Assembly (NCBI RefSeq): GCF_013694095.1
Contig: NZ_JACEFB010000001.1
Span: 248,001 to 312,000, forward strand
Reading direction: 5' to 3'
Origin: Thermogemmata fonticola
Lineage (GTDB): Bacteria > Planctomycetota > Planctomycetia > Gemmatales > Gemmataceae
DNA length: 64,000 bases
The translations under genes and the position numbers were made by a program. The notes under the pieces are model-generated. The model was not told the DNA's origin, made no database searches, and saw nothing but the letters and a program-made list of their open reading frames with translations. Below are positions 1 through 64,000 of the stretch, in pieces (the first letter of the stretch is position 1; each line of letters begins with the position of its first letter).

Positions 1-168
1 TTGCCGGGCTGCGCGGATCAAAGCCGCATGGCCGGCGTGGAGCGCTCCCATGGTCGGAACGAAGCCGATGGTCTGCCCTGCTCGCCGGGCTTGAGTTACC
101 TGCTGGCGCACCGATTCGATCCGCTCCACTACCAACGGCTTGCGGGGACCATTCATACCGACACTCAT
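1..168 (-). CDS. panC: Pantothenate synthetase, N-terminal part (cut by window edge)
   Basis: Translating the minus strand from the ATG at 168 gives 56 codons that run off the window. They contain TIGFVPTMGALHAGH, the N-terminal ATP-binding signature (PTMGxLHxGH) of pantothenate synthetase. This cytosolic enzyme condenses pantoate with beta-alanine using ATP, the last step of vitamin B5 synthesis. The start codon overlaps the stop of the upstream CYTH gene by four bases (ATGA), so the two are probably co-transcribed and translationally coupled. An AAGGTG element lies a few bases upstream. The rest of the protein, including the KMSKS-like region, lies outside the window. Confidence 0.9.
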   Translation of the reverse strand, partial: MSVGMNGPRKPLVVERIESVRQQVTQARRAGQTIGFVPTMGALHAGHAALIRAARQ

Positions 169-776
169 GATGTCACCTTAGAGTCATTGGCATCAGGACT
201 CGATTGAGCATGATCTAAGTTATTCTGGGTTTGCGCTTCCAAAACCATCTGCAAATACGAACGCAATTCCCGCTGGTGCAATCCTAATTCCTGGGTGATC
301 TGCAAGAGTGTAGCTTTAGCTTGCTCGTAGTTCTCATCTTCTGTCAGGATTTCCACTTCGACAAATGAGCCAACTTGGTATACATCGTCAAAGCAAATCT
401 CGACGGGAAACCCCCGCCGTTGCAAGCGATAGACCTGGCGGCGTTTGGACACCGTAGCGACGTAGCGGAAGCCGAGGGCGATGAGAAAGTCCCGCGCCTG
501 CCGGGCCGTCTCTTGGCCATTGGCCAAAGGCACCTCGATTTCCGGCCTGGTTTTCGTCTGCGAATCCCGCCGCGGACCCTTGTAAGTCAGGCGATTGGTC
601 TCCCCAACACAGCGCAAGCGCAACGCCTCATCTGTCTTGCGGAAGTCCTTGTGCGGCGCGTTGAAGTAGTGGTCCGTCTCGATCCGTTCGCTTGGCTCCT
701 CTGCCCCCCATTCCGCCAAGCGTTGGCGCAAGGCATCGGCATCGGTCAGGCGGTAGCGAATTTCTACTTCCAGCAT
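165..776 (-). CDS. CYTH-domain protein, class IV adenylate cyclase (CyaB)-like
   Basis: A 203-residue protein. It opens with MLEVEIRYRL, a form of the ExExK/R signature of CYTH proteins, which bind triphosphates and divalent metal inside a beta tunnel. Further family features are the strand DEALRLR, the pair YKGPR and RPEIEV, the segment KRRQVYRL and the acidic segment VEICFDDV near residue 125. Members act as class IV adenylate cyclases, thiamine triphosphatases or inorganic triphosphatases. Sequence alone does not decide between these; the closest named group is CyaB. It is cytosolic, with no signal or membrane segment. Its last codons overlap the panC start. Confidence 0.8.
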   Translation of the reverse strand: MLEVEIRYRLTDADALRQRLAEWGAEEPSERIETDHYFNAPHKDFRKTDEALRLRCVGETNRLTYKGPRRDSQTKTRPEIEVPLANGQETARQARDFLIALGFRYVATVSKRRQVYRLQRRGFPVEICFDDVYQVGSFVEVEILTEDENYEQAKATLLQITQELGLHQRELRSYLQMVLEAQTQNNLDHAQSSPDANDSKVTS

Positions 777-803
777 CTGAGATACCTATTCACTGCATGC
801 TTC

Positions 804-830
804 ATATTAACTTCAATAATAAGACCACAA
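804..830 (-). promoter_or_regulatory. Possible promoter of the CYTH-panC pair
   Basis: On the minus strand, TTGTGG (830-825) and TAATAT (809-804) are separated by 15 bases inside an AT-rich patch, about 28 bases before the ATG at 776. The spacing is short and the -35 match is poor, so this is only a candidate. Confidence 0.28.
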
Positions 831-973
831 CACAATTATCCCATGAGAAATCTCTAGAATCTACACGGTATATCATCGTGTTTTCGACATTTAGTATCGA
901 GCTATCTTCCTGGAGCGAGGCAGTAGGGTCTATATAACTCGTTCTCCTCCTGTTGTGTTCCCAGGCAGGTCCC

Positions 974-2923
974 TTATGGTGTCAGACCGATATGCCCCAG
1001 TGCCAAGCGCAGGAAGTGATCGGCCAGGGTGGCGCTGGCCTCATCGGCTTGTCGTTGCCAGGCTGCCCACTCCGTCTCGGACAGCTCCGGCGGGCATGGC
1101 GGCGTGCTAACCTCAAAGTAGGCCTTGGCCTTGGGTTCGGTGCCGCTGGGCCGCAGGCAGATCTTCCCTGTCATTCCCCTGTCACCTTGTAGGAGAAAGA
1201 CGAGGAAGTTCCGAGCGGCGCGATCCGTGTCGCCCTGGTAGGGGCCTAAACGTCCCTGTTCATCGAGCAGGTCCTCGAAGCGCGAAACATTCCAGCCAGC
1301 GATGCGGGCCGGCGGCGAACGGCGCAGTTGATCCATCATCCGCTGCATCTGCTGCTTCCCCTCGACTCCCGTAAGGGCGATGTTGCGTAGCTCGTTGCGG
1401 AAGTAACCGAAGCGGCGATGCAGTTCTGCCAGCAGGGCTGGTAAGGTGGATTGGCGGCGCTTTTGGTCCAAGGCGGCTTCCGCGAGCAATAAGGCCGCTC
1501 CTGCCGAGTCCTTATCCCGGATTTCCGGGGTCACCAGTACGCCGTGGCTTTCTTCCGTGGCAATGACGAAATCTTCCAGGCTGCCGCGCACGTCGCCGTA
1601 TTGTCCCGTGCTTTCCAAGCGTGCCAGTACATCCGCGTGGTATTTGAAACCGACCAGCAAGTCGTTGATCACCTGGGCACCGAAATGCTGGCCGATCCGG
1701 GTGATCAGGCCCGTCGTCACGAGCGTGGTGATGACGATGGGGGCGTTCGGCAGCGCTTCGCGGGAGGCGAGTTGCTCCAGTTTGAACCAGGTCAGCAAGG
1801 CAGCGATTTCCTGCCCTGTGAGGAAGTGGTACGGCGGTCCGCCTTCAGGCCGAGTACTGGCGAGACCGCCGAGGCGATCCGCATCCGGGTCGGTGGCGAT
1901 GACCAGGTCGGCGGCGTGCTCGCGGGCCACCGCTTCCGCCCGATCCAGGCACTCCGGCACCTCCGGGTTCGGAGTTTTCGTTACGTTCGGGAATTGACCA
2001 TCCGGTGTCATTTGCTCTGGCACAGGGATGGGGCGGAATCCTTGGGCTTCCAGCACTTCCCCGGCGCAGAAGGTGCCGCAGCCATGCAACGGCGTGAATA
2101 CCACGCGGATTTCATCGAACCGGGGCGGCGGGATCAGCGACTGCTTGCGGCACAAGGCGATGTAAGCTCGGTGCGGGCCGTCGTCCAGGAAATGCACTTT
2201 CCCCTGGCGCACCGCCTCTTCCCACGGCATGTGCCGGATCACCCGTACTTGCTCGACGCATTCGCTCATGATCTGATCTTCCGGCGGCACCGGCTGGGCT
2301 CCAGCCTCGTTGTAAAACTTGCTCCCGTTGTCATCCGGAGGATTATGGCTGGCGGTCATGTTCAGCCCGCCGTGTGCCCGCAGGTGGCGGATGGTGAACG
2401 ACAGCTCCGGCGTCGCCATGTAACGGGGTGAATCCGGTGGCAGAATGTGGACGTGAATCCCGTTGGCGGCATATACACCCGCGGCGTAATGGCAAAAATC
2501 CCGGCTGGACAGATGTAGCACCGGATTCGGCAACTGCGGGTTGTACACCCCCCGACGGTCCTCGAAGCGCCGCACGTCATAGGCCAGCACGACTTGCAAT
2601 GGGCGAACATCTGGAAAGCGCTGGTGCAAATAGTCGCAATGCCCCTGGACCGAAGCGCCGAGCGTCCACAGATTCATCCGGTTCGGGCCGATTCCCACCG
2701 CACCCCGACGCCCGCCGGTCCCAAAGGGCAGGACCTGGTAGAAGGAATCCAGTAATAGGGACCAGCGTCCGTTTTCGATCAGCCACTGAAGCTGCGGCAC
2801 GTAGGGGGCGAACTCCGGTTGTGTCAGCCATTGTTGCAAGTAGCCCAGAGCCTGCTGCCGCAGGGAATCATCCACCTCTAGCGAAGCGAAACCCGCTCGT
2901 GCGGCTTCGAGCCAGTCGTTCAT
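974..2923 (-). CDS. Phosphoglucomutase/phosphomannomutase-family phosphosugar mutase
   Basis: A 649-residue alpha-D-phosphohexomutase, read from the ATG at 2923 (MNDWLEAARAG). The frame stays open 73 codons further upstream, but that extension is unlike the family. Diagnostic motifs in order are the phosphoserine loop TASHNPPDDNGSK, the metal-binding DPDADRLGG, the sugar-binding EESHG and the C-terminal phosphate-binding RPSGTEPKAK. All catalytic elements are intact. The length and an N-terminal helical region suit the PGM2-like branch, which interconverts hexose (or pentose) 1- and 6- (or 5-) phosphates. Substrate preference cannot be read from sequence. It is divergent from mnmG across about 260 bases. 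Confidence 0.9.
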   Translation of the reverse strand: MNDWLEAARAGFASLEVDDSLRQQALGYLQQWLTQPEFAPYVPQLQWLIENGRWSLLLDSFYQVLPFGTGGRRGAVGIGPNRMNLWTLGASVQGHCDYLHQRFPDVRPLQVVLAYDVRRFEDRRGVYNPQLPNPVLHLSSRDFCHYAAGVYAANGIHVHILPPDSPRYMATPELSFTIRHLRAHGGLNMTASHNPPDDNGSKFYNEAGAQPVPPEDQIMSECVEQVRVIRHMPWEEAVRQGKVHFLDDGPHRAYIALCRKQSLIPPPRFDEIRVVFTPLHGCGTFCAGEVLEAQGFRPIPVPEQMTPDGQFPNVTKTPNPEVPECLDRAEAVAREHAADLVIATDPDADRLGGLASTRPEGGPPYHFLTGQEIAALLTWFKLEQLASREALPNAPIVITTLVTTGLITRIGQHFGAQVINDLLVGFKYHADVLARLESTGQYGDVRGSLEDFVIATEESHGVLVTPEIRDKDSAGAALLLAEAALDQKRRQSTLPALLAELHRRFGYFRNELRNIALTGVEGKQQMQRMMDQLRRSPPARIAGWNVSRFEDLLDEQGRLGPYQGDTDRAARNFLVFLLQGDRGMTGKICLRPSGTEPKAKAYFEVSTPPCPPELSETEWAAWQRQADEASATLADHFLRLALGHIGLTP

Positions 2924-3185
2924 GTTCGGCCCCTGTTTTTGCTCCCCAGAAAGGTCGCAAACACCGCTGATCCTAAGATACGACACGGCGCTAGTGCTGA
3001 TAGAAGACACCGTTACTGATAGGATATGAGTAGAAACTGTTGGGGCATGCCGGGCGGCCACGATTCCGACGACGCGAGTGCTCTGTCTGGAACCGGGGGG
3101 ATCGGCGCGGTCCGGCCCGCCCTCATCGGAAGCTGAGGTCACAGGTTCGGAGCCAGGCTAGGAGCGAGTGCGAGGTAGGATAGCG

Positions 3186-5018
3186 GTGAGTCGGTTGGAA
3201 TATCGTTACGATGTGGTGGTCGTGGGAGCCGGGCATGCGGGCGTCGAAGCGGCGATGGCCTGCGCCCGGCTAGGATTGCGCACCTGTCTGCTCACCCTCA
3301 ACGCGGACACGGTGGCGCAGATGAGTTGCAATCCGGCGATCGGCGGCGTGGCCAAAGGCCAAATCGTCCGGGAGATCGACGCTTTGGGTGGAGTCATGGG
3401 GCTGTGCACCGATGCCAGTACCATCCACTTCCGCATGCTCAACGCTTCCAAAGGGCCGGCCATGCATTCTCCCCGCGCCCAGTGCGACAAGAAACTGTAC
3501 CAGTTCACCATGAAGCGCCTGGTGGAAGAACAATCCAATCTCACTCTCCGCCAGGAGTTGGTTGAAGGGCTGATCTTGGAGCCGTATCAGGACTCATCCA
3601 CACCGGCCCGCCTGCGGGTTCGCGGCGTAGTTTGTCGGGGAGATACGCACTACTTCGCGGAGGCGGTGGTCCTCACCACGGGGACCTTTCTCAAGGCGAT
3701 CATGCACACGGGCGAGGCCAAGACGCCGGGAGGTCGGGCCGGCGATGTCTCGGCGGAAAAAATGAGCGAAAGCCTCGCGAGCGCCGGCTTTGAACTGTCC
3801 CGCTTCAAGACCGGTACCCCTTGCCGGCTCAACGGGCGCACCATCGACTTTTCCCAGTGCCAAATCCAACCGGGAGAGACCCCGCGCCCCTTCAGCTTCC
3901 GGACGGAGCGCGTGACCCTGCCCCAACTTCCCTGCCACGCCACCCATACCACGCCGGAAGTCCATGAGCTGATCCGGGCCAATCTCCATCGCGCCCCGAT
4001 GTACAGCGGCCAAATCCGCAGCCGAGGCCCGCGCTACTGCCCCAGTATCGAAGACAAAGTCGTGCGCTTCGCCGACAAAACCAGCCACACCATCTTCCTC
4101 GAACCGGAGGGTCTCAACACCTGGGAATACTACTGCAATGGGATTAGCACCAGTCTGCCGAAAGACGTGCAGGCGGCCATGCTCCGGCTAATTCCCGGCT
4201 TGCAGAATGCGGAAGTCATGCGCTGGGGTTATGCCGTTGAATACGACTACGCTCCCCCCACGCAATTGTTCCCGACGCTGGAAACCAAACGGGTCGCGGG
4301 GCTGTACTTCGCCGGACAAATCAACGGCACTACCGGTTACGAGGAAGCGGCGGCTCAGGGCTTGATGGCCGGGCTGAACGCCGCCCTCAAACTCAAGGGC
4401 CAGCCCCCGCTCATCCTCGATCGCAGCCAGGCCTACATTGGCGTCCTGATCGATGACCTGGTCACCAAGGGAGTTGATGAACCCTACCGCATGTTCACTT
4501 CGCGAGCGGAGTACCGCCTCATGCTCCGCCATGATAATGCGGACCGCCGGCTCACGCCCATCGGCTATCGCATCGGTTCCGTCGATGCCACGACGTGGGA
4601 GCGCTTGCAACGCAAAGAACAACGGATCGCCGAGCTGCAAGAGTATCTCCGCCAGCATTCCCACGACGGGATAACCCTAGAAGCCTGGCTCCGTCGCACG
4701 GAGATCACCTGGACCGACCTGTGCGAACGCCATCCCCCCTTGCGGGTCTGGGAACAATACCCAGAGGTGGTGGAGCAGGTATGCCTGGAGGCGAAGTACG
4801 GCGGGTATATTCAACGGCAGGCGGCGGAGATCGAGCGTTTCCGCAAGCTGGAGAACAAGGCCATCCCCCCGCATTTTGACTATTTCGCTGTGCCCCAGTT
4901 GCGTTACGAGGCCCGTGAGAAATTGAGCCGGATTCGACCAGCCAGTCTGGGCCAGGCAAGCCGGATCAGTGGCATCACCCCCGCCGACCTCGCAGTGCTG
5001 TTGTTTTATTTGGAATGA
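3186..5018 (+). CDS. mnmG: tRNA uridine-5-carboxymethylaminomethyl modification enzyme MnmG (GidA)
   Basis: A 610-residue protein from the GTG at 3186, which has GGTAGGA about six bases upstream. An in-frame GTG at 3168 lacks such a site. The FAD-binding GAGHAG (residues 14-19) is followed by SCNPAIGG, the substrate-loop stretch [31 protein letters not shown], the second dinucleotide region [17 protein letters not shown] and [10 protein letters not shown]. These are the classic MnmG signatures at normal length. With MnmE, MnmG installs the carboxymethylaminomethyl group on wobble uridine of certain tRNAs, using FAD, NADH, GTP and a folate one-carbon unit. No mnmE or rsmG lies next to it here. 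Confidence 0.97.
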
Positions 5019-5811
5019 GTTGCTATGAGGGGTCCCGCACACAGGGAAACCGGGGTAACGGGCGCGGGTTCGTTCTCGGCTCAGCCGCCAAATACCCCAC
5101 CCTACCCCGCCTCCCGTGGCGCGCATCGGCCCTCTTCCCCTCCCTCTTGGACCTATTCTTGGGAAGAGCGGCGATGGCTGTCCCCATCCTGACCTTGCCA
5201 AGTGGTCAGGGCCATGCTATCCCGCAAAAGTCGGTCCCCGGAGGCTATCCTCCTTGACAGGGGGCTGAACGGTTGGGCCAGACGGAAGGACCAACCCTGA
5301 GGTCCCTCCTGCACAGCCGGATACCCTTGGGTGCAGCCAAAATACACCAAACAGGCAAACTGGCGAGTTTGGATTGAGGAGGACCGATCAGGCTGCCGAT
5401 AACAACAATGATCGACTCCGCGGGATAGGCTATGCTAGAAGACTGATAGAACTTGACGAACGAGGTAAGGTGAAGGTACTAGAGGTTCTGGCAAACCTGA
5501 AGGGAGTGAGAGGAAAATGGGGAGCGTGGCAGTCCGAGAGCGAAGCATGGCTGACTCTTGGGGCAATCCCGCTTGGCCGACATTTTCTCTCACGTTAGGA
5601 TGCCATCAGAGACCGACGCGTCAGTGGGGCCAGACCTCGGATCGCCTCGCCTCACACGCCGTCCTGCCAGAGTGGCAAGAGAAAGTCTTGACCTCTGGCT
5701 CCTCATTTCGGGAATGCGGTAAGTTTTTGGGAAGGGATTCCGGTCCCCAACGGCAGTGACGCACGGACAGGGACCGCACAACGCCGGTCAAGCCGGCAAG
5801 GTGGGTTGACT
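5019..5811 (+). other. Gene-free stretch between mnmG and the HTH-receiver gene
   Basis: About 790 bases with only short, unconvincing frames. A weak promoter-like pair, TTGACG (5453-5458) and TACTAG (5477-5482) with 18-base spacing, points toward the HTH-receiver gene but lies about 330 bases before its start. No tRNA, tmRNA or SRP RNA signature was recognised. An undescribed small RNA or long leader cannot be excluded. Confidence 0.4.
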
Positions 5812-6393
5812 ATGAAGACTGTATTTACCACGGGAGAAGCTGCGAAAATCTGCAAAGTGTCCCAGCAAACGATCATCCGCTGCTTCGACAGCGGCCAGCT
5901 CAAGGGCTTCCGCGTGCCCGGTTCCAAGTTCCGGCGGATTCCCCGCGAAGCTCTGTACAAGTTCATGAAGGACCACGGCATCCCGACCGATGCCCTCGAA
6001 AGCGGCAAGCGCAAGGTCCTGCTGGTGGATGACGAGCCGGACCTGGTGGCGACCATCAGCCAGGCTTTGCAAGAGGATGGCCGCTTTGAGGTCCGCATCG
6101 CCTCCAACGGCTTCGATGCCGGCATGATGGTCAAGGAATATCACCCCGACATCATCATCCTGGACGTGATGCTGCCGGACATCAACGGACGGGAAGTCTG
6201 CCACCGCGTCCGCTCCGACCCCAACATGGAAGATGTGCGCATCATTTGCATCTCCGGCATGATTGAAGAGGACAAGGTCCAGGAGCTGAAACTGGCGGGT
6301 GCGGATGACTTCCTCGCCAAGCCGTTTGATATTGACGTCCTGATTGAGAAGATGTGCGCTCAGCTCGGAATGGAGTCGAACATGCTGGTGTGA
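5812..6393 (+). CDS. Excisionase-type HTH DNA-binding domain fused to a response-regulator receiver
   Basis: A 193-residue protein from the ATG at 5812, with AAGGTGG about eight bases upstream. Residues 1-55 form a MerR/excisionase-type winged HTH (TTGEAAKICKVSQQTIIRC, then GFRVPGSKFRRIPR). A short linker leads to a full receiver domain from about residue 68. It has the acidic pair DDE, the phospho-acceptor Asp in IIILDVMLP, a Ser in CISGM at the Thr/Ser switch position, and the Lys of FLAKPF. The order is unusual: DNA binding comes first and the receiver last, with no separate effector domain. A histidine kinase gene starts 134 bases downstream and is the obvious partner candidate. Whether phosphorylation alters DNA binding is inference. 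Confidence 0.88.
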   Translation: MKTVFTTGEAAKICKVSQQTIIRCFDSGQLKGFRVPGSKFRRIPREALYKFMKDHGIPTDALESGKRKVLLVDDEPDLVATISQALQEDGRFEVRIASNGFDAGMMVKEYHPDIIILDVMLPDINGREVCHRVRSDPNMEDVRIICISGMIEEDKVQELKLAGADDFLAKPFDIDVLIEKMCAQLGMESNMLV

Positions 6394-6527
6394 CCTTGTC
6401 TGCAAGGTGGGGAAAGCCGCAGGAGATGTACCGCTTCTGGATTCTCCTGCGGTAGCAGGCCTGAAAATGAACCTGCTCGCCCAATGGAACCTGTAGAGAA
6501 CCAGTGGCTCCAAGGAAGGAGTGCCGC

Positions 6528-8258
6528 GTGCCTGGGATGGCGGTCGGGATGGCGGCAGCCAATCTCCCTTGGCTGTGCCCTCGAACCGACAATTTGATCG
6601 CTCTGGCGGACAAGCCGGAGACGCTTCCCCAGCGAGCTAAGCTGGACCCGGCCCTCGCCCTGCTTCTACTGCGCCTTGCTCCCAGCCTCTCGTTTCCGCA
6701 AAATTGGACCGTGGCTGAACTCGCTTCCCCGCGCTTGCCGGCTTGGGTTCTCGCTTACCTCCAGCGGCCAGCATGTGGCGTTCTCCCCTGGTCCAGCCAT
6801 GCTTGGCAACGCCTGTGGCAATGGGCCTGTCAAGCGGCCCGACAGGCTGCGGCGGCGGCACGTCAATCCCGGCGGGTGTCTCCCTCCCAAGCCTATTTCG
6901 CGGCCCTCTTGGCGCCTTTGGGCTGGTATGCCGTCGCGGCCATTGACCCGCTGGCTCTCGGCGATGTCCTTCATGACCCGCAAGCCCAGCATGCTCCGCG
7001 GACTCGGCAACAGGCCACGTGGGGACTGGATCATGCCGCCATCGCCCGGCGTTTGGCCCTCCGCTGGAATCTACCTCCCTGGCTCTCCGAGATCGTGGGG
7101 AAACTCCACCTGCCCTCTTCCCTCGCCTCCCAATTCGCGGAGAATGGCGAGGTGCCGCCGCTGGTTCCTCTCGTGCAGTGGGCCTGGCGGGAAGTGGAAC
7201 GGGCCGACCCTGCCGCCGCGGCGCTGGGTTTGACGCCGGAAACCGATACGGAGGTCCTGACCGTCACTTCTTCATCTGCGGATGGACCCCCCTTCGCTCC
7301 GAAGGCTCTGGCGGAGGGCGCTCCCCGGCTTTCAGACCCTGATGACGGTAAATCGTCACAATCCGAGAATCCTGCATGTCTGACCGCTGGCAGTACCGCC
7401 GATGACCCTTACCAAGTACCCCTTCTCTTGCCCTTGCTGCGGCAAGCGTTGGGCCACCGGCAGCAGCAGGGCGCGACGGTCATCGCCCGGTTCGAGAACG
7501 AGGTCGATCAACTCCACGCGGCATTGGAACGCGCCGGCCGCCAAGCAGCCTCCCAGCTCCAGCAAGCCAAATTGGCGGCCTTGGCAGAGTTCGCCGCAGG
7601 TGCAGCCCATGAGATCAACAACCCCCTGGCGATTATCACCGCGCAAGTCCAGAACTTGCTCCGCAAGGAGACAGACACTCAGCGCCGCGAAGCCTTCCAG
7701 GTCATCCTGAAGCAGTCCCAGCGTATTGCCGACCTGCTCAAGGACGTCATGACTTTTGCCCGTCCGCCGCGCCCGCAACGTAGCCCCGTCCCCTTGACCG
7801 AACTGCTTTTGGCTTTGCGGCGGGAACTGCATGAAGTGCTCCAGACCTCGCAGGTCCGCCTGGAAATCCAGGCCGATGATCCCGCATTGTGGTTGAACAT
7901 TGACATTAAGCAGGTGCTGCAAGGCCTCGGGGCGGTTTTGCGTAATGCGGTCGAAGCTGCGGCGGCAGGGGGCTGGGTGCGGCTCCGCGTCGAAGCGACT
8001 CCGGCTTGGCTTCACATCCTCGTGGAGGATAGCGGGCCAGGGCTTTCGCCCGCCGCGGCAGAGCATGCTTTTGACCCCTTCTACTCTGGACGCGAAGCCG
8101 GGCGCGGGCGCGGCCTGGGACTGCCCCTCGCTTGGAGACTATTGCAGCAAAATGAGGGCAATCTCCGCTACGAACCCCTCCCAGAAACACCGGGTCGCTT
8201 CCGCATTTCCCTGCCGCGTTGTGTCGATCCGCCGGCTCTCCTGCGCCAATCGGCTTAG
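6528..8258 (+). CDS. Cytosolic sensor histidine kinase with HDOD-like N-terminal region
   Basis: A 576-residue protein from the GTG at 6528, preceded by AAGGAAGGAG at good spacing. The C-terminal half is a complete transmitter: dimerisation helix with phospho-acceptor His361 in GAAHEINNPL, N-box GAVLRNAVEA near residue 470, G1 box EDSGPGLS near 500 and G2 box GRGRGLGLPLAW near 525. The N-terminal 230 residues lack membrane helices and resemble an HDOD/HD-like helical domain, with segments such as IARRLALRWNLPPWLSEIV. A long coiled-coil-like stretch follows (FENEVDQLHAAL to QLQQAKLAALAEF). It is therefore likely a soluble kinase sensing an internal cue, presumably signalling to the HTH-receiver protein encoded just upstream. 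Confidence 0.85.
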   Translation: MPGMAVGMAAANLPWLCPRTDNLIALADKPETLPQRAKLDPALALLLLRLAPSLSFPQNWTVAELASPRLPAWVLAYLQRPACGVLPWSSHAWQRLWQWACQAARQAAAAARQSRRVSPSQAYFAALLAPLGWYAVAAIDPLALGDVLHDPQAQHAPRTRQQATWGLDHAAIARRLALRWNLPPWLSEIVGKLHLPSSLASQFAENGEVPPLVPLVQWAWREVERADPAAAALGLTPETDTEVLTVTSSSADGPPFAPKALAEGAPRLSDPDDGKSSQSENPACLTAGSTADDPYQVPLLLPLLRQALGHRQQQGATVIARFENEVDQLHAALERAGRQAASQLQQAKLAALAEFAAGAAHEINNPLAIITAQVQNLLRKETDTQRREAFQVILKQSQRIADLLKDVMTFARPPRPQRSPVPLTELLLALRRELHEVLQTSQVRLEIQADDPALWLNIDIKQVLQGLGAVLRNAVEAAAAGGWVRLRVEATPAWLHILVEDSGPGLSPAAAEHAFDPFYSGREAGRGRGLGLPLAWRLLQQNEGNLRYEPLPETPGRFRISLPRCVDPPALLRQSA

Positions 8259-8269
8259 AATGTACATTC
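8258..8269. repeat. 12-bp perfect palindrome after the histidine kinase stop codon
   Basis: GAATGTACATTC begins at the last base of the kinase stop codon. It could be an operator for comF, which starts about 140 bases downstream, or chance. There is no T-run, so it is not a convincing terminator. Confidence 0.3.
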
Positions 8270-8411
8270 CCTGATCCCTCCGTCAAACTCGCTTTTCCCG
8301 CAAATCCCTCGGATGGGAAAGTGTGCCAGAAATCCAACACCTGGTGCGTTTCCTGGATTCTCGTTATCGTTAATGGGCAATCGGTTTCCCTCTTCTCGTA
8401 GGTGGGCAGCG

Positions 8412-9149
8412 ATGGCCTGGCCTGGGCACCGGTGGCTGTTCCATGTCACGGAGCTGATCACTCCCAACCGCTGCTGGGTTTGCTTGGCTGGAGAGGCAGA
8501 AGGCGGCCCGATCCGGCACGGGCTTTGCTTCTCATGCTGGAAAGAGGTGGCCTCGGACCCTCATCATCGGTGTCGCCGGTGTGCCGCCACGATTGGTGCC
8601 TTCACCGAGGGGGATCAAGCATGTCCCACCTGCCGTGCGAAGGACTTGCACCTCGATAGCACAGTGCGCTTGGGGCCTTATGAAGGACTTTTGCGGGATG
8701 TCATTCTGATGATGAAGACGCCGATGGGCGAGGGACTCGCGGAGCAGATGGGACATCTTCTGGCCGAGGTCAAAGGCGAGGAGTTGCGTTTGAAATCGTT
8801 ACATTTGGTGACATGTGTGCCGATGTACTGGTATCGGCGGTGGCAGCGTGGCCACAATCAGGCCGACCGCTTGGCCCGGTGCCTGTCTCAAAGCCTGCAT
8901 CTTCCGTATGTTCCGCATCTTCTGCGCCGCCGGTACGGAGCGGCTCAGGAGGTGCAACCCTCCGCCTCGGCGCGCTGGCAGAATGTGCGGCAGGCTTTTT
9001 CCCTGCGAGCCGGTGCAAACTTGAAGGGGCAGCGCATTCTGGTGGTGGACGACGTCATGACGACCGGGGCGACACTCTCCGCCATCGCCCAATGTCTCCG
9101 CCGAGCTGGTGCCGAGGAGGTCCATGCGGCAATCCTGGCGCGGGCTTGA
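8412..9149 (+). CDS. comF: ComF-family phosphoribosyltransferase-like protein
   Basis: A 246-residue protein. I chose the ATG at 8412 because TAGGTGGG lies just upstream; in-frame ATGs at 8313 and 8373 lack such sites. The N-terminus carries zinc-ribbon cysteines in four CxxC pairs (CWVC, CFSC, CRRC, CPTC). The C-terminal part is a type I phosphoribosyltransferase fold with the PRPP-binding loop VVDDVMTTGATL near residue 210 and the family segment RGHNQADRLA. ComF proteins are needed for DNA uptake in naturally transformable bacteria and are widespread elsewhere, where their role is less clear. No other competence gene lies nearby. Confidence 0.88.
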   Translation: MAWPGHRWLFHVTELITPNRCWVCLAGEAEGGPIRHGLCFSCWKEVASDPHHRCRRCAATIGAFTEGDQACPTCRAKDLHLDSTVRLGPYEGLLRDVILMMKTPMGEGLAEQMGHLLAEVKGEELRLKSLHLVTCVPMYWYRRWQRGHNQADRLARCLSQSLHLPYVPHLLRRRYGAAQEVQPSASARWQNVRQAFSLRAGANLKGQRILVVDDVMTTGATLSAIAQCLRRAGAEEVHAAILARA

Positions 9150-9355
9150 AAGGGTACGGCCGGGAGGTGGCATGCCGAATGGAGAGAAAATAGGAGGGAA
9201 GCCGAAAACACCGGTCGTTTCTGTCGATACCGCCCGATTTGCTGCAAGGATGGCAGTTTGATCGGGGGATAGTGGTTGTGGCATTCGATGAAACAGCACA
9301 GGGGCAGGCACTCCGTGGGGGCGGAGTTCTGCCCCACAACATGGGGGAACCTGAC

Positions 9356-10348
9356 ATGCTGCGCCTGCTGAGTTCGATTGTGGTGACGGTGGGGGTGATC
9401 ACGCCTGTATGGGCCGGTGGAGCTGCCGATCTGTTTAGCGAACGGGTCAAAGATTTCGGCGCTTCACCGCGAGGCGTTTTGCTGGTGCATTATTTTCGCT
9501 TCACGAACACGACAGGCCAGCCGCTGGTTTTGGGCACTCCGCGGGTTTCCTGCGGTTGTGTTTCCGTCGCACTCAGCAACCAGCGGGTTGGTCCCGGCGA
9601 AACGGCTGCGGTGATTGCCTATATGGATACCCGTAAGATTCCCACACCCAATACCATCAAGAGCGTAACCATCTACGTTCCCTTCCTGAGTCCAACTGTC
9701 GAAGAGGTGACACTGCGCGTGCAGACCATCGCACGGGATGACCTGAGTATCACACCAGACACCATCGATTTCGGCACGCTCCCCAGCGGACAAGGAGGAC
9801 GGCGCACCGCGACCATCACCTTCCAAGGCGATGCCAATTGGCAGATCACGTCGGTAGCGAGCACGGGAGGCTATGTCCAGGCTGAGTTGTCTCCCCCGCA
9901 GCGCCAAGGCCACCGCGTCAGTTACACTCTCACTACTATCTTGAGCAAGGATTGCCCGCCGGGGAACTGGATTTGCGAGCTGATCCTGCGGACGAATCAC
10001 CCCGGCACGCCGCACCTGCGACTTCCTGTCACGGTGGTGGTGACGCCTCCGGTGGTCGTTGCCCGGCCTCAAACGGTGACCTTCGAGCGCCTATCAGTAG
10101 GCCAGACTGCCGAACAACGCCTGACGCTGGAGGCCGATCGTCCCTTCCGCATCCTTCGGGTCCGCGGTGCGGATGAGCAAGTGCAGGTCACCCTCGATGC
10201 CGACCGGCAAAGCCAATCCCATGCGATCTCCATCACGGTGCGCCCTCAAGGCCCCCAACCTCTGCACCGGACGTTGGAGTTTCACACCGATAACCCCAAG
10301 CAACCGATCATTCCCGTTATTGTCCGCGCTCCCAACATCGCGCCCTAA
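9356..10348 (+). CDS. Exported DUF1573-domain protein
   Basis: A 330-residue protein from the ATG at 9356 (MLRLLSSIVVTVGVITPVWA), which begins with a typical signal peptide and has GGGGGA about eight bases upstream. The frame is open earlier, from 9239, but without signal-peptide logic. Residues from about 35 match DUF1573, an immunoglobulin-like (ASPM/SPD-2/Hydin-like) beta domain. Its hallmark is the Cys-containing VSCGCVSV followed by a VGPGETAAV turn. Two more beta-sandwich repeats follow (DFGTLPSGQGG and TFERLSVGQTAEQ), so the protein is probably three such domains in the periplasm. Function is unknown; proteins of this kind are numerous in planctomycetes. Confidence 0.8.
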   Translation: MLRLLSSIVVTVGVITPVWAGGAADLFSERVKDFGASPRGVLLVHYFRFTNTTGQPLVLGTPRVSCGCVSVALSNQRVGPGETAAVIAYMDTRKIPTPNTIKSVTIYVPFLSPTVEEVTLRVQTIARDDLSITPDTIDFGTLPSGQGGRRTATITFQGDANWQITSVASTGGYVQAELSPPQRQGHRVSYTLTTILSKDCPPGNWICELILRTNHPGTPHLRLPVTVVVTPPVVVARPQTVTFERLSVGQTAEQRLTLEADRPFRILRVRGADEQVQVTLDADRQSQSHAISITVRPQGPQPLHRTLEFHTDNPKQPIIPVIVRAPNIAP

Positions 10349-10641
10349 GGTTCCGCCTTTGCAAAGGTTGGTCCGACCAACGGCATCACTCCATGCTGCT
10401 CCCACCTCTCTCAGTTTTGGCAGGGCTGCGATAAAACCCGCAGCCATCTTTCCACTGCCCATCCCTCTGTAAGCCGATTGCTTATCCCCTCAACCTTCTG
10501 CTGTTTCTGGACACCAAGAGACTTTGGGCGTGCTGGGTCCAAGTCTGCGTTGGTACCCCAGTGACACCACCGCGCCATGTCCCTTGGGCCTTTCGTTGAT
10601 AAGATGTAGGTGCTAGAGAGAAATCGAGAGGTCGAGGTGTT

Positions 10642-13600
10642 ATGAGAGCAGGTGTCGCACCGCCATTTCAAAAGTTACTAGTGGCCAATCGGAGCGAGAT
10701 TGCCATACGGGTTTTTCGTTCGGCTCACGAATTAGGCATCCGTACAGTGGCGATTTATTCGCATGAGGATCGCTTTGCGTTGCATCGCTTCAAAGCGGAC
10801 GAAGCTTATCGAGTCGGCAAAGCGGGGGAACCGATTCGTGCCTACCTGGACATTGCAGGGATCGTGGAGTTGGCACGGCATGTGGGGGCGGATGCCATCC
10901 ATCCCGGTTATGGCTTTTTGTCGGAGAATGCGAATTTTGCCAAGGCCTGCGCTGAAGCGGGAATTACCTTCATTGGCCCGCGTCCGGAAGTGCTAGAGCA
11001 GTTAGGTGACAAGGTCATGGCACGGGCCATGGCACGCCAAGCTGGCGTCCCGGTTCTCTCTGGTAGCGATGCGCCGGTGGGCAGTCTCCACGAAGCCCGC
11101 ACTCTGGCGGAAAAGCTCGGTTACCCCGTGATCATCAAGGCCGCCATGGGAGGAGGCGGTCGGGGCATGCGTGTGGTGCAGTCTCCAGAACAACTGGAGG
11201 ATGCTCTCACGGCCGCTCAGCGAGAGGCGGGCAGCGCATTTGGCATCCCCGATGTTTTCCTGGAAAAATATGTCCGGCGAGCGCGCCACATCGAAGTCCA
11301 ACTCCTCGGAGACCGGCATGGCGGCTTGGTCCACCTCTACGAACGCGATTGTTCTATCCAGCGGCGGCACCAAAAGGTGGTGGAGATCGCGCCGGCTCCG
11401 AAGCTACCCCATTCCGTGCGGCAAAGCATCCTGGACGCCGCCTTGGCCATTGGCCGGGCCTGCCGCATCGACAATGCAGCCACTGTCGAGTTCCTCTACG
11501 ATGTCGATGCCCAGACATTTTACTTCATCGAGGTCAATCCGCGCATTCAAGTGGAACACACGGTGACGGAACAGATCACCGGCCTGGACATCGTGCGTTC
11601 CCAAATCCTCGTGGCGGCCGGCTACCGTCTGAGCGATCCCTGCCTGGGATTGGAACAGTCGCGGATCAGCACGCGGGGTTACGCCATTCAGTGCCGAGTG
11701 ACGACGGAAGACCCGGCGAACAATTTTGTCCCGGATTACGGCCGGCTCAGCGCCTACCGCTCCACGGGCGGCCCCGGTGTGCGACTCGATGCCGGTACGG
11801 CCAATCCCGGTGCTGTGATCACGCCGTTTTACGATTCCTTGCTGGTCAAGGTGATCACCAGCGGCCTGAGCTATGAGGAAGCCGCCAACCGGATGGAGCG
11901 CTGCTTGCAGGAGTTTCGCGTACGCGGAGTCAAGACGAACATTCCCTTCCTCATTAACCTGGTGACGCACCCCCAGTTCCTCGCTGCGGAGATGACCACC
12001 CGCTTCCTGGATGAAACCCCGGAGTTGTTCCGCCTGCCGACGCGACGGGATCGCGCCACCAAGCTACTGTCTTACATTGCCGATGTTATCGTCAACGGTC
12101 ATCCCGATGTGCCGGACCCTTCCGTTCTCCGCCGCGACCGCTGGGATCGGGCCTTGCAGTGGGCACACCCCTTGCCGGGCAAGCCCCGCCAGGTTCCGCC
12201 CGGCACCCGCGACAAACTGCGGGAATTGGGACCGGCCCGCTTCGCCCAATGGGTGCGGCAATCCCGACGGCTCTTTGTCACCGACACGACGATGCGGGAT
12301 GCCCACCAATCGCTGCTGGCCACACGCATGCGGACCTTCGATATGCTGGCAGTGGCCGATCGCTACGCCCAGCACCACGCCGATCTTTTCTCCCTGGAAA
12401 TGTGGGGCGGAGCCACCTTCGACACCGCCATGCGCTTCCTCAAGGAGTCGCCCTGGGACCGCCTCATCCGCTTGCGGGAACGCATCCCCAACATCCTCTT
12501 CCAGATGCTGCTGCGGGCCGCAAATGCTGTGGGATATTCCAACTATCCAGACAACGTCGTCGTGGAGTTCGTACGCTTGGCGGCTCAGGCAGGAATCGAT
12601 GTCTTCCGAATTTTCGATGCCAACAACTGGCTGCCGAATCTGCAAGTGGCCATCGACGCCGTGCTCAACCAGACCGAAGCGCTTTGCGAAGCCGCCATCT
12701 GCTACACCGGGGACATCCTCAATCCTAAGCGGGACAAATACACCCTGAGATACTACGTGGACTTGGCGAAACAACTGGAAAGACTCGGCATCCATCTGTT
12801 GGCGATCAAGGACATGGCCGGGCTGCTCAAGCCTTATGCCGCCAAGAAGCTGTTCCGGGCCTTGCGGGAAGAAGTTGGCGTGCCGCTGCACTTCCACACC
12901 CATGACACCGCCGGAGGGCAGATCGCCGCTTATCTGGAAGCCGCCGAAGAGGGCGTCCACATCGTGGACTGCGCCTTCGCTCCCCTGGCAGGAGGAACAT
13001 CCCAGCCGAGTCTCAACGCTCTGGTCGAAGCCCTGCGCTACACCGAGCGCGACACCGGGATCGACTTCGATTCCCTGCAAGAAACAGCCAACTACTGGGA
13101 GGCGGTCCGCAGTTACTACGCCCCCTTTGAGACCGGACAGTTGGGCAGTTCCGCCGAAGTTTATCTCCACGAGATGCCCGGCGGGCAGTACGCCAATCTC
13201 TATCAACAAGCGCAATCCCTGGGACTGACAGACCGCTGGCACGAAGTCGGCCGTCTCTACGCTGCCGTTAATCAGCTCTTCGGGGACATCATCAAAGTCA
13301 CGCCCACCTCGAAAGTGGTCGGGGATATGACCCTCTTCATGTTGGCCAACAATCTCACCCCGGAGGATATCCTCGACCCGAAGCGGGAATTGTCGTTCCC
13401 CGAATCGGTCGTGGAGTTCTTTGAGGGGAAGCTCGGCCAGCCGCCGGGCGGCTTCCCCAAGGAGTTGCAGCAGCGGGTCCTCCGCGGACGCAAACCCCTG
13501 ACGGACCGCCCCGGCGCCCTGCTCCCGCCGGTCAACTTCGCGCAGGTGCGCCAAGAGCTGGAGGAAAAACTCCGCCGACCGCCTTCCGAATACGAGGTGA

Positions 13601-14118
13601 TCTCTTACGTCCTCTATCCCAAAGTCTTCCTGGATTATGCCCGCGCCACCGAGCGCTACTCCGATCTGAGCGTGCTGCCCACCCCAGTATTTTTTGGCGG
13701 ACTGCAACCGGGCGAGGAGGTCAGCATCGACATCGAACCCGGCAAGACGCTCATCGTCAAATACATGACCACAGGGGATCCACAACCCGATGGCTATCGC
13801 TTCGTGTACTTCGAGTTGAACGGCCAGCCGCGGGAAGTGCTCGTCGAGGATCGTTCTCTTCAAGAGGGCAAGACCGCCCGGCGTCCCAAGGCCGATCCCC
13901 AGGACCCCAAGCAACTGGCCGCTCCCATGCCAGGCGCCGTGGTCCGCGTCGCCGTTGGAGTTGGAGAAGAAGTGTCCGCCGGGCAGAAACTCCTCACGCT
14001 TGAAGCCATGAAAATGGAAACCACTCTCTACGCGGAACGACCGGGACGGGTCGCGGAAGTCCTCGTCCGTCCCGGCATGCAGGTCGAGAGTGGCGATTTG
14101 CTGATCCGTTTTGAATGA
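10642..14118 (+). CDS. pyc: Pyruvate carboxylase, full-length single-chain form
   Basis: A 1158-residue biotin enzyme that carboxylates pyruvate to oxaloacetate, the anaplerotic entry to the TCA cycle and gluconeogenesis. The N-terminal biotin carboxylase domain (about residues 8-460) shows LLVANRSEIAIRVFR, IHPGYGFLSENA, the ATP-grasp loop GGGGRGMRV near 170 and EVNPRIQVEHTVTE. The carboxyltransferase domain starts near 545 with DTTMRDAHQSLLATRMRT and carries metal-ligand segments such as HFHTHDTAGG. The biotin carboxyl carrier domain ends the protein, with the biotinylated Lys1124 in EAMKMET. Length and domain order match the alpha4 single-chain type. The ATG at 10642 follows a GAGGT site. 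It appears monocistronic. Confidence 0.97.
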   Translation: MRAGVAPPFQKLLVANRSEIAIRVFRSAHELGIRTVAIYSHEDRFALHRFKADEAYRVGKAGEPIRAYLDIAGIVELARHVGADAIHPGYGFLSENANFAKACAEAGITFIGPRPEVLEQLGDKVMARAMARQAGVPVLSGSDAPVGSLHEARTLAEKLGYPVIIKAAMGGGGRGMRVVQSPEQLEDALTAAQREAGSAFGIPDVFLEKYVRRARHIEVQLLGDRHGGLVHLYERDCSIQRRHQKVVEIAPAPKLPHSVRQSILDAALAIGRACRIDNAATVEFLYDVDAQTFYFIEVNPRIQVEHTVTEQITGLDIVRSQILVAAGYRLSDPCLGLEQSRISTRGYAIQCRVTTEDPANNFVPDYGRLSAYRSTGGPGVRLDAGTANPGAVITPFYDSLLVKVITSGLSYEEAANRMERCLQEFRVRGVKTNIPFLINLVTHPQFLAAEMTTRFLDETPELFRLPTRRDRATKLLSYIADVIVNGHPDVPDPSVLRRDRWDRALQWAHPLPGKPRQVPPGTRDKLRELGPARFAQWVRQSRRLFVTDTTMRDAHQSLLATRMRTFDMLAVADRYAQHHADLFSLEMWGGATFDTAMRFLKESPWDRLIRLRERIPNILFQMLLRAANAVGYSNYPDNVVVEFVRLAAQAGIDVFRIFDANNWLPNLQVAIDAVLNQTEALCEAAICYTGDILNPKRDKYTLRYYVDLAKQLERLGIHLLAIKDMAGLLKPYAAKKLFRALREEVGVPLHFHTHDTAGGQIAAYLEAAEEGVHIVDCAFAPLAGGTSQPSLNALVEALRYTERDTGIDFDSLQETANYWEAVRSYYAPFETGQLGSSAEVYLHEMPGGQYANLYQQAQSLGLTDRWHEVGRLYAAVNQLFGDIIKVTPTSKVVGDMTLFMLANNLTPEDILDPKRELSFPESVVEFFEGKLGQPPGGFPKELQQRVLRGRKPLTDRPGALLPPVNFAQVRQELEEKLRRPPSEYEVISYVLYPKVFLDYARATERYSDLSVLPTPVFFGGLQPGEEVSIDIEPGKTLIVKYMTTGDPQPDGYRFVYFELNGQPREVLVEDRSLQEGKTARRPKADPQDPKQLAAPMPGAVVRVAVGVGEEVSAGQKLLTLEAMKMETTLYAERPGRVAEVLVRPGMQVESGDLLIRFE

Positions 14119-14898
14119 AGGAATGCTCAGGGTCAATACCCTGCTCCCCCCAGCCATCATCCGGTGGCAAACTCTTTGCGTCGAGTCATAGCTCGAACGA
14201 TTGCGGGCATTCCTTTGCTCTGGTTTGGGCTTTCCTTAGCTCCTTTGTTGGCATTCCTTGCTGTTCGTCATTATCTTGGATCCTTTTTTCCATCCTTGCG
14301 GATCATCGTTTGCGTGCCATGGCACCATTTCAGGCTGTGCGTCCTGCGCCCTTGATCGCATCCTGCGCTTGCGGGGATGGGGCTTGGAAGCACCCATCGC
14401 CGTCACATTCCAGGGCCTTCCTGGCATGTTAGCGTTGATGCGTCCGTGCCATTTTTGTGGCTAGCCATGTTTGCCACCGGGGTGATGACCGGGGTCCAAC
14501 AGGGCTGGATGGACTCTTACGGACAACTTGCCGCCGAATGTTGCCGCTTGAGTCCAGGTGATCGCGCGACACCTTGCTGATATTATGAACAGATATGTTC
14601 ACCCGTCAAGAGCCTTTTTCCATTTTTTTCCATTTTTATACTGGATTTATGGACACAATAGTCTGGATTGTCAAATCCAAAGTACAAGAGTTTGTCCGCT
14701 TGCGGAAGGCGGCCCCGAATCACTCAGGACGTGTAGCGGTACTCGCCCTGAGTAAGGCTTGACTCATGATGACATCATGTTGGCAGCAATAGGAAGTGAG
14801 ACAGAAGCGGAGGGTGTTCCGGCGAGGCAAAACCCCCGCTCAGCCTGCCGGGAGCGTTCTTACAGGCTGCGGGAGTCCGGGCGCCAAGGGGGGAGGAA
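14119..14898. other. 780-bp gene-free gap between convergent pyc and Gfo/Idh genes, AT-rich centre
   Basis: No convincing gene. The short hydrophobic frame at 14164-14355 has no good start site. The centre (about 14580-14690) is much more AT-rich than its surroundings. It holds two dyads: TGAACA-GATA-TGTTCA (14586-14601) and TGGATT-GTCA-AATCCA (14664-14679), with a T-rich tract containing repeated TTTTTCCAT between them. This could be an unrecognised small RNA, a relic, or a spacer. Confidence 0.4.
14128..14143 (+). terminator. Small hairpin just after pyc
   Basis: CAGGGT-CAAT-ACCCTG forms a perfect six-pair stem with a four-base loop, ten bases after the pyc stop codon. No T-run follows, so intrinsic termination is doubtful; it may only stabilise the mRNA 3' end. 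Confidence 0.35.
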
Positions 14899-16029
14899 TC
14901 AGTATTGCGGGATGATCACCCGTTCGCCGCCTTTCATGGCGCTTTCGTGGGCACAGATGCCGACGAGGGTCCAGTTGGCTGCGGTGGGAGCATCCGGGAA
15001 GGCGGGTTGCTCGCCGAGCACAGCCATGAGGAAGTTATGGGCCAAATGGGGATGGCTGCCGCCGTGTCCGCCGCCCTGGACGAAGCTCAGGTGGGTTGCA
15101 TCGTGGATGGCCCCAGTGAACTTGCGGATCGGTTCGGGGAGCCGGCCGGCGTAATCGGGCACCTTGATTCGGCGGGGGATTTGCGGTTCAGGCAGGCCGC
15201 GCATGTGCAACACGGGTTCTTCCCCGTCAAGTTGCTGCCATTCAAAGCTCACATTGCTAGCCATGACATCGAAGCTTTCGCGGTATTGTCGGGCGACATC
15301 GTAGAGCGAGCGGGTGACCTCCGCGACGACGTCATGGTCTTTGATCTTGAAGGTGGCGGTTTCCACGGCGAAGGGGGAGTTGTACTTGGGAATGTACTCT
15401 TCGCGGATGCGTCCAGAACCGTGGCAGACGACGCTTTCGGCCAGGGCAATTTTTCCCTTAGCGGGATCGGAGAGAATGGCCAAGCAGGGGCTGACGCAGT
15501 GGGTGGCGTACCACATGGGGGGCAAGCCGGGCCAATAGCCGGGCCAGCCGTCCATATCTTGCTGGTGGCTGCCGCGCAGGAACTGGATGCGGCCCAGGAC
15601 GCCTCGATCGTACAGCTCTTTGACGAACAGATACTCGCGGCTGTACACGACAGTTTCCATCATCATGTACACTTTGCCGGTTTGGCGTTGCAGCTCGACG
15701 ATCTGGCGGATTTCCTCCTTACTGGTGGCCATGGGCACGGTGCAGGCAACATGCTTGCCGGCCTTGAGGGCCTTGATGGTCTGCGGGGCGTGATCGGGTA
15801 TGGGGCTGTTGATGTGCACGGCATCGATGTTGGGGTCTTTGAGCAACTCGTCGTAGTCCGTATAAGCTTTGGGGACGCCGAACTGTTTTTGACAGCGTTC
15901 CAGCTCGACTTTATTCCGCCGGCAGATGGCATACATCTCGGCGTTCGGGTGAGCCTGATAGATCGGAATGAACTCCGCGCCGAAGCCCAAGCCGATGATG
16001 GCAACACGCACTTTCTTGTCGGTAGCCAT
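14899..16029 (-). CDS. Gfo/Idh/MocA-family NAD(P)-dependent oxidoreductase
   Basis: A 376-residue protein from the ATG at 16029, with a strong GGAGG just upstream. The N-terminal Rossmann fold has GLGFG (residues 13-17) in VAIIGLGFGAEF. It continues with DAVHINSPIPDHAPQ and the family stretch ALKAGKHVACTVPMATSKEE, where the usual EKP is replaced by TVP. The C-terminal alpha/beta domain contains GGGHGGSHPHLAHNF. There is no signal peptide, so the enzyme is cytosolic. The family oxidises or reduces sugars, inositols and their derivatives, and planctomycetes carry many copies. The substrate cannot be deduced. Loss of the canonical EKP lysine suggests either an altered mechanism or a subfamily difference. 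Confidence 0.88.
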   Translation of the reverse strand: MATDKKVRVAIIGLGFGAEFIPIYQAHPNAEMYAICRRNKVELERCQKQFGVPKAYTDYDELLKDPNIDAVHINSPIPDHAPQTIKALKAGKHVACTVPMATSKEEIRQIVELQRQTGKVYMMMETVVYSREYLFVKELYDRGVLGRIQFLRGSHQQDMDGWPGYWPGLPPMWYATHCVSPCLAILSDPAKGKIALAESVVCHGSGRIREEYIPKYNSPFAVETATFKIKDHDVVAEVTRSLYDVARQYRESFDVMASNVSFEWQQLDGEEPVLHMRGLPEPQIPRRIKVPDYAGRLPEPIRKFTGAIHDATHLSFVQGGGHGGSHPHLAHNFLMAVLGEQPAFPDAPTAANWTLVGICAHESAMKGGERVIIPQY

Positions 16030-16722
16030 GACCCCCTCCTTTCTCAATGCTAACGTTATGTCATCATAGTAGGACCACACCGGCGGTCTCAGCTCGGCTC
16101 TGGATCCAGCTTTGGTTTTGGAATCCAGGGATCCGAGCTATCCTGATCCGGGGTTGCTCACCATTGTCGCAAGGCAGCCGCCTTCCGTCGAGAGTGGGGC
16201 TAAGTCCTGCACTTGAGGCGCGCGGGTTGCCGGCCTGCCCTTACGCTTTCCCTCGCCGGGAAAGGTTCGGAGCGCAAGTCTCGCCACCGCAGAATCCGCA
16301 CACGCTGCACAACCCTTCCCGTCCAAAGAGAGGGAAGGCGGGAGTTGCTCCGTTTGGGATGGACAGGCCAAGGGGAAGTGCCGATGGGAGGAAACGCACG
16401 CTTCCCTTGGCCTGCAAAGCAGGCGGGATGCCGAAGGGGGTGCCGCGCGATAATTCGGGCTTCGCAAGTGAGCATCCTACCGTATTCAGGAGTTGCGCCG
16501 CTAGAATGAAACCAGCGGCAAGCATCAGCCCTGCTAGGGTCCGAAGGAGGGGCAGCGAGACGATGGGTCCTGAAGTGGCTTCATTTTCTAGAGCTGAGGG
16601 GTGAAAACGCAGGGGATGGCGGACGAATCAGTTAGATGGGACAGAGACGGCAGGGTTTCTTCGAGCAGAAGGCGGCGTGAGACGGGGGCTTTTCCCGTCG
16701 GGCGTCAGGAGGGCGAGGAGCA
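16030..16722. other. Hairpin-rich gene-free stretch upstream of the Gfo/Idh and cytochrome genes
   Basis: This is about 690 bases between divergent genes with no credible frame. A long imperfect stem-loop spans 16091-16139: AGCTCGG pairs with CCGAGCT, and an inner TGGAT pairs with ATCCA. Further inverted repeats are TTTCCC/GGGAAA near 16250, CCTTCCC/GGGAAGG near 16315-16340, and AGGCCAAGGGGAAG with CTTCCCTTGGCCT between about 16366 and 16420. It may hold both promoters and possibly a structured RNA. Confidence 0.4.
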
Positions 16723-18531
16723 ATGGACACGGTGCATGGTCATTGCGATGTCAGTGATGGCATTTTGAGGGTCGGTCTTAGTGTGGGCGTAGCGGAGACA
16801 CCGAGCAGAGCTGGCACGGTGAGCACCCAAGTATGGCGGGTGGCGGCAGCGGGGGTTTTGCTGGGCCTGTTAGTGGCATCCGGGACTTCGGCGCCTCCGG
16901 CGGCCGAACCACCTCAAGAGCCGCGCATTGGCGGGCTGCCGCTGTTTGCGGATTGGCCGAGGGATCAGCGTCCGGCCGCGGTATTGGTCGTGAGTGGCCA
17001 GACGTACGGATTTCTGCAACCTTGCGGCTGCACCCGCCCGCAGTTGGGAGGCTTGGAGCGGCGTGCCCAACTGGTGCAGTCCCTGAAGGCGAAAGGTTGG
17101 CCAGTGGCGGGAGTCGATTTGGGCGACATTTATCCTCAGCAGATGTATGTGCGTAAGCAGGGTTTGCTCCGCTACGAAACGATCATGCATGCCCTGCATG
17201 CCATGGGTTATTTGGCGGTCGGTGTGGGGAAGACAGACATCGAGGCGGAGCTGGATAAACTTCTGACGGCGTACGCCTTGCAACACGATCGCCCGCCGTA
17301 TGTGCTGGCGGCGAACCTGCTCGGCCAAGTCGAAGGCAAGGCGATCTCGCGTCAGGAGCGGTTCCAGCCCGCCGGTTTGCAGCGGCCGCTCGTCGAACGC
17401 TTCGAGGTCGCAAAGGTCGGAGAAGTGAGCGTCGGCATCGTCGGTTTGATCGGCCGGACATTGGCAGAAGAGATTGAAAGCCAAAAACTCGATCCCAGTA
17501 TCACGTTCGTCAAAAACGGGCAAGGGAAGATTGACAATGGCGCGGTGCTGCGCGAGGTCTTGCCCGCGGTGCAGCAGCACCCTTTGCGTCCGCAATTGTT
17601 GGTGTTGCTATACCAAGGGAGTGCAGAGGAAGCGGGACTGCTGGCCCGCGATTTCCCACAGTTCCAGGTGATTGTGTGCCGGAGCGAGGAGTCGGAGCCG
17701 CCGCAGTTCGCCACACGGGTGAATAATGGGGCCACGCTTATCGTCCAGGTGGGGCACAAGGGGCGCTATGTGGGAGTGGTGGGCGCGTTCCCCCAGCGCG
17801 GGGGAAGCTGGCAATTGCAGTATCAGCTCGTGCCGCTGACGGAGTATTACATCACGCCGGGGAGCGAGGCGGATGCCCTGCGGAATAATCCCGTTTTGCC
17901 CCTCTTGCAGACCTACGCGGAGCGCGTTCGGGATCGGAATCTGTTGGAAGCGGTGGCCAAGCGGCCTCATCCCGTGCAAATCCAGCATCCTGATTTGAAT
18001 CTGAGTTACTACGGTTCACACCGCTGCCAGTATTGCCATGCGGCTGATTACCGCCTGTGGGAGCGTAGCGCGCATAGCCATGCCTTGGACACGCTCGAGC
18101 AGAAGGCCCGGCGGCCGAGCTTGCGGCAGTTCGATCCGGAGTGTGTGATTTGCCATAGCGTCGGCCTGGAATATCAGAGCGGCTTTGTCAGCGCGACCAA
18201 GACACCGGCTTTGAAGCACGTGGGATGCGAGAGCTGTCATGGTCCTGGCAGCGGGCACGCCACCAATCCGCAGCATGCCGGCTTGCAGTTGCTCATGTCT
18301 CCCTGGAAGCAGGAAGCGACGGATCGGCTGCCGAGCGTGGACGTGATGAAGAAATTGGCAGCGTTATCCTTGGTCGAACAGCGGCAGGCGGAGCAGGCCC
18401 TACCTCCCGCACAACGGCGGACGGTGGAACGCGTCGCCAGCATGTGCATGAAATGCCATGACCATGACAATGACCCCTACTTCAATCTTTACGTCTACTG
18501 GCCGAAAATCGCTCATGGGATGAAGCCATGA
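16723..18531 (+). CDS. Exported 5'-nucleotidase-like domain fused to a four-haem cytochrome c
   Basis: A 602-residue protein. The ATG at 16723 has GAGGAG just upstream; a GTG at 16819 would give a cleaner signal peptide (start VSTQVWRVAAAG), so the start is uncertain. Residues about 85-400 resemble the metallophosphatase domain of UshA/5'-nucleotidases (CGCTRPQLGGLERRAQLV, then GVDLGDI), but the usual DxH metal ligands are replaced by a CGC-containing segment. The C-terminus has four CxxCH haem sites: CQYCH 435, CVICH 474, CESCH 502 and CMKCH 575. Their spacing, and a His pair in the segment WERSAHSHALDTL, recall cytochrome c554. It is probably a periplasmic electron carrier; whether the N-terminal domain is catalytic is doubtful. 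Confidence 0.82.
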   Translation: MDTVHGHCDVSDGILRVGLSVGVAETPSRAGTVSTQVWRVAAAGVLLGLLVASGTSAPPAAEPPQEPRIGGLPLFADWPRDQRPAAVLVVSGQTYGFLQPCGCTRPQLGGLERRAQLVQSLKAKGWPVAGVDLGDIYPQQMYVRKQGLLRYETIMHALHAMGYLAVGVGKTDIEAELDKLLTAYALQHDRPPYVLAANLLGQVEGKAISRQERFQPAGLQRPLVERFEVAKVGEVSVGIVGLIGRTLAEEIESQKLDPSITFVKNGQGKIDNGAVLREVLPAVQQHPLRPQLLVLLYQGSAEEAGLLARDFPQFQVIVCRSEESEPPQFATRVNNGATLIVQVGHKGRYVGVVGAFPQRGGSWQLQYQLVPLTEYYITPGSEADALRNNPVLPLLQTYAERVRDRNLLEAVAKRPHPVQIQHPDLNLSYYGSHRCQYCHAADYRLWERSAHSHALDTLEQKARRPSLRQFDPECVICHSVGLEYQSGFVSATKTPALKHVGCESCHGPGSGHATNPQHAGLQLLMSPWKQEATDRLPSVDVMKKLAALSLVEQRQAEQALPPAQRRTVERVASMCMKCHDHDNDPYFNLYVYWPKIAHGMKP

Positions 18532-18622
18532 GTCGAGGTCGTTATCGCACGCCCTGTCTGGGAGGAAACGGAACGGACCGACGCGACAGTTCGTCTAAGG
18601 GGTGGGCCTTGATCGGCGGGTG

Positions 18623-19258
18623 TCAGCCGTGGGCGGCCCAAATCAGCCAGAGGGTCAGTCCGAAGAGGATGCGCAGGGCGGCTTGGAGAGCGACCCACCA
18701 GAGGGCGAGCGAGAAGGTGGTGCGGGCTTCGCGGAGGGTTTTGCACAATTCGGCATCCACCATGCGCCGCGGGTCCACAAATCCCAAGGTGGCAGCACGG
18801 ACCAGGCGCCCTCTCCAGCCGAGCCAGTTCTCCGCCAGGCTCAGATAGCGGACCGTCTCGTCGTGGTCGAAGCGCCCCACGCGGATGAGGAAGTAGGTAT
18901 CGACGGCCAGCATCGGCAGCAGGGGTAGCAGCAGCACGGGGATGAGCCACACTTCAGCTTGGAGTTGTTCCCACGTGAGTGTGGCCTGGGGCCAGATCAA
19001 GCGCGAGGCGATCAGTTGCAAGCTCATGGTCAGGAGGGCAGCCAGCACCGGACGGAAGAAAGCCCAGTTCAATAGCTCGCTGCGGTGTTCTGCTAAGCGC
19101 TGGAGTAATTTCGGCCAGCGCCCCCGCACCACCAGGAGCAATCGCAAGGCATCGTAATATACCCTCCAGCGGCGCATCAGACTGATCAAAAACATGAGCG
19201 CCAGATAGAAGTCGAACACGCGGATCAGGTTGATCGGAGCAGGTGTGTTGGGTGTCAT
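18623..19258 (-). CDS. Four-helix integral membrane protein of unknown function
   Basis: A 211-residue protein from the ATG at 19258 (MTPNTPAPINLIRVFDF). Four hydrophobic helices are clear: around residues 10-30, 75-95, 110-135 and 180-205. Basic, arginine-rich loops lie between the first and second helices (RRWRVYYDALRLLLVVRGR). I do not recognise a family. It is convergent with the cytochrome gene, with a gap of about 90 bases. Nothing nearby assigns a role. Confidence 0.7.
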   Translation of the reverse strand: MTPNTPAPINLIRVFDFYLALMFLISLMRRWRVYYDALRLLLVVRGRWPKLLQRLAEHRSELLNWAFFRPVLAALLTMSLQLIASRLIWPQATLTWEQLQAEVWLIPVLLLPLLPMLAVDTYFLIRVGRFDHDETVRYLSLAENWLGWRGRLVRAATLGFVDPRRMVDAELCKTLREARTTFSLALWWVALQAALRILFGLTLWLIWAAHG

Positions 19259-19667
19259 GAGCTGGCACAATTCGGGGCGATGCTGGTATTTTACACATCG
19301 GCTGCCGACCGGCCGGCTCCGGGGAATCGGCGGTGAAGCGAAAGGCCGTTGCACCCCTTCACTGGATCTGTGAAAAATTCAACTGAGGCAAGACTGCAAA
19401 CTAGGCCTATCTTGCCAATTTTCCGCATTCGCCAATATCGGCATGAGAAAAAATCTGAAGAAAGTGTGGTCGGGCCGAAAACTGGTTGACAGGCTCTTTA
19501 CGTCAGGTAGGTTTATCACAGCCCGTTCATTTTCTCTGGGGCAACAATCTCTCGGCGAAGGATGCCGGGACCGAGCCGCGGATCCGCGATGAACTAACCT
19601 GCGGATAGCCGCAACGATTCATCCAGCGGATGGAAATTCCTTTCATCGCAAGAGAGGGTAGGCGACG
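19259..19667. other. Divergent intergenic region with a promoter-like pair
   Basis: About 410 bases between the membrane-protein gene and a small conserved gene. TTGACA (19486-19491) and TAGGTT (19508-19513) are separated by 16 bases and face the small gene, giving a leader of roughly 150 bases. The first 130 bases hold nothing I recognise. Confidence 0.4.
19486..19513 (+). promoter_or_regulatory. Candidate sigma-70-type promoter of the small conserved gene
   Basis: Consensus -35 TTGACA, a 16-base spacer and the poor -10 TAGGTT. The flanks are AT-rich compared with neighbouring DNA. Confidence 0.35.
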
Positions 19668-20087
19668 ATGAGCGAGTTGCCCGCGGTGTCGAAAGAAGCT
19701 GCCCAGGCGCCAGGCGAGACGCTGTCGGAGGAAGGAGTAGCACCAGGTGTGCCGTTTGAGCGGCGCAAGCGGAATATCCCGGTGGCTCTCGATCGGCGTG
19801 CGAAAAACGCGGCGGAGAAGCGCAAAAACAGCGAGCGACGGCGCTTGATCGATCCCACGACCTGCGAGCGGGACTACACGGAGGAAGAGCTGGAATTTAT
19901 GAAAGCGATGGAGCGCTACAAGCGGGAGAACCGCCGCCCCTTCCCGACGTGGAGCGAGGTATTGGAAGTGCTGCGTTCGCTTGGGTATCGCCGCGTGGCT
20001 GAGCCAACTCCCCTGCCCACCGGCAAGCGCGAGCGGAATAATCCGACTTCTTCCAATCCTTCGGACGCCCTACCGCCCAAAGGCTAA
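19668..20087 (+). CDS. Small charged hypothetical protein, probably lineage-conserved
   Basis: A 139-residue soluble protein from the ATG at 19668, preceded by GAGGGTAGG. The N-terminus is disordered-looking and rich in Ala, Glu and Pro. A basic segment follows (RRAKNAAEKRKNSERRR), and then a predicted helical core with EEELEFMKAMERYKREN, PTWSEVLEVLRSLGYRR. The core looks like a short folded domain, possibly nucleic-acid or protein binding. I recall similar short planctomycete proteins with a xPTWSEVLEV motif but cannot name a family. lpxB follows after 140 bases on the same strand. Confidence 0.6.
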   Translation: MSELPAVSKEAAQAPGETLSEEGVAPGVPFERRKRNIPVALDRRAKNAAEKRKNSERRRLIDPTTCERDYTEEELEFMKAMERYKRENRRPFPTWSEVLEVLRSLGYRRVAEPTPLPTGKRERNNPTSSNPSDALPPKG

Positions 20088-20228
20088 TCGCCCAATTCAT
20101 CAGCGCGATTATGCTGGGAGCGGCATGGCTTCGGGAAGCGATCTTGCTCCGTCGGCCGAGCCAAAGGCACAATAGGGGCGCCGGGACGCGGAAGTCTCGG
20201 AGTAATATGCCCAGCAGGAAGCGGGACG

Positions 20229-21371
20229 ATGCGGATCTTTATCAGTGCCGGAGAACCCAGCGGGGACCTGCACGGAGCAAATCTGGTGCGGGCACTGACG
20301 GAAAAGGTGCCGGGGCTAGCGGCCGAAGGTTTCGGCGGCCCACGCATGGCGGAAGCGGGAGTGCAACTGCACTATCCGCTGACTGACCTGGCAGTGATGG
20401 GAGTGCGGCGGGTTTTCCGCCACCTGCCGACATTTCTGGGGCTGCTGGACCAAGCCGAGCGGCGCTGGCGGCACAAGCCTCCCGAGGCCGTGGTGGTGAT
20501 CGACTATCCCGGCTTCCATTTTCGCTTGGCCGAACGGGCGCATGCACGAGGCTTGCCAGTTTACTGGTTCGTCCCACCCCAATTGTGGGCGTGGCAACAA
20601 GGACGAGTCCGGAAAGTCCGCCGTTGGATTGATACCGTGCTGACCGCCCTGCCCTTCGAGGAGGCGTGGTATCGCCGGCGGGGTGTTTCCACCTGTCACG
20701 TCGGGCATCCGTATTTCGACGCTCTGGCCCGCCAATCCCTGGATGCCAGCTTCCTGCGGGAACAGGAGCAGCGCGGCGGCACCCTCGTCGGCCTGCTTCC
20801 GGGATCGCGGACACAGGAGGTATCCGCCAACGGCTTGATGCTGCTCCATGCCGCCCAGAAAATCAAAGAGCAACGTCGGGATGTGCGCTTCCTCGTCGCG
20901 GCGTATCGCTCAGAACACGCCGCCTACCTTCGGCACCTGTCCGCCCGCCATGCCATACCTGTGGAAGTCCACGTGGGACGCACCCCGGAGATCATCGAAT
21001 TGTCGGAAGCCTGTATCGCGGTGTCCGGCTCGGTCAGCCTTGAGTTGATGTACCGTCTCAAGCCCACGGTCATTGTGTACCGGATGAGCGCCCCAGCTTT
21101 GTGGCTGGCCCGCCAGCTCGTTCATCTTCCGAGCATCACGCTGGTCAACCTGATGGCGGGAGAAAGATTGTACCCGGAGGTGGTTAGCAGCCGGGATGAA
21201 TCCTCACGGATTGCCGAGCAGGTGTTAGCGTGGCTCAACGATCCCGAATCGGCCCATCAGCTCAGTTTGCGGCTCGAGCAGTTGCGGGCGCGTGTTGCAC
21301 AACCTGGTGCCTGTCAGCGGGCCGCTGAGTTTCTCGTGCAAGCCACAGCCCAGCGCCGGGCCGCCGCATAG
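20229..21371 (+). CDS. lpxB: Lipid-A-disaccharide synthase
   Basis: A 380-residue GT19 glycosyltransferase from the ATG at 20229, with AGGAAG upstream. It transfers the acylated glucosamine of UDP-diacylglucosamine onto lipid X to make the lipid A disaccharide at the inner face of the cytoplasmic membrane. The family signatures are intact: AGEPSGDLHGANL at the N-terminus, GFGGPRM, VVIDYPGFHFRL, the block PPQLWAWQQGRVRKVRR, LLPGSRTQEV and the C-terminal SGSVSLELM. The length is normal. The other lpx genes are not in the window, but waaA lies at 35 kb, so lipid A-Kdo synthesis is expected. Confidence 0.96.
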   Translation: MRIFISAGEPSGDLHGANLVRALTEKVPGLAAEGFGGPRMAEAGVQLHYPLTDLAVMGVRRVFRHLPTFLGLLDQAERRWRHKPPEAVVVIDYPGFHFRLAERAHARGLPVYWFVPPQLWAWQQGRVRKVRRWIDTVLTALPFEEAWYRRRGVSTCHVGHPYFDALARQSLDASFLREQEQRGGTLVGLLPGSRTQEVSANGLMLLHAAQKIKEQRRDVRFLVAAYRSEHAAYLRHLSARHAIPVEVHVGRTPEIIELSEACIAVSGSVSLELMYRLKPTVIVYRMSAPALWLARQLVHLPSITLVNLMAGERLYPEVVSSRDESSRIAEQVLAWLNDPESAHQLSLRLEQLRARVAQPGACQRAAEFLVQATAQRRAAA

Positions 21372-21583
21372 AGCGAGCAGCTAAGGGCATCGCTTCTCGA
21401 GGGAGCAAGAAACTGGGGCGCCGAACCGGGGCGCTTTCCAGCGGGTGATAGAGCGTTGTCACTTGCTATGGTCAATTCCTTTGGACGCAAGTCGCCCTCT
21501 GCTACTCCATTTCGCATTCCGCATTCGCAGATGGCTTCTCTTGAAAAACTTGCCCTACTCATGTGAGGCCAACTCTTTCCCGC

Positions 21584-21625
21584 TTTAGCGTGGAGGATAG
21601 CCTTTTTAGCGTGGAGGATAGCCTT
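21584..21625. repeat. Perfect 21-bp tandem duplication covering the stop codon of the MCE gene
   Basis: Two identical 21-bp copies (21584-21604 and 21605-21625), each containing AGCGTGGAGGATAGCC. Read on the minus strand, each copy encodes the end GYPPR and a TAA. The first copy met by the ribosome supplies the real stop, and the second lies wholly downstream. Confidence 0.85.
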
Positions 21626-23189
21626 GAATTGGTGGCGGCGGCGCGGGGGGTTGGAGAATGCTCGCCGGCGGCTGCGGCGGGAGGGGGAGAGGGGAATCCT
21701 CAGGACGATAGCGAGGCGGAGCCGACGACGGCGGCCAGGGTGATGCTGGCGTGGCGGCGGGAGGCACCGGAGCCGGCGGCCATTCCTTCAATCCTGCACT
21801 GGGGCGGAATACACCGCCGAGACCGATCAATTCCGGGCGGCGCGCGACCTTGTCTGCGAACACTTCCAGGTCCCGGCTGATCTTTTCCGCACGGGTCATG
21901 ACACGCGCCAGGGCATGCGCCGCCGCATCCAGATTCTGGTACACCGAGGGATCCACTAACAGTTTTTGGAGCGTTCCTTCGTCTCGGCTCAGCAAGCGGA
22001 CCAAGGTTCGCACTTCCGCCAGGGTACGGTTCAACTGTTCGGCGGAGTCGGACACTGAAGCGACAATGGCTTCCGCGCGCGCCGCTAAAGGGCGGGTCAC
22101 GGCCCGGATGTCTCCGACGATCGCGCCGGCAGCGGTGATCTGCTGGTCGATGTTCCGCAAGGTTTTTTCCGCCGTTTCCAGCAGATTGGTTAGCGAAGTG
22201 GAAATCCGCACGACGTAGCCGGAGACCGTGTTGATGTTTTTGATCAATTCGGCAAGTTGCTTGCGATTTTCGGGATTGAGGACATCGTGGACTTCATCGA
22301 AGGCTTGGCGTGCCGATTTGACCGTGGCGGTGACCTCAGGTTCGAGTTTGCGGATCATGCCGCGGAGTTCTTCTGCTGCGGGCCGAACGGCGCGGACCAG
22401 TTCCTGAATGTCCTTGATCAGGGCCTTGAGGTTGGCGTCCTCTTGAGCCTGTCCGCCAGGCGGGGGCGGGGGTTGTTGCAGCCAGGCGGTGAGCAAGAGG
22501 GGTCCGGCGGTGGAAGCGCGGGGCGCGATTGGCGGCGGCTCTTCGGCACCGATGAGGCTCTGCAAGCGTCGGGCGGTGTTCCGCAGTTCCGGAATCAAGC
22601 CGCGGGCGTCGCGGGCCAGAAGGGTAAACTCATCGAGGGCCGTTTCCACCTTGGGTCCCAGACGTTCTAAGCGTTCCAGCTTCTCGAAGGCCGCGACAAT
22701 GCGATCGAGCGACTGCTGGGCATTGCTCAGGACGCCCGACGCGGGAGTGAGTAAGCTGCGAGCGGTGATCGGCGGCGTGCCTGGAATGACCGAACCTGGC
22801 GGCCAGACTTCCCCGCGAGGAACTGGCTTGCCGTTGTCATCGAGTTTGGGCACAAATTCAATCGAAGTGTCGCCGCTGAGGATGCCGCGCGAAACGAAAG
22901 CCTCCTCGCTTTTCCGCGGCAAATACCGACGGTCGACGCGGATGTGCACCTGGACTTCGCCCGTTTCTGGGTCCAATTCGACCGTTCGGACCTCGCCGAT
23001 GCGGACTCCCGATTTGCGGATCGGCGTGCCCGGCACGATGTCCGGTGCTTCGGGGTAGGTGATCACATAGGGGACTTTGCTGGAGAACCATTCGGGAGTG
23101 TGGCCGAAAAAGAGGACCAGGCCGCCGAGGATGGCAAGCCCAGCGGCGACAAAGAGGCCGACCCGTTGGCGTAGGATGCGTTCCGTCAT
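21606..23189 (-). CDS. MlaD/MCE-domain protein
   Basis: A 527-residue envelope protein. It has one N-terminal membrane helix (VGLFVAAGLAILGGLVLFFG, residues 10-29) and an MCE domain at about 38-120, with DIVPGTPIRKSGVRIGEV and GDTSIEF typical of lipid-binding MCE hexamer subunits. Long amphipathic helices follow to about residue 430, and then a proline-rich, probably disordered tail. MCE proteins carry phospholipids between inner and outer membranes with an MlaEF-type ABC transporter, but no mlaE or mlaF is adjacent here. The gene lies 67 bases after a lipoprotein gene on the same strand and is probably co-transcribed. Its 3' end carries a tandem duplication. Confidence 0.88.
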   Translation of the reverse strand: MTERILRQRVGLFVAAGLAILGGLVLFFGHTPEWFSSKVPYVITYPEAPDIVPGTPIRKSGVRIGEVRTVELDPETGEVQVHIRVDRRYLPRKSEEAFVSRGILSGDTSIEFVPKLDDNGKPVPRGEVWPPGSVIPGTPPITARSLLTPASGVLSNAQQSLDRIVAAFEKLERLERLGPKVETALDEFTLLARDARGLIPELRNTARRLQSLIGAEEPPPIAPRASTAGPLLLTAWLQQPPPPPGGQAQEDANLKALIKDIQELVRAVRPAAEELRGMIRKLEPEVTATVKSARQAFDEVHDVLNPENRKQLAELIKNINTVSGYVVRISTSLTNLLETAEKTLRNIDQQITAAGAIVGDIRAVTRPLAARAEAIVASVSDSAEQLNRTLAEVRTLVRLLSRDEGTLQKLLVDPSVYQNLDAAAHALARVMTRAEKISRDLEVFADKVARRPELIGLGGVFRPSAGLKEWPPAPVPPAATPASPWPPSSAPPRYRPEDSPLPLPPQPPASILQPPAPPPPIQGYPPR

Positions 23190-23256
23190 GGTGAAGGCTC
23201 CGTCGTGGCCCCCCTTTCCCCCGCAGGGCGGACCGCGACGTGCTCGGCAGTCCGCC

Positions 23257-23940
23257 TTAGCGGCAGTGGCGTATGCGGCGCAATATCTGCTGCTCTAAGG
23301 CGTAATCCCGCCCGATGGCAAACCACCCCGAATCCGGGGAGACGTCCGCGGTCACGACTTCCAGGCGGCGATCCACAGTCGGCGCTTCCTGGAAGATGGC
23401 GTTGCCGATGCGGGCTTGGGTGGGTCGTGGCAAATCTTCCAGCTCCCGTTCCACCATGACGAACACCAGGTAGCCGCCGCGTTCGCCCGCCCGGATTTCG
23501 GCGACGGCCCGTTGCCGCACCGTCTGGAAAGTTGCGAGCAGCCGCCCCCGCGGGTCTGGATTGCCCGGTTTCCAAAACTGCTCATATCCCGGTGCGATGC
23601 GCGGCAGTGTGACAATCCGGCCATCGTAAGGGTTAGGCGGCAACAGCTCGAAGTAATCGCTGAGCACATCGACCACCCGTTCAAACACTTCCCGGTAGGC
23701 TTCCGGCGTGGGCATCCCCGGCGAGACCAAAACCGGATTTTCCACGGGCATCTGTTCAGCGAGCACAGGCATGGCCAGTGGCATGGGATTGTCCAGGGGT
23801 GGGGCGGTGGCACATCCGCTGCTTCCGCAGAGGACGGCACAACGGATCCAACTGCTCCAAAGCCATCTCCCCCAGCGCTGGTGCATGGCGAGCGGCTGGG
23901 TCGGTTGCCTGGGCATCTGGGATTCTCGCCTTCTGGGCAT
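23257..23940 (-). CDS. Putative lipoprotein upstream of the MCE gene
   Basis: A 227-residue protein from the ATG at 23940, with GGGGGAGG upstream. A hydrophobic stretch (WSSWIRCAVLCGSSGC) ends in Cys43, a possible but non-ideal lipobox. The mature part has no repeats or membrane segments. It includes a conserved-looking helix (YREVFERVVDVLSDYFE) and two segments that look like beta strands (GYLVFVMVERELEDL and RRLEVVTADVSPDSG). I do not recognise the family. Its position just before the MCE gene suggests it acts in the same outer-membrane lipid pathway; that is inference. Confidence 0.65.
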   Translation of the reverse strand: MPRRRESQMPRQPTQPLAMHQRWGRWLWSSWIRCAVLCGSSGCATAPPLDNPMPLAMPVLAEQMPVENPVLVSPGMPTPEAYREVFERVVDVLSDYFELLPPNPYDGRIVTLPRIAPGYEQFWKPGNPDPRGRLLATFQTVRQRAVAEIRAGERGGYLVFVMVERELEDLPRPTQARIGNAIFQEAPTVDRRLEVVTADVSPDSGWFAIGRDYALEQQILRRIRHCR

Positions 23941-24119
23941 GAGGCCGCCTCCCCCGCTGAGTCCCCCGTGATCCCCCGCTATTCTGGGCATTCCGACCCT
24001 ATGCCAAAGGCGGGCCGTTCCGTCAAGGGCACTCCCGCCCCCGATGGGGAAAGCTAACGGCCAGGAAGGGCCGAGCCATTCGCTCTTCACTACAAGTTAC
24101 GACGCCGGCGGACGCCTCA

Positions 24120-24680
24120 TCACTCGTCCGGTCGTCGGCGCTCCTGCGGCTTGGCCAGCGGATGCTCTTGGCGCCGGCCATCGCAATAGACCGCTACCCA
24201 TTCCGCTAAGCGTTTGCCCAGGAGGCGGCAGGCTGCTCGAACCCCTTCCTCCCGCGGTTCCCGTGCTCCGATGGCTCCGTAATGAGCCGTGTAAAGCTTG
24301 CTGGCGTAATCCGTCACCCCGAACACCAAAAAGCCGAAGTTCATCAGCACCGTCAACAGGGATTGGCAGGCCAATTCCGTACCGCCTCCCCAGCCGCCGG
24401 AGGAAGAAAAGGCACAGGCAATTTTGCCGTCCACCTTCATCCAGTGGGGTCCCATGGTTTCGTCCCAGAATCGCTTCATTTTCCAGGACAGCAGCCCCAT
24501 ATTGGTGGGACTGCCCACGGCCAGGCCGTCGCACCAGAGGACATCCTCGGCTTGAGCCTGATCCACGGACCGCAGCCGCACTTCGATCCCCGCGATACTT
24601 GCAGCTCCTTCCGCCACCAGAGCTGCCATCTTCGCCGTATTACCACTGGCCGAGTCGTAGAGCACGAGCACTTTCCCCAT
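24120..24680 (-). CDS. Flavodoxin-family (WrbA-like) FMN protein
   Basis: A 186-residue protein from the ATG at 24680 (MGKVLVLYDSASGNTAKMA), with GGGAGG upstream. The FMN phosphate loop is YDSASGNT. It is followed by DGLAVGSPTNMGLLSWKMKRFWD and the isoalloxazine-binding segment FSSSGGWGGGTE. These match the flavodoxin/NADPH:quinone reductase WrbA group, which carries out two-electron quinone reduction or redox transfer in the cytosol. There is no signal peptide. It is divergent from the PSD1 gene and upstream, on the same strand, of the lipoprotein/MCE pair with a 180-base gap. Confidence 0.85.
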   Translation of the reverse strand: MGKVLVLYDSASGNTAKMAALVAEGAASIAGIEVRLRSVDQAQAEDVLWCDGLAVGSPTNMGLLSWKMKRFWDETMGPHWMKVDGKIACAFSSSGGWGGGTELACQSLLTVLMNFGFLVFGVTDYASKLYTAHYGAIGAREPREEGVRAACRLLGKRLAEWVAVYCDGRRQEHPLAKPQERRRPDE

Positions 24681-25063
24681 GAAGAACCTCCCAGGTCGTC
24701 TTGCCTTCAAGTGGGACCCGACTCGTCGGCCCCGCTTCGCCAAATCGATTCGACTCCGGCTGCATTGACCCTCATTTGCGGATGAAGTCGGGAAACCTCC
24801 CAGCGAATGTTGTATGGTTTGTGCCGCCGCCGACTGCTTAGTCCCCGTGAGAGCGCGGGGCGATCGGATTCCTCACGCTCCCGCCGCCATCGGAATCGTG
24901 CCTGCCAGATAGTGGTTTTTCTCTGCGAGCTGGCCAAGTTGGGCATTTTCTGTTGTCAGGGAAAGACGGGGTGGTAACATGCTAATAGTGATGTGAGCCT
25001 GCCTTCCGTGATGGCATCCGTTTGAATTCCCGCCTGGATTTCGCTTTTCGGTGGAGTTCCCTC
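24681..25063. other. Divergent promoter region between flavodoxin and PSD1 genes
   Basis: About 380 bases without a gene. The right half has a promoter-like pair facing the PSD1 gene at 24953-24980. The left half holds nothing recognised. Confidence 0.4.
24953..24980 (+). promoter_or_regulatory. Candidate promoter of the PSD1 gene
   Basis: TTGTCA (24953-24958) and TAACAT (24975-24980) with a 16-base spacer, about 85 bases before the chosen start. Confidence 0.38.
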
Positions 25064-28000
25064 ATGAGGCACCCGGCTGGTCATTTACGGGCAGTGACAG
25101 TGGTTCGTCATGGAAAGACAAGGACGGGAAGCGAGCGTTGCTCCCGCCATCCCAGCAATTCAAGTTATGGCGGGATGTTTTGGGGAAGCGTTGTGCTGAT
25201 CCCAACACTCTTATTAGTGGGATTCGGTTTCGCCGTGGCTGGGGATGCTACCGCTCCAGCTCGTCCTTCATCAGCAGGGGGAAAGCCGCCGAGTGTTTCC
25301 CAGTCCGCTGCATCCGGCACTTCACCCGCTCCGGCGGTCGCCGGCGTGGCGGCGGATCATGCCGTGCAGATGGCTCAAGGGCTGGAATTGTACCGCACCC
25401 GTATTCGGGGCCTTTTGCAGAACAAGTGCATCAAGTGCCATAGCGGCAACCGCCTGGAAGGCGACCTCGACTTAGGGAACCGGGCGGGATTGCTGCGCGG
25501 AGGCCGCCAAGGTCCCGCCATCGTTCCTGGGGACCACCAGAAAAGTTTGCTCTGGCAACTGGCCGCCCACAAAAGAGAGCCGTTCATGCCCTACGAGCGG
25601 CCTAAGCTCTCCGAGGACGACATCGCAGCCTTAGCCCAATGGATCGATCGCGGCGCGCCATATGATCGGCCTTTCACTGCCGAAAGCGATGCCTGGATTC
25701 ACACCTTGGTTCCCCCGGAAGCGAAAAAGCACTGGGCGTTCCAACCGTTGCCGCAGAACGTCCCAGTTCCCAACACCGCTTCCCAAACTGCGGTTCATCC
25801 CATCGATGCGTTTCTCAACGCCCGGCTCCAGGCCGCGGGGATTACTCCCAATCCGCCAGCGGACAAGCGCACCTTGCTGCGCCGTCTCTATCTAGACCTC
25901 ATCGGCCTGCCCCCCACGCCGGAGCAGTGGCAAGCCTTCGCCGAGGACAACTCCCCTCAAGCGCTGGAAAAAGTCGTGGATGAATTGCTCGCCTCCCCCC
26001 ATTTTGGCGAAAAATGGGCGCGGCACTGGCTCGATCTCGTCCGCTTCGCGGAAAGCCACGGCTTTGAGCACGATTACGACCGCCCCCATGCGTACCACTA
26101 CCGGGATTTCGTGATCAAAGCGCTGAACCAGGACATGCCTTACGATCAGTTCGTTCGCTGGCAGATTGCTGGGGATGAATTGGCGCCGAATGAGCCGCTG
26201 GCATGGTTCGCCACGGGGTATTTGGCGGCTGGCGTCCACAGCACGCAAATCACCAAAAATGAAGTGGAAAAGCACCGCTACGATGAACTCGACGACATCG
26301 TCAACAACATCGGCACGACCTTCCTGGGCCTGAGCATCGGTTGCGCCCGCTGCCATGATCACAAGTACGATCCGATTCCCAGCCGGGACTATTACCGCAT
26401 GCTTGCCGCTTTCACGACCACGGTCCGCAGCGACTTTGACGTTGATCTGGACCCTGAAGGTTACCGGAAGGCTTACGCCGCTTTCGAGGCGGAGCACCGG
26501 CCCTACCGCGAAGCTCTGAACCGATACGAGCGCGAGCAATTGCCCCGGCACTTGGCCGAGTGGGAAGCAGACAAGGGCCGAGCGACACCGGGCCGCTTCG
26601 TTTGGTTCGTGCCCCGCATCCGCAGTATGAAATCTGCCGGTGGAGCCACCCTACAGGAGCAAACCGATGGCAGCGTACTCATTACTGGCAAAAACCCGGA
26701 CAAGGAAACCCTGACTTTCGAGGTGGAAACCCATCTGTCCGAAATCCGCAGTCTGCGCATCGAAGCCCTGCGGGACAGCCGGCTGGTTCACGGCGGGCCA
26801 GGTCGGGCGAGCAATGGAAACTTCGCCCTCTCCGATCTGAGTGTCACTGTTCTGCCACGGACAGCAGGGGGGAAGGAAGTCAAGGTCCGCCTGGTCCGTC
26901 CGCGGGCCACGTTTGAGCAGCAGGGCTTGCCAGTTGCCGCCGCGATTGACAGTGATCCGGTGAGCGCTTGGGCGATCGATCCGCGGATGGGGGAGGATCA
27001 TGCCGCTGTCTTTGACCTGGAGCCAGCGGTGACAGGGGGAAGCCAGGGGTGCATCTTGCGGATCACCCTGTCCTTCCGCAACAACACAGGGCATGGCATG
27101 GGCCGTCCGCGGCTGTCGCTCAGTGCGCAAGCGGGGACCGATCTGCGGGGAGCCTGGATCACGGAAGCGGCAGCGGAGGCCCTCAAGGTTCCCCCCATGC
27201 AACGCTCCCCGGCCCAGCGAGACGCCCTTCTCCGCTGGTTCGCCACCCAGGATGCCCAGTACCAGCAGTTGCTGCGAGCCGAACAGGAGCACGCCGCCCG
27301 CGCTCCGCAGCGGAAGACGGTCAAAGCCTTGATTTGCAGCGAAGGAGTGCCGCCCCAGCGTTTGCACACCCAGGGAGAGGACTACCTGCCTGTGACCCAC
27401 TTCCTCCGCCGGGGCGACCCGAATCAGAAGGTCGCTGTCGCCCGCTTGTCCTTCCTGCAAGTGCTCATGCCGCATCCTGAAGCGCAGGAGCGGTGGTTTG
27501 TGCCGCCGCCCAAGGGCAGCCGGACCAGCGGCCAGCGTGCAGCTCTTGCGCGCTGGCTGACCGACGCCGATCAAGGAGCCGGTGCTCTCTTAGCCCGCGT
27601 CATCGTCAATCGCCTCTGGCAGCAGTACTTCGGCAAAGGATTGGTCCGCACAGTCAGCGACTTCGGCCTGCGCGGCGAACCTCCTTCCCACCCCGACCTC
27701 CTCGACTTCCTCGCCCGTGAATTGATCCGCCACCAGTGGAAACTCAAGCCGATCCACAGACTCATCGTCACCTCGGAGGCCTATGCCCGCTCCTCCCAAC
27801 GCTTCCTGGAAAAACTGCAAAAGGACCCGGAGAATCGCCTGGTATGGTATCAACCGGTGCGCCGCCTCTCGGCTGAGGTCATCCGCGATAGCATCCTGGC
27901 TGTCAGCGGCCAATTGGATCGGACCATGTACGGTCCGGGCACTTTGCAACTCGATAGCCGCCGTCGGAGTATTTACTTCACCATGAAGCGAAGCAAGCTC

Positions 28001-28342
28001 ATTCCCGCCCTCATTGTCTTCGACGCCCCGGATGGGACGGTGCACGTCGGCGAACGGCCCAGCACCACCATCGCTCCACAAGCGCTCCATCTGCTCAACA
28101 ACCCCCAGGTCCGTACAGCAAGCCGGGCTCTGGCCCAACGTGTGCTCCAGGACAAGGCCCTGTCCCACGATCAAGCCGTCCGGCAAGCGTACCGCTACGT
28201 CCTCTGCCGGGAACCTTCCCCGGAGGAACTGGAAGCCGCCCTTGATTTTCTCGCCAGCGATGCTGAACGAGACCGGCTCGCCGCGTTCGCCGATTTTTGC
28301 CAAATGCTCTTTTGCCTTAATGAATTCCTGTACCGAGAATAG
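25064..28342 (+). CDS. PSD1-type protein: planctomycete cytochrome C plus DUF1549 and DUF1553 domains
   Basis: A 1092-residue exported protein. The ATG at 25064 has GGTGGAG upstream; an ATG at 25175 (MFWGSVVLIPTLLLVG) would place the signal peptide at the very N-terminus and is an alternative. After the signal region comes a PSCyt1 cytochrome module with haem site CIKCH (about 122-126) and the distal segment EPFMPYERPKLS. The DUF1549 region (RRLYLDLIGLPPTP, GEKWARHWLDLVRFAES) holds a second CARCH motif near 427. A jelly-roll-like insert follows, then the DUF1553 region (LARVIVNRLWQQYFGKGLV, DRSQ-like tails). Function is unproven; these proteins occur with DUF1501 partners, as here. Confidence 0.93.
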   Translation: MRHPAGHLRAVTVVRHGKTRTGSERCSRHPSNSSYGGMFWGSVVLIPTLLLVGFGFAVAGDATAPARPSSAGGKPPSVSQSAASGTSPAPAVAGVAADHAVQMAQGLELYRTRIRGLLQNKCIKCHSGNRLEGDLDLGNRAGLLRGGRQGPAIVPGDHQKSLLWQLAAHKREPFMPYERPKLSEDDIAALAQWIDRGAPYDRPFTAESDAWIHTLVPPEAKKHWAFQPLPQNVPVPNTASQTAVHPIDAFLNARLQAAGITPNPPADKRTLLRRLYLDLIGLPPTPEQWQAFAEDNSPQALEKVVDELLASPHFGEKWARHWLDLVRFAESHGFEHDYDRPHAYHYRDFVIKALNQDMPYDQFVRWQIAGDELAPNEPLAWFATGYLAAGVHSTQITKNEVEKHRYDELDDIVNNIGTTFLGLSIGCARCHDHKYDPIPSRDYYRMLAAFTTTVRSDFDVDLDPEGYRKAYAAFEAEHRPYREALNRYEREQLPRHLAEWEADKGRATPGRFVWFVPRIRSMKSAGGATLQEQTDGSVLITGKNPDKETLTFEVETHLSEIRSLRIEALRDSRLVHGGPGRASNGNFALSDLSVTVLPRTAGGKEVKVRLVRPRATFEQQGLPVAAAIDSDPVSAWAIDPRMGEDHAAVFDLEPAVTGGSQGCILRITLSFRNNTGHGMGRPRLSLSAQAGTDLRGAWITEAAAEALKVPPMQRSPAQRDALLRWFATQDAQYQQLLRAEQEHAARAPQRKTVKALICSEGVPPQRLHTQGEDYLPVTHFLRRGDPNQKVAVARLSFLQVLMPHPEAQERWFVPPPKGSRTSGQRAALARWLTDADQGAGALLARVIVNRLWQQYFGKGLVRTVSDFGLRGEPPSHPDLLDFLARELIRHQWKLKPIHRLIVTSEAYARSSQRFLEKLQKDPENRLVWYQPVRRLSAEVIRDSILAVSGQLDRTMYGPGTLQLDSRRRSIYFTMKRSKLIPALIVFDAPDGTVHVGERPSTTIAPQALHLLNNPQVRTASRALAQRVLQDKALSHDQAVRQAYRYVLCREPSPEELEAALDFLASDAERDRLAAFADFCQMLFCLNEFLYRE

Positions 28343-28371
28343 TTGACATTATCATGGAAACAATGATAGGT
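28343..28371 (+). promoter_or_regulatory. Candidate promoter with internal inverted repeat before the DUF1501 gene
   Basis: TTGACA begins right after the PSD1 stop codon, with ATAGGT/TAGGTG 17-18 bases on. Between them, TATCAT (28350-28355) and ATGATA (28363-28368) form a dyad around GGAAACA, in a suitable position for a repressor. It could equally be a hairpin between two co-transcribed genes. Confidence 0.35.
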
Positions 28372-28457
28372 GAATAATATCACAAGTACGTATGCTGAAG
28401 CAGGGACAAGAAATACATTTTGGCGGACCCCTGGACTGGTGAATAGGAGAAGGCTTC

Positions 28458-29903
28458 ATGCTCACCGTGCCGCGTTATTTCGTATCTCCTTTGGGGGCGT
28501 ATAGCAGCCGGCGAGAGTTTCTGCGCCGGGCCGGTGGAGGCTTCGGTTTGCTAGCGTTGGCGGACTTGCTCCACGCGGAACAAGCACGCAGCGTCAATCC
28601 CTTGGCACCGAAAAAGCCCCATTTCCCGGCGAAAGCCAAGGCCGTCATATGGCTCTTCATGAACGGCGGGCCTTCCCACGTCGATACTTGGGATTACAAG
28701 CCGGAACTCGAAAAACGAGATGGCCAGGAACTTCCCGGCTTCGATCCGAACACCGGTTTTTTCAATCAGCAGGTGGGGCCGCTCATGAAGTCCCCTTTCC
28801 GCTGGAAGCAGCACGGGCAGTGCGGGAAATGGGTCTCCGAGTTGTTTCCTCACTTGTCCCGCCATGTGGACAAGATGGCGTTTATTCATTCACTCTGGAC
28901 GGATTCTAACAATCATGCACCGGCCTTGTTCAAGATGAATTCCGGTATGAGTCGGATGGGGTTTCCTTGTGTCGGCTCCTGGGTTACCTACGGTTTGGGG
29001 AGCGAGTCGCAGGATTTGCCAGCCTTCTGTGTGATGTATGATACCTTGGGCCGGGGTATTCCCAAGGGTCACTCGCTGAATTGGGGTGCGGGCTTCCTCC
29101 CCTCCATCTATCAGGGGACTGCCTTCAAGCCGCAGGGACAACCGATCGACAATCTGGAACGCCCCGCGGACCTGTCCCCACAACGGCAAAGGCAGCAATT
29201 GGACTTATTAGGACGTTTGAACCGTCTCCATACCCGCGAGGTGGACGACCCGGAGTTTTCCGCCCGCATGGAAACCTTCGAGCTGGCATACCGCATGCAG
29301 ATGGCCGCTCCCGAAGCGCTGGACTTGAGCCGGGAAACTGAGGAAACCCGCCGCCTCTACGGCTTGGACCATCCCAAGGCGGGGCATTTTGCCCGCCAAT
29401 GTCTGATAGCGCGTCGGCTTGTGGAGCGTGGCGTCCGCTTCGTGCAAATCTACAGTGGCGGTATGGAAAACGACCTCAGTTGGGATGGCCACAACAACAT
29501 CGCCAAAAACCACAGCGGATTCGCCGCGGAAACAGATCAGCCCATCGCCGCCTTGCTGACCGATTTGGAACGCCGGGGCCTGCTCTCGCAAACGCTCGTG
29601 ATCTGGGGCGGCGAATTCGGACGCTTGCCCATCGTGCAGAAAGGCAGCGGCGGACGAGACCACAACCCCCATGCCATGACCTATTGGCTCGCCGGAGGTG
29701 GAATCCGCGGCGGGGTCAGTTACGGAGCTACCGATGACATCGGCTTTAAAGCCGTGGAAAATCGCGTCAGCGTCCATGACCTCCATGCTACAATCTTGCA
29801 CCTCCTCGGCTTGGATCACAAGAAACTTACTTACCGCTATAATGGCCGGGACTTCCGCCTGACCGACGTGTACGGCTCGGTCATCGAACCCATTTTGGCA
29901 TGA
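28458..29903 (+). CDS. DUF1501 protein, Tat-exported, sulfatase-fold relative
   Basis: A 481-residue protein from the ATG at 28458, with AGGAGAAGG upstream. The N-terminus has a twin-arginine signal (SRREFLRRAGGGFG). The DUF1501 hallmarks are VIWLFMNGGPSHVDTWDYKP, VSELFPHLSRHVDKM, GFPCVGSWVTYGLG, SYGATDDIGF and the C-terminal HDLHATILHLLG. The fold is alkaline-phosphatase/sulfatase-like, and NGGPSHVDTWD holds probable metal ligands. The preceding PSD1 gene ends 115 bases upstream. This pair is one of the most common planctomycete gene pairs, thought to act on complex substrates outside the cytoplasm, but no reaction is established. Confidence 0.95.
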   Translation: MLTVPRYFVSPLGAYSSRREFLRRAGGGFGLLALADLLHAEQARSVNPLAPKKPHFPAKAKAVIWLFMNGGPSHVDTWDYKPELEKRDGQELPGFDPNTGFFNQQVGPLMKSPFRWKQHGQCGKWVSELFPHLSRHVDKMAFIHSLWTDSNNHAPALFKMNSGMSRMGFPCVGSWVTYGLGSESQDLPAFCVMYDTLGRGIPKGHSLNWGAGFLPSIYQGTAFKPQGQPIDNLERPADLSPQRQRQQLDLLGRLNRLHTREVDDPEFSARMETFELAYRMQMAAPEALDLSRETEETRRLYGLDHPKAGHFARQCLIARRLVERGVRFVQIYSGGMENDLSWDGHNNIAKNHSGFAAETDQPIAALLTDLERRGLLSQTLVIWGGEFGRLPIVQKGSGGRDHNPHAMTYWLAGGGIRGGVSYGATDDIGFKAVENRVSVHDLHATILHLLGLDHKKLTYRYNGRDFRLTDVYGSVIEPILA

Positions 29904-30012
29904 GCTGGGAAACGTTGACGAAAGCCATGGCGGCAGTTATTTGTGGTATAAAGATATCAATGACTCAAACTTGTGGTCGAGGAGGCCGGAACACGGGTTC
30001 CAGCCCGCCACA

Positions 30013-30028
30013 GAAACCGGAAGGTTTC
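30013..30028 (+). terminator. Hairpin with GGAA tetraloop in the leader before infC
   Basis: GAAACC-GGAA-GGTTTC is a perfect six-pair stem. It lies 110 bases after the DUF1501 stop and about 50 bases before the infC start. There is no T-run. It may end the upstream transcript or be part of the infC leader, where feedback by IF3 is known in other bacteria. Confidence 0.35.
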
Positions 30029-30062
30029 GGGCCGGTTGTCTCATACCCGAAACACCTAGCAT

Positions 30063-30079
30063 AAGGAGACCTGGCAATC
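30063..30079 (+). promoter_or_regulatory. Strong Shine-Dalgarno that decides an ATC start for infC
   Basis: AAGGAG (30063-30068) lies eight bases before the ATC at 30077. The in-frame stop TAA at 30062-30064 bounds the frame. No ATG, GTG or TTG occurs in frame before the GTG at 30194, which would remove the conserved N-terminus. CTG at 30071 is only two bases from the AAGGAG element, too close. Confidence 0.72.
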
Positions 30080-30754
30080 CCTCCCCCTGATCGTAATACC
30101 CCGCCCCGTGCACCGGCTGGCCCCCGGATCAATGAGCAAATCCGGATTTCCCCTGTTCGCCTCATCGGCGTCAACGGCGAACAACTCGGCATTGTGGAGA
30201 CACGCAAAGCCCTGGAGATGGCCTACGACGCCGGCTTGGACCTGGTGGAAGTGGACGCCCAAGCCCGCCCCCCTGTCTGCAAAATCATGGACTACGGCAA
30301 GTACAAATATGCCCAATCCAAAAAGACCCAGCAAAAGACCCACCAGCCCAAACTCAAAGAAATCCGCGTCCGTCCAAAAACCGGCGAACACGACATCGAA
30401 ACCAAAATCAATCAGGCCCGCAAGATTCTCGAACACCACGATAAGGTCCAGGTGAACGTCCTCTTCCGCGGACGGGAAATGCAGCACATCGAAGAAGGCG
30501 AACGGGTCATGAAGCAAGTGCTGGAAGCCTTGCAAAATGATGCCCGCATCGAAGTCCCCCCGCGCTTGGAGGGGAAGCGGATCACGGCTATTCTGGCTCC
30601 CAAACCGGCTAGCGGGAAAGGGTCGGCTGGCAAAGCCTCTCCCGCTCCGCCAGCGGCTTCCCCTTCCCCGCCTGCCTCCGGGACCGCGGCGCCGGGCACT
30701 ACCTCCGCCCCTAACAATACCCCAGCTTCGCCCGCCCAGAAGGTCTCCTCCTGA
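30077..30754 (+). CDS. infC: Translation initiation factor IF-3 with non-canonical ATC start
   Basis: A 225-residue protein if started at ATC 30077. The N-domain signature (RINEQIRISPVRLIGVNGEQ, GIVETRKALEMAYDAGLDLV) begins at about residue 17, so starting at the GTG at 30194 would delete it. The linker and C-domain follow, with KIMDYGKYKYAQSKK, KEIRVRPKTGEHD, VNVLFRGREMQH and an IEVPPRLEGKRITAIL end. A tail of about 40 residues rich in Pro, Ala and Ser is extra. IF3 binds the 30S subunit, blocks early 50S joining and rejects non-standard start codons. Its own rare start makes the gene self-limiting in E. coli. No rpmI or rplT follows. Confidence 0.93.
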   Translation: MPPPDRNTPPRAPAGPRINEQIRISPVRLIGVNGEQLGIVETRKALEMAYDAGLDLVEVDAQARPPVCKIMDYGKYKYAQSKKTQQKTHQPKLKEIRVRPKTGEHDIETKINQARKILEHHDKVQVNVLFRGREMQHIEEGERVMKQVLEALQNDARIEVPPRLEGKRITAILAPKPASGKGSAGKASPAPPAASPSPPASGTAAPGTTSAPNNTPASPAQKVSS

Positions 30755-30790
30755 ATCGCCCGGAGACCAGCCCTTTCTCCGCCTCGGCGA

Positions 30791-30973
30791 TCGGCGCACG
30801 GGATGGGCCACTAACGCCTGAACACGGGGTGTGGCCGGTGTCACCTGAACACGGGTTGAACCGCTTTCGCCTGAAGACGGGTCAAACTACCCTCACCTGA
30901 ACGTGGATCAGTCCACTTTCGCCTGAACGTGGGTCGGTCCGCTATCGCCTAAACGTGGGGGAACCCGCCACCG
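30791..30973. repeat. Tandem array of about seven degenerate 26-bp units after infC
   Basis: Units start at 30791 (divergent), 30817 (27 bp), 30844, 30870, 30896, 30922 and 30948. Each opens with CCTGAAC or a close variant, then an ACGGG or GTGGG block, and ends with a CCGCTTTCG-like block. Several units can fold through their middle: GTGGA-TCAG-TCCAC in the unit at 30896 and GTGGG-GGAA-CCCGC in the last unit, with changes on both arms. The 26-bp period is not a multiple of three, so it is not coding. The rest of the 370-base gap (30755-31123) between convergent infC and the MFS gene holds nothing recognised. Confidence 0.85.
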
Positions 30974-31123
30974 CCAGAGTCTACCAGCCAGCAGGGAGCG
31001 GTGCTCCCGGTCTCTGCATCGCGTCTTTCCAGGAGTCCGAAGACGAACAGCCCAGTAGGCACCGGCAGACACCGAGCTGTCCATTTCCCCAGAGCAAGGC
31101 CGAGAGGAAGGCTGCCCTCTAAT

Positions 31124-32515
31124 TCAAGCTGACTCCACTGCCGAGGCTTGCTTCGGCGGATGGAACAGCAGTGCGAGGAGAAGGGCCGCCACGAGCGCCG
31201 CACCCATCGAATACTGGAACACCGCCGGGTAGTTGACCATCGTCTTGTCCGGGACTACCGGATTACTCATGACGTAAACCTGGCGCAGATAGCCGCAGAG
31301 AACATTCGCGGCAAAAGGTCCGACTCCCAGGATGAGAACGTTGAACAATCCCTGAGCACTGGCTCGCACATCTTTCGGGAAGAACTCATCCACGAAGATG
31401 TACACCGTGGCGAAGAAAAAGGCATAGCAGATACCGTGGAGGACATTCACAGTGATCGCTGCCCACGGCTCCGGGTAATAGGTGAAGACGGCAAATCGGG
31501 CGGCATGCCCCAACACTCCCAGGATCATGGTCCAGCGCCAGCCGAGGCTCTTGAGGGCGTAGCCGAGAATGAACATGGTGAGGATTTCGGCGATCTGGCC
31601 GATCTTCATCACGGGTCCGACCCAATTGGCCGGGATGTCCACCCAACCGCCGTCTACTTTCGGACCCAGGAAGGTGAAGGTCCAATAGAAGAAGCTCTGG
31701 TGGACGGCCGCATCGATGAAGGTGACCAGAAAGAGGACGGCGATAAAGGGCTTCTTCAGATGGCGCATGGCTTTGAGCCAAGCCAGAGCGTCCGCTGCCG
31801 TCGCTGCCGGTTTGGGAGGCGTATGGGGTAGGCACAGGCTGAAAGCTGCTAGCAGGAGGGAAGCCACCCCCGCAACCAGGAAGATGCACCGCTTCATCGC
31901 CATGGAGTTTTCACCCACCAGCGAGCTGCCCAAAGCGGTACCCAGCCATTGGAAAAATCCCACCTCCGTCATGGGAGGCACGCGGCTCCAATCCACCAGC
32001 AAAAAGATAAAGGGCCAACTCGCCGCGATCCAGCCAATCGTTCCCCAGACGCGTATCGGGCCAAACTGCCGTTGCGGGTCCTGTAAGTTGGCGAAGGCAA
32101 TTGAATTGGTGATGGAAATCGTCGGCACATAAAAGATGGAATGGACCAGCATTAAGCCGAAGAAAGGCCAGAAGAGCAGATTCACCTCCTGGGGATCGTT
32201 CGGATTAGGCCGGATGAAGAACAGGCCCAAGATCGCCACTCCGCCGACCAGATGGCTGAATGCCAGGAACTTTTCCGCTGCGAAGTGCCGGTCCGCAAAC
32301 TGGGTGCTGAAAAAGAGCGCCACCAAAGCGCCGATGTTGAAAGCCCCGAAAATGAGCGGCAGTTGCCAGGTATCCTGGAAGCCTAGCTTCGGGATGTAAT
32401 CGAAACCCAACTCGAACCAGGCGCCCCAGATGAAAAACTGCAAAAACATCATCGTGGACAGTTTGAACCGCAGCAGACCGTCTGCCGGACGCACCGGAGG
32501 ATCCATCGTGCTCAT
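31124..32515 (-). CDS. Nucleoside:H+ symporter-like MFS transporter
   Basis: A 463-residue polytopic inner-membrane protein from the ATG at 32515, with GGGAG about five bases upstream. About twelve hydrophobic segments are present. The first, LSTMMFLQFFIWGAWFELG, and the segment FGPIRVWGTIGWIAA are typical of the NupG/XapB nucleoside permease family. HSIFYVPTISITNSIAF and YIFVDEFFPKDVRASAQGL also fit that group. Planctomycete members usually lack proven substrates; a nucleoside or nucleoside-like solute is the best guess. It is divergent from the ThuA gene and convergent with infC. Confidence 0.85.
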   Translation of the reverse strand: MSTMDPPVRPADGLLRFKLSTMMFLQFFIWGAWFELGFDYIPKLGFQDTWQLPLIFGAFNIGALVALFFSTQFADRHFAAEKFLAFSHLVGGVAILGLFFIRPNPNDPQEVNLLFWPFFGLMLVHSIFYVPTISITNSIAFANLQDPQRQFGPIRVWGTIGWIAASWPFIFLLVDWSRVPPMTEVGFFQWLGTALGSSLVGENSMAMKRCIFLVAGVASLLLAAFSLCLPHTPPKPAATAADALAWLKAMRHLKKPFIAVLFLVTFIDAAVHQSFFYWTFTFLGPKVDGGWVDIPANWVGPVMKIGQIAEILTMFILGYALKSLGWRWTMILGVLGHAARFAVFTYYPEPWAAITVNVLHGICYAFFFATVYIFVDEFFPKDVRASAQGLFNVLILGVGPFAANVLCGYLRQVYVMSNPVVPDKTMVNYPAVFQYSMGAALVAALLLALLFHPPKQASAVESA

Positions 32516-32857
32516 GCCCATCTCCCTGCCAGGATACCGGAACTTTCGTGAAGCCGTAATGCCTACGATGCTAAAGAGTAACCTCCGCATCGGCAAGCGG
32601 AAACATCGGCCAGCGCTGAGGCTATTTCTCCCAGATTCGGAGAGGGGCATTGTGCGGATCGCGCAGGGTCTTCCGCTGGCTCTTGGTTCCCCACGATGCG
32701 GGGAATCCGGCTATTTCTTCTCGCAATTTGCGGGCCAAATTATATATTGGGCCATCAGAAGCTGTCTCTACTCTCCAGGCGGCCGGTGCTCCCCGGACAG
32801 CCTCGTGGAGTGGATGGAGTGAACCCTAACCGTGTATCCCAAAGGTGCAGGCCAGCT
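32516..32857. other. Divergent intergenic region between MFS and ThuA-like genes
   Basis: About 340 bases. An AT-rich island (AAATTATATATTGGG, about 32737-32751) may be a -10 region for the ThuA-like gene, but I see no matching -35. Nothing else was recognised. Confidence 0.35.
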
Positions 32858-34024
32858 ATGGAAACCTCGCCGGTGATTCGCAACGTGCCCGAACAGTCGG
32901 GGCAACTACTTTCGCACCATTCCTGGGCTTATCATGGAACGGAAGCCGGCCCAGCCATGCCGGCCGCGATTTCCGGGGTCCAGCAGGCGCGAGGAGCAAG
33001 GCGCCTCCGCAACGGCCTGGTTTTGATGGGCCTTCTGACACTCGCAATGGCTGGCGTTCAGGCAGCGGATGACATCGTCGTGCTCAAAGGTTCCACGGGA
33101 GCAGGCCAAGGGAAACACATCGTCCTTATCAGCGGCGATCAGGAATACCGCTCCGAAGAGACCATCACCCAATTGGCGAAGATTTTGGCCCACCGTCACG
33201 GCTTCACCTGCACAGTGCTCTACACAGTGGACCCACAAACCGGAACGATTAATCCCAATATCGGAAACATACCAGGATTGAATGCCTTGGAACATGCGGA
33301 CCTCATGGTGATCTTCACGCGCTTCCTCAACTTGCCGGATGAGCAAATGCAACATATCGTAACCTATCTTGCCCGTGGCAAACCTGTGGTGGGATTACGC
33401 ACGGCCACTCATGCCTTCAACATTCCCAAGGATCGTAAATATCACAAGTATTCCTGGAATTACAACGGAGAGGATTATGCAGGTGGGTTTGGCAAACAAG
33501 TCTTAGGGGAAACGTGGGTGGCACACCATGGCGCCCATGGAAAAGAGGGAACGCGCGGGCGGATTGCTCCCGGCCAGGAGAAGCATCCGATTCTGCGCGG
33601 CATTGGAGATGGCGAGATATTTGGGCCGACCGATGTTTATACCGTCCGCCTGCCGTTGCCGGGGGATAGCCTGCCGCTCGTGCTCGGAGAGGTGACAGCA
33701 ACTTTACAGCCGGATTCTCCCGCTGTCCGCGGCAAAAAGAACGACCCGATGATGCCGATCGCTTGGGTCAAAACTTACCGTGGGGAAAAAGGTGCCACCG
33801 GGCGCGTCTTCACCACCACCATGGGTGCTTCGCAAGATTTTGCCAACGAGGCCACCCGCCGATTGATCGTCAATGCTTGTTTCTGGGCCGTTGGCCTGGA
33901 GGATAAGATTCCACCCAAGACGGATGTAACGGTGGTCGGCACCTTCACCCCCTCCCCCTTCCGCTTCAAGAGTCCCAAGGAATGGCAACCCGGCGTCAAA
34001 CCTGCGGACCTGTTCCGCCCGTAA
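32858..34024 (+). CDS. Exported ThuA-like protein
   Basis: A 388-residue protein from the ATG at 32858, with AGGTG about 12 bases upstream; an ATG at 32957 is an alternative. A signal region (LRNGLVLMGLLTLAMAGVQAA, near residues 50-70) precedes a ThuA domain, a class I glutamine-amidotransferase-like fold. It shows HIVLISGDQEYRSEETI, DLMVIFTRFLNLPDEQM, GKPVVGLRTATHAF and a terminal block with RVFTTTMGASQDFANEATRR. ThuA proteins are tied to trehalose and other sugar use; the nucleophilic Cys of true amidotransferases is absent, as is usual for the family. It probably acts in the periplasm with other exported planctomycete sugar proteins. Confidence 0.85.
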   Translation: METSPVIRNVPEQSGQLLSHHSWAYHGTEAGPAMPAAISGVQQARGARRLRNGLVLMGLLTLAMAGVQAADDIVVLKGSTGAGQGKHIVLISGDQEYRSEETITQLAKILAHRHGFTCTVLYTVDPQTGTINPNIGNIPGLNALEHADLMVIFTRFLNLPDEQMQHIVTYLARGKPVVGLRTATHAFNIPKDRKYHKYSWNYNGEDYAGGFGKQVLGETWVAHHGAHGKEGTRGRIAPGQEKHPILRGIGDGEIFGPTDVYTVRLPLPGDSLPLVLGEVTATLQPDSPAVRGKKNDPMMPIAWVKTYRGEKGATGRVFTTTMGASQDFANEATRRLIVNACFWAVGLEDKIPPKTDVTVVGTFTPSPFRFKSPKEWQPGVKPADLFRP

Positions 34025-34056
34025 CTTGCAGCAAGTGCACCGCGGCAGTTGCAAAA

Positions 34057-35007
34057 TTAGCCTGGGGAATCCAGAAAATACTGAGCGATCGGACTGCCCA
34101 CCTGCCGCTCCCAAGCGGCGAGCAGAAGGGAATACATCTCGCCAGGCCAGGGGAAAATCCGCTCGCCGCTGGAAGAAACCAACTGCCGTACTCCTGCTAT
34201 GCAAAAGGCGGTTCCCACAAGCAGTAGCTCTTGGATCGGCTCTGCCGGGAGACGTTCCCTTCCCCCGCTTGGCTCAGCAGTCAGTTCACGCAGGTTCCAC
34301 GGCGACTCCTGCACGGGAATGCCGTAACCCTGGCACAGCTCACGCAGGAATTGTACGCTGATGCTTTCCAGGACCGCATCGGCCGGCGGCAGTAGGATCG
34401 TGCCCCCACGAACCGCAACAATCGCGCCCAAAGGCGTATCTCCAATCCCCTCTTGATTCACCAGCACCGGCACCGCATGGGGCAGGCGTTTGCGACGTTC
34501 CGCCAGAAACCACATCAGGCGGCTGCGATGCTTGATCGCTGGCGGCAGGATGTCACTGGGGTGGGAGTGCTGCTGGCCGGTGATCTCCAGGGCGACCCCT
34601 TCGGAAAAAAACCGGCGGTACCGCTGGCGGGACAACGGATAGACCATCATGCCGGTGGTTGGCGAGCCATCGCTCTCCTTTCCCACAAGCCAACCGATTG
34701 GGCCTGGAGTGGCAAAGGTCACCACTTGCATCTCTGCCTTCTCGTCCAGGAGCCGGCCGTTGTGCGCGATCAGTTCCTTTGCGACGGCGGTCAGTTGGTC
34801 GTCGGAGTAAGGCAAAGCCAGGCCGCAGAGTCTACAGTGGCGGCGGAAGCGCTCCAGGTGCTGGGGCCAACGGAACAACTGCCGCTGGAAGGTCCGGGCA
34901 TTATCGACAAGTACGGCACCATACACAAATCCGGCATCGGTCCACGGCAACGCCGCCTCCGCTTGCGCTAAAAACCGGCCATTGCACCACACGAGAGAAT
35001 CGGACAT
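34057..35007 (-). CDS. Class IV PLP-dependent aminotransferase-like protein
   Basis: A 316-residue protein from the ATG at 35007. The fold matches branched-chain aminotransferase/aminodeoxychorismate lyase (VWCNGRFL at the N-terminus, DAGFVYGAVLVDNARTF). The probable PLP lysine is in LPPAIKHRSRLMW. The next family motif, usually EGxxxNIF, reads IGDTPLGAIVAV: the Glu is replaced by Asp and the Asn by Ala, so cofactor contacts or reaction may differ. The C-terminal LLVGTAFCIAGVRQL corresponds to the usual TGTA/S region. It is cytosolic, and waaA lies 41 bases downstream of nothing else, on its upstream side by strand. It may be a side-branch aminotransferase or lyase; the substrate is unknown. 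Confidence 0.8.
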   Translation of the reverse strand: MSDSLVWCNGRFLAQAEAALPWTDAGFVYGAVLVDNARTFQRQLFRWPQHLERFRRHCRLCGLALPYSDDQLTAVAKELIAHNGRLLDEKAEMQVVTFATPGPIGWLVGKESDGSPTTGMMVYPLSRQRYRRFFSEGVALEITGQQHSHPSDILPPAIKHRSRLMWFLAERRKRLPHAVPVLVNQEGIGDTPLGAIVAVRGGTILLPPADAVLESISVQFLRELCQGYGIPVQESPWNLRELTAEPSGGRERLPAEPIQELLLVGTAFCIAGVRQLVSSSGERIFPWPGEMYSLLLAAWERQVGSPIAQYFLDSPG

Positions 35008-35048
35008 GCCTGTATTCTAAGGGATATTCGGCCTCTTCCGGGAGGGCC

Positions 35049-36440
35049 TTATTCCGTAGCGACGGGACGCTCTCCTGGCCCAGAGATATAAGCGGACAGC
35101 AATTTTTCCAAAACTTGGAGCGTGCGGTGCACTGCTCCCTGCTGACTGCGTACGAATTCCTGGGCGATCTGCCCCATGCGTCGGCGGCCTTGCGGGTCTT
35201 GCAGCAGGCGTTCCAACTGAGGTTCCAGATCAGCGGCCTGAGGGACTTGGATCGCTGCTCCTCGTTCGACCAATTGCTCCGCCGCCTGGCGGAAATTCCA
35301 GACATGCGGACCGAAGAGGCAAGGAATCCCCTGCCCTGCCGGCTCAATCATGCTTTGCCCGCCGCGACGCCCATCCAGGCTTCCCCCCACAAAACCGACA
35401 TCGGCCAAGCCCCACGCTGCCTGCAACTCCCCGATGGTATCCCACAAGATGACCGCGGGTAAAGCGGCCAGCGGTTGCGGGTGCCGAGAGCGGCGCACCC
35501 AAGACAGTCCTGTCTTCGCCACAAGCTGGGCCACCTCCTCAAAATGGTCCGGATGCCGCGGAACAAGGAGCAGATGCAGGCGGGGATAGCGGCGGCGCAA
35601 GTCGGCAAATACTCGCAGGACAATCTCTTCCTCCGGAGGATGTGTGCTGCCGGCGAGCCAGAGAATCGGCGGACCTGACGGGGCAGAAGGATCATCCGCA
35701 GCGAAGGAAGCGGGCCTCGGCCAGGGGAGACCCAACCAGCGTGCAAGTTCCTGGGTTTTCCCAGGCTGGTAATGCAGGGCGCCATCAAATTTGATGGAAC
35801 CGGTCACCGTAATTTTTTCCGGTGGGACTCCCAGTTGGCGCAAGCGCTGGGCATCCGCTTCACTCTGCACGACAAAATGGCTGACTGGCTTCAAGAGCAG
35901 CCGCCATACCAGAGCCGGCCAGCGTTGCCAGCGTGCTGCCGTCCGCGGGCTGATCCGCCCGTTGACCACGCAGACTGGAATGTGCCGCCGGCGAGCTGCA
36001 TCCAGAAAGTTTGGCCACAGTTCACTCTCGGCCAGGACTATCAGCCGCGGTTGGAGGGTATCCAGCGCTTGCTGCACCGCCCAAGTAAAATCGAAAGGCC
36101 AGGGGAGCACCGTCAGATCAGAGAATGTGCGCCTGGCTTCATCCAGTCCGCTGTCGGTGGAAGCCGAGACCACGACTCGCCAGTGAGGAAACCGCTTCCG
36201 AAAAGCCTGCACTAACGGAACCAAGAGATGGATTTCCCCCACGCTGACGCCGTGAAACCAGACGGCGGGCGGTTCCGCCGCACTTTTTGGTACCATCGGT
36301 CCTTTCCGCAGATGGATAGGACCAAAGAGCCGGGAGGGCAAATGGCGGCGATAACGGCCTGTACGAATGGCGCGCCAGAGCAGCCAGGGGAAGAAGCAGG
36401 ACAACGCTAAGACGTAGCAAAGATTCAGGAGCATGGGCAT
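35049..36440 (-). CDS. waaA: 3-deoxy-D-manno-octulosonic acid (Kdo) transferase
   Basis: A 463-residue GT30 enzyme; the ATG at 36434 is an equally good start. It moves Kdo from CMP-Kdo onto lipid IVA at the cytoplasmic membrane. One N-terminal membrane helix (LLNLCYVLALSCFFPWLLW) is followed by WFHGVSVGE, the acceptor-side block VLAESELWPNFL, VNGRIS, GSIKFD, the nucleotide-binding segment LAGSTHPPEEE, LVPRHPDHFEE and the C-terminal GGQSMIEPAGQGIP. All of this is typical of WaaA/KdtA, including the Glu of the N-terminal domain (HGVSVGE). With lpxB at 20 kb it supports a Kdo-lipid A outer membrane. secA lies just upstream on the same strand. Confidence 0.95.
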   Translation of the reverse strand: MPMLLNLCYVLALSCFFPWLLWRAIRTGRYRRHLPSRLFGPIHLRKGPMVPKSAAEPPAVWFHGVSVGEIHLLVPLVQAFRKRFPHWRVVVSASTDSGLDEARRTFSDLTVLPWPFDFTWAVQQALDTLQPRLIVLAESELWPNFLDAARRRHIPVCVVNGRISPRTAARWQRWPALVWRLLLKPVSHFVVQSEADAQRLRQLGVPPEKITVTGSIKFDGALHYQPGKTQELARWLGLPWPRPASFAADDPSAPSGPPILWLAGSTHPPEEEIVLRVFADLRRRYPRLHLLLVPRHPDHFEEVAQLVAKTGLSWVRRSRHPQPLAALPAVILWDTIGELQAAWGLADVGFVGGSLDGRRGGQSMIEPAGQGIPCLFGPHVWNFRQAAEQLVERGAAIQVPQAADLEPQLERLLQDPQGRRRMGQIAQEFVRSQQGAVHRTLQVLEKLLSAYISGPGERPVATE

Positions 36441-36518
36441 CCGTTCCGCAAAGCCCAGGGAGTGTGAGGGGTGCGGCGTGGTGTCGGCTGTGCTCGCATC
36501 CTTAGCTGCCAGATGTTC

Positions 36519-39500
36519 TCAGCGTTTCCCGGATTCGAGCCGCATGTGGCAGTTCTTATACTTTTTGCCGCTGCCGCAGGGACAGGGGTCATTGCGGCCG
36601 ACCTTCCTGCCGACGTTGCGAATTGGTTCGATACGCCGGGATTCGCTGCCGGTGTTGGTTTGCATGGCGGCCTGCTGTTCCTGAGCCTGGCGGGCTTGCA
36701 GGGCGGAGAGGGCGGCTTCATGCGTCGCCCGCGCCCCCGCCCAAAGTGCCGACAGAGCGGTGTCATCTCCCATCTCCTCCATGCGGAACACCGACTCCGT
36801 GATCCGTTCCCGCACCCCTTCCCACATCGCCTCGAACTCTTTCATTCCCTCTCGTTTGTAGACGATCTTGGGGTCTTCCTGGGCGTAACCCCGCAGGCCG
36901 ACGCCGCTACGCAGGCTGTCCATGACCAACAGGTGGGACTTCCAGGCGTTGTCGAGTTGCTCCAGGATCAAGCCTCGCTCCACGGAGCGCATCTCCGGAC
37001 GATATTTTTTGTCATAGGCATTGAGAATGCGGTGGAGGACTTGTTCCCGGTTCTGCCCGACGAAAGCGGACGCTTCCAGGTCCAGATGCAGGGTTTGTTT
37101 ACACCAGTCGGCGAGTTCCCGTGCATCTTCTTCTTCGGCATGGTGAGTGCCGGAGAGAACCTCATCTACACGTGCCTCGATTTCCTCGAAATCTGCGGCG
37201 GGTATCGCTTGGGCGGAGATCTCCAACAACTTTTCCCGGATACGGCTGCGGGATTCCGTGCGGACGAACTCTTCCGTCAAGCCGAATTCAGCCAGCGTCT
37301 GGTTAGCGGCGTGGAAGAACCCATTGGGGTCGGCAAAGGCTTGGGGGTTACGCATGGTCACCAAAGCTGTACCCAAGCGTTGCACCGCCCAGTTGTAAAG
37401 CTTCTCCCGGTCGGGGGGATGTCCGCTGCTCATCTTTTCCGGCAGATAGAGCCGTAGGGCGTTGAGCACGGGGAACTCGATATCCTTTTTCCGGTACGCC
37501 TCCCGAATTTTGCGATAGAGGAACTGGCGGAGCTGCTCCGTTTCCATCTCTAGCAGGGGTGCGGGATCGATGCGGATGTCGAATTTTTGCCGCATCCACT
37601 CCGCCAGGGACTCGGCGCCGTAGGACCGGCTCAGATAGCGCTGGCCATCCTGGAGATCGACGGCTAGGAGTTTTTCCTCGGCCTTGGCAATGAGAAACTC
37701 ATCGAGGCGCTCGCGGGGAATCTTTTTCAATTCCCGATCGGTGTATTCCAGGCCGAAGCGGGCTTGCAGAGCACGGCAGAGTTCGCTCCAGCGCCAGTCC
37801 GCAGGGTCTTCATCGGGGTTGAGGTTTTCCTCGAGCAATTCCTGAATGATGGTGGGGATGGTTTGAACGGCTTTATCCTGAGCGTATTTGACGGCGTCCT
37901 CGAAACCGGAGCGGAACTCCGAGGCCTGGAACTCGATGCCGAGGCGGTTGGCGGCAAAGCTGGCGAAGCTGGCCGGGCCGTAGTCTGGGTCGAGGAAGCG
38001 CTGGATGGCCTTGTCCATTTGCCAGCGGAGCATGGCGAGGATTTCTGCCCGGGGATTCTTGCCGTCGAGAATCTCCTGGCGTTTGCCATAGACGCTCTTG
38101 CGCTGGTAATCCATGACTTCGTCGTATTCGAGGAGGTTTTTACGCTGATCGAAATGCCACTCTTCGACTTTCTTCTGGGCTTTTTCGATGCGGCGTGTGA
38201 CCATGCGGGACTCGATGGCCTCGCCTTCCTTCATGCCCAGGCGTGTCAGGACGCTGGCCACCCATTCTGAGGCGAAGAGGCGCATCAGGTCGTCCTGAAG
38301 GGACAGGTAGAAGCGGCTGGAACCGGGGTCTCCCTGGCGGCCGGCGCGGCCGCGGAGCTGATTGTCAATCCGGCGGGAATCATGGCGTTCCGTGCCGATG
38401 ATGTGCAGGCCGCCGAGTTCCGCGACTTTCCGTCCTTCCTCCTTCATCTTCTCCTTGGCTTCGATCTCTGCGACCGTTTGGATCCAGACGTCGTTGGGGA
38501 CGTCGAGGCGAGTGGGGTATAAGGAACGTCCATCGGGGCCTTTGAGCTGTTTGAGGCGTGCCCAGGCGAGGGTTTCCGGGTTGCCGCCGAGGATGATGTC
38601 GGTACCACGGCCAGCCATGTTTGTGGCGATGGTGACGGCTCCCAGGCGTCCGGCCTGAGCGATGATCTCGGCTTCCCGCGCGACATTTTCCGGCTTGGCG
38701 TTGAGCAACTCGTGTGGTATCCCGCGCATCTTGAGCATGCGCGAGAGCTTCTCGCTTTTATCCACATCACGTGTGCCGATGAGGATAGGGCGGCCACTGC
38801 GGTGTATCTCTACGATCTCTTCGACGATGGCATCCCACTTTTCCTTCTCCGTGCGGAAGACGAGGTCGGGGTAGTTGATCCGCCGCAGGGGTTTGTTGGT
38901 CGGCACGACGAAGACTTCCATGCCGTAGATTTTCCAGAACTCGTTTTCCTCCGTTTTGGCGGTTCCGGTCATGCCAGCCCGCTTGCGATAGAGCTTGAAG
39001 AAGTTTTGCAAGGTGATGGTGGCGAGGGTTTGCGTCTCCTGTTTGATGCGGACGCCGTCCTTTTGGTGCTTGGCTTCAATCGCTTGGTGGAGGCCGTCGG
39101 ACCACTGCCGCCCGTACATGGCTCGCCCGGTGTGCTCATCGATGATGACGATGCTCAGCTCGTGGTTTTCGCGGGGATCGCGGTCAATGATGTAGTGGCG
39201 ATCCAGGTGGTAGAGGTGATGGGCCTTGAGGGCGTTGTCGATGAGGTGCGGCCATTCCATATTGCCGGCGGTGTAGAAGCTCTCGACCCCGGCCAGTTCC
39301 TCGGCTTTGCGGACCCCGGCGTCGGTCAAGTGGCAGGTCCGTTCCTTCTCCTTGATTTCAAAGTAAACGCCCCGAGGCGGCGGATTCTGCGGGTCCACAC
39401 GCTTGGGATCAGGAGGGGAAAGTGTCGGCAGGTTGTCTCCTTCGGTGCCGGTGATGACCACGACGCCGGTGGCGGCGAGTTCCTTACGGGCTTTGCGTTC

Positions 39501-40418
39501 CAACTCGGTCAAAGCGCGGGCGATGCGATCGGCATCGGCGAAGCGGCGGGCATCCGAGAACGCTGGGCCACTAATGATAAGCGGCGTGCGGGCCTCATCG
39601 ATGAGGATGTTATCGACCTCGTCGATGATGGCGTAGTTGAGCGGCACGCGCTGGACTTGGCGGTAATAGGGATGGAATTCCTCGTCGTCATGCCGGGCCA
39701 GTTTCATATTGTCGCGGAGGTAGTCGAAGCCGAACTCGCTGGCCGTACCGTAGGTGATGTCCGCCTGATAGGCTCGGCGGCGATTGTCCGGGTCCATGTC
39801 CGATTGGATGTAGGCAGCACTCACTCCCAGAGCGTTGTAGATGGGCAGCATCCACTCGCAGTCCCGGCGTGCCAGATAATCATTGACGGTGACGATGTGT
39901 ACGCCCTTGCCTTCGAGGGCATTGAGGTAAGCAGGGAGGGTGGCCACCAGGGTTTTCCCTTCCCCTGTGACCATCTCCGCGATGGCTCCCTGTTTTTCGC
40001 CGTAGCCGTGCAGAATCATGCCGCCGATGAGCTGGACGTCGTAATGCCGCATGTTTTTGGTCCGGCGGGCGGCCTCCCGACAGGCAGCAAAGGCTTCCGG
40101 CAGGAGATCATCCAGCGTTTCCCCGGCAGCCAGGCGCTTCTTGAATTGCACCGTCAGCTCTTTGAGTTCCGCGTCGCTGAGAGCTTGCATCCGCGGTTCC
40201 AGCTCATTGATCCGCGCTAGGGGACTGCCGGGAATGACAATGTGCGTCTCGCTGTTCTTGGGCCGGTAGTACCCCAAAGATTTGATCTTACGTTCATTGG
40301 CCGAGCCGCCCATCAGACGGGCCAGAAACTGCACGCACCCTTCTGCGAAGGTGTTAAACTTCTCCCCTAGACGCTCCCAGAAGGTCGGCTCCAGGGCAGC
40401 GGTTTGCGTCATAGACAT
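36519..40418 (-). CDS. secA: Preprotein translocase ATPase SecA, long form
   Basis: A 1299-residue protein from the ATG at 40418, with AGGAG upstream. Walker A is VTGEGKT near 150, and Walker B and the helicase motif are [16 protein letters not shown] near 265-280. The preprotein cross-linking region includes an added Pro-rich stretch (NPPPRGVYF). NBD2 has [24 protein letters not shown] and [16 protein letters not shown]. The C-terminal zinc motif [13 protein letters not shown] is at about 1279-1291. E. coli SecA has 901 residues. Here the LEYDEV segment (about 764) and LDNAWKSHL (about 1163) are roughly 400 apart, against about 125 in E. coli, so about 275 residues are inserted in the helical scaffold/wing region. 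Confidence 0.95.
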
Positions 40419-40520
40419 CGCAGTCGTTCTCCTACAACCAGGCAGCGGCGGGTGATTCCTCAAGCTACAGAGGCGTTCCCTTTCGGGTCAATATCATCCG
40501 TTAAGGCCTCTAGTACCCCG

Positions 40521-40567
40521 AATCCGCCGCCGTTGAGGCGGATTATCCCCATTCAAGGGAATCCGCC
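40521..40567 (-). promoter_or_regulatory. Two mutually exclusive hairpins in the secA upstream region
   Basis: The octamer AATCCGCC occurs at 40521-40528 and 40560-40567, and its complement GGCGGATT at 40537-40544 can pair with either. The 40537/40567 pairing can extend by three C-G pairs. On the minus strand this lies 100-150 bases before the secA ATG, within the 350-base gap (40419-40770) between secA and the ABC permease gene. No T-run follows, so a translational or processing switch is more likely than classical attenuation. The remainder of the gap shows nothing recognised. Confidence 0.5.
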
Positions 40568-40770
40568 TCCCTTTACTTATTGGATAGGAGTATTCTACTT
40601 TCTCGTTGCAGGAAAAAGGAAATGTCTTGCCAGAAAGAGGTGGGCCAGAGCCGAAATTGGGAAAATGGAAACCAGGCTGGAAACCAGGGTCGAAAATGGC
40701 AGTGGCGGCGGTCTCCGAGAAGAGCGAAAGGTGAGGGGAAACTGCTAAAGGAGTGTCTGACGGCGGGGGA

Positions 40771-43482
40771 TCATTCGTATTGCAGCACTTCCGGGATGCG
40801 CGTGCGAACAGCTCGCCAAGCGGGCCACAATCCCGCCAAGGCGGCGCTGCCGATTGCTACCGCGGCGATGCCTCCCGCTTGCCTCCAGGGCACGACGATA
40901 TCGAAGACGAAGCCGGACTCTTCCACCATGATCACGTGAAGGATGTACCATTCCAGGGGTAAGCCGACCAGAAAGCCGATGAGGGAGCCGAACACGCCCA
41001 AAAGCAGCGCTTCCGCCAGCACGCTCAGGAGTACCTGGAGAGGGGTCGCACCGACGGCCAAGAGCAAGCCCAATTCCCGGCGCCGTTGCAAGACAGAGAT
41101 GAGCAACGCCGTCACTACTCCCAGGGCCGCCACGATCCCCACAACCACCTGCTGGGCGTAAGCGAACAAATACAAACGCTGGATCAAGTCGGTGAGAAAA
41201 TGCCGCAGGGAATGGCGGTCCGTCACGAATAAACCCCGGCTCTGGGCATAATTCTGCAAGTGCAACTGGCCGAGTTGTTGACCTTGGGCATCCGGCCGGA
41301 GGAACACATGGCACATGTCCACGAGGTGATCCCCAAACAATTCCGCATAGCGACGGCGATCCAGAAACACCGTCCCGCGGCTCCAGGAGTAATCCCGCAC
41401 CGTCCCGATCATGCGGAAATGGAGCGGTCCATTCGGCCCCGGGAGGGTGATTGTGTCTCCGACCTGAACGCGGTGGCGCCGGGCAAAGTTCTCGCTGACC
41501 AGCACGTCGTTGGTACCGGGCAGATCCAGGAACTTTTCCAGGTCCGGCAGACCGACCGGGACGCGTTCCCGCGTGGCTCGCACATAATCGACAGCATCCA
41601 CTGCGAGCAGATACACAATTGTGCCGTTGTACTCCGGGCGCGAGTAGCGGATGGCCATGACGTGGTCCACCCCTGGCAACTGCCGCAACTCCTCGACAAC
41701 TTCCGCGCTCATTGGGGAATTGGACGTGTTGGCCGACATCATGTTGCCGTTGAAGACGAAGTAGTCGGCCTGCACCACCTGGTCGATCCAGGCGATGACG
41801 GGTTCCTCGTTGCTGCGGCCGACCCCGGCGGTTTGAAACATGAGAGCAACCCCAGCGGCCAAGGCTCCGAGAACGACGCCGGTGCGACTTGGAGCGCGGG
41901 CCAGATTGTCGAAAGCCAGACGCACTACAAACGGGCAGCAGACCTGGACCACAGGGCGGAGAACCGGAACCAGAAATTGGACGATCAAGGGTGCGGCAAG
42001 GAGTAAGCCCACAAGCAGAATGGCCATGCCGCCAATCGAACCAGTGCGCGTGCTCGGCAAGTGATGGCGTAGGGCGATCGCCGCTAAGCCGCCGCCGATG
42101 AACAGGAGGCAAGTAGCGTAATGGAGTAGTTTCCAGAGTCGCGTGCGGCGTTGTAGGCCGCGCCGAGCAGCACGAGCGGGATCATCGTTGGCCGCTTGCA
42201 GAGCGGGGAGGAAAGCGGCCAACACTGCCACCACCACTCCCGTTGCCACAGCCCATACCGCTTGACGGCTATCGAGCCGCTCTGGCTGAATTTCCGGGTT
42301 GAGGAACATCGAGGCCAACTCATCCCGGAATTGCCACAACGCCATCTCAGCCAGCAGGATTCCCAGGGGAATGCCGACCACAGCGCCGAGCAGGCCGAGG
42401 AGCGACGCCATTATGGTGAATAGGCCCACGATCTGCCAGCGGGTGGCTCCCAGGGCGCGGAGGATGCCGATGTCGGGCTGCCGTTCGGCTACCGTTACCA
42501 CCATAGCGTTGTACACGAGGAATAGTCCGACAATCATGGACCCCAGCGCGCAGATGTAGAAGGCCAGTTGCAGACCGCCGACGACTTCCTGTGTGCTCTG
42601 CCGCTGGGCATCGGGGGTGCGCACCGCTGCCCGGCCTGCTACCACGGCATTGACCAGACGCCCCACCGTTTCGATGTCCGCCTGCGGTTCGAGATACAAG
42701 TCGATCCGATTGACCTTCTCGGTCCAGTTCTGCTCCACAGCATATTCCAGAAGCGGACCGCCCAATGCAGCAGCGGGGGGCACCGGACGCACGACCCGCG
42801 CCGCCTGACCCACGCTCATGCCGATGAGATTCTTTCCCAGGCTGCCCAGGGGTGAATCGGGGGCGAAATCCACCACGCCAACTACCAAGCAGTCCACATC
42901 CCGCAGGGCATGGCGGAGGCGCAAGGGCTTTCCCTGGAGGCCCGAACGGACTAAAGCGTCGTAGATCGAACGCGACACCACCACCAAGCGCCCCGGCAAG
43001 CGATCCCACAGCTCCGCCGCACGCGCGAAATCCCCCTCCTGGATGGCCGAGAGGATCGGTAGCAATTGCCAGCGGGGAAGCTGGGCTAGCGGCGTGACCT
43101 GCACCTTGAGCGGATTATCGCTCTGGAGAATCTGGGACGACACCTCTGCGCCTAAAAGCACTGCCGAGCGATTGTCGAGGTCCGGAAGGGTGACGCGGTC
43201 GTACACCAGGGGTTCGACAGCTTTTAGGCCGGGAATGCGAGCGGCGCGGATCTCGCGGACCAATTGGCGCAGGACGCCGGCCTCCCCATTGCTGACGTAC
43301 AAAGCCGCTGCATCGATCGGAGTGGTCGTATCTTGAGCCGCTATCTCGATGCAGCGATTGAGAATGCGAGCAGAAATGAGGGTCGCTACTCCCAGCGCAA
43401 TGCTGGCCACAATCAGCAAACCACGCTCCCAGTGCACCTGGAGGTAGCGGCGGCTGAGCAGACTGTATACGGTAACGGCCAT
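40771..43482 (-). CDS. FtsX/MacB-type ABC transporter permease, duplicated (long) form
   Basis: A 903-residue inner-membrane protein. I prefer the ATG at 43482 (MAVTVYSLLSRRYLQ); the ATG at 43506 has its AG-rich site too close. There is an N-terminal membrane helix (GLLIVASIALGVATLIS), a large periplasmic domain to about residue 300, then FtsX core helices (LGSMIVGLFLVYNAMVVTV, the coupling segment ILRALGATRWQI and more). A second periplasmic domain (to about 740) and a second FtsX block follow (VVGIVAALGVVTALLISV, LLLAVGATPLQVLLSVL). The layout matches long LolC/E- or MacB-like exporters that move lipids or lipoproteins out of the inner membrane. The ATPase gene lies just upstream. Confidence 0.88.
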   Translation of the reverse strand: MAVTVYSLLSRRYLQVHWERGLLIVASIALGVATLISARILNRCIEIAAQDTTTPIDAAALYVSNGEAGVLRQLVREIRAARIPGLKAVEPLVYDRVTLPDLDNRSAVLLGAEVSSQILQSDNPLKVQVTPLAQLPRWQLLPILSAIQEGDFARAAELWDRLPGRLVVVSRSIYDALVRSGLQGKPLRLRHALRDVDCLVVGVVDFAPDSPLGSLGKNLIGMSVGQAARVVRPVPPAAALGGPLLEYAVEQNWTEKVNRIDLYLEPQADIETVGRLVNAVVAGRAAVRTPDAQRQSTQEVVGGLQLAFYICALGSMIVGLFLVYNAMVVTVAERQPDIGILRALGATRWQIVGLFTIMASLLGLLGAVVGIPLGILLAEMALWQFRDELASMFLNPEIQPERLDSRQAVWAVATGVVVAVLAAFLPALQAANDDPARAARRGLQRRTRLWKLLHYATCLLFIGGGLAAIALRHHLPSTRTGSIGGMAILLVGLLLAAPLIVQFLVPVLRPVVQVCCPFVVRLAFDNLARAPSRTGVVLGALAAGVALMFQTAGVGRSNEEPVIAWIDQVVQADYFVFNGNMMSANTSNSPMSAEVVEELRQLPGVDHVMAIRYSRPEYNGTIVYLLAVDAVDYVRATRERVPVGLPDLEKFLDLPGTNDVLVSENFARRHRVQVGDTITLPGPNGPLHFRMIGTVRDYSWSRGTVFLDRRRYAELFGDHLVDMCHVFLRPDAQGQQLGQLHLQNYAQSRGLFVTDRHSLRHFLTDLIQRLYLFAYAQQVVVGIVAALGVVTALLISVLQRRRELGLLLAVGATPLQVLLSVLAEALLLGVFGSLIGFLVGLPLEWYILHVIMVEESGFVFDIVVPWRQAGGIAAVAIGSAALAGLWPAWRAVRTRIPEVLQYE

Positions 43483-43521
43483 CCGGACCCGACTCCCCTT
43501 GCCCATTCCCTCAGTCGCCGG

Positions 43522-44229
43522 TCACACCGAATCGCATGGGACTGAACTCTTCGGCACCGGGTGATCCGACTCGATGCGGCCATCTCGGAGGCGAACCAAG
43601 CGTGTACCGTAGGCTGCCGCTGTCGGATCGTGGGTCACCATGACCACCGCTCGACGTGCCGGTTCTGGCAAGCGGGAGAGCAGGGTCAAAATTTCACGGC
43701 TGGTTTGCGAGTCGAGATTGCCCGTCGGCTCATCACACAAGACGGCTTCCGGGTCCGCCACGATGGCACGGGCGACGGCCACCCGTTGCATTTCACCGCC
43801 GGATAACTCATCGGGGAAGTGGTCTGCGCGGTGTGACAGGCCCACCTGTTCCAGGCATTCGCCCGCACGCTGAAGGGCCTGGCGTCGGTTCCGGCCCGCC
43901 AGCAGTAGCGGCAGCGCGACATTCTCCGCGGCTGTCAGCGTCGGCAAGAGATTGAACGCCTGGAAGACGAAACCGATCCGTTCGCGCCGCAGCAGCGAGC
44001 GCTGGCGGTCGCTCATCGCCTGCAAATCCTGGCCGTGAAACAGCGCCCGCCCCCTGGTCGGCGTATCCAACGCCCCCATCAGGTGCATCAAGGTCGATTT
44101 TCCGGAACCTGATGGCCCCATGATCGTGACGAACTCGCCCGGACGGACAGTCAGCGACACTCCTTGCACGGCCGGCACTGTCCGCCGCCCCTGGACATAC
44201 ACTTTCGTCACCTCAATCAATTCCAGCAT
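43522..44229 (-). CDS. LolD/MacB-type ABC transporter ATP-binding protein
   Basis: A 235-residue ATPase with Walker A GPSGSGKST, Q-loop FVFQAFNLLPTLTAAENV, signature LSGGEMQRVAVARA, Walker B AVLCDEPTGNLD and H-loop MVTHD. The stretch TGNLDSQTS is typical of the LolD/MacB/FtsE branch, which powers FtsX-type permeases by mechanotransmission. It ends 39 bases before the permease start and is plainly its partner. The transported substrate (lipoprotein, lipid or small molecule) cannot be told from sequence; no membrane-fusion or outer-membrane channel gene is adjacent. Confidence 0.92.
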   Translation of the reverse strand: MLELIEVTKVYVQGRRTVPAVQGVSLTVRPGEFVTIMGPSGSGKSTLMHLMGALDTPTRGRALFHGQDLQAMSDRQRSLLRRERIGFVFQAFNLLPTLTAAENVALPLLLAGRNRRQALQRAGECLEQVGLSHRADHFPDELSGGEMQRVAVARAIVADPEAVLCDEPTGNLDSQTSREILTLLSRLPEPARRAVVMVTHDPTAAAYGTRLVRLRDGRIESDHPVPKSSVPCDSV

Positions 44230-44380
44230 AACTGGGGATTTTCCTTTCTGGTTTTCCTTTCTGGCGGCACGCGCCGCTGCACGCGGTGTCCCGGCGGATG
44301 TCCAAACACCACGAAAGCCGCGCGGGTCTTGGGCACCCTGCCCCCTCCGATGACCTTACCCCCTGCCTTGTCGTTAGGTT

Positions 44381-46048
44381 TCAGACGGCTAGCTTGCGGT
44401 AGCGGATCCGCCGCGGACGAGCACCTTCTTCGCCCAAGCGTGCCCGCTTCTGCTCCTCATACACTGCGTAGTTCCCTTCGCACCAGATCACCTGGCTGTC
44501 TCCCTCGAACGCCAGAATATGCGTAGCGATCCGGTCCAGGAACCAGCGATCGTGCGAGATGACCACGGCACAGCCGGCAAAGTTCAGCAAGGCTTCCTCC
44601 AGCGCCCGCAGGGTGTCCACATCCAAATCGTTGGTCGGTTCATCGAGCAAAAGCAGATTCCCGCCGCTGCGCAGCAGTTTCGCCAGATGAATGCGATTGC
44701 GTTCGCCGCCAGAACAATCTCCTACCTTCTTCTGCTGATCTGGACCGCGGAAGTTGAAGCGCGCGCAATAAGCCCGGCTGGCGATCCGTTGCTTCCCCAG
44801 TTGCAAATACTCCGCCCCGCCTGTGATCTCCTCGAAGATGGTGTTGTCGTCATTGAGATGGTCCCGATGTTGATCCACGTAGGCGATCCGCACGGTCGGC
44901 CCGATGATCAACCGGCCGCCATCCGGCTGCTCTTGGCCGGTGATGAGGCGGAAGAGCGTGGTCTTGCCCGCTCCATTGGGGCCGATGACCCCCACGATTC
45001 CACCCTTCGGGAGATTGAAGTTGACGTTTTCGAACAGGACCGTGTCGCCGTACACCTTGCGGAGGTTTTCGGCGCGCACCACCAGGTCTCCGAGGGGTGG
45101 TCCCGGAGGGATTTGAATGGTCAGTTCCCGTTCTTCGAGATCGATCTGTTGCTGCTGGAGTTTTTCGATGGCCGCCAAGCGGGCCTTATTGCGGGCCACT
45201 CGGGCCCGGGGTGCCATGCGTGCCCATTCCAACTCACGCTGCAAGGCCTTCTGCCGAGCCGTCTCTTGCTTCTCCAGCATCTCGAGCCGCTTTTTTTTCT
45301 GCTCGAGCCAACCGGAATAATTTCCTTGGTAAGGGTAACCGCGGCCGTTATCCAGTTCGAGAATCCACTGCGCGACATTATCAAGGAAGTACCGATCATG
45401 GGTCACGGCCACCACCGCGCCGCGATACTCCTTGAGATGTTGTTCCAGCCACTCCACGCTTTCCGCGTCCAGGTGGTTTGTCGGTTCATCGAGCAGGAGC
45501 AGATCATAGGGATGAAGCAAGGCCTTGCACAAGGCGACACGCCGGCGTTCGCCCCCGGAGAGATGGTCCACCAAGGCGGTGGGCGGCGGCAAGCGCATGG
45601 CCTCCATCGCCACTTCCAGGCGATGGTCTAGGTTGTACGCATCGCAGGCGTCGATCTGGGCTTGAACTCGTTCCATCTCCTCCGACAATTTGTCGAAGTC
45701 GGCATCAGGCTGACCCATCGCTTCGCCGATCTCTTCCTGCCGGCGCAACAAGGCCCGGATGGGCGCCACCGCCTCTTCCAGTTGCTCTTGCACGGTGGTG
45801 CCTGGCGTCAGGCGCGGTTCCTGGGGCACATAGCCGATCGTGGCCCCTTTGTCCGGATAGGCTTCTCCCATGAAATCCTTATCCACACCAGCCATGATCC
45901 GCAGCAGAGTGGACTTTCCGGCCCCGTTCGAGCCGATGACGCCGATCTTCGCACCATAGTAAAAGTACAGGGTGATGTCCTTGAGCACTTCCTTTTTGCC
46001 GTAGTGCTTCGTGAGATGGTTGATGCTAAACAGGTACCGCTCGCTCAT
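44381..46048 (-). CDS. ettA: Energy-dependent translational throttle protein EttA (ABC-F)
   Basis: A 555-residue soluble ABC-F ATPase with two nucleotide-binding domains: Walker [10 protein letters not shown] and GPNGAGKTT, signatures [11 protein letters not shown] and [11 protein letters not shown], Walker [12 protein letters not shown] and [11 protein letters not shown]. The arm and linker between them are typical of EttA ([34 protein letters not shown]). EttA binds the ribosomal E site and couples the first peptide bond to the ATP/ADP state. The second signature starts with Cys instead of Leu, a small deviation. Length is normal for EttA. The FtsX/LolD pair follows it on the same strand. 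Confidence 0.94.
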
Positions 46049-46199
46049 ATGTTCCTCGGCTGGACAGGTCGTGGTCTCCTACTCTGCCATTCTAGGTACA
46101 TCGGCTTGGCTCAGGGACCATTACTGCACCCTCAGCGTCCCTGACACCGACGCAACCGCCGATAACCCCAGGAGATACAGGCTGCACGGAAGACAGGAA

Positions 46200-46433
46200 T
46201 CACCAGGCGGAAACCCTTCGCTCTACTTCCTCGATCTGCTGGGCGGCGTCCAACGCTAGTCCGGGTGGGAGGTAGGGTATCCGCAGGAAAGGGATAGCCA
46301 CCAGAGTGATTACGACCAGCGAGGGATCGCAAAGGAACAGTAAGACTGAAAGAAAGAGAGCCGCAAAAAATAATCTGTCCCCACTGCGGGCCAAGGGTAC
46401 TGACCTTCGGGAGCGACGCGATCTCCCAGCCAC
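46200..46433 (-). CDS. Possible small membrane protein
   Basis: A 77-residue frame from a GTG at 46433 with no clear Shine-Dalgarno. A basic N-terminus (RSRRSRRS) is followed by one or two hydrophobic stretches (FFAALFLSVLLFLCDPSLVVITLVAIPFL is their combined course, about residues 22-50). The tail is acidic and helical, ending EEVERRVSAW. The composition looks like a real small inner-membrane protein, but start and expression are unsupported. It sits between the HEAT gene and ettA, on the same strand as both. Confidence 0.35.
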   Translation of the reverse strand: MAGRSRRSRRSVPLARSGDRLFFAALFLSVLLFLCDPSLVVITLVAIPFLRIPYLPPGLALDAAQQIEEVERRVSAW

Positions 46434-46463
46434 GAGTTGATGTCCCCAGGGAATGGGGCTTGC

Positions 46464-48452
46464 TCACCGCCGCCAAGCACGGACCGGACGCAGACCTGGG
46501 TCCTTGGACTGATACTCCCAGACGATCTCGCCGTCAGGCGCCAACTCGATGATGCGGCCATTCGGTGGATCGTTCATCAAGGTGATCAAGGTGTTGCCAT
46601 TGGGCAGGCGCTGGGCGGAGTTGGGATTATTGCAGTTGTAACTCCACACCAATTTCCCCGTTTTCAGATTGTACTCGGCGACCCGATTGTACTCGCACAC
46701 CAGCACTCGTTCCTCGTCGATGGGTTCGATACTCTGCATGTGATTCATCCGGGCAAAGCTATGGGTGTCGCGGAGTTCCTTGAGCTGCAAATCCAGGCGG
46801 AAGCCGGTTGACCCCTGGGCGACGTTCCGCACGAGTAAGGTTTCGCCGTTGGGGAGGCGGCAGCCGGAGATAATATCAAAAGCCGGCCGGCTATAGATCG
46901 CCTTCTGCTTCCACTGTTTGTCGAAGAGATAAACATTATTGCGAGCGATGATCTGAATGTCATCATTGGGAAGGACATAGATGGCGAAGGGTTGTTGATT
47001 GATGAAATGGGCACGGATTTGCCGGCCATCGGCGTCAAAGACCAGGACCCGGCTGGTGTTGGTGTCCGCCACGAGAATCTGACCGTTGGACAGCCGCTTC
47101 ATGTCGCAGGGGTAGTTCAGTCCTGTGATGCTCCACTTTTCCTTGAGATCGGCACCGAGTGAGACGACGCGGCCTTGGGAATAGCCCCGGATGTCAATCT
47201 CGATGATTTCCGTTACGCCGCGGATGCGGGGTTGGTATCGGAAGTCAGCGAGGGAAAGCTGTTGTCCCTGTTCCTTCCACCATTGCAACCAGGCATCGCG
47301 GGTTTTGGTGAGGGATTGCGGGTCTTTGCCGAAGCGGCCATTGGGCGGATGTTTTCCTCCGCTCAGTTGCAGGAGAAGGTCCTCAAGTTGCCAGAGGTGG
47401 CCGCGGGGCAAGTCCGGGATGAGGGCGAGGAGTTCGGACAAGTATTCCGACTCGCGGGTGGTCAGGAGCAGCGTCCAGAGGGCTGTGTACTTAACCTCGA
47501 TATCCTTTTCTCGGCGCACGGCGTCACGGACTTGGGGATAGGCATCCGGGAGGCGGATGCGGCGGTTGGCCGGGCCGCCTTCGATCAAGGCGATCATCGC
47601 CATGCTGCGGCGAATGGGATGGCGGTCTTGCAACGCTGCCACTAGAGCCGGCTCGGCTTGACCATCGGGCGTTGCCGCCAGACTGATGAGAGCCTGACGG
47701 ATAACTGATAGCACATTGTCGTCATCCGTAGCAGAGGGGAGGAACTCCAGCAGGGCCGGCACGGTCCCCGGCGGTTTTTGCTGCTGCAAGGCCCGCACCA
47801 CCGCGGCCAGAACTTGACCCTGCGGGATCGTTTCCAAACGTTGCAAGGCCTGCTGCGCTCGATAGCGGACTTCCGGATCCGTGTGCTTGAGGGTGGCTTT
47901 CAAACGCCCGATCGCAGCAGCGCCGTATCGTTCCACCTCTTTGACCGCTCGCAAGCGTTCCTCAAAGGAATCGGCACCAAACTGCTGAATCCAATGGTCC
48001 AACTGATTCAGCTCGTTTTCTTTGAGCGTCCGGTTGCGAAGATACTCCAGCAGTCCCTTGCCATCCTTAGGGTCCAACTGGACGCGGCTGAGTAGCTGCT
48101 CATCACTGAGTACTTCCGCCGCCGGGGAATCCGCGGGGTCATTCAGCGGCGGGCGCCGTTGAATCGGTGCCAATTCTACAATCTGTTCACCGTTTGCAAT
48201 CTGTACACGTACTCCAGGAGGTAAAACTTGTCCATTGGGGCGATCGGCGAGTAGCCTGAGAGCAAGGAGGATAGCAACACGATCATCTTCCTCTTTCGTT
48301 TGTGGCCTGTTCTGTTGTTTCACCCCGCTTTGTGTGGCCACGACTCGGATGGGATCGTTCCGAGGTGGCGGGGAGTTTTCCCGTGCCGAGAGGGTACAAG
48401 TCATGACCCATCCCAGCGCCACGGCCCACCAGCGCACCAAGCCCCACCTCAT
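46464..48452 (-). CDS. Exported HEAT-repeat plus beta-propeller protein
   Basis: A 662-residue protein from the ATG at 48452, with GGGAGGAC upstream. The signal peptide is MRWGLVRWWAVALGWVMTC and its follow-on. The first half, about residues 140-370, has several HEAT-like helical repeats, such as AIGRLKATLKHTDPEVRYRAQQALQRL. The second half, about 400-660, is made of NHL/PQQ-like strands with repeating phrases such as RLSNGQILVADTNTSRVLVFD, RLPNGETLLV and RLPNGNTLITLMNDPPNGRI. The propeller phrases indicate six or so blades. It probably works as a periplasmic protein-protein or ligand-binding scaffold; no enzyme signature is visible. rtcB lies upstream on the same strand, 340 bases away. Confidence 0.75.
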   Translation of the reverse strand: MRWGLVRWWAVALGWVMTCTLSARENSPPPRNDPIRVVATQSGVKQQNRPQTKEEDDRVAILLALRLLADRPNGQVLPPGVRVQIANGEQIVELAPIQRRPPLNDPADSPAAEVLSDEQLLSRVQLDPKDGKGLLEYLRNRTLKENELNQLDHWIQQFGADSFEERLRAVKEVERYGAAAIGRLKATLKHTDPEVRYRAQQALQRLETIPQGQVLAAVVRALQQQKPPGTVPALLEFLPSATDDDNVLSVIRQALISLAATPDGQAEPALVAALQDRHPIRRSMAMIALIEGGPANRRIRLPDAYPQVRDAVRREKDIEVKYTALWTLLLTTRESEYLSELLALIPDLPRGHLWQLEDLLLQLSGGKHPPNGRFGKDPQSLTKTRDAWLQWWKEQGQQLSLADFRYQPRIRGVTEIIEIDIRGYSQGRVVSLGADLKEKWSITGLNYPCDMKRLSNGQILVADTNTSRVLVFDADGRQIRAHFINQQPFAIYVLPNDDIQIIARNNVYLFDKQWKQKAIYSRPAFDIISGCRLPNGETLLVRNVAQGSTGFRLDLQLKELRDTHSFARMNHMQSIEPIDEERVLVCEYNRVAEYNLKTGKLVWSYNCNNPNSAQRLPNGNTLITLMNDPPNGRIIELAPDGEIVWEYQSKDPGLRPVRAWRR

Positions 48453-48794
48453 AGCTAGTCCTCCCGGAGAATCGGAGGCTAAAATCTTTGGCATGAGCAC
48501 ATCATCTTCAATCATATCATTTCACAGCTAGTTTCCCACTTGGAAAAAGGTTGTTAATTTGGCCACGCCAGGTTGCTGCCCGCCCGGTGGAAAGAACCCA
48601 ATGTGGGAGCCGGTAGGAAGGAATTGCATGTGGGATGAGGCGACGGTGTACAGAAAAGCATCGGGGCAGGCCTGCGCGATCCGCGAGCGGTGAAGTGCCG
48701 CCTTTCCAATACAGCTTTCGACCGCTCGCGGAGAACTGCGGCGGTCCGATTGGGATAGTTTGGGATCCACTGCATTTTTTTCGAGGTATAGGCA
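48453..48794. other. Gene-free gap between rtcB and the HEAT/propeller gene
   Basis: About 340 bases. The left end is AT-rich and probably holds the HEAT gene promoter. Overlapping short frames at 48517-48795 look like noise. Nothing else was recognised. Confidence 0.35.
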
Positions 48795-50255
48795 TCAGCC
48801 CTTGATGACGCCGATCGGTCTCATGCGGGCGACTTTGCGGGACAAGTCGGCTTGGTGGACGACTTCGACGACAGCATCGACGTTTTTGTAGGCTTGGGGT
48901 TGCTCTTCTGCCAGGCCGCCGCGGCTCGTGGCCATAGCGATGATTCCTTGGGCTTCGAGTTGCTTTTCCACGACCCGATCGCTGGCGGCGGCCTTAGCGG
49001 CGGTCCGGCTCAGTGCCCGCCCGGCCCCGTGGCAAGTGGAGCCGAAACTCTTGCTCATACTTCCCGCACTGCCAACGAGCACCCACGAGGCCCGGCCCAT
49101 GTCCCCCGGAATGATCACCGGCTGGCCCACACTGCGGAAGGCTTCCGGCACTTCCGGATGGCCCGCCGGAAAGGCCCGGGTAGCTCCCTTGCGATGCACC
49201 CAAACGCGCTTCGGCTTGCCGTCAATGATGTGTTCCTCCAGTTTAGCGATGTTGTGAGCCACGTCGTAAAGCAGCTCCATACCCAGGTCCTGCCAGGAAC
49301 GGCCAAACACCTCTGCAAACACCTCCCGCGCCTGATGCATGAGCAATTGTCGGTTGCAGAAGCCGAAGTTGGCCGCCGCCCGCATGGCCGCGATATACCG
49401 CTTGCCTTCCGGAGATTCCGCCGGTGCGCAGGCCAATTGCCGGTCGGGCAACGTGAAGCCATATTTGCTGGGGCAGCCCCGAAACAGCGCCAGGTAGTCA
49501 TCACAGACTTGGTAACCCAGGCCGCGGCTGCCGGAATGGATCATCACGCAGACCTGGTTCTTTTCCAGGCCAAACACCTGGGCGACGGCTTCATCATAGA
49601 TGGCGTCCACCACCTGCACTTCCAGGAAGTGGTTGCCGCTGCCCAACGTTCCGCACTGCTCGGAACCGCGCCGGACAGCATGGTCCGACACCTCGTCGGG
49701 GTCCGCGCCTTCGATGCGGCCCAGGGCTTCCGTGTGCAGCAAGTCTTCCGGTACGCCCAGATCCCGCTCGACGACAAAGCGCGGGCCTTCCGCCATCAAG
49801 CGGCGCGTCTCTTGAGGATTGAAGCGATACTTCCCGCCCCGTCCCACACCAGCGGGGATAGTCTGAAACAGACGGCGAACCAACTCTCGCAGGCGCGGCT
49901 GCACCTCGCTATAAGTCAAATTGGTTTTGACTAGCCGCACTCCGCAGTTGATGTCGTATCCTACGCCGCCGGGAGAAATCACCCCGCCTTCGGAAGGGTC
50001 GGTGGCGCAAACTCCCCCGATGCAGAAACCGTAGCCCCAGTGAATATCCGGCATGGCCAGACTAGCCACCTGAATGCCGGGTAAAAAGGCCACGTTTGCC
50101 ACCTGCTCCGGGGCCATATCGGCGCGGATCGACTCGATCAACGCCTCATTGGCGAAAATGATCCCATCAACCCGCATCCCCGGCTTGTAATCCCGCGGGA
50201 TGCGCCAGCGAGTCTCGTCGACTTTTTCTAAAGGACCAGCATATGCGGCTTTCAT
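48795..50255 (-). CDS. rtcB: RtcB-family RNA-splicing ligase
   Basis: A 486-residue protein from the ATG at 50255, with GGAGCGAGG upstream. RtcB joins RNA 2',3'-cyclic phosphate or 3'-phosphate ends to 5'-OH ends using GTP and Mn. The metal- and GTP-binding residues are present: Cys in VGYDINCGVRL, SGNHFLEVQ, HSGSRGLGYQVC, VAHNIAKLEEH, HRKGATRAFPAG, IIPGDMG, and the guanylylated His409 in STCHGAGRALSR. The C-terminal VVEVVHQADLSRKVARMRPIGVIKG segment is typical. It likely repairs or heals RNA; archease, its activator, is encoded 1 kb away. Confidence 0.95.
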   Translation of the reverse strand: MKAAYAGPLEKVDETRWRIPRDYKPGMRVDGIIFANEALIESIRADMAPEQVANVAFLPGIQVASLAMPDIHWGYGFCIGGVCATDPSEGGVISPGGVGYDINCGVRLVKTNLTYSEVQPRLRELVRRLFQTIPAGVGRGGKYRFNPQETRRLMAEGPRFVVERDLGVPEDLLHTEALGRIEGADPDEVSDHAVRRGSEQCGTLGSGNHFLEVQVVDAIYDEAVAQVFGLEKNQVCVMIHSGSRGLGYQVCDDYLALFRGCPSKYGFTLPDRQLACAPAESPEGKRYIAAMRAAANFGFCNRQLLMHQAREVFAEVFGRSWQDLGMELLYDVAHNIAKLEEHIIDGKPKRVWVHRKGATRAFPAGHPEVPEAFRSVGQPVIIPGDMGRASWVLVGSAGSMSKSFGSTCHGAGRALSRTAAKAAASDRVVEKQLEAQGIIAMATSRGGLAEEQPQAYKNVDAVVEVVHQADLSRKVARMRPIGVIKG

Positions 50256-50612
50256 GGCTTGCCTCGCTCCTGCGTCCTGCCCCGAAAAGCTTTGCACCTT
50301 CGCCCAGCTCCGGTGATCATCCCCCCACCCGTCACTATCGTGCAAAATAAGCCCTTCCCAGTCCAGGCAGCCCATTATATGCACTCAGCTTCCCCTGAGC
50401 AGTCCGTGATCTCGCCCTTGGCCGAGTCCGGAGGATACGCCAGTACCCCCTACCAGACGAGCGAGTTTCGGCCCGGAGTTACCCCTCTGTATGACGACGG
50501 AGGGCAGTGGGTCAGAATAGCGCTGGGAGTTTGCCCCTACCGCACTACAATGTCCGGGCCAGAGTCGGTGCCGGTTGGCAACCTGCCCCATCCCATTCCC
50601 GGAGTCAGACCC
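50256..50612. other. Divergent intergenic region between rtcB and the DinB-like gene
   Basis: About 360 bases with no credible gene, though the plus-strand frame of the DinB-like gene stays open into it without family-like sequence. It should hold both promoters; no confident -35/-10 pair was seen. Confidence 0.35.
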
Positions 50613-51119
50613 ATGCTTGGCATCCCGCAGTTGCTCAGCGAATTTGATCACGAGATGGCCAACACGCGCAAGGTCCTGGAACGGCTGCCGGAAGGGAAAC
50701 TATCCTGGAAAGCCCATCCGAAATCCAACAGCATCGGTTGGGTCGGCACGCACGTGGCCAATATCCCCCGCTGGCTTGTACTGACTTTGCAGCAAGAGTC
50801 TCTGGATTTGGCACCACCTGGAGGAGAACCCTATCAGGAAGTACCACGGGATTCCGTTGGGGCTATCCTGGAGCTGTTCGATCAGAACGTGGCGGCGGCG
50901 CGGTCTGCTTTGGCGGCCGCTCAGGAAGAGGCTTTGCACCAGCCTTGGACACTCCTCCGCGGCGGCACCGTGATCTTCTCCATGCCGCGCTGGATGGTCA
51001 TCCGGCTGTTCGTCATGAACCACTTGATCCACCATCGTGCCCATCTCTGCGTCTATCTCCGCTTGAACAACATCGCGGTGCCCGGCCTGTACGGCCCATC
51101 GGCAGACGATGCCACTTGA
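50613..51119 (+). CDS. DinB/YfiT-like four-helix protein
   Basis: A 168-residue protein from the ATG at 50613, with GGAG eight bases upstream. It shows an N-terminal helix LLSEFDHEMANTRKVLERL, the metal-site His in GWVGTHVANIPRW, and the C-terminal HHxxH in MNHLIHHRAHLCVYLRL. This three-His arrangement is the DinB/bacillithiol-transferase (YfiT) metal site. Members bind Ni, Zn or Mn and some are thiol-dependent S-transferases. The name comes from a DNA-damage-induced Bacillus gene, and SOS control should not be assumed. It runs opposite to its rtcB and archease neighbours and is divergent from rtcB. Confidence 0.85.
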   Translation: MLGIPQLLSEFDHEMANTRKVLERLPEGKLSWKAHPKSNSIGWVGTHVANIPRWLVLTLQQESLDLAPPGGEPYQEVPRDSVGAILELFDQNVAAARSALAAAQEEALHQPWTLLRGGTVIFSMPRWMVIRLFVMNHLIHHRAHLCVYLRLNNIAVPGLYGPSADDAT

Positions 51120-51279
51120 TGCGGCAAGCCGAATAGAGATAGTACCGGTATTTTCTCAATTCCTGCTAAGCCCTGCTCTGTCCCCATCCCAACGGGTTAG
51201 ACGGCAGGGTCATGGGAAAGTTTAAAGCTATGGGAAGGCTGGCCATGAGGGCGGGAGCTGAGGAGCGGCCAGCCAGCGG

Positions 51280-51693
51280 TCAGATGTCCACGATAACTTC
51301 AGCCAGAAAGGTGCCATCCGGCAGTTGTTCCACTTTCAGGCCATGATAGGTGATGGCTTTGACTTCGTGCCCCGGAAGATGCCGCTGCGGATCGAAGGGT
51401 TCACCCCAAGCCGTGGCTTGGAGTCCCTGAGAGTGCACTTGAACGTCGAAGCGGGAAAAGACCCAATGCTGCTCGTCGAAGGTCAATAGGAGGGTGCGAA
51501 GCCAATCGAACAGGAGTAATTCCCGATCTTCGCCTTCGATCCTAAAGGTTTGAGCGGTCTGGGGACGGACGCTGGTTATATCTTCCAGCAAGGTAGCGAA
51601 TAAGGCCGTTGCCGCCTCGGCAAACAGGGTGTTCAAATCGGCGGCACGGATGCGCAGTCCCAAGTCGGCGGTGTGCTCGAAAAGTTCATACAT
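51280..51693 (-). CDS. Archease, RtcB activator
   Basis: A 137-residue protein from the ATG at 51693, where MYELFEHTADLGL matches the archease N-terminus. A frame extension from a GTG at 51738 is possible. The C-terminal block EVKAITYHGLKVEQLPDGTFLAEVIVDI is the family's strongest signature (given here by its ends: EVKAITYH, and the final Asp-Ile), and the metal-ligand Asp residues near HTAD and at the end are present. Archease helps RtcB undergo repeated guanylylation and broadens its substrate range. The gene lies 60 bases after fabH on the same strand, and about 1 kb from rtcB, with the DinB-like gene between. Confidence 0.92.
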   Translation of the reverse strand: MYELFEHTADLGLRIRAADLNTLFAEAATALFATLLEDITSVRPQTAQTFRIEGEDRELLLFDWLRTLLLTFDEQHWVFSRFDVQVHSQGLQATAWGEPFDPQRHLPGHEVKAITYHGLKVEQLPDGTFLAEVIVDI

Positions 51694-51753
51694 GCCGGTC
51701 TGGAAATCTCCCTTTTGGCCCTCTAGCAGAAAGCGCACGGTTTGGATCCGGCT

Positions 51754-52836
51754 CTACCAGCGCACGACGGCGGTTCCCCAAGTCAACCCCGCGCCGAAGC
51801 CGCTGAGGACAACCAAACTACCCTCCCGGATTCGTCCTTCCGCCAGGGCTTCCTCCAGTGCGATGGGAATGCTCCCCGCCGAAGTGTTGCCGTATTTTTC
51901 CAAATTGTTGAACACCTTGCTGCGGGGAATGTGTAAGACATCGATGGCCGCATTGATGATCCGGATGTTGGCCTGATGGGCGATGTACAGGTCAATATCG
52001 CTGGTTTGAAGCTGAGCGGCTTTGAGGACATCCTGGATGGTATCGCACAAGATGCTAACCGCCCAGCGGAACACCGCCCGTCCGTCCATGAACATGTAGT
52101 GTCGGCCTTCGGCCAAGTCTTGGGGCGTGGGGGGCCGGCGGCTCCCACAGCATTCACGCATGAGGAGCGGCCCGCCATGACCATCCGAACCAAGGCTGTA
52201 GGCCAAAAAGCCCTGTTCCGGGGAACCTGGTTCCACGAAAACCGCTCCGGCACCATCTCCGAAGAGCGGATAGGTTTTGATATCATCCGGATTCAGGATG
52301 CGGCTGTTGGTATCCCCACCGATAACTAAGGCACGTTCGCTTAGGCCAGCTTTGACGTACGCCGCCGCCGTAATCAGGGCATACATGAAACCGGCACAGG
52401 CCGCTTCCACCTCGATGGCGGGACCGACCAGCCCCAGCCGATCCTGCACAATGCAGGCGGTGGAGGGGAAGGACATATCGGGCGTAAATGTGCCCAAGAC
52501 CAGTAGGTCGCAGTCCTTCGCGCTCAGCCCTGTTTTAGCGAAGAGGTCTTGGGCCGCTTCCACGCATAAATCTGAGGTAGCTTGATGCGGGGCGGCGTGG
52601 CGCCGTTCCAGGATGCCCGTGCGCTTGACGATCCAATCCGAATCGAAGCCCAGCCGAGCGTGCAGGTGGTGGTTGTCGATGACCTGATCGGGAACGTATT
52701 TGCCAGCACCGACGATTTTGACCCCCATGAGGGTCCGGCAGGGGGGTCGCGGCGAGGTCCGCTCCGGCGCGTGATCCGCACTCGGCATCGGAGCGGGGGA
52801 CCGCTCTATATTGGTCAGGAGTGGGAATTGTCGCAT
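51754..52836 (-). CDS. fabH: 3-oxoacyl-ACP synthase III (FabH)
   Basis: A 360-residue thiolase-fold enzyme that starts fatty acid chains by condensing acyl-CoA with malonyl-ACP. The catalytic triad is Cys (EAACAGFMYAL), His (YIAHQANIRI) and Asn (NLEKYGNTSAGSIP), all intact. The ATG at 52836 adds a 36-residue Pro-rich leader; starting at 52728 (MGVKIVGAGKYVPD) puts the Cys at residue 111, as in typical FabH. The best Shine-Dalgarno-like bases precede 52836, so I keep the long form but the start is open. It seems co-transcribed with archease. Confidence 0.92.
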   Translation of the reverse strand: MRQFPLLTNIERSPAPMPSADHAPERTSPRPPCRTLMGVKIVGAGKYVPDQVIDNHHLHARLGFDSDWIVKRTGILERRHAAPHQATSDLCVEAAQDLFAKTGLSAKDCDLLVLGTFTPDMSFPSTACIVQDRLGLVGPAIEVEAACAGFMYALITAAAYVKAGLSERALVIGGDTNSRILNPDDIKTYPLFGDGAGAVFVEPGSPEQGFLAYSLGSDGHGGPLLMRECCGSRRPPTPQDLAEGRHYMFMDGRAVFRWAVSILCDTIQDVLKAAQLQTSDIDLYIAHQANIRIINAAIDVLHIPRSKVFNNLEKYGNTSAGSIPIALEEALAEGRIREGSLVVLSGFGAGLTWGTAVVRW

Positions 52837-52995
52837 GCCTCTATCCCGTAAAACTCAGTCCGCCACCGAGCTGCACTCCAAACGCTCGGGTGAGCCATGA
52901 TAATGGATGGCTTAGCTAATCTGGAGTCAATTGTCCCCCTCCGCTATGTCACTTTTTCCCAATTCCTACGCAGGCCTGTGGCGTGCTTGCCCACG

Positions 52996-54396
52996 TTATC
53001 GTTCGGCCCCACTGTCGAGAAAGCGTAATAAACCAAGCAGGGCGTGGGCAGTCGCATCGAGCCGGATGTTCCCATCCCGCGGGGACAGATGAAACGCCCC
53101 GATGAGCATGTGTGCCCGGAAGGCGTTGTCGAAGTGCCGCGTGTTGGCCTCGGTATATTGCAAACCGGCCAAGTAACGAGTGGCATCCACCACGGCAGTA
53201 GCATAACGGCCAAAACGATCCCGATCGGGAATCTGGCGAGTCACTTGGCAGGCTGCGGACAATGCCAGAACGAGCAAACCAGTTTCCGGTCCGGACGGGG
53301 TCTCCACAAGTCGGCCATCGCGGAATTGCCGGAAGCCACCAGCCCACTGGGGCAAGCGGGGATCCGTCACTGGGATTTGCAGGGTGCAGAGCCAATCGGC
53401 GGCTTCGCAGACAGCCGTCGCCGCTTCCGCCTCCTGAGTCTGGATAAACCATTCCGAGGCTGCCAGGATCAGGGATGCCGCCAGGAGCGGATGCGGATTC
53501 GCCCGGAAACGGGCACGATAATGACGCAAACCTCGGCGGATCAACTCCTGCTTCTCCGAAGAAGGGCGATACCGATAGCTACTAGCCACAGCCCACAACG
53601 CCCAACCGGGATGCTCGTACTCGCCGTGGGGGTACTGCCGCAAGGGGTCGCCGGCAGGATCGTCGATGTAATGAATGGAACCATCCGGTCGGCTCTGGCG
53701 GCGGAGAAACAGAGCCAGTCGTTCCGCCTCGTCGAGAAGCCGCCCTTCAACCGACGGCAGAGCGTGGATCGCCAGGATGACGCTTGCGGCAAAACCCACA
53801 CGATTGCAGACATCAGACGGGGCGCGGGGAATGCGCACTTGGGTATCCTGGGTATCCACTGGGGCAGCGGCGAGTAAGGTCAGAATCGTCTGGCCTGCTC
53901 CGATGGCGTACTTCTCCTCGCCACAGAAACGGGCGGCCAAAGCCAAGGCCATCGCGGCGCGCGCTTGCGCCAAATCGTCATCCCCCTCGAGCGGCTCGCG
54001 TAATGCGGGATTGAAGCCATAAAGGAACCGGCCGTGCGTCTGATGCCGACGATGGAGCCACTCGGCTCCCCAAAGCATCCCTCGCACTGCCGCTTGGGTG
54101 GTAAACGGATAGGCGACCAGCGGTTCGAACCGCTTGAGCGGGATGTCCTGAGAAGAACGGGAAGTCACTCGATTCCCAGAAGTAGCTGAGCCAAGCGATC
54201 CTGCGCTGCCTGAGGCGGCTGAAGGGCGAGTCGGAACATCGCCAACAGCAGGAGGTGCTGCCTCTTTCGGAGCCGGTCGAGTCGGAGCAACTTGTCCCTG
54301 AGGATGCTGGGGATAGCTCGGATATGCCGCACTCCACCCCAGGATTCCCCCCACGGCCATCCCTGCCGACAGAAACAACCCCGTCCGGCGACGCAT
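52996..54396 (-). CDS. Exported alpha/alpha-toroid protein of unknown function
   Basis: A 466-residue protein from the ATG at 54396. The N-terminal signal is RRRTGLFLSAGMAVGGILGW, followed by a low-complexity Pro/Ser/Ala linker to about residue 90. The rest has repeating helix pairs with phrases such as AMALALAARFCGEEKYAIGA, GFAASVILAIHALP, WALWAVASSYRYRP, PLLAASLILAASEWF and GLLVLALSAACQV. This pattern is that of alpha/alpha toroids (six-hairpin glycosidase or squalene-cyclase-like). Conserved acidic and aromatic residues occur in GFNPALREPLEGDDDLAQ. A glycoside hydrolase or lyase relative is possible but unproven. It is probably periplasmic. Confidence 0.72.
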   Translation of the reverse strand: MRRRTGLFLSAGMAVGGILGWSAAYPSYPQHPQGQVAPTRPAPKEAAPPAVGDVPTRPSAASGSAGSLGSATSGNRVTSRSSQDIPLKRFEPLVAYPFTTQAAVRGMLWGAEWLHRRHQTHGRFLYGFNPALREPLEGDDDLAQARAAMALALAARFCGEEKYAIGAGQTILTLLAAAPVDTQDTQVRIPRAPSDVCNRVGFAASVILAIHALPSVEGRLLDEAERLALFLRRQSRPDGSIHYIDDPAGDPLRQYPHGEYEHPGWALWAVASSYRYRPSSEKQELIRRGLRHYRARFRANPHPLLAASLILAASEWFIQTQEAEAATAVCEAADWLCTLQIPVTDPRLPQWAGGFRQFRDGRLVETPSGPETGLLVLALSAACQVTRQIPDRDRFGRYATAVVDATRYLAGLQYTEANTRHFDNAFRAHMLIGAFHLSPRDGNIRLDATAHALLGLLRFLDSGAER

Positions 54397-54582
54397 GCGA
54401 CGCTTCCTCCTGCTTCCGTCCTGACCTCAGACAACTCACGGATGCTACGCAAAACCGCCTCAGAACGCAAGGTGAGCCGGACCGGTTCCTTCATCTACGG
54501 TTCATGCCCCCTCGGACCGCTCTGACCGCATAACATCGATACCTAGACGTGATGGATCGATTGAAATCTCAGCGGCTAACAA

Positions 54583-54599
54583 ATCGGATCAGATCCGAT
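54583..54599. promoter_or_regulatory. 17-bp perfect dyad in a GATC-rich intergenic patch
   Basis: ATCGGATC-A-GATCCGAT is perfectly symmetric. The surrounding 120 bases repeat GATC and GGATCGA-like words many times. It lies between the end of the VWA operon and the toroid gene, both on the minus strand, so it is a candidate operator for the toroid gene. Confidence 0.5.
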
Positions 54600-54662
54600 C
54601 GGCCAGAAGACCTGATCGCTTGGTAAACGCAACGGATCGAAAACGAGATCGAAGGAGAGGAA

Positions 54663-57113
54663 TCACACCAAACCCCACAAGCGTCGCAATCCCCATTCTC
54701 CTAGCAGGAAAAAGGCGAATAGGAAGAGCCACAACGGCAGGAAGCCTTGGGAGTGGTCCCGGCGCCAGTCGGGGTAGTAGCGAGGTTTGGGGCGCGTCCA
54801 AGCGAAGGTGTGTTGTTTGAGTTCGCGCAGGGCTTGCGGCAGGTCTTCCAGGCGCAGCGCCTTGCCGCCATATGCTTGGGAGAGCCGCTTCATGAAATCG
54901 TGATCAGCATTGACGCGTAACATTTCCTCGCTGACATCTGGCTGCACGATATAGCGCGCGGCGGCTTGTAAAAGGACGGGGCGTCCTTGCGGGTCCAATA
55001 CCGGCTGGCCTTGCTCATTCTTCTTCGGACTACTCAGCAGGACGAAATACTCGCCCGGTTGGCGCGGGCGGTGGAGGACTTTCGCCCCCTCCGCATCTCG
55101 AAAGATAATCTCCGGGGGAGTCCGTTCCAACTCTTCGGCGTCCGGCTCTTTCTGATCCGACTTCAGCGGCACAATTTTCACTGTCATTTCCGCTTCCGGA
55201 TCGTCGTCGCCATTAGGTTTTTTGACACCAACGCGCAACGTCTGTTCCGTTCCGACCTTGAGCTGCCGCAGCGCCGGCCGGATGTAGGCCTGTCCTTCCT
55301 CCTCTTCCTGATGGGCCAGCCAGAGGACGCATTGTTTCCAGAACCTCTGGTGAATGTCCAACCCTTGGCGGGTTTTGGGCTGCCCAAAGGAGGTCCACAA
55401 ATAAGTGTCGTAAGCCGCGAAGGCCAGCACACGCCCGCGGTTAGCATCCCCAATCTGATGCCCGACGAGCAAGGGATCGCGATTCTCCGGCATGGGCCGC
55501 CCCGCTTCCACAGGATCGACTTGCGGAGCCGCCCAAGCATAGATTGTCCCGGTCGGCTTGCGGATCAGGCGATTGTATCCCGTAATTTTAGCACGGGAAC
55601 GGCGGCTGTTGAGGGCATTCCAGAGGGCCGCGGATTCTGCACGGTCTTTTGCTAAGCGGCACATCTTGTCCAGCCCCGCTTCCGTCGGCACTATCTGGTA
55701 CAGCTCCAGGGGGCGTTGCGTAGCGGGGTCCACGGCTTCGACGATCTTCCCAGGCAGGGGTGTCACGGGCAGCAGGTCTTCGGGCAAGTCATAGTAAGCG
55801 TGTTCTCCGCCGAGGAACATGACTCCCAGGCCGCGCCGAAGTACACGCTCGCGGAGTTTATCCCAAAAGGCCGCATCGACTTGAAGCAACTCGCTGCCCC
55901 GGACGTTGCCAATGATCACCACATCGTAGGCCTGAGCCTCGAAGTCGAGAAATTGGCGTTCCTGAAGCGTGGGAGGTAGGTCCTGGGTTTGCCGCAACAC
56001 CAGGTTGATGTCAAAGCGTTTGTCGCTACGCAAGGCGTCCAGAAGTAAGGTATTTTCCCAGCGGAGGCGATCGATCACCAGTACGCGGATGCCGTCCTTG
56101 GTCACAGTCAGGTAGGTTTCCGAGGCGTTGTTGTGCGGGCTGCTTTCACCGCTTAAGGGCACAATTTGGCCGTCCCGTTCCTGGCCGACGACGAGGCGGA
56201 CTTTGACCTCTCCCGGTTGATCGGGAGCCTTGAAGGTCAGGCGGATACGGTTGTCTTTCTCCTGAGATAATAGGAATTCGTCGGTGGCGACGCTCTTCTC
56301 TGCGACAAATACACGAGCGACAACCCGACTTCCGACATAACCATAAGCCTGAACGGAGGCGGTGACGGTCACTTCGGTCTTGATAGGGGCCGGTGCGGGA
56401 TCGCATTGCACGGCGGTTACCACCAGATCACGAGTATCGGAGCGGGTGTTTTCGTCCCCGACCGTAAAGGTGGTCAACGGGACTCCGCGCCGCGCCCAGC
56501 GAGCCGCTTCTGCCACCGCAGAGTAACGCTGGCCATTGTCAGCGCCATCCCCAATCAACCAGTGCCCCCGCAGAAACCGCTCCGCCTGCCAGCGCTCGAA
56601 GCTGCGGTGCAGGTACGTCCCATAGTCGGAGCGCTTGCCATCCGCCACCGCCGACGGTGTGTACAGGCTGGTGGAGGGATCGAAGTCCGGTGAACCTATC
56701 GCGTAAAACACCACCTGTACCTGCTGCTCTTGGCTGAGTTCCTCTAAAAGCGGCTGGCACTTCTCCAGCATGCGGCGTACCGCTTCGATCCGCGATTGAC
56801 TGTTCACCTCGTCCTGGACCGTCATACTTTCCGAAAGATCAATCCCCACCAACAGGACCGAGGGATAGCGTGGCTCCTGCTGCACACCAACGGCGGGGCG
56901 GACCGCCGTCATCAAAGCCACCGTCAAAGCGAAAAGGCGCAGGATGATCAGCACGGCCAACCGGCGCCGGCTGAGCTGTGGATGACTCCCATACGCCCAG
57001 AGAGTGATGCCGATGAGCACGAGAGCCAGAACCGCCCACGCTAGCAGGCCGTAGAACGGAATCGACCAGGGGTAAGCGGGTCGCAGGGTAACGAACCAGT
57101 CAGCCACTTGCAT
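54663..57113 (-). CDS. VWA plus glutamine-amidotransferase-like membrane protein
   Basis: An 816-residue inner-membrane protein, last gene of the VWA operon. Two N-terminal helices (residues 18-42 and 52-70) are followed by a VWA domain whose MIDAS motif IDLSESM puts the metal ligands at Asp92, Ser94 and Ser96, with TYLHRSF and GDGADN further on. A beta-sandwich region follows (residues about 250-340). Then comes a Rossmann-like, amidotransferase-like part (VLVIDRLRWENTLLLDALR, YDVVIIGNVRGSELL, GLGVMFLGGEHAYYDLP). The C-terminus has a final helix (FLPLWLFLFAFFLLGEW). It looks like the large VWA/GATase proteins common in planctomycetes; function is unknown. Confidence 0.82.
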   Translation of the reverse strand: MQVADWFVTLRPAYPWSIPFYGLLAWAVLALVLIGITLWAYGSHPQLSRRRLAVLIILRLFALTVALMTAVRPAVGVQQEPRYPSVLLVGIDLSESMTVQDEVNSQSRIEAVRRMLEKCQPLLEELSQEQQVQVVFYAIGSPDFDPSTSLYTPSAVADGKRSDYGTYLHRSFERWQAERFLRGHWLIGDGADNGQRYSAVAEAARWARRGVPLTTFTVGDENTRSDTRDLVVTAVQCDPAPAPIKTEVTVTASVQAYGYVGSRVVARVFVAEKSVATDEFLLSQEKDNRIRLTFKAPDQPGEVKVRLVVGQERDGQIVPLSGESSPHNNASETYLTVTKDGIRVLVIDRLRWENTLLLDALRSDKRFDINLVLRQTQDLPPTLQERQFLDFEAQAYDVVIIGNVRGSELLQVDAAFWDKLRERVLRRGLGVMFLGGEHAYYDLPEDLLPVTPLPGKIVEAVDPATQRPLELYQIVPTEAGLDKMCRLAKDRAESAALWNALNSRRSRAKITGYNRLIRKPTGTIYAWAAPQVDPVEAGRPMPENRDPLLVGHQIGDANRGRVLAFAAYDTYLWTSFGQPKTRQGLDIHQRFWKQCVLWLAHQEEEEGQAYIRPALRQLKVGTEQTLRVGVKKPNGDDDPEAEMTVKIVPLKSDQKEPDAEELERTPPEIIFRDAEGAKVLHRPRQPGEYFVLLSSPKKNEQGQPVLDPQGRPVLLQAAARYIVQPDVSEEMLRVNADHDFMKRLSQAYGGKALRLEDLPQALRELKQHTFAWTRPKPRYYPDWRRDHSQGFLPLWLFLFAFFLLGEWGLRRLWGLV

Positions 57114-57193
57114 GGTTTTACCTCAAAGGTTCCGGCGATGGCGATGGCCGTTCGGCCTGCGGTTCCCTCCCAGAGAAGCGTTCCCTCCCCATC

Positions 57194-58201
57194 CTAGGGG
57201 AGCGGCGGTAGACGACCGCCGTCTCCCTCCGGCACCCTCGGATGGACCCATAGCACATCCGTAGCGGGAACCCAGCCCCGTGTCCCATCAGGGAGCTGCA
57301 AATGGATCCAGCCTCCGCGCTGACCGGCCCAGCGCCCCTCGACTCCGGCAGGCAACACTGACGGCACAGAGGGCGGATACTCGATCGCATTCCCCATACG
57401 CAACAGGCTCGGTCGGGCAAGGATCAGAAGTGGATGGCGGCAGTCCTCACTCTGCCACTGCCACTGTTCCCATTCCCAGACCGTTGCCAGCAGAACCGCA
57501 CCGCCCAATAATCCCCCGGCCACAACGCCCCAATATCCCCGGCGGATCATCCGGAACCGTGCCAGAGCCAGCCAGCCTCCCCACCACAATCCTGTCACTA
57601 AACCCCATATTTCCCAGGGGGAACACCATCGACGGAGCCGCCCCAGGGAAACCGGCTGGCATGCCGATCGCAGCTTCGGATCGCACGCCTTAGCCACTTC
57701 CTCCCGCAAGGCAGCCCACTCCCGCTGCAAATAGCGATCCCACGGCGCCAGGGCTAATCCCTGGTGGATCGCCACAAGGGCGTGAGGGAGGTTCCCCGCC
57801 AGGTAATACGCCCGCGCTCGATTCCGGGCCAGTTCAGGTGTCTGTTCCCCTTCCCACCACAATTTTTCCCAGCAAGCGGCAGCTTGAGCAAACTGCTGGC
57901 GGGCTTTCGCTGCATCGTCACGAGCCGCCACACCGGCTTGGAAGGCTGAGACACCTGTCAACCACCATTCTATTCCTTCCATGTGAGCATATTCGCGATC
58001 CGTACTGTTCTCTTCTCTCCCCCAAACCGCCGCTGAACTTAAGAAGAGAATCATCCAGGCAAGCAAGCCTAGCCTCAACAAAGGCTGTTTCACTGCACCC
58101 AACCAGAATAGCTCTGCCTCTCGGTCCAAATCCCTGCCGGAGGGGGAATGTTGCCTCGTTTTGTGCGAAGTGATTATGAGTCGCATGGGGAGGTTTTCCA
58201 C
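57194..58201 (-). CDS. BatE-like TPR and SH3-like membrane protein
   Basis: A 335-residue protein from the GTG at 58201, directly after the upstream gene's TGA; an ATG at 58186 is an alternative. One N-terminal helix (LLRLGLLAWMILFLSSAAVWG) comes first, then TPR-like helices around residues 80-170 (RARAYYLAGNLPHALVAIHQGLALAPWDR). Two membrane helices near 195-240 follow. The C-terminal SH3-like region has RWAGQRGGWIHLQLPDGTRGWV. This order (TPR, helices, SH3) matches BatE of Bat systems. TPR and SH3 parts suggest protein and peptidoglycan contacts; inference only. Confidence 0.78.
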   Translation of the reverse strand: MENLPMRLIITSHKTRQHSPSGRDLDREAELFWLGAVKQPLLRLGLLAWMILFLSSAAVWGREENSTDREYAHMEGIEWWLTGVSAFQAGVAARDDAAKARQQFAQAAACWEKLWWEGEQTPELARNRARAYYLAGNLPHALVAIHQGLALAPWDRYLQREWAALREEVAKACDPKLRSACQPVSLGRLRRWCSPWEIWGLVTGLWWGGWLALARFRMIRRGYWGVVAGGLLGGAVLLATVWEWEQWQWQSEDCRHPLLILARPSLLRMGNAIEYPPSVPSVLPAGVEGRWAGQRGGWIHLQLPDGTRGWVPATDVLWVHPRVPEGDGGRLPPLP

Positions 58202-59341
58202 TCAAAGCTCTTCAAGCCGCAGTAGAAGCTCGATAGCCGCCTGAATCTCCGGTTCGATCTGAGACGGCGTGGGCTGGGGGGCAAACCGGCGTCTTTCCCA
58301 TTCTTGGAGGAGGTGTTCGAGGCGGCTCAGCAGAGAGCCAGGGATATTCTGATCGCGCAGGACTGCCATTAACTCGGCGGGTGTAGCCCATCCCGGCGGG
58401 AGATTCCAGCGTTTTTGGATGTAATACACCACGGCGGTATGCAAGGCTTGCCACGGTTGGGAGGATTTCCGTATCCGCTCAAGCTGCCGGACCACGTTGC
58501 GGGCCAAGCGGGAACGTTGGAGTCGAGCCAAGCGTTGGGCATCCGGGAACCACCACCGCCATAGACGATACCAGCTCCAAGCAGCTAACGGCCCTAGCAC
58601 CAAGGACGCGAGCCACAAGCCCGCAAACGGCTTTTTTCCTACGGATGGCGGGACATATCGATCGCCATCGACCAGTTGGAACCAGAACTCCTCTGCCTGA
58701 AGCGGCAAGGCTGATGGTCCCTCTGAGCTTGGGGCGGGAAGAACCCGCAGCGTCACCGCCGGAGCCGTGGTCAGAGGATATTGTCGTCCTTCCGGAGCGG
58801 AGGGATTGAAGTAATGGAACAACAAGGGAGGGACTTCAGTGACACCGCGATGCCGTGGCCGCAGGCGGTAGGGGAAACGCACTTGTCCACTGGTAAGATC
58901 GACCTCCGGGGGAGGCTGTGGCTCGATCCACTCAAACTGTCGGGCAAACACCTCCAGCTTGCGCAAGTCCGGGCGCTGCACCTGCTGAGGATTCCGGACG
59001 CGTTCCACCACGAGGGTGGCTAGCAGGACCTCCCCTTCCTTGACACTATCGCGTTCCAATTCCCAGTGGACCCGCACTCCCGCCCCCCAAGCGCCGTAGT
59101 AATGCTCGGTCGGCTGACCCAGAGGATTGCTCGACGCCTCTTGGGCATAAGCTTCTCCCCTTACCGGCTCTGGCCCGTGACCTACGACTGGCCAGAGACT
59201 CAGGAACAACAGGGAAAACAGGGGGGAAATCTGACGCAAGCCCTTGGACTGCGAAGCGTAGCACCGGGCGGATGCTAAACTTGCGGAAAGGCAAGAGAGC
59301 CGGCCCGCAGAGTAGGAGCCATCAAGGCACGTTGGGATCAT
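58202..59341 (-). CDS. BatD-like beta-domain membrane protein
   Basis: A 379-residue protein. The ATG at 59341 avoids the overlap that the longer frame (to 59422) would make with the upstream gene; its Shine-Dalgarno is weak. The signal region LFSLLFLSLWPVVGHG is preceded by a long N-tail, so the start may be further inside. The middle is a beta-rich BatD-like region (VHWELERDSVKEGEVLLATLVVERV, FPYRLRPRHRGVTEVPPLLF). One membrane helix (GLWLASLVLGPLAAWSWY) and a cytoplasmic helical tail ending in RLEEL follow. BatD-like proteins anchor VWA complexes to the membrane. Its stop codon abuts the next start, indicating one transcript. Confidence 0.75.
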   Translation of the reverse strand: MIPTCLDGSYSAGRLSCLSASLASARCYASQSKGLRQISPLFSLLFLSLWPVVGHGPEPVRGEAYAQEASSNPLGQPTEHYYGAWGAGVRVHWELERDSVKEGEVLLATLVVERVRNPQQVQRPDLRKLEVFARQFEWIEPQPPPEVDLTSGQVRFPYRLRPRHRGVTEVPPLLFHYFNPSAPEGRQYPLTTAPAVTLRVLPAPSSEGPSALPLQAEEFWFQLVDGDRYVPPSVGKKPFAGLWLASLVLGPLAAWSWYRLWRWWFPDAQRLARLQRSRLARNVVRQLERIRKSSQPWQALHTAVVYYIQKRWNLPPGWATPAELMAVLRDQNIPGSLLSRLEHLLQEWERRRFAPQPTPSQIEPEIQAAIELLLRLEEL

Positions 59342-59387
59342 GGAAGATTCCGACCTTGGACAAGTATAGTACAGGCAAGCGGAAGCC

Positions 59388-60356
59388 TCACCAATCGCGC
59401 AGGTCCAGGCGCTCTGGCCCATAAAGGGTGCGAAGCAACTGCTGCCGATCCCGTTTCAGGCGTTCCGCGGTTTGCCGGAGATAAACCAGAGTATCTTCAG
59501 GTGTCAGGGGCTGGACAGTGCTGGTATCTCGGAGTGGTTCCAGATTGCCCGCTCCCGCTAGAGGGATGGTAGCTTGGGAAGGTGGAGACTCCGCCGGCGG
59601 GGACCCGAGGCGAGGAAGCGGGGGCAGTCCCGGCGCGGTCGGGGATGGCTGGCTGGCCCTATCTCCAGAGGCAGAAGCTCCTGCGCTCCTGTCCGGCGGC
59701 GGGCTGAGATGCGGTGCAGGAAGTTCCTCCTCGCTGGACGGTGGCAAATGCTTCTGACGTTGAAGGTCGTCCCGTCGCCTCACTTCATCCCAAAGCTGCT
59801 TTGCCAGTTCCAGGTGATAGCGGGCATCGGCAGTCCGAACTGCATCGAGTCCGCCGCTATCCAGCGCCCGCTGAAAACAGACAATTGCCAGGCGGTAGGT
59901 TGAGGCATCACCTCCTCGTTGCAAGAGGCATACGCCCCGATTGTACCAGGCCCGGCCCAACCGCTCCCGCGGGCACTCCGGGTCCGCTAACACGCGCTCA
60001 AACCACAATTCCGCTTCCCGATAGCGCTTCCGATGATATTCCACCAATCCCCAGTGAAAGGCGACTTGACCAGGGTCAGCGGTCTGCCAGAAGGCCTCTC
60101 GCAAAGCCTGCTCCGCAGCAGAGGGGTCCCCGGCCTCTTCCGCCTGATAGGCTTTCTCCACCCACTCCCGGACTTGCCGTGCCGAGTCATCGATGGACTC
60201 ACCCGCCCGCCACCTTCCCCAGAGGACAGTCATCGCCCCTTGAGCCGCAAGGGCTACCAAAGCTGTCACCATCAACAAACTCGCCCCGATCCGCAAAACC
60301 AGAGGGCGGACAATTCCCAGGGCTGTCGCGACCTCTACCGAGGCCATCCCTCGCAT
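59388..60356 (-). CDS. BatC-like TPR membrane protein
   Basis: A 322-residue protein from the ATG at 60356. One N-terminal helix (VLRIGASLLMVTALVALAAQG) is followed by TPR-type repeats at about residues 60-190 (AYQAEEAGDPSAAEQALREAF, FHWGLVEYHRKRYREAELWF, AWYNRGVCLLQRGGDAS, AIVCFQRALDSGGLDAVRT). A long Pro/Ser/Ala linker ends in a helical tail (TVQPLTPEDTLVYLRQTAERL). It fits the TPR component (BatC) of a Bat operon. The linker is low-complexity and likely disordered. Confidence 0.78.
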   Translation of the reverse strand: MRGMASVEVATALGIVRPLVLRIGASLLMVTALVALAAQGAMTVLWGRWRAGESIDDSARQVREWVEKAYQAEEAGDPSAAEQALREAFWQTADPGQVAFHWGLVEYHRKRYREAELWFERVLADPECPRERLGRAWYNRGVCLLQRGGDASTYRLAIVCFQRALDSGGLDAVRTADARYHLELAKQLWDEVRRRDDLQRQKHLPPSSEEELPAPHLSPPPDRSAGASASGDRASQPSPTAPGLPPLPRLGSPPAESPPSQATIPLAGAGNLEPLRDTSTVQPLTPEDTLVYLRQTAERLKRDRQQLLRTLYGPERLDLRDW

Positions 60357-60567
60357 GGCGAATCTCCCACTGGGGCAGTTACTTCATTCTAAGCCTTACC
60401 CCAGATGGCGAAAACGAACCGTTACAGTTCCAGGAATCCATCTTCCTGCCGGTGATCCACCTTTTCCTCATCTATCCTGTGAACACCCAGGAGCGAGAAC
60501 GCAGGAACCCCTAGTTCGAGTCGCTCGAGGCATTCCGCTTCCTTGTCCTTGGTTCCGTTTTCTCTCC

Positions 60568-61596
60568 TTAGCGTGAGCGAAGCCAGAAGAGGCAACAGAG
60601 GAGCAAAGCCGCCAGGACAAATCCGCGATAGCGCTCTTGCAGAACCGGCAGGTTTTCATCGGCGGCAAGCCGGGAAGGAAGCGGCTCCAAATACTGGCGA
60701 AAGAAATCCCCTACCTGAGGAATCTGTCGCTGGGCCGGCAGGTAGTAACCGCCGGTCTCCTCGGCGATCGTTCGCAACACTGACTCATTCAGTCGGGTTT
60801 GCACAAAGTCTTCACCGAGTACCAGCGTGGCAGGCGAGTTGGGATCGCCCAGTCCCACTGTGTGTACGGGAACGCCGGCGGTGCGGGCGGCGGCAATGCC
60901 CTCTCGCCACTCCTCATCTTCACCGGGATCATCTCCGTCGGAGAGCAATAGGATGTCCTGATAGCCTGGATAGCGCCGATCGTGAGCTTGCACGGCGGCG
61001 GCTAATGCTCGGCCAATACGCGTGCCGGAAACCATGTCGCTGGGACCAGGACGCACTTCCACCGGCGGATACTCCCCATCCACTTCGAGCAATAAGGTGC
61101 GCAGGAACTCGTAGTCGGTGGTCAACGGCGCCAGAAGAACGGGCCGGGCAGCAAAGAGAACAATACCGAGGCGATGACCGCCCCGGTGCTCAACCGTTTC
61201 CAGCAGATCAAGGGCTGCTCGGCGAGCCGATTGCCAGCGCGTGCGATGCTGCGGGTCGGCCATATCTTCCGCTTGCATACTGCGGCTAAGGTCGAGCACG
61301 AGGATGAGGTCCCGCCCCACAGCCACGGCACTCTCTTCACTGCGCCCCCAGCGCGGTCCCGCCAGCGCTAGGAGGAGCAAGCCCCAGAGCACGGCTTCCG
61401 CCGCCAGCCACCTGCGCCAGCGATTCCGGGCCTGGACTGCCAGAGGCGTCAGCGTGACCTGCCCCAGCCGCTGCTGCCTGCGACTCTGTTCTCTCCACCG
61501 CCAGACGAAAAGGAGTGGAAGACCTAGCAAGAGCCACACTACTTCGGGTCTGGCCCAACGCACCGCTCCGATCGCTTCGCTCCATTCGGGGATCAT
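60568..61596 (-). CDS. VWA-domain membrane protein, BatA/BatB-like (second)
   Basis: A 342-residue inner-membrane protein from the ATG at 61596, with GAGG five bases upstream. An N-terminal helix (VVWLLLGLPLLFVWRW) and a second helix (AVLWGLLLLALAG) precede the VWA domain. The MIDAS LDLSRSM puts Asp102, Ser104 and Ser106 as metal ligands. The later Thr of the site may be in SGTRIGRAL, and Asp in LLSDGDDPGED. A last C-terminal helix (GFVLAALLLCCLFWL) completes the BatA/B pattern. The function of Bat systems is debated; oxidative-stress tolerance and chaperone-like roles have been proposed. Confidence 0.86.
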   Translation of the reverse strand: MIPEWSEAIGAVRWARPEVVWLLLGLPLLFVWRWREQSRRQQRLGQVTLTPLAVQARNRWRRWLAAEAVLWGLLLLALAGPRWGRSEESAVAVGRDLILVLDLSRSMQAEDMADPQHRTRWQSARRAALDLLETVEHRGGHRLGIVLFAARPVLLAPLTTDYEFLRTLLLEVDGEYPPVEVRPGPSDMVSGTRIGRALAAAVQAHDRRYPGYQDILLLSDGDDPGEDEEWREGIAAARTAGVPVHTVGLGDPNSPATLVLGEDFVQTRLNESVLRTIAEETGGYYLPAQRQIPQVGDFFRQYLEPLPSRLAADENLPVLQERYRGFVLAALLLCCLFWLRSR

Positions 61597-61704
61597 TCCC
61601 GCCTCACGACTTTTTCAATTTCATCTCCCCTCGGTATACTCCGACGGATGAATCCCTAGACAGCCACAGACACCTGTGTGAATTGGACACCTGATCACTC
61701 CCTC

Positions 61705-62724
61705 TCAAGGTAGGGTCCGCCACCAGGTCGTTTCGAGCCAGCGCAGGAGCAATAGTCCCACGAGGGCAGTGGCGATAGCGTGGGGATAGTACTCGAAATA
61801 TCGGCGATACAGGTAAGTAGTGGCCGGCGCTCGCTCGAGGCGGTCGAGTTGGCGGAAGGCTTCCCGCAGAGCCGTCCCGTCGCTGGCCGGCAGGTATTGC
61901 CCGCCGGTCATCGCAGCGATGTCCTGCAATGTTTGTCGGCCAATCTGCCGGTTGCGTTGCATTTCGGGGGGGCTATCCGCGGGCAGCTCTCCTGCGGGGT
62001 CGAGGGCATACACAGGGATGCCGAGGTTCGCCGCCAATTGGGCTGCTTGCCGGGGACGCAAATTGTCCTCGGTGATGTGGGTATGCTCGCCGTCGCTGAG
62101 CAGAATCAGCACCTTCCTCAGATGGGGTGCCGCTTGCAGTCGGATCAGTCCCTCAGCCAGTGCATCCCCGACGTTGGTCCCGGCATCGATTCCCGCCTTC
62201 GGTTCCAGACGTTCCACTTGCTGCCGCAGGACAGAGGCGTGATTGAATGTCAGCGGGCAGACAGTACGCGGCACAGCGGCGAAAGTTACCAGTCCGATCG
62301 CATCCGAAGGACGGCCGGGAAACTCCTCTCCCTCCGGCGTCGTTCCCCCGAAAACGAAGAGCAGGAAGGCCCGCCGGGCGGCCTCCAGGCGGCTGATCTC
62401 CGGCGCATCGCCCCACCAACGCACAGGTTCATTCATACTGCCGCTGATGTCCAACACCATCATGATGGCAATGCCTTCTGCAGGCAGCCGAGTCCGCTCG
62501 TCAGGAATGCGCGGCCCCGCACAGGCGAACACCAGAAGACTTCCCACAACGAGTCGGCCCAATAACCCCCCCCACCGGGAGAACCGGGCGCGTCGGCCAG
62601 ACAACCCTCCGAACAGCCGCACGTCACTGTAACACACCGCGGCACGACGCCGACGGAACCACCACCACGCCGCCACGACTACGACGGGAAGCAACCACCA
62701 CGCTTGCGGATAAGCAAACTGCAT
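61705..62724 (-). CDS. VWA-domain membrane protein, BatA/BatB-like (first in operon)
   Basis: A 339-residue inner-membrane protein from the ATG at 62724, with GGGCGG five bases upstream. It has an N-terminal helix ([15 protein letters not shown]), a second helix ([16 protein letters not shown]) and a VWA domain with MIDAS DISGSMN (Asp92, Ser94, Ser96). Further site elements are [10 protein letters not shown] and [12 protein letters not shown]-terminal helix ([16 protein letters not shown]) follows. It is the first gene of the six-gene minus-strand cluster and divergent from the copper ATPase. No moxR or DUF58 gene lies upstream within the window. Confidence 0.86.
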
Positions 62725-62856
62725 ACCCACCGCCCGGCACAAGTCGTCCTACAATCCATGTCAGCGCTATCCTACGAGGAATTGTACACTAACTCTACGC
62801 CCGCTCGCCGCCGAGGAAGGGAACCTCCATGCCGAAGAAGTAGCGAGGACCACCCT

Positions 62857-64000
62857 ATGACCCAGCCCGAACCTGCTCCGCGCCCGACCAGCTTTTCCCT
62901 CAACCTGGCGGATGACACCTTGTCGGTACCATTGCACCTCGACCCGGTTTGTGGCATGCGCGTCAATCCGAACCAGGCGGCTGCCCAAGTGCAATACCAC
63001 CAGCAAACCTTTTACTTTTGCTCCAAACACTGCGCCCAAAAGTTCCAAGCGCAACCGGAACGCTATCTCCAAGCACCCGCGGCGGAAAGCTGCTGTGCCC
63101 TAGGAGCCGCCCCCTCAACAGTCCTGCCCGGCGCCCCTTACACCTGCCCGATGCATCCTGAGATCGTGCAGGACCACCCCGGCACCTGCCCTCTCTGCGG
63201 TATGGCTTTGGAAGCGACGCTGCCGGCAACCGATACCCTGCATGAGGAAGCGGAAACCCGACACCTCCGGTTCCTGACCCTTTGGGCCAGCGTGCTCTCC
63301 TTGCCTGTCCTGCTCTTGGCGATGGGACCGATGCTCATCGGCTATCACGGCCCCGACGGCTTCCATCTAATCAGCGCCATCGTGCAAGGGATTTTGAGCA
63401 CGGCGGTGGTATTTGGGTGCGGCCGGCTCATTTTTACCCGCGCTTGGGAAGCAGCCAGGCATCGCACGACCAACATGTTCACCCTCATCGCCATCGGAGT
63501 CCTGGCCGCCTGGGCTTACAGCACCCTCGCATTGCTTTTTCCGCAAATGTTCCCCGTGACCTTACGGAGTGAACAGGGAGAATTGCCCCTCTACTTTGAA
63601 GCGGCGGCGGTGATCGTTACTCTGGTGCTGCTTGGCCAATGGCTGGAAGCCCGCGGCCGGCACAAAACGGGGGAAGCCTTGCGCAGTCTACTCCGGCTCT
63701 CCCCGGAAACCGCTCTCCGCATCGAGGTGGATGGAGCGGAACGCGAAGTGCCCGTAGCTCTCATTCAGGTCGGTGATCGCTTGCGCATCCGGCCGGGGGA
63801 TCGCATTCCCGTCGATGGCTTGGTGCGCGAAGGTCACAGTGCGGTCGATGAATCCCTGCTGACCGGAGAAGCCATGCCTGTGGAGAAAAAGCCTGGTGAT
63901 CCGGTCATCGGCGGGACGCTCAACACGGAGGGCGTACTCATCATGGAGGCGACGCGGGTCGGCTCTGACACCATGCTCGCCCGCATCATTCAACTGGTCG
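62857..64000 (+). CDS. Copper-type P1B ATPase with YHS domain (C-terminus outside window)
   Basis: Reading from the ATG at 62857 gives 381 codons and runs off the window. The N-terminus has a YHS domain ([11 protein letters not shown], with [10 protein letters not shown]) and then a heavy-metal-binding domain ([18 protein letters not shown]). Two membrane helices and more follow ([56 protein letters not shown]). The actuator domain has [24 protein letters not shown] and GTLNTEGVL. There is no classic CxxC HMA domain. The DKTGT and CPC motifs lie past the edge. It most likely exports Cu+ from the cytosol. GAGG lies nine bases upstream of the ATG. Confidence 0.92.

Follow-up and report, generated by a model that had tools for sequence, protein, structure and literature searches.

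The question raised by this locus is what a tandem array of short units represents directly behind infC in Thermogemmata fonticola, within a stretch of 64,000 nucleotides (the window): a transcriptional structure, a set of protein-binding sites, a piece of mobile repeat or a local expansion. A preliminary description had placed the array between convergent genes and 36 bases after infC. Both points are correct, as the infC stop codon ends at 30754 on the plus strand and the 3' end of a gene for an MFS transporter lies at 31124 on the minus strand, leaving a gap of 369 bp (30755-31123) between two 3' ends. A DUF1501 gene was recognised upstream of infC in Pfam. The apparent start codon of infC is ATC (30077-30079), preceded by AAGGAGA (located by eye, maybe a base or two off), and the stretch AAGGAGACCTGGCAATCCCTCCC at the infC start is identical in a same-genus relative, where it lies in the opposite orientation. 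Unusual start codons of infC are known in other bacteria.

Table 1. Coordinates of the flanking genes and of the array units within the window.
Feature	Position	Strand	Basis or remark
infC (translation initiation factor IF-3)	30077..30754	+	Pfam IF3_N E 2.6e-31, IF3_C E 7.2e-29; likely ATC start, judged from sequence
Unit u0	30791..30816	+	Decayed, in phase; profile score matched by 0.018% of window sites
Unit u1, 27 bp	30817..30843	+	Unit alignment; model R1, 14.9 bits
Unit u2, 26 bp	30844..30869	+	Unit alignment, model R1
Unit u3, 26 bp	30870..30895	+	Unit alignment, model R1
Unit u4, 26 bp	30896..30921	+	Perfect 5-bp stem in this unit alone; fold z -2.48
Unit u5, 26 bp	30922..30947	+	Unit alignment, model R1
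Unit u6, 26 bp	30948..30973	+	Unit alignment, model R1
Convergent MFS transporter, Nuc_H_symport family	31124..32650	-	Pfam E 2.8e-105

Seven head-to-tail units fill 30791-30973 in a register of 26 bp, with the 27-bp u1 as the single exception. The self-match of this stretch at lag 26 is 0.624, compared to a mean of 0.261 (sd 0.035) in 1000 dinucleotide shuffles, none of which exceeded 0.446 over lags of 10-60. The array is the top-ranking 156-base periodic stretch of the 64-kb window (0.677, runner-up 0.542, at lags of 12-60), and TRF detected a period of 26 in three overlapping rows that jointly cover 30815-30959. The tandem array of about seven units of some 26 bp, as first described, is therefore borne out, together with the remark that almost all units measure exactly 26 bp, which holds for u2-u6. 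The better units share the consensus CCTGAAC(A/G)(C/T)GGG, a variable centre and CC(A/G)CTTTCG, and neighbouring units within u2-u6 are 62-85% alike. No in-phase unit was found by profile scoring beyond 30973, which thus marks the 3' limit of the array. A coding repeat was ruled out by the 26-base period, rightly noted before as not a multiple of three, and by a TGA stop codon in most units.

Selection on structure had been suggested from paired arms that change together, and the pairs GTGGA/TCCAC (u4) and GTGGG/CCCGC (u6) are indeed present as written, but the stem is unsupported across all units. In the proposed stem, which joins columns 8-12 with 18-22, 76.7% of 30 cells are paired versus 74.4% for shuffled partners. 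Pairing at least as good arose in 216 of 500 shuffles, and a covariation of at least 0.253, the value of this stem, in 198. A longer stem is equalled in 207 (pairing) and 203 (covariation) of 500 shuffles. Sliding the partner by other steps lowered the paired cells to 20-66.7%, as is to be expected because the stem had been read off these same units, and a slide of +3 columns gave a covariation of 0.347, above that of the proposed stem. A conserved hairpin was rejected on this basis, with covariation no better than that of shuffled partners, the outcome that the preliminary description had itself named as speaking against its suggestion.

A bidirectional terminator had also been put forward; such a terminator, or a transcription buffer, would be a chain of hairpins between the convergent genes that ends both transcripts. 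The location between convergent 3' ends is in keeping with such a role, convergent gaps hold somewhat more arrays of this kind per base than other gaps (see below), and u4 alone stood out when six single units were folded as DNA (z -2.48, with 6 of 200 shuffles folding at least as well). However, no terminator-like site, a G+C-rich stem followed by a T run, was found between 29800 and 31400, and the whole array folds as RNA like shuffled sequence on either strand (z -0.21 on the plus and 1.39 on the minus strand), and the same holds for 30755-30990, a longer stretch (z 0.12). With stem covariation the same as in shuffles and the same gene pair present without the array in a sister species, we consider a terminator very unlikely. 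The structural reading as a whole is not supported by the covariation, fold and terminator scans. A known RNA was ruled out by the lack of any Rfam family match for the array; the sole hit was a sub-threshold one to mir-671 within infC (30606-30677, minus strand).

A blastn search with the array against its own genome, which comprises 4.81 Mb in 61 contigs, gave no match below an E value of 1 other than the array itself, and a unit-profile search of the same genome returned the six units and one chance match (E 1.83). A possible further unit at 29986, in the leader of infC, was considered and rejected: it has one mismatch to a 12-base pattern, yet forward counts of 117 against 109 for the control are chance-like, and its profile score is reached at 0.19% of window sites. 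In the sister species of the same genus, the infC/MFS order is kept and the gap is free of the array, with a best local self-match of 0.44 at lag 40. A loose three-unit pattern matched 13 stretches in six of 95 family genomes, its own included; the array repeat is present in three of these stretches, all from its own genome, and the others are different short repeats or coding-like sequence. The unit profile was positive in one of 59 genomes, its own, in a search with 131 candidates scored per genome and with stricter filters that lose weak matches. The search of genome and relatives proposed at the outset thus gave a single locus, recovered neither in the sister gap nor in 94 other family genomes.

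A wider exact-pattern scan of 84,980 species, which may miss diverged relatives of the array elsewhere, gave five stretches, all from one Blastocatellia MAG, SSF51 (L056-L060). This MAG carries a dispersed repeat, CCGCCTGAAGGCGG, which resembles the array in its 26-bp tandem copies containing CGCCTGAA and is the one finding in favour of the array as a fragment of some mobile or dispersed element, REP- or CRISPR-like. However, the Blastocatellia repeat differs from the array in being a near-perfect palindrome around CCTGAAGG, the CCGCCTGAAGGCGG form being a perfect palindrome; it occurs on all five contigs hit, and the rest of its unit is different, so that kinship with the array was rejected. 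As the search pattern itself imposed the 26-bp spacing and the common letters, the likeness is likely a coincidence picked out by that pattern. SSF51 also contains 7-bp tandem repeats. Phages, plasmids and viral contigs gave no match to the array. The single locus in its own genome rules out a dispersed, REP-like element, and a CRISPR was ruled out because the units are diverged and abut directly without unique spacers. Compared to the REP and palindromic extragenic repeats treated in PMC3733652, the array likewise lies outside genes and has short units of partly inverted symmetry, whereas it sits at one locus and shows a Watson-Crick-perfect stem in one unit only. A mobile origin, already largely refuted, is thus extremely improbable. 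Of the mobile or expansion repeat proposed before, the expansion part is supported: the array is a local one in a single copy, it was not recovered in the sister species, and this genome has many arrays of its kind. The mobile part falls with the single genomic copy.

Evidence for constraint was sought along the unit, where CCTGAA, GG and CC are kept and the centre varies. Changes vary more from column to column than under an equal-rate star model, which takes no account of the unit tree, for u1-u6 (p 0.0015) and with u0 included (p 0.012), and the p value is 0.11 for u2-u6 only. None of six other arrays of the genome fell below 0.05 in the identical test, the lowest value being 0.077. This uneven conservation is the sole hint of constraint on the array, and a weak one because related units share changes. 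It would fit an iteron-like protein-binding array with CCTGAAC-(A/G)(C/T)GGG as putative site and the centre as spacer. Such an array seems unlikely, given that the genome holds no further site cluster, that the array was not recovered in relatives and that the unevenness becomes weak when five units are counted.

The array was compared with others in its own genome by scanning 2.064 Mb (the window and 100 stretches) for periods of 15-45 at z > 6.5, in a first sample of 1.264 Mb and a second of a further 0.8 Mb. This yielded 115 arrays (54 + 61). Genes were called with a simple codon-score script whose cut-offs were revised once, all counts being from the final setting; 67 arrays lie within called genes, 65 of them with a period divisible by three. 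Gap arrays with such periods were counted separately, as some are probably missed genes. The first sample has 7 gaps with non-triplet arrays and the second has 16 (with arrays of 17, 20 and 29 bp among the latter), which makes 23 in all; the periods are 17-43, and the units are, by eye, mutually unrelated. The mean identity to the majority base is 0.79 for u2-u6, 0.77-0.83 in five of six other arrays and 0.92 in the sixth. Given so many unrelated gap arrays, several of them equally decayed, the array behind infC is therefore nothing out of the ordinary in this genome, where such arrays are frequent.

Individual arrays include a decayed 23-bp array (L079:13891-13994) in the convergent gap that separates a long gene from one that we take, from its sequence, to be acetyl-CoA synthetase-like, and a 28-bp array in another convergent gap (L080:9620). 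A decayed 21-bp array (L127:5243-5372, C4:85243-85372) of the form AATGACTT-variable-TGTCA, with inverted arms TGAC/GTCA, directly follows a called gene. A tandem repeat at L069:13071-14004, with 6.5 copies of a 144-bp unit and 89% matches, is coding-like and, by eye, TPR-like.

Non-triplet arrays show a weak excess in convergent gaps, in a test made after the first examples had been seen. Counted per gap, they occupy 3 of 145 convergent and 4 of 681 other gaps in the first sample (p 0.11), and 4 of 90 and 12 of 413 in the second (p 0.32); the pooled value is not significant (p 0.095). When triplet periods are included, the counts are 4/145 versus 15/681 in the first sample and 6/90 versus 19/413 in the second. 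Counted per base, convergent gaps contribute 11.5% of the gap sequence and 7 of the 23 array gaps (binomial p 0.013); the figures are 6 of 22 after removal of the infC array (p 0.034) and 4 of 16 for the second sample taken by itself (p 0.11). It is conceivable, if rather improbable, that this genome repeatedly grows unrelated short arrays in convergent gaps, where they would, irrespective of their sequence, buffer opposing transcription or mark slippage-prone sites of polymerase or fork collision.

Taken together, the array is best explained as a species-specific, decaying minisatellite of local origin that needs no function of its own, to which we assign a probability of about 0.82. It consists of head-to-tail units within the 10-100 bp range that repeat beyond chance, lies in the non-coding gap 30755-31123 with a period not divisible by three, and arose locally without dispersal. 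A 26-bp stretch in the infC-MFS gap would have been duplicated head to tail to about seven copies, probably by replication slippage or unequal recombination, after which the copies may have decayed through point mutations and a single 1-bp indel. Such a gap would tolerate the array because, between two 3' ends, neither gene's promoter should lie there. Judging from the sequence, a function of the array is unlikely, and it looks like an ordinary intergenic minisatellite without special structure, one of many unrelated local arrays in this genome. In PMC6749651, bacterial satellites and minisatellites are described as internally regular, with four or more repeats of 10-200 nt; the array, with seven units of 26 bp, resembles those minisatellites in its short head-to-tail units and non-coding gap. 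It is more decayed than a typical VNTR locus and might fail the regularity filter of that work.

By itself, the array matters little, and it could be used as a strain-typing marker. If the excess in convergent gaps is real over many genomes, the birth of minisatellites would be tied to opposing transcription.
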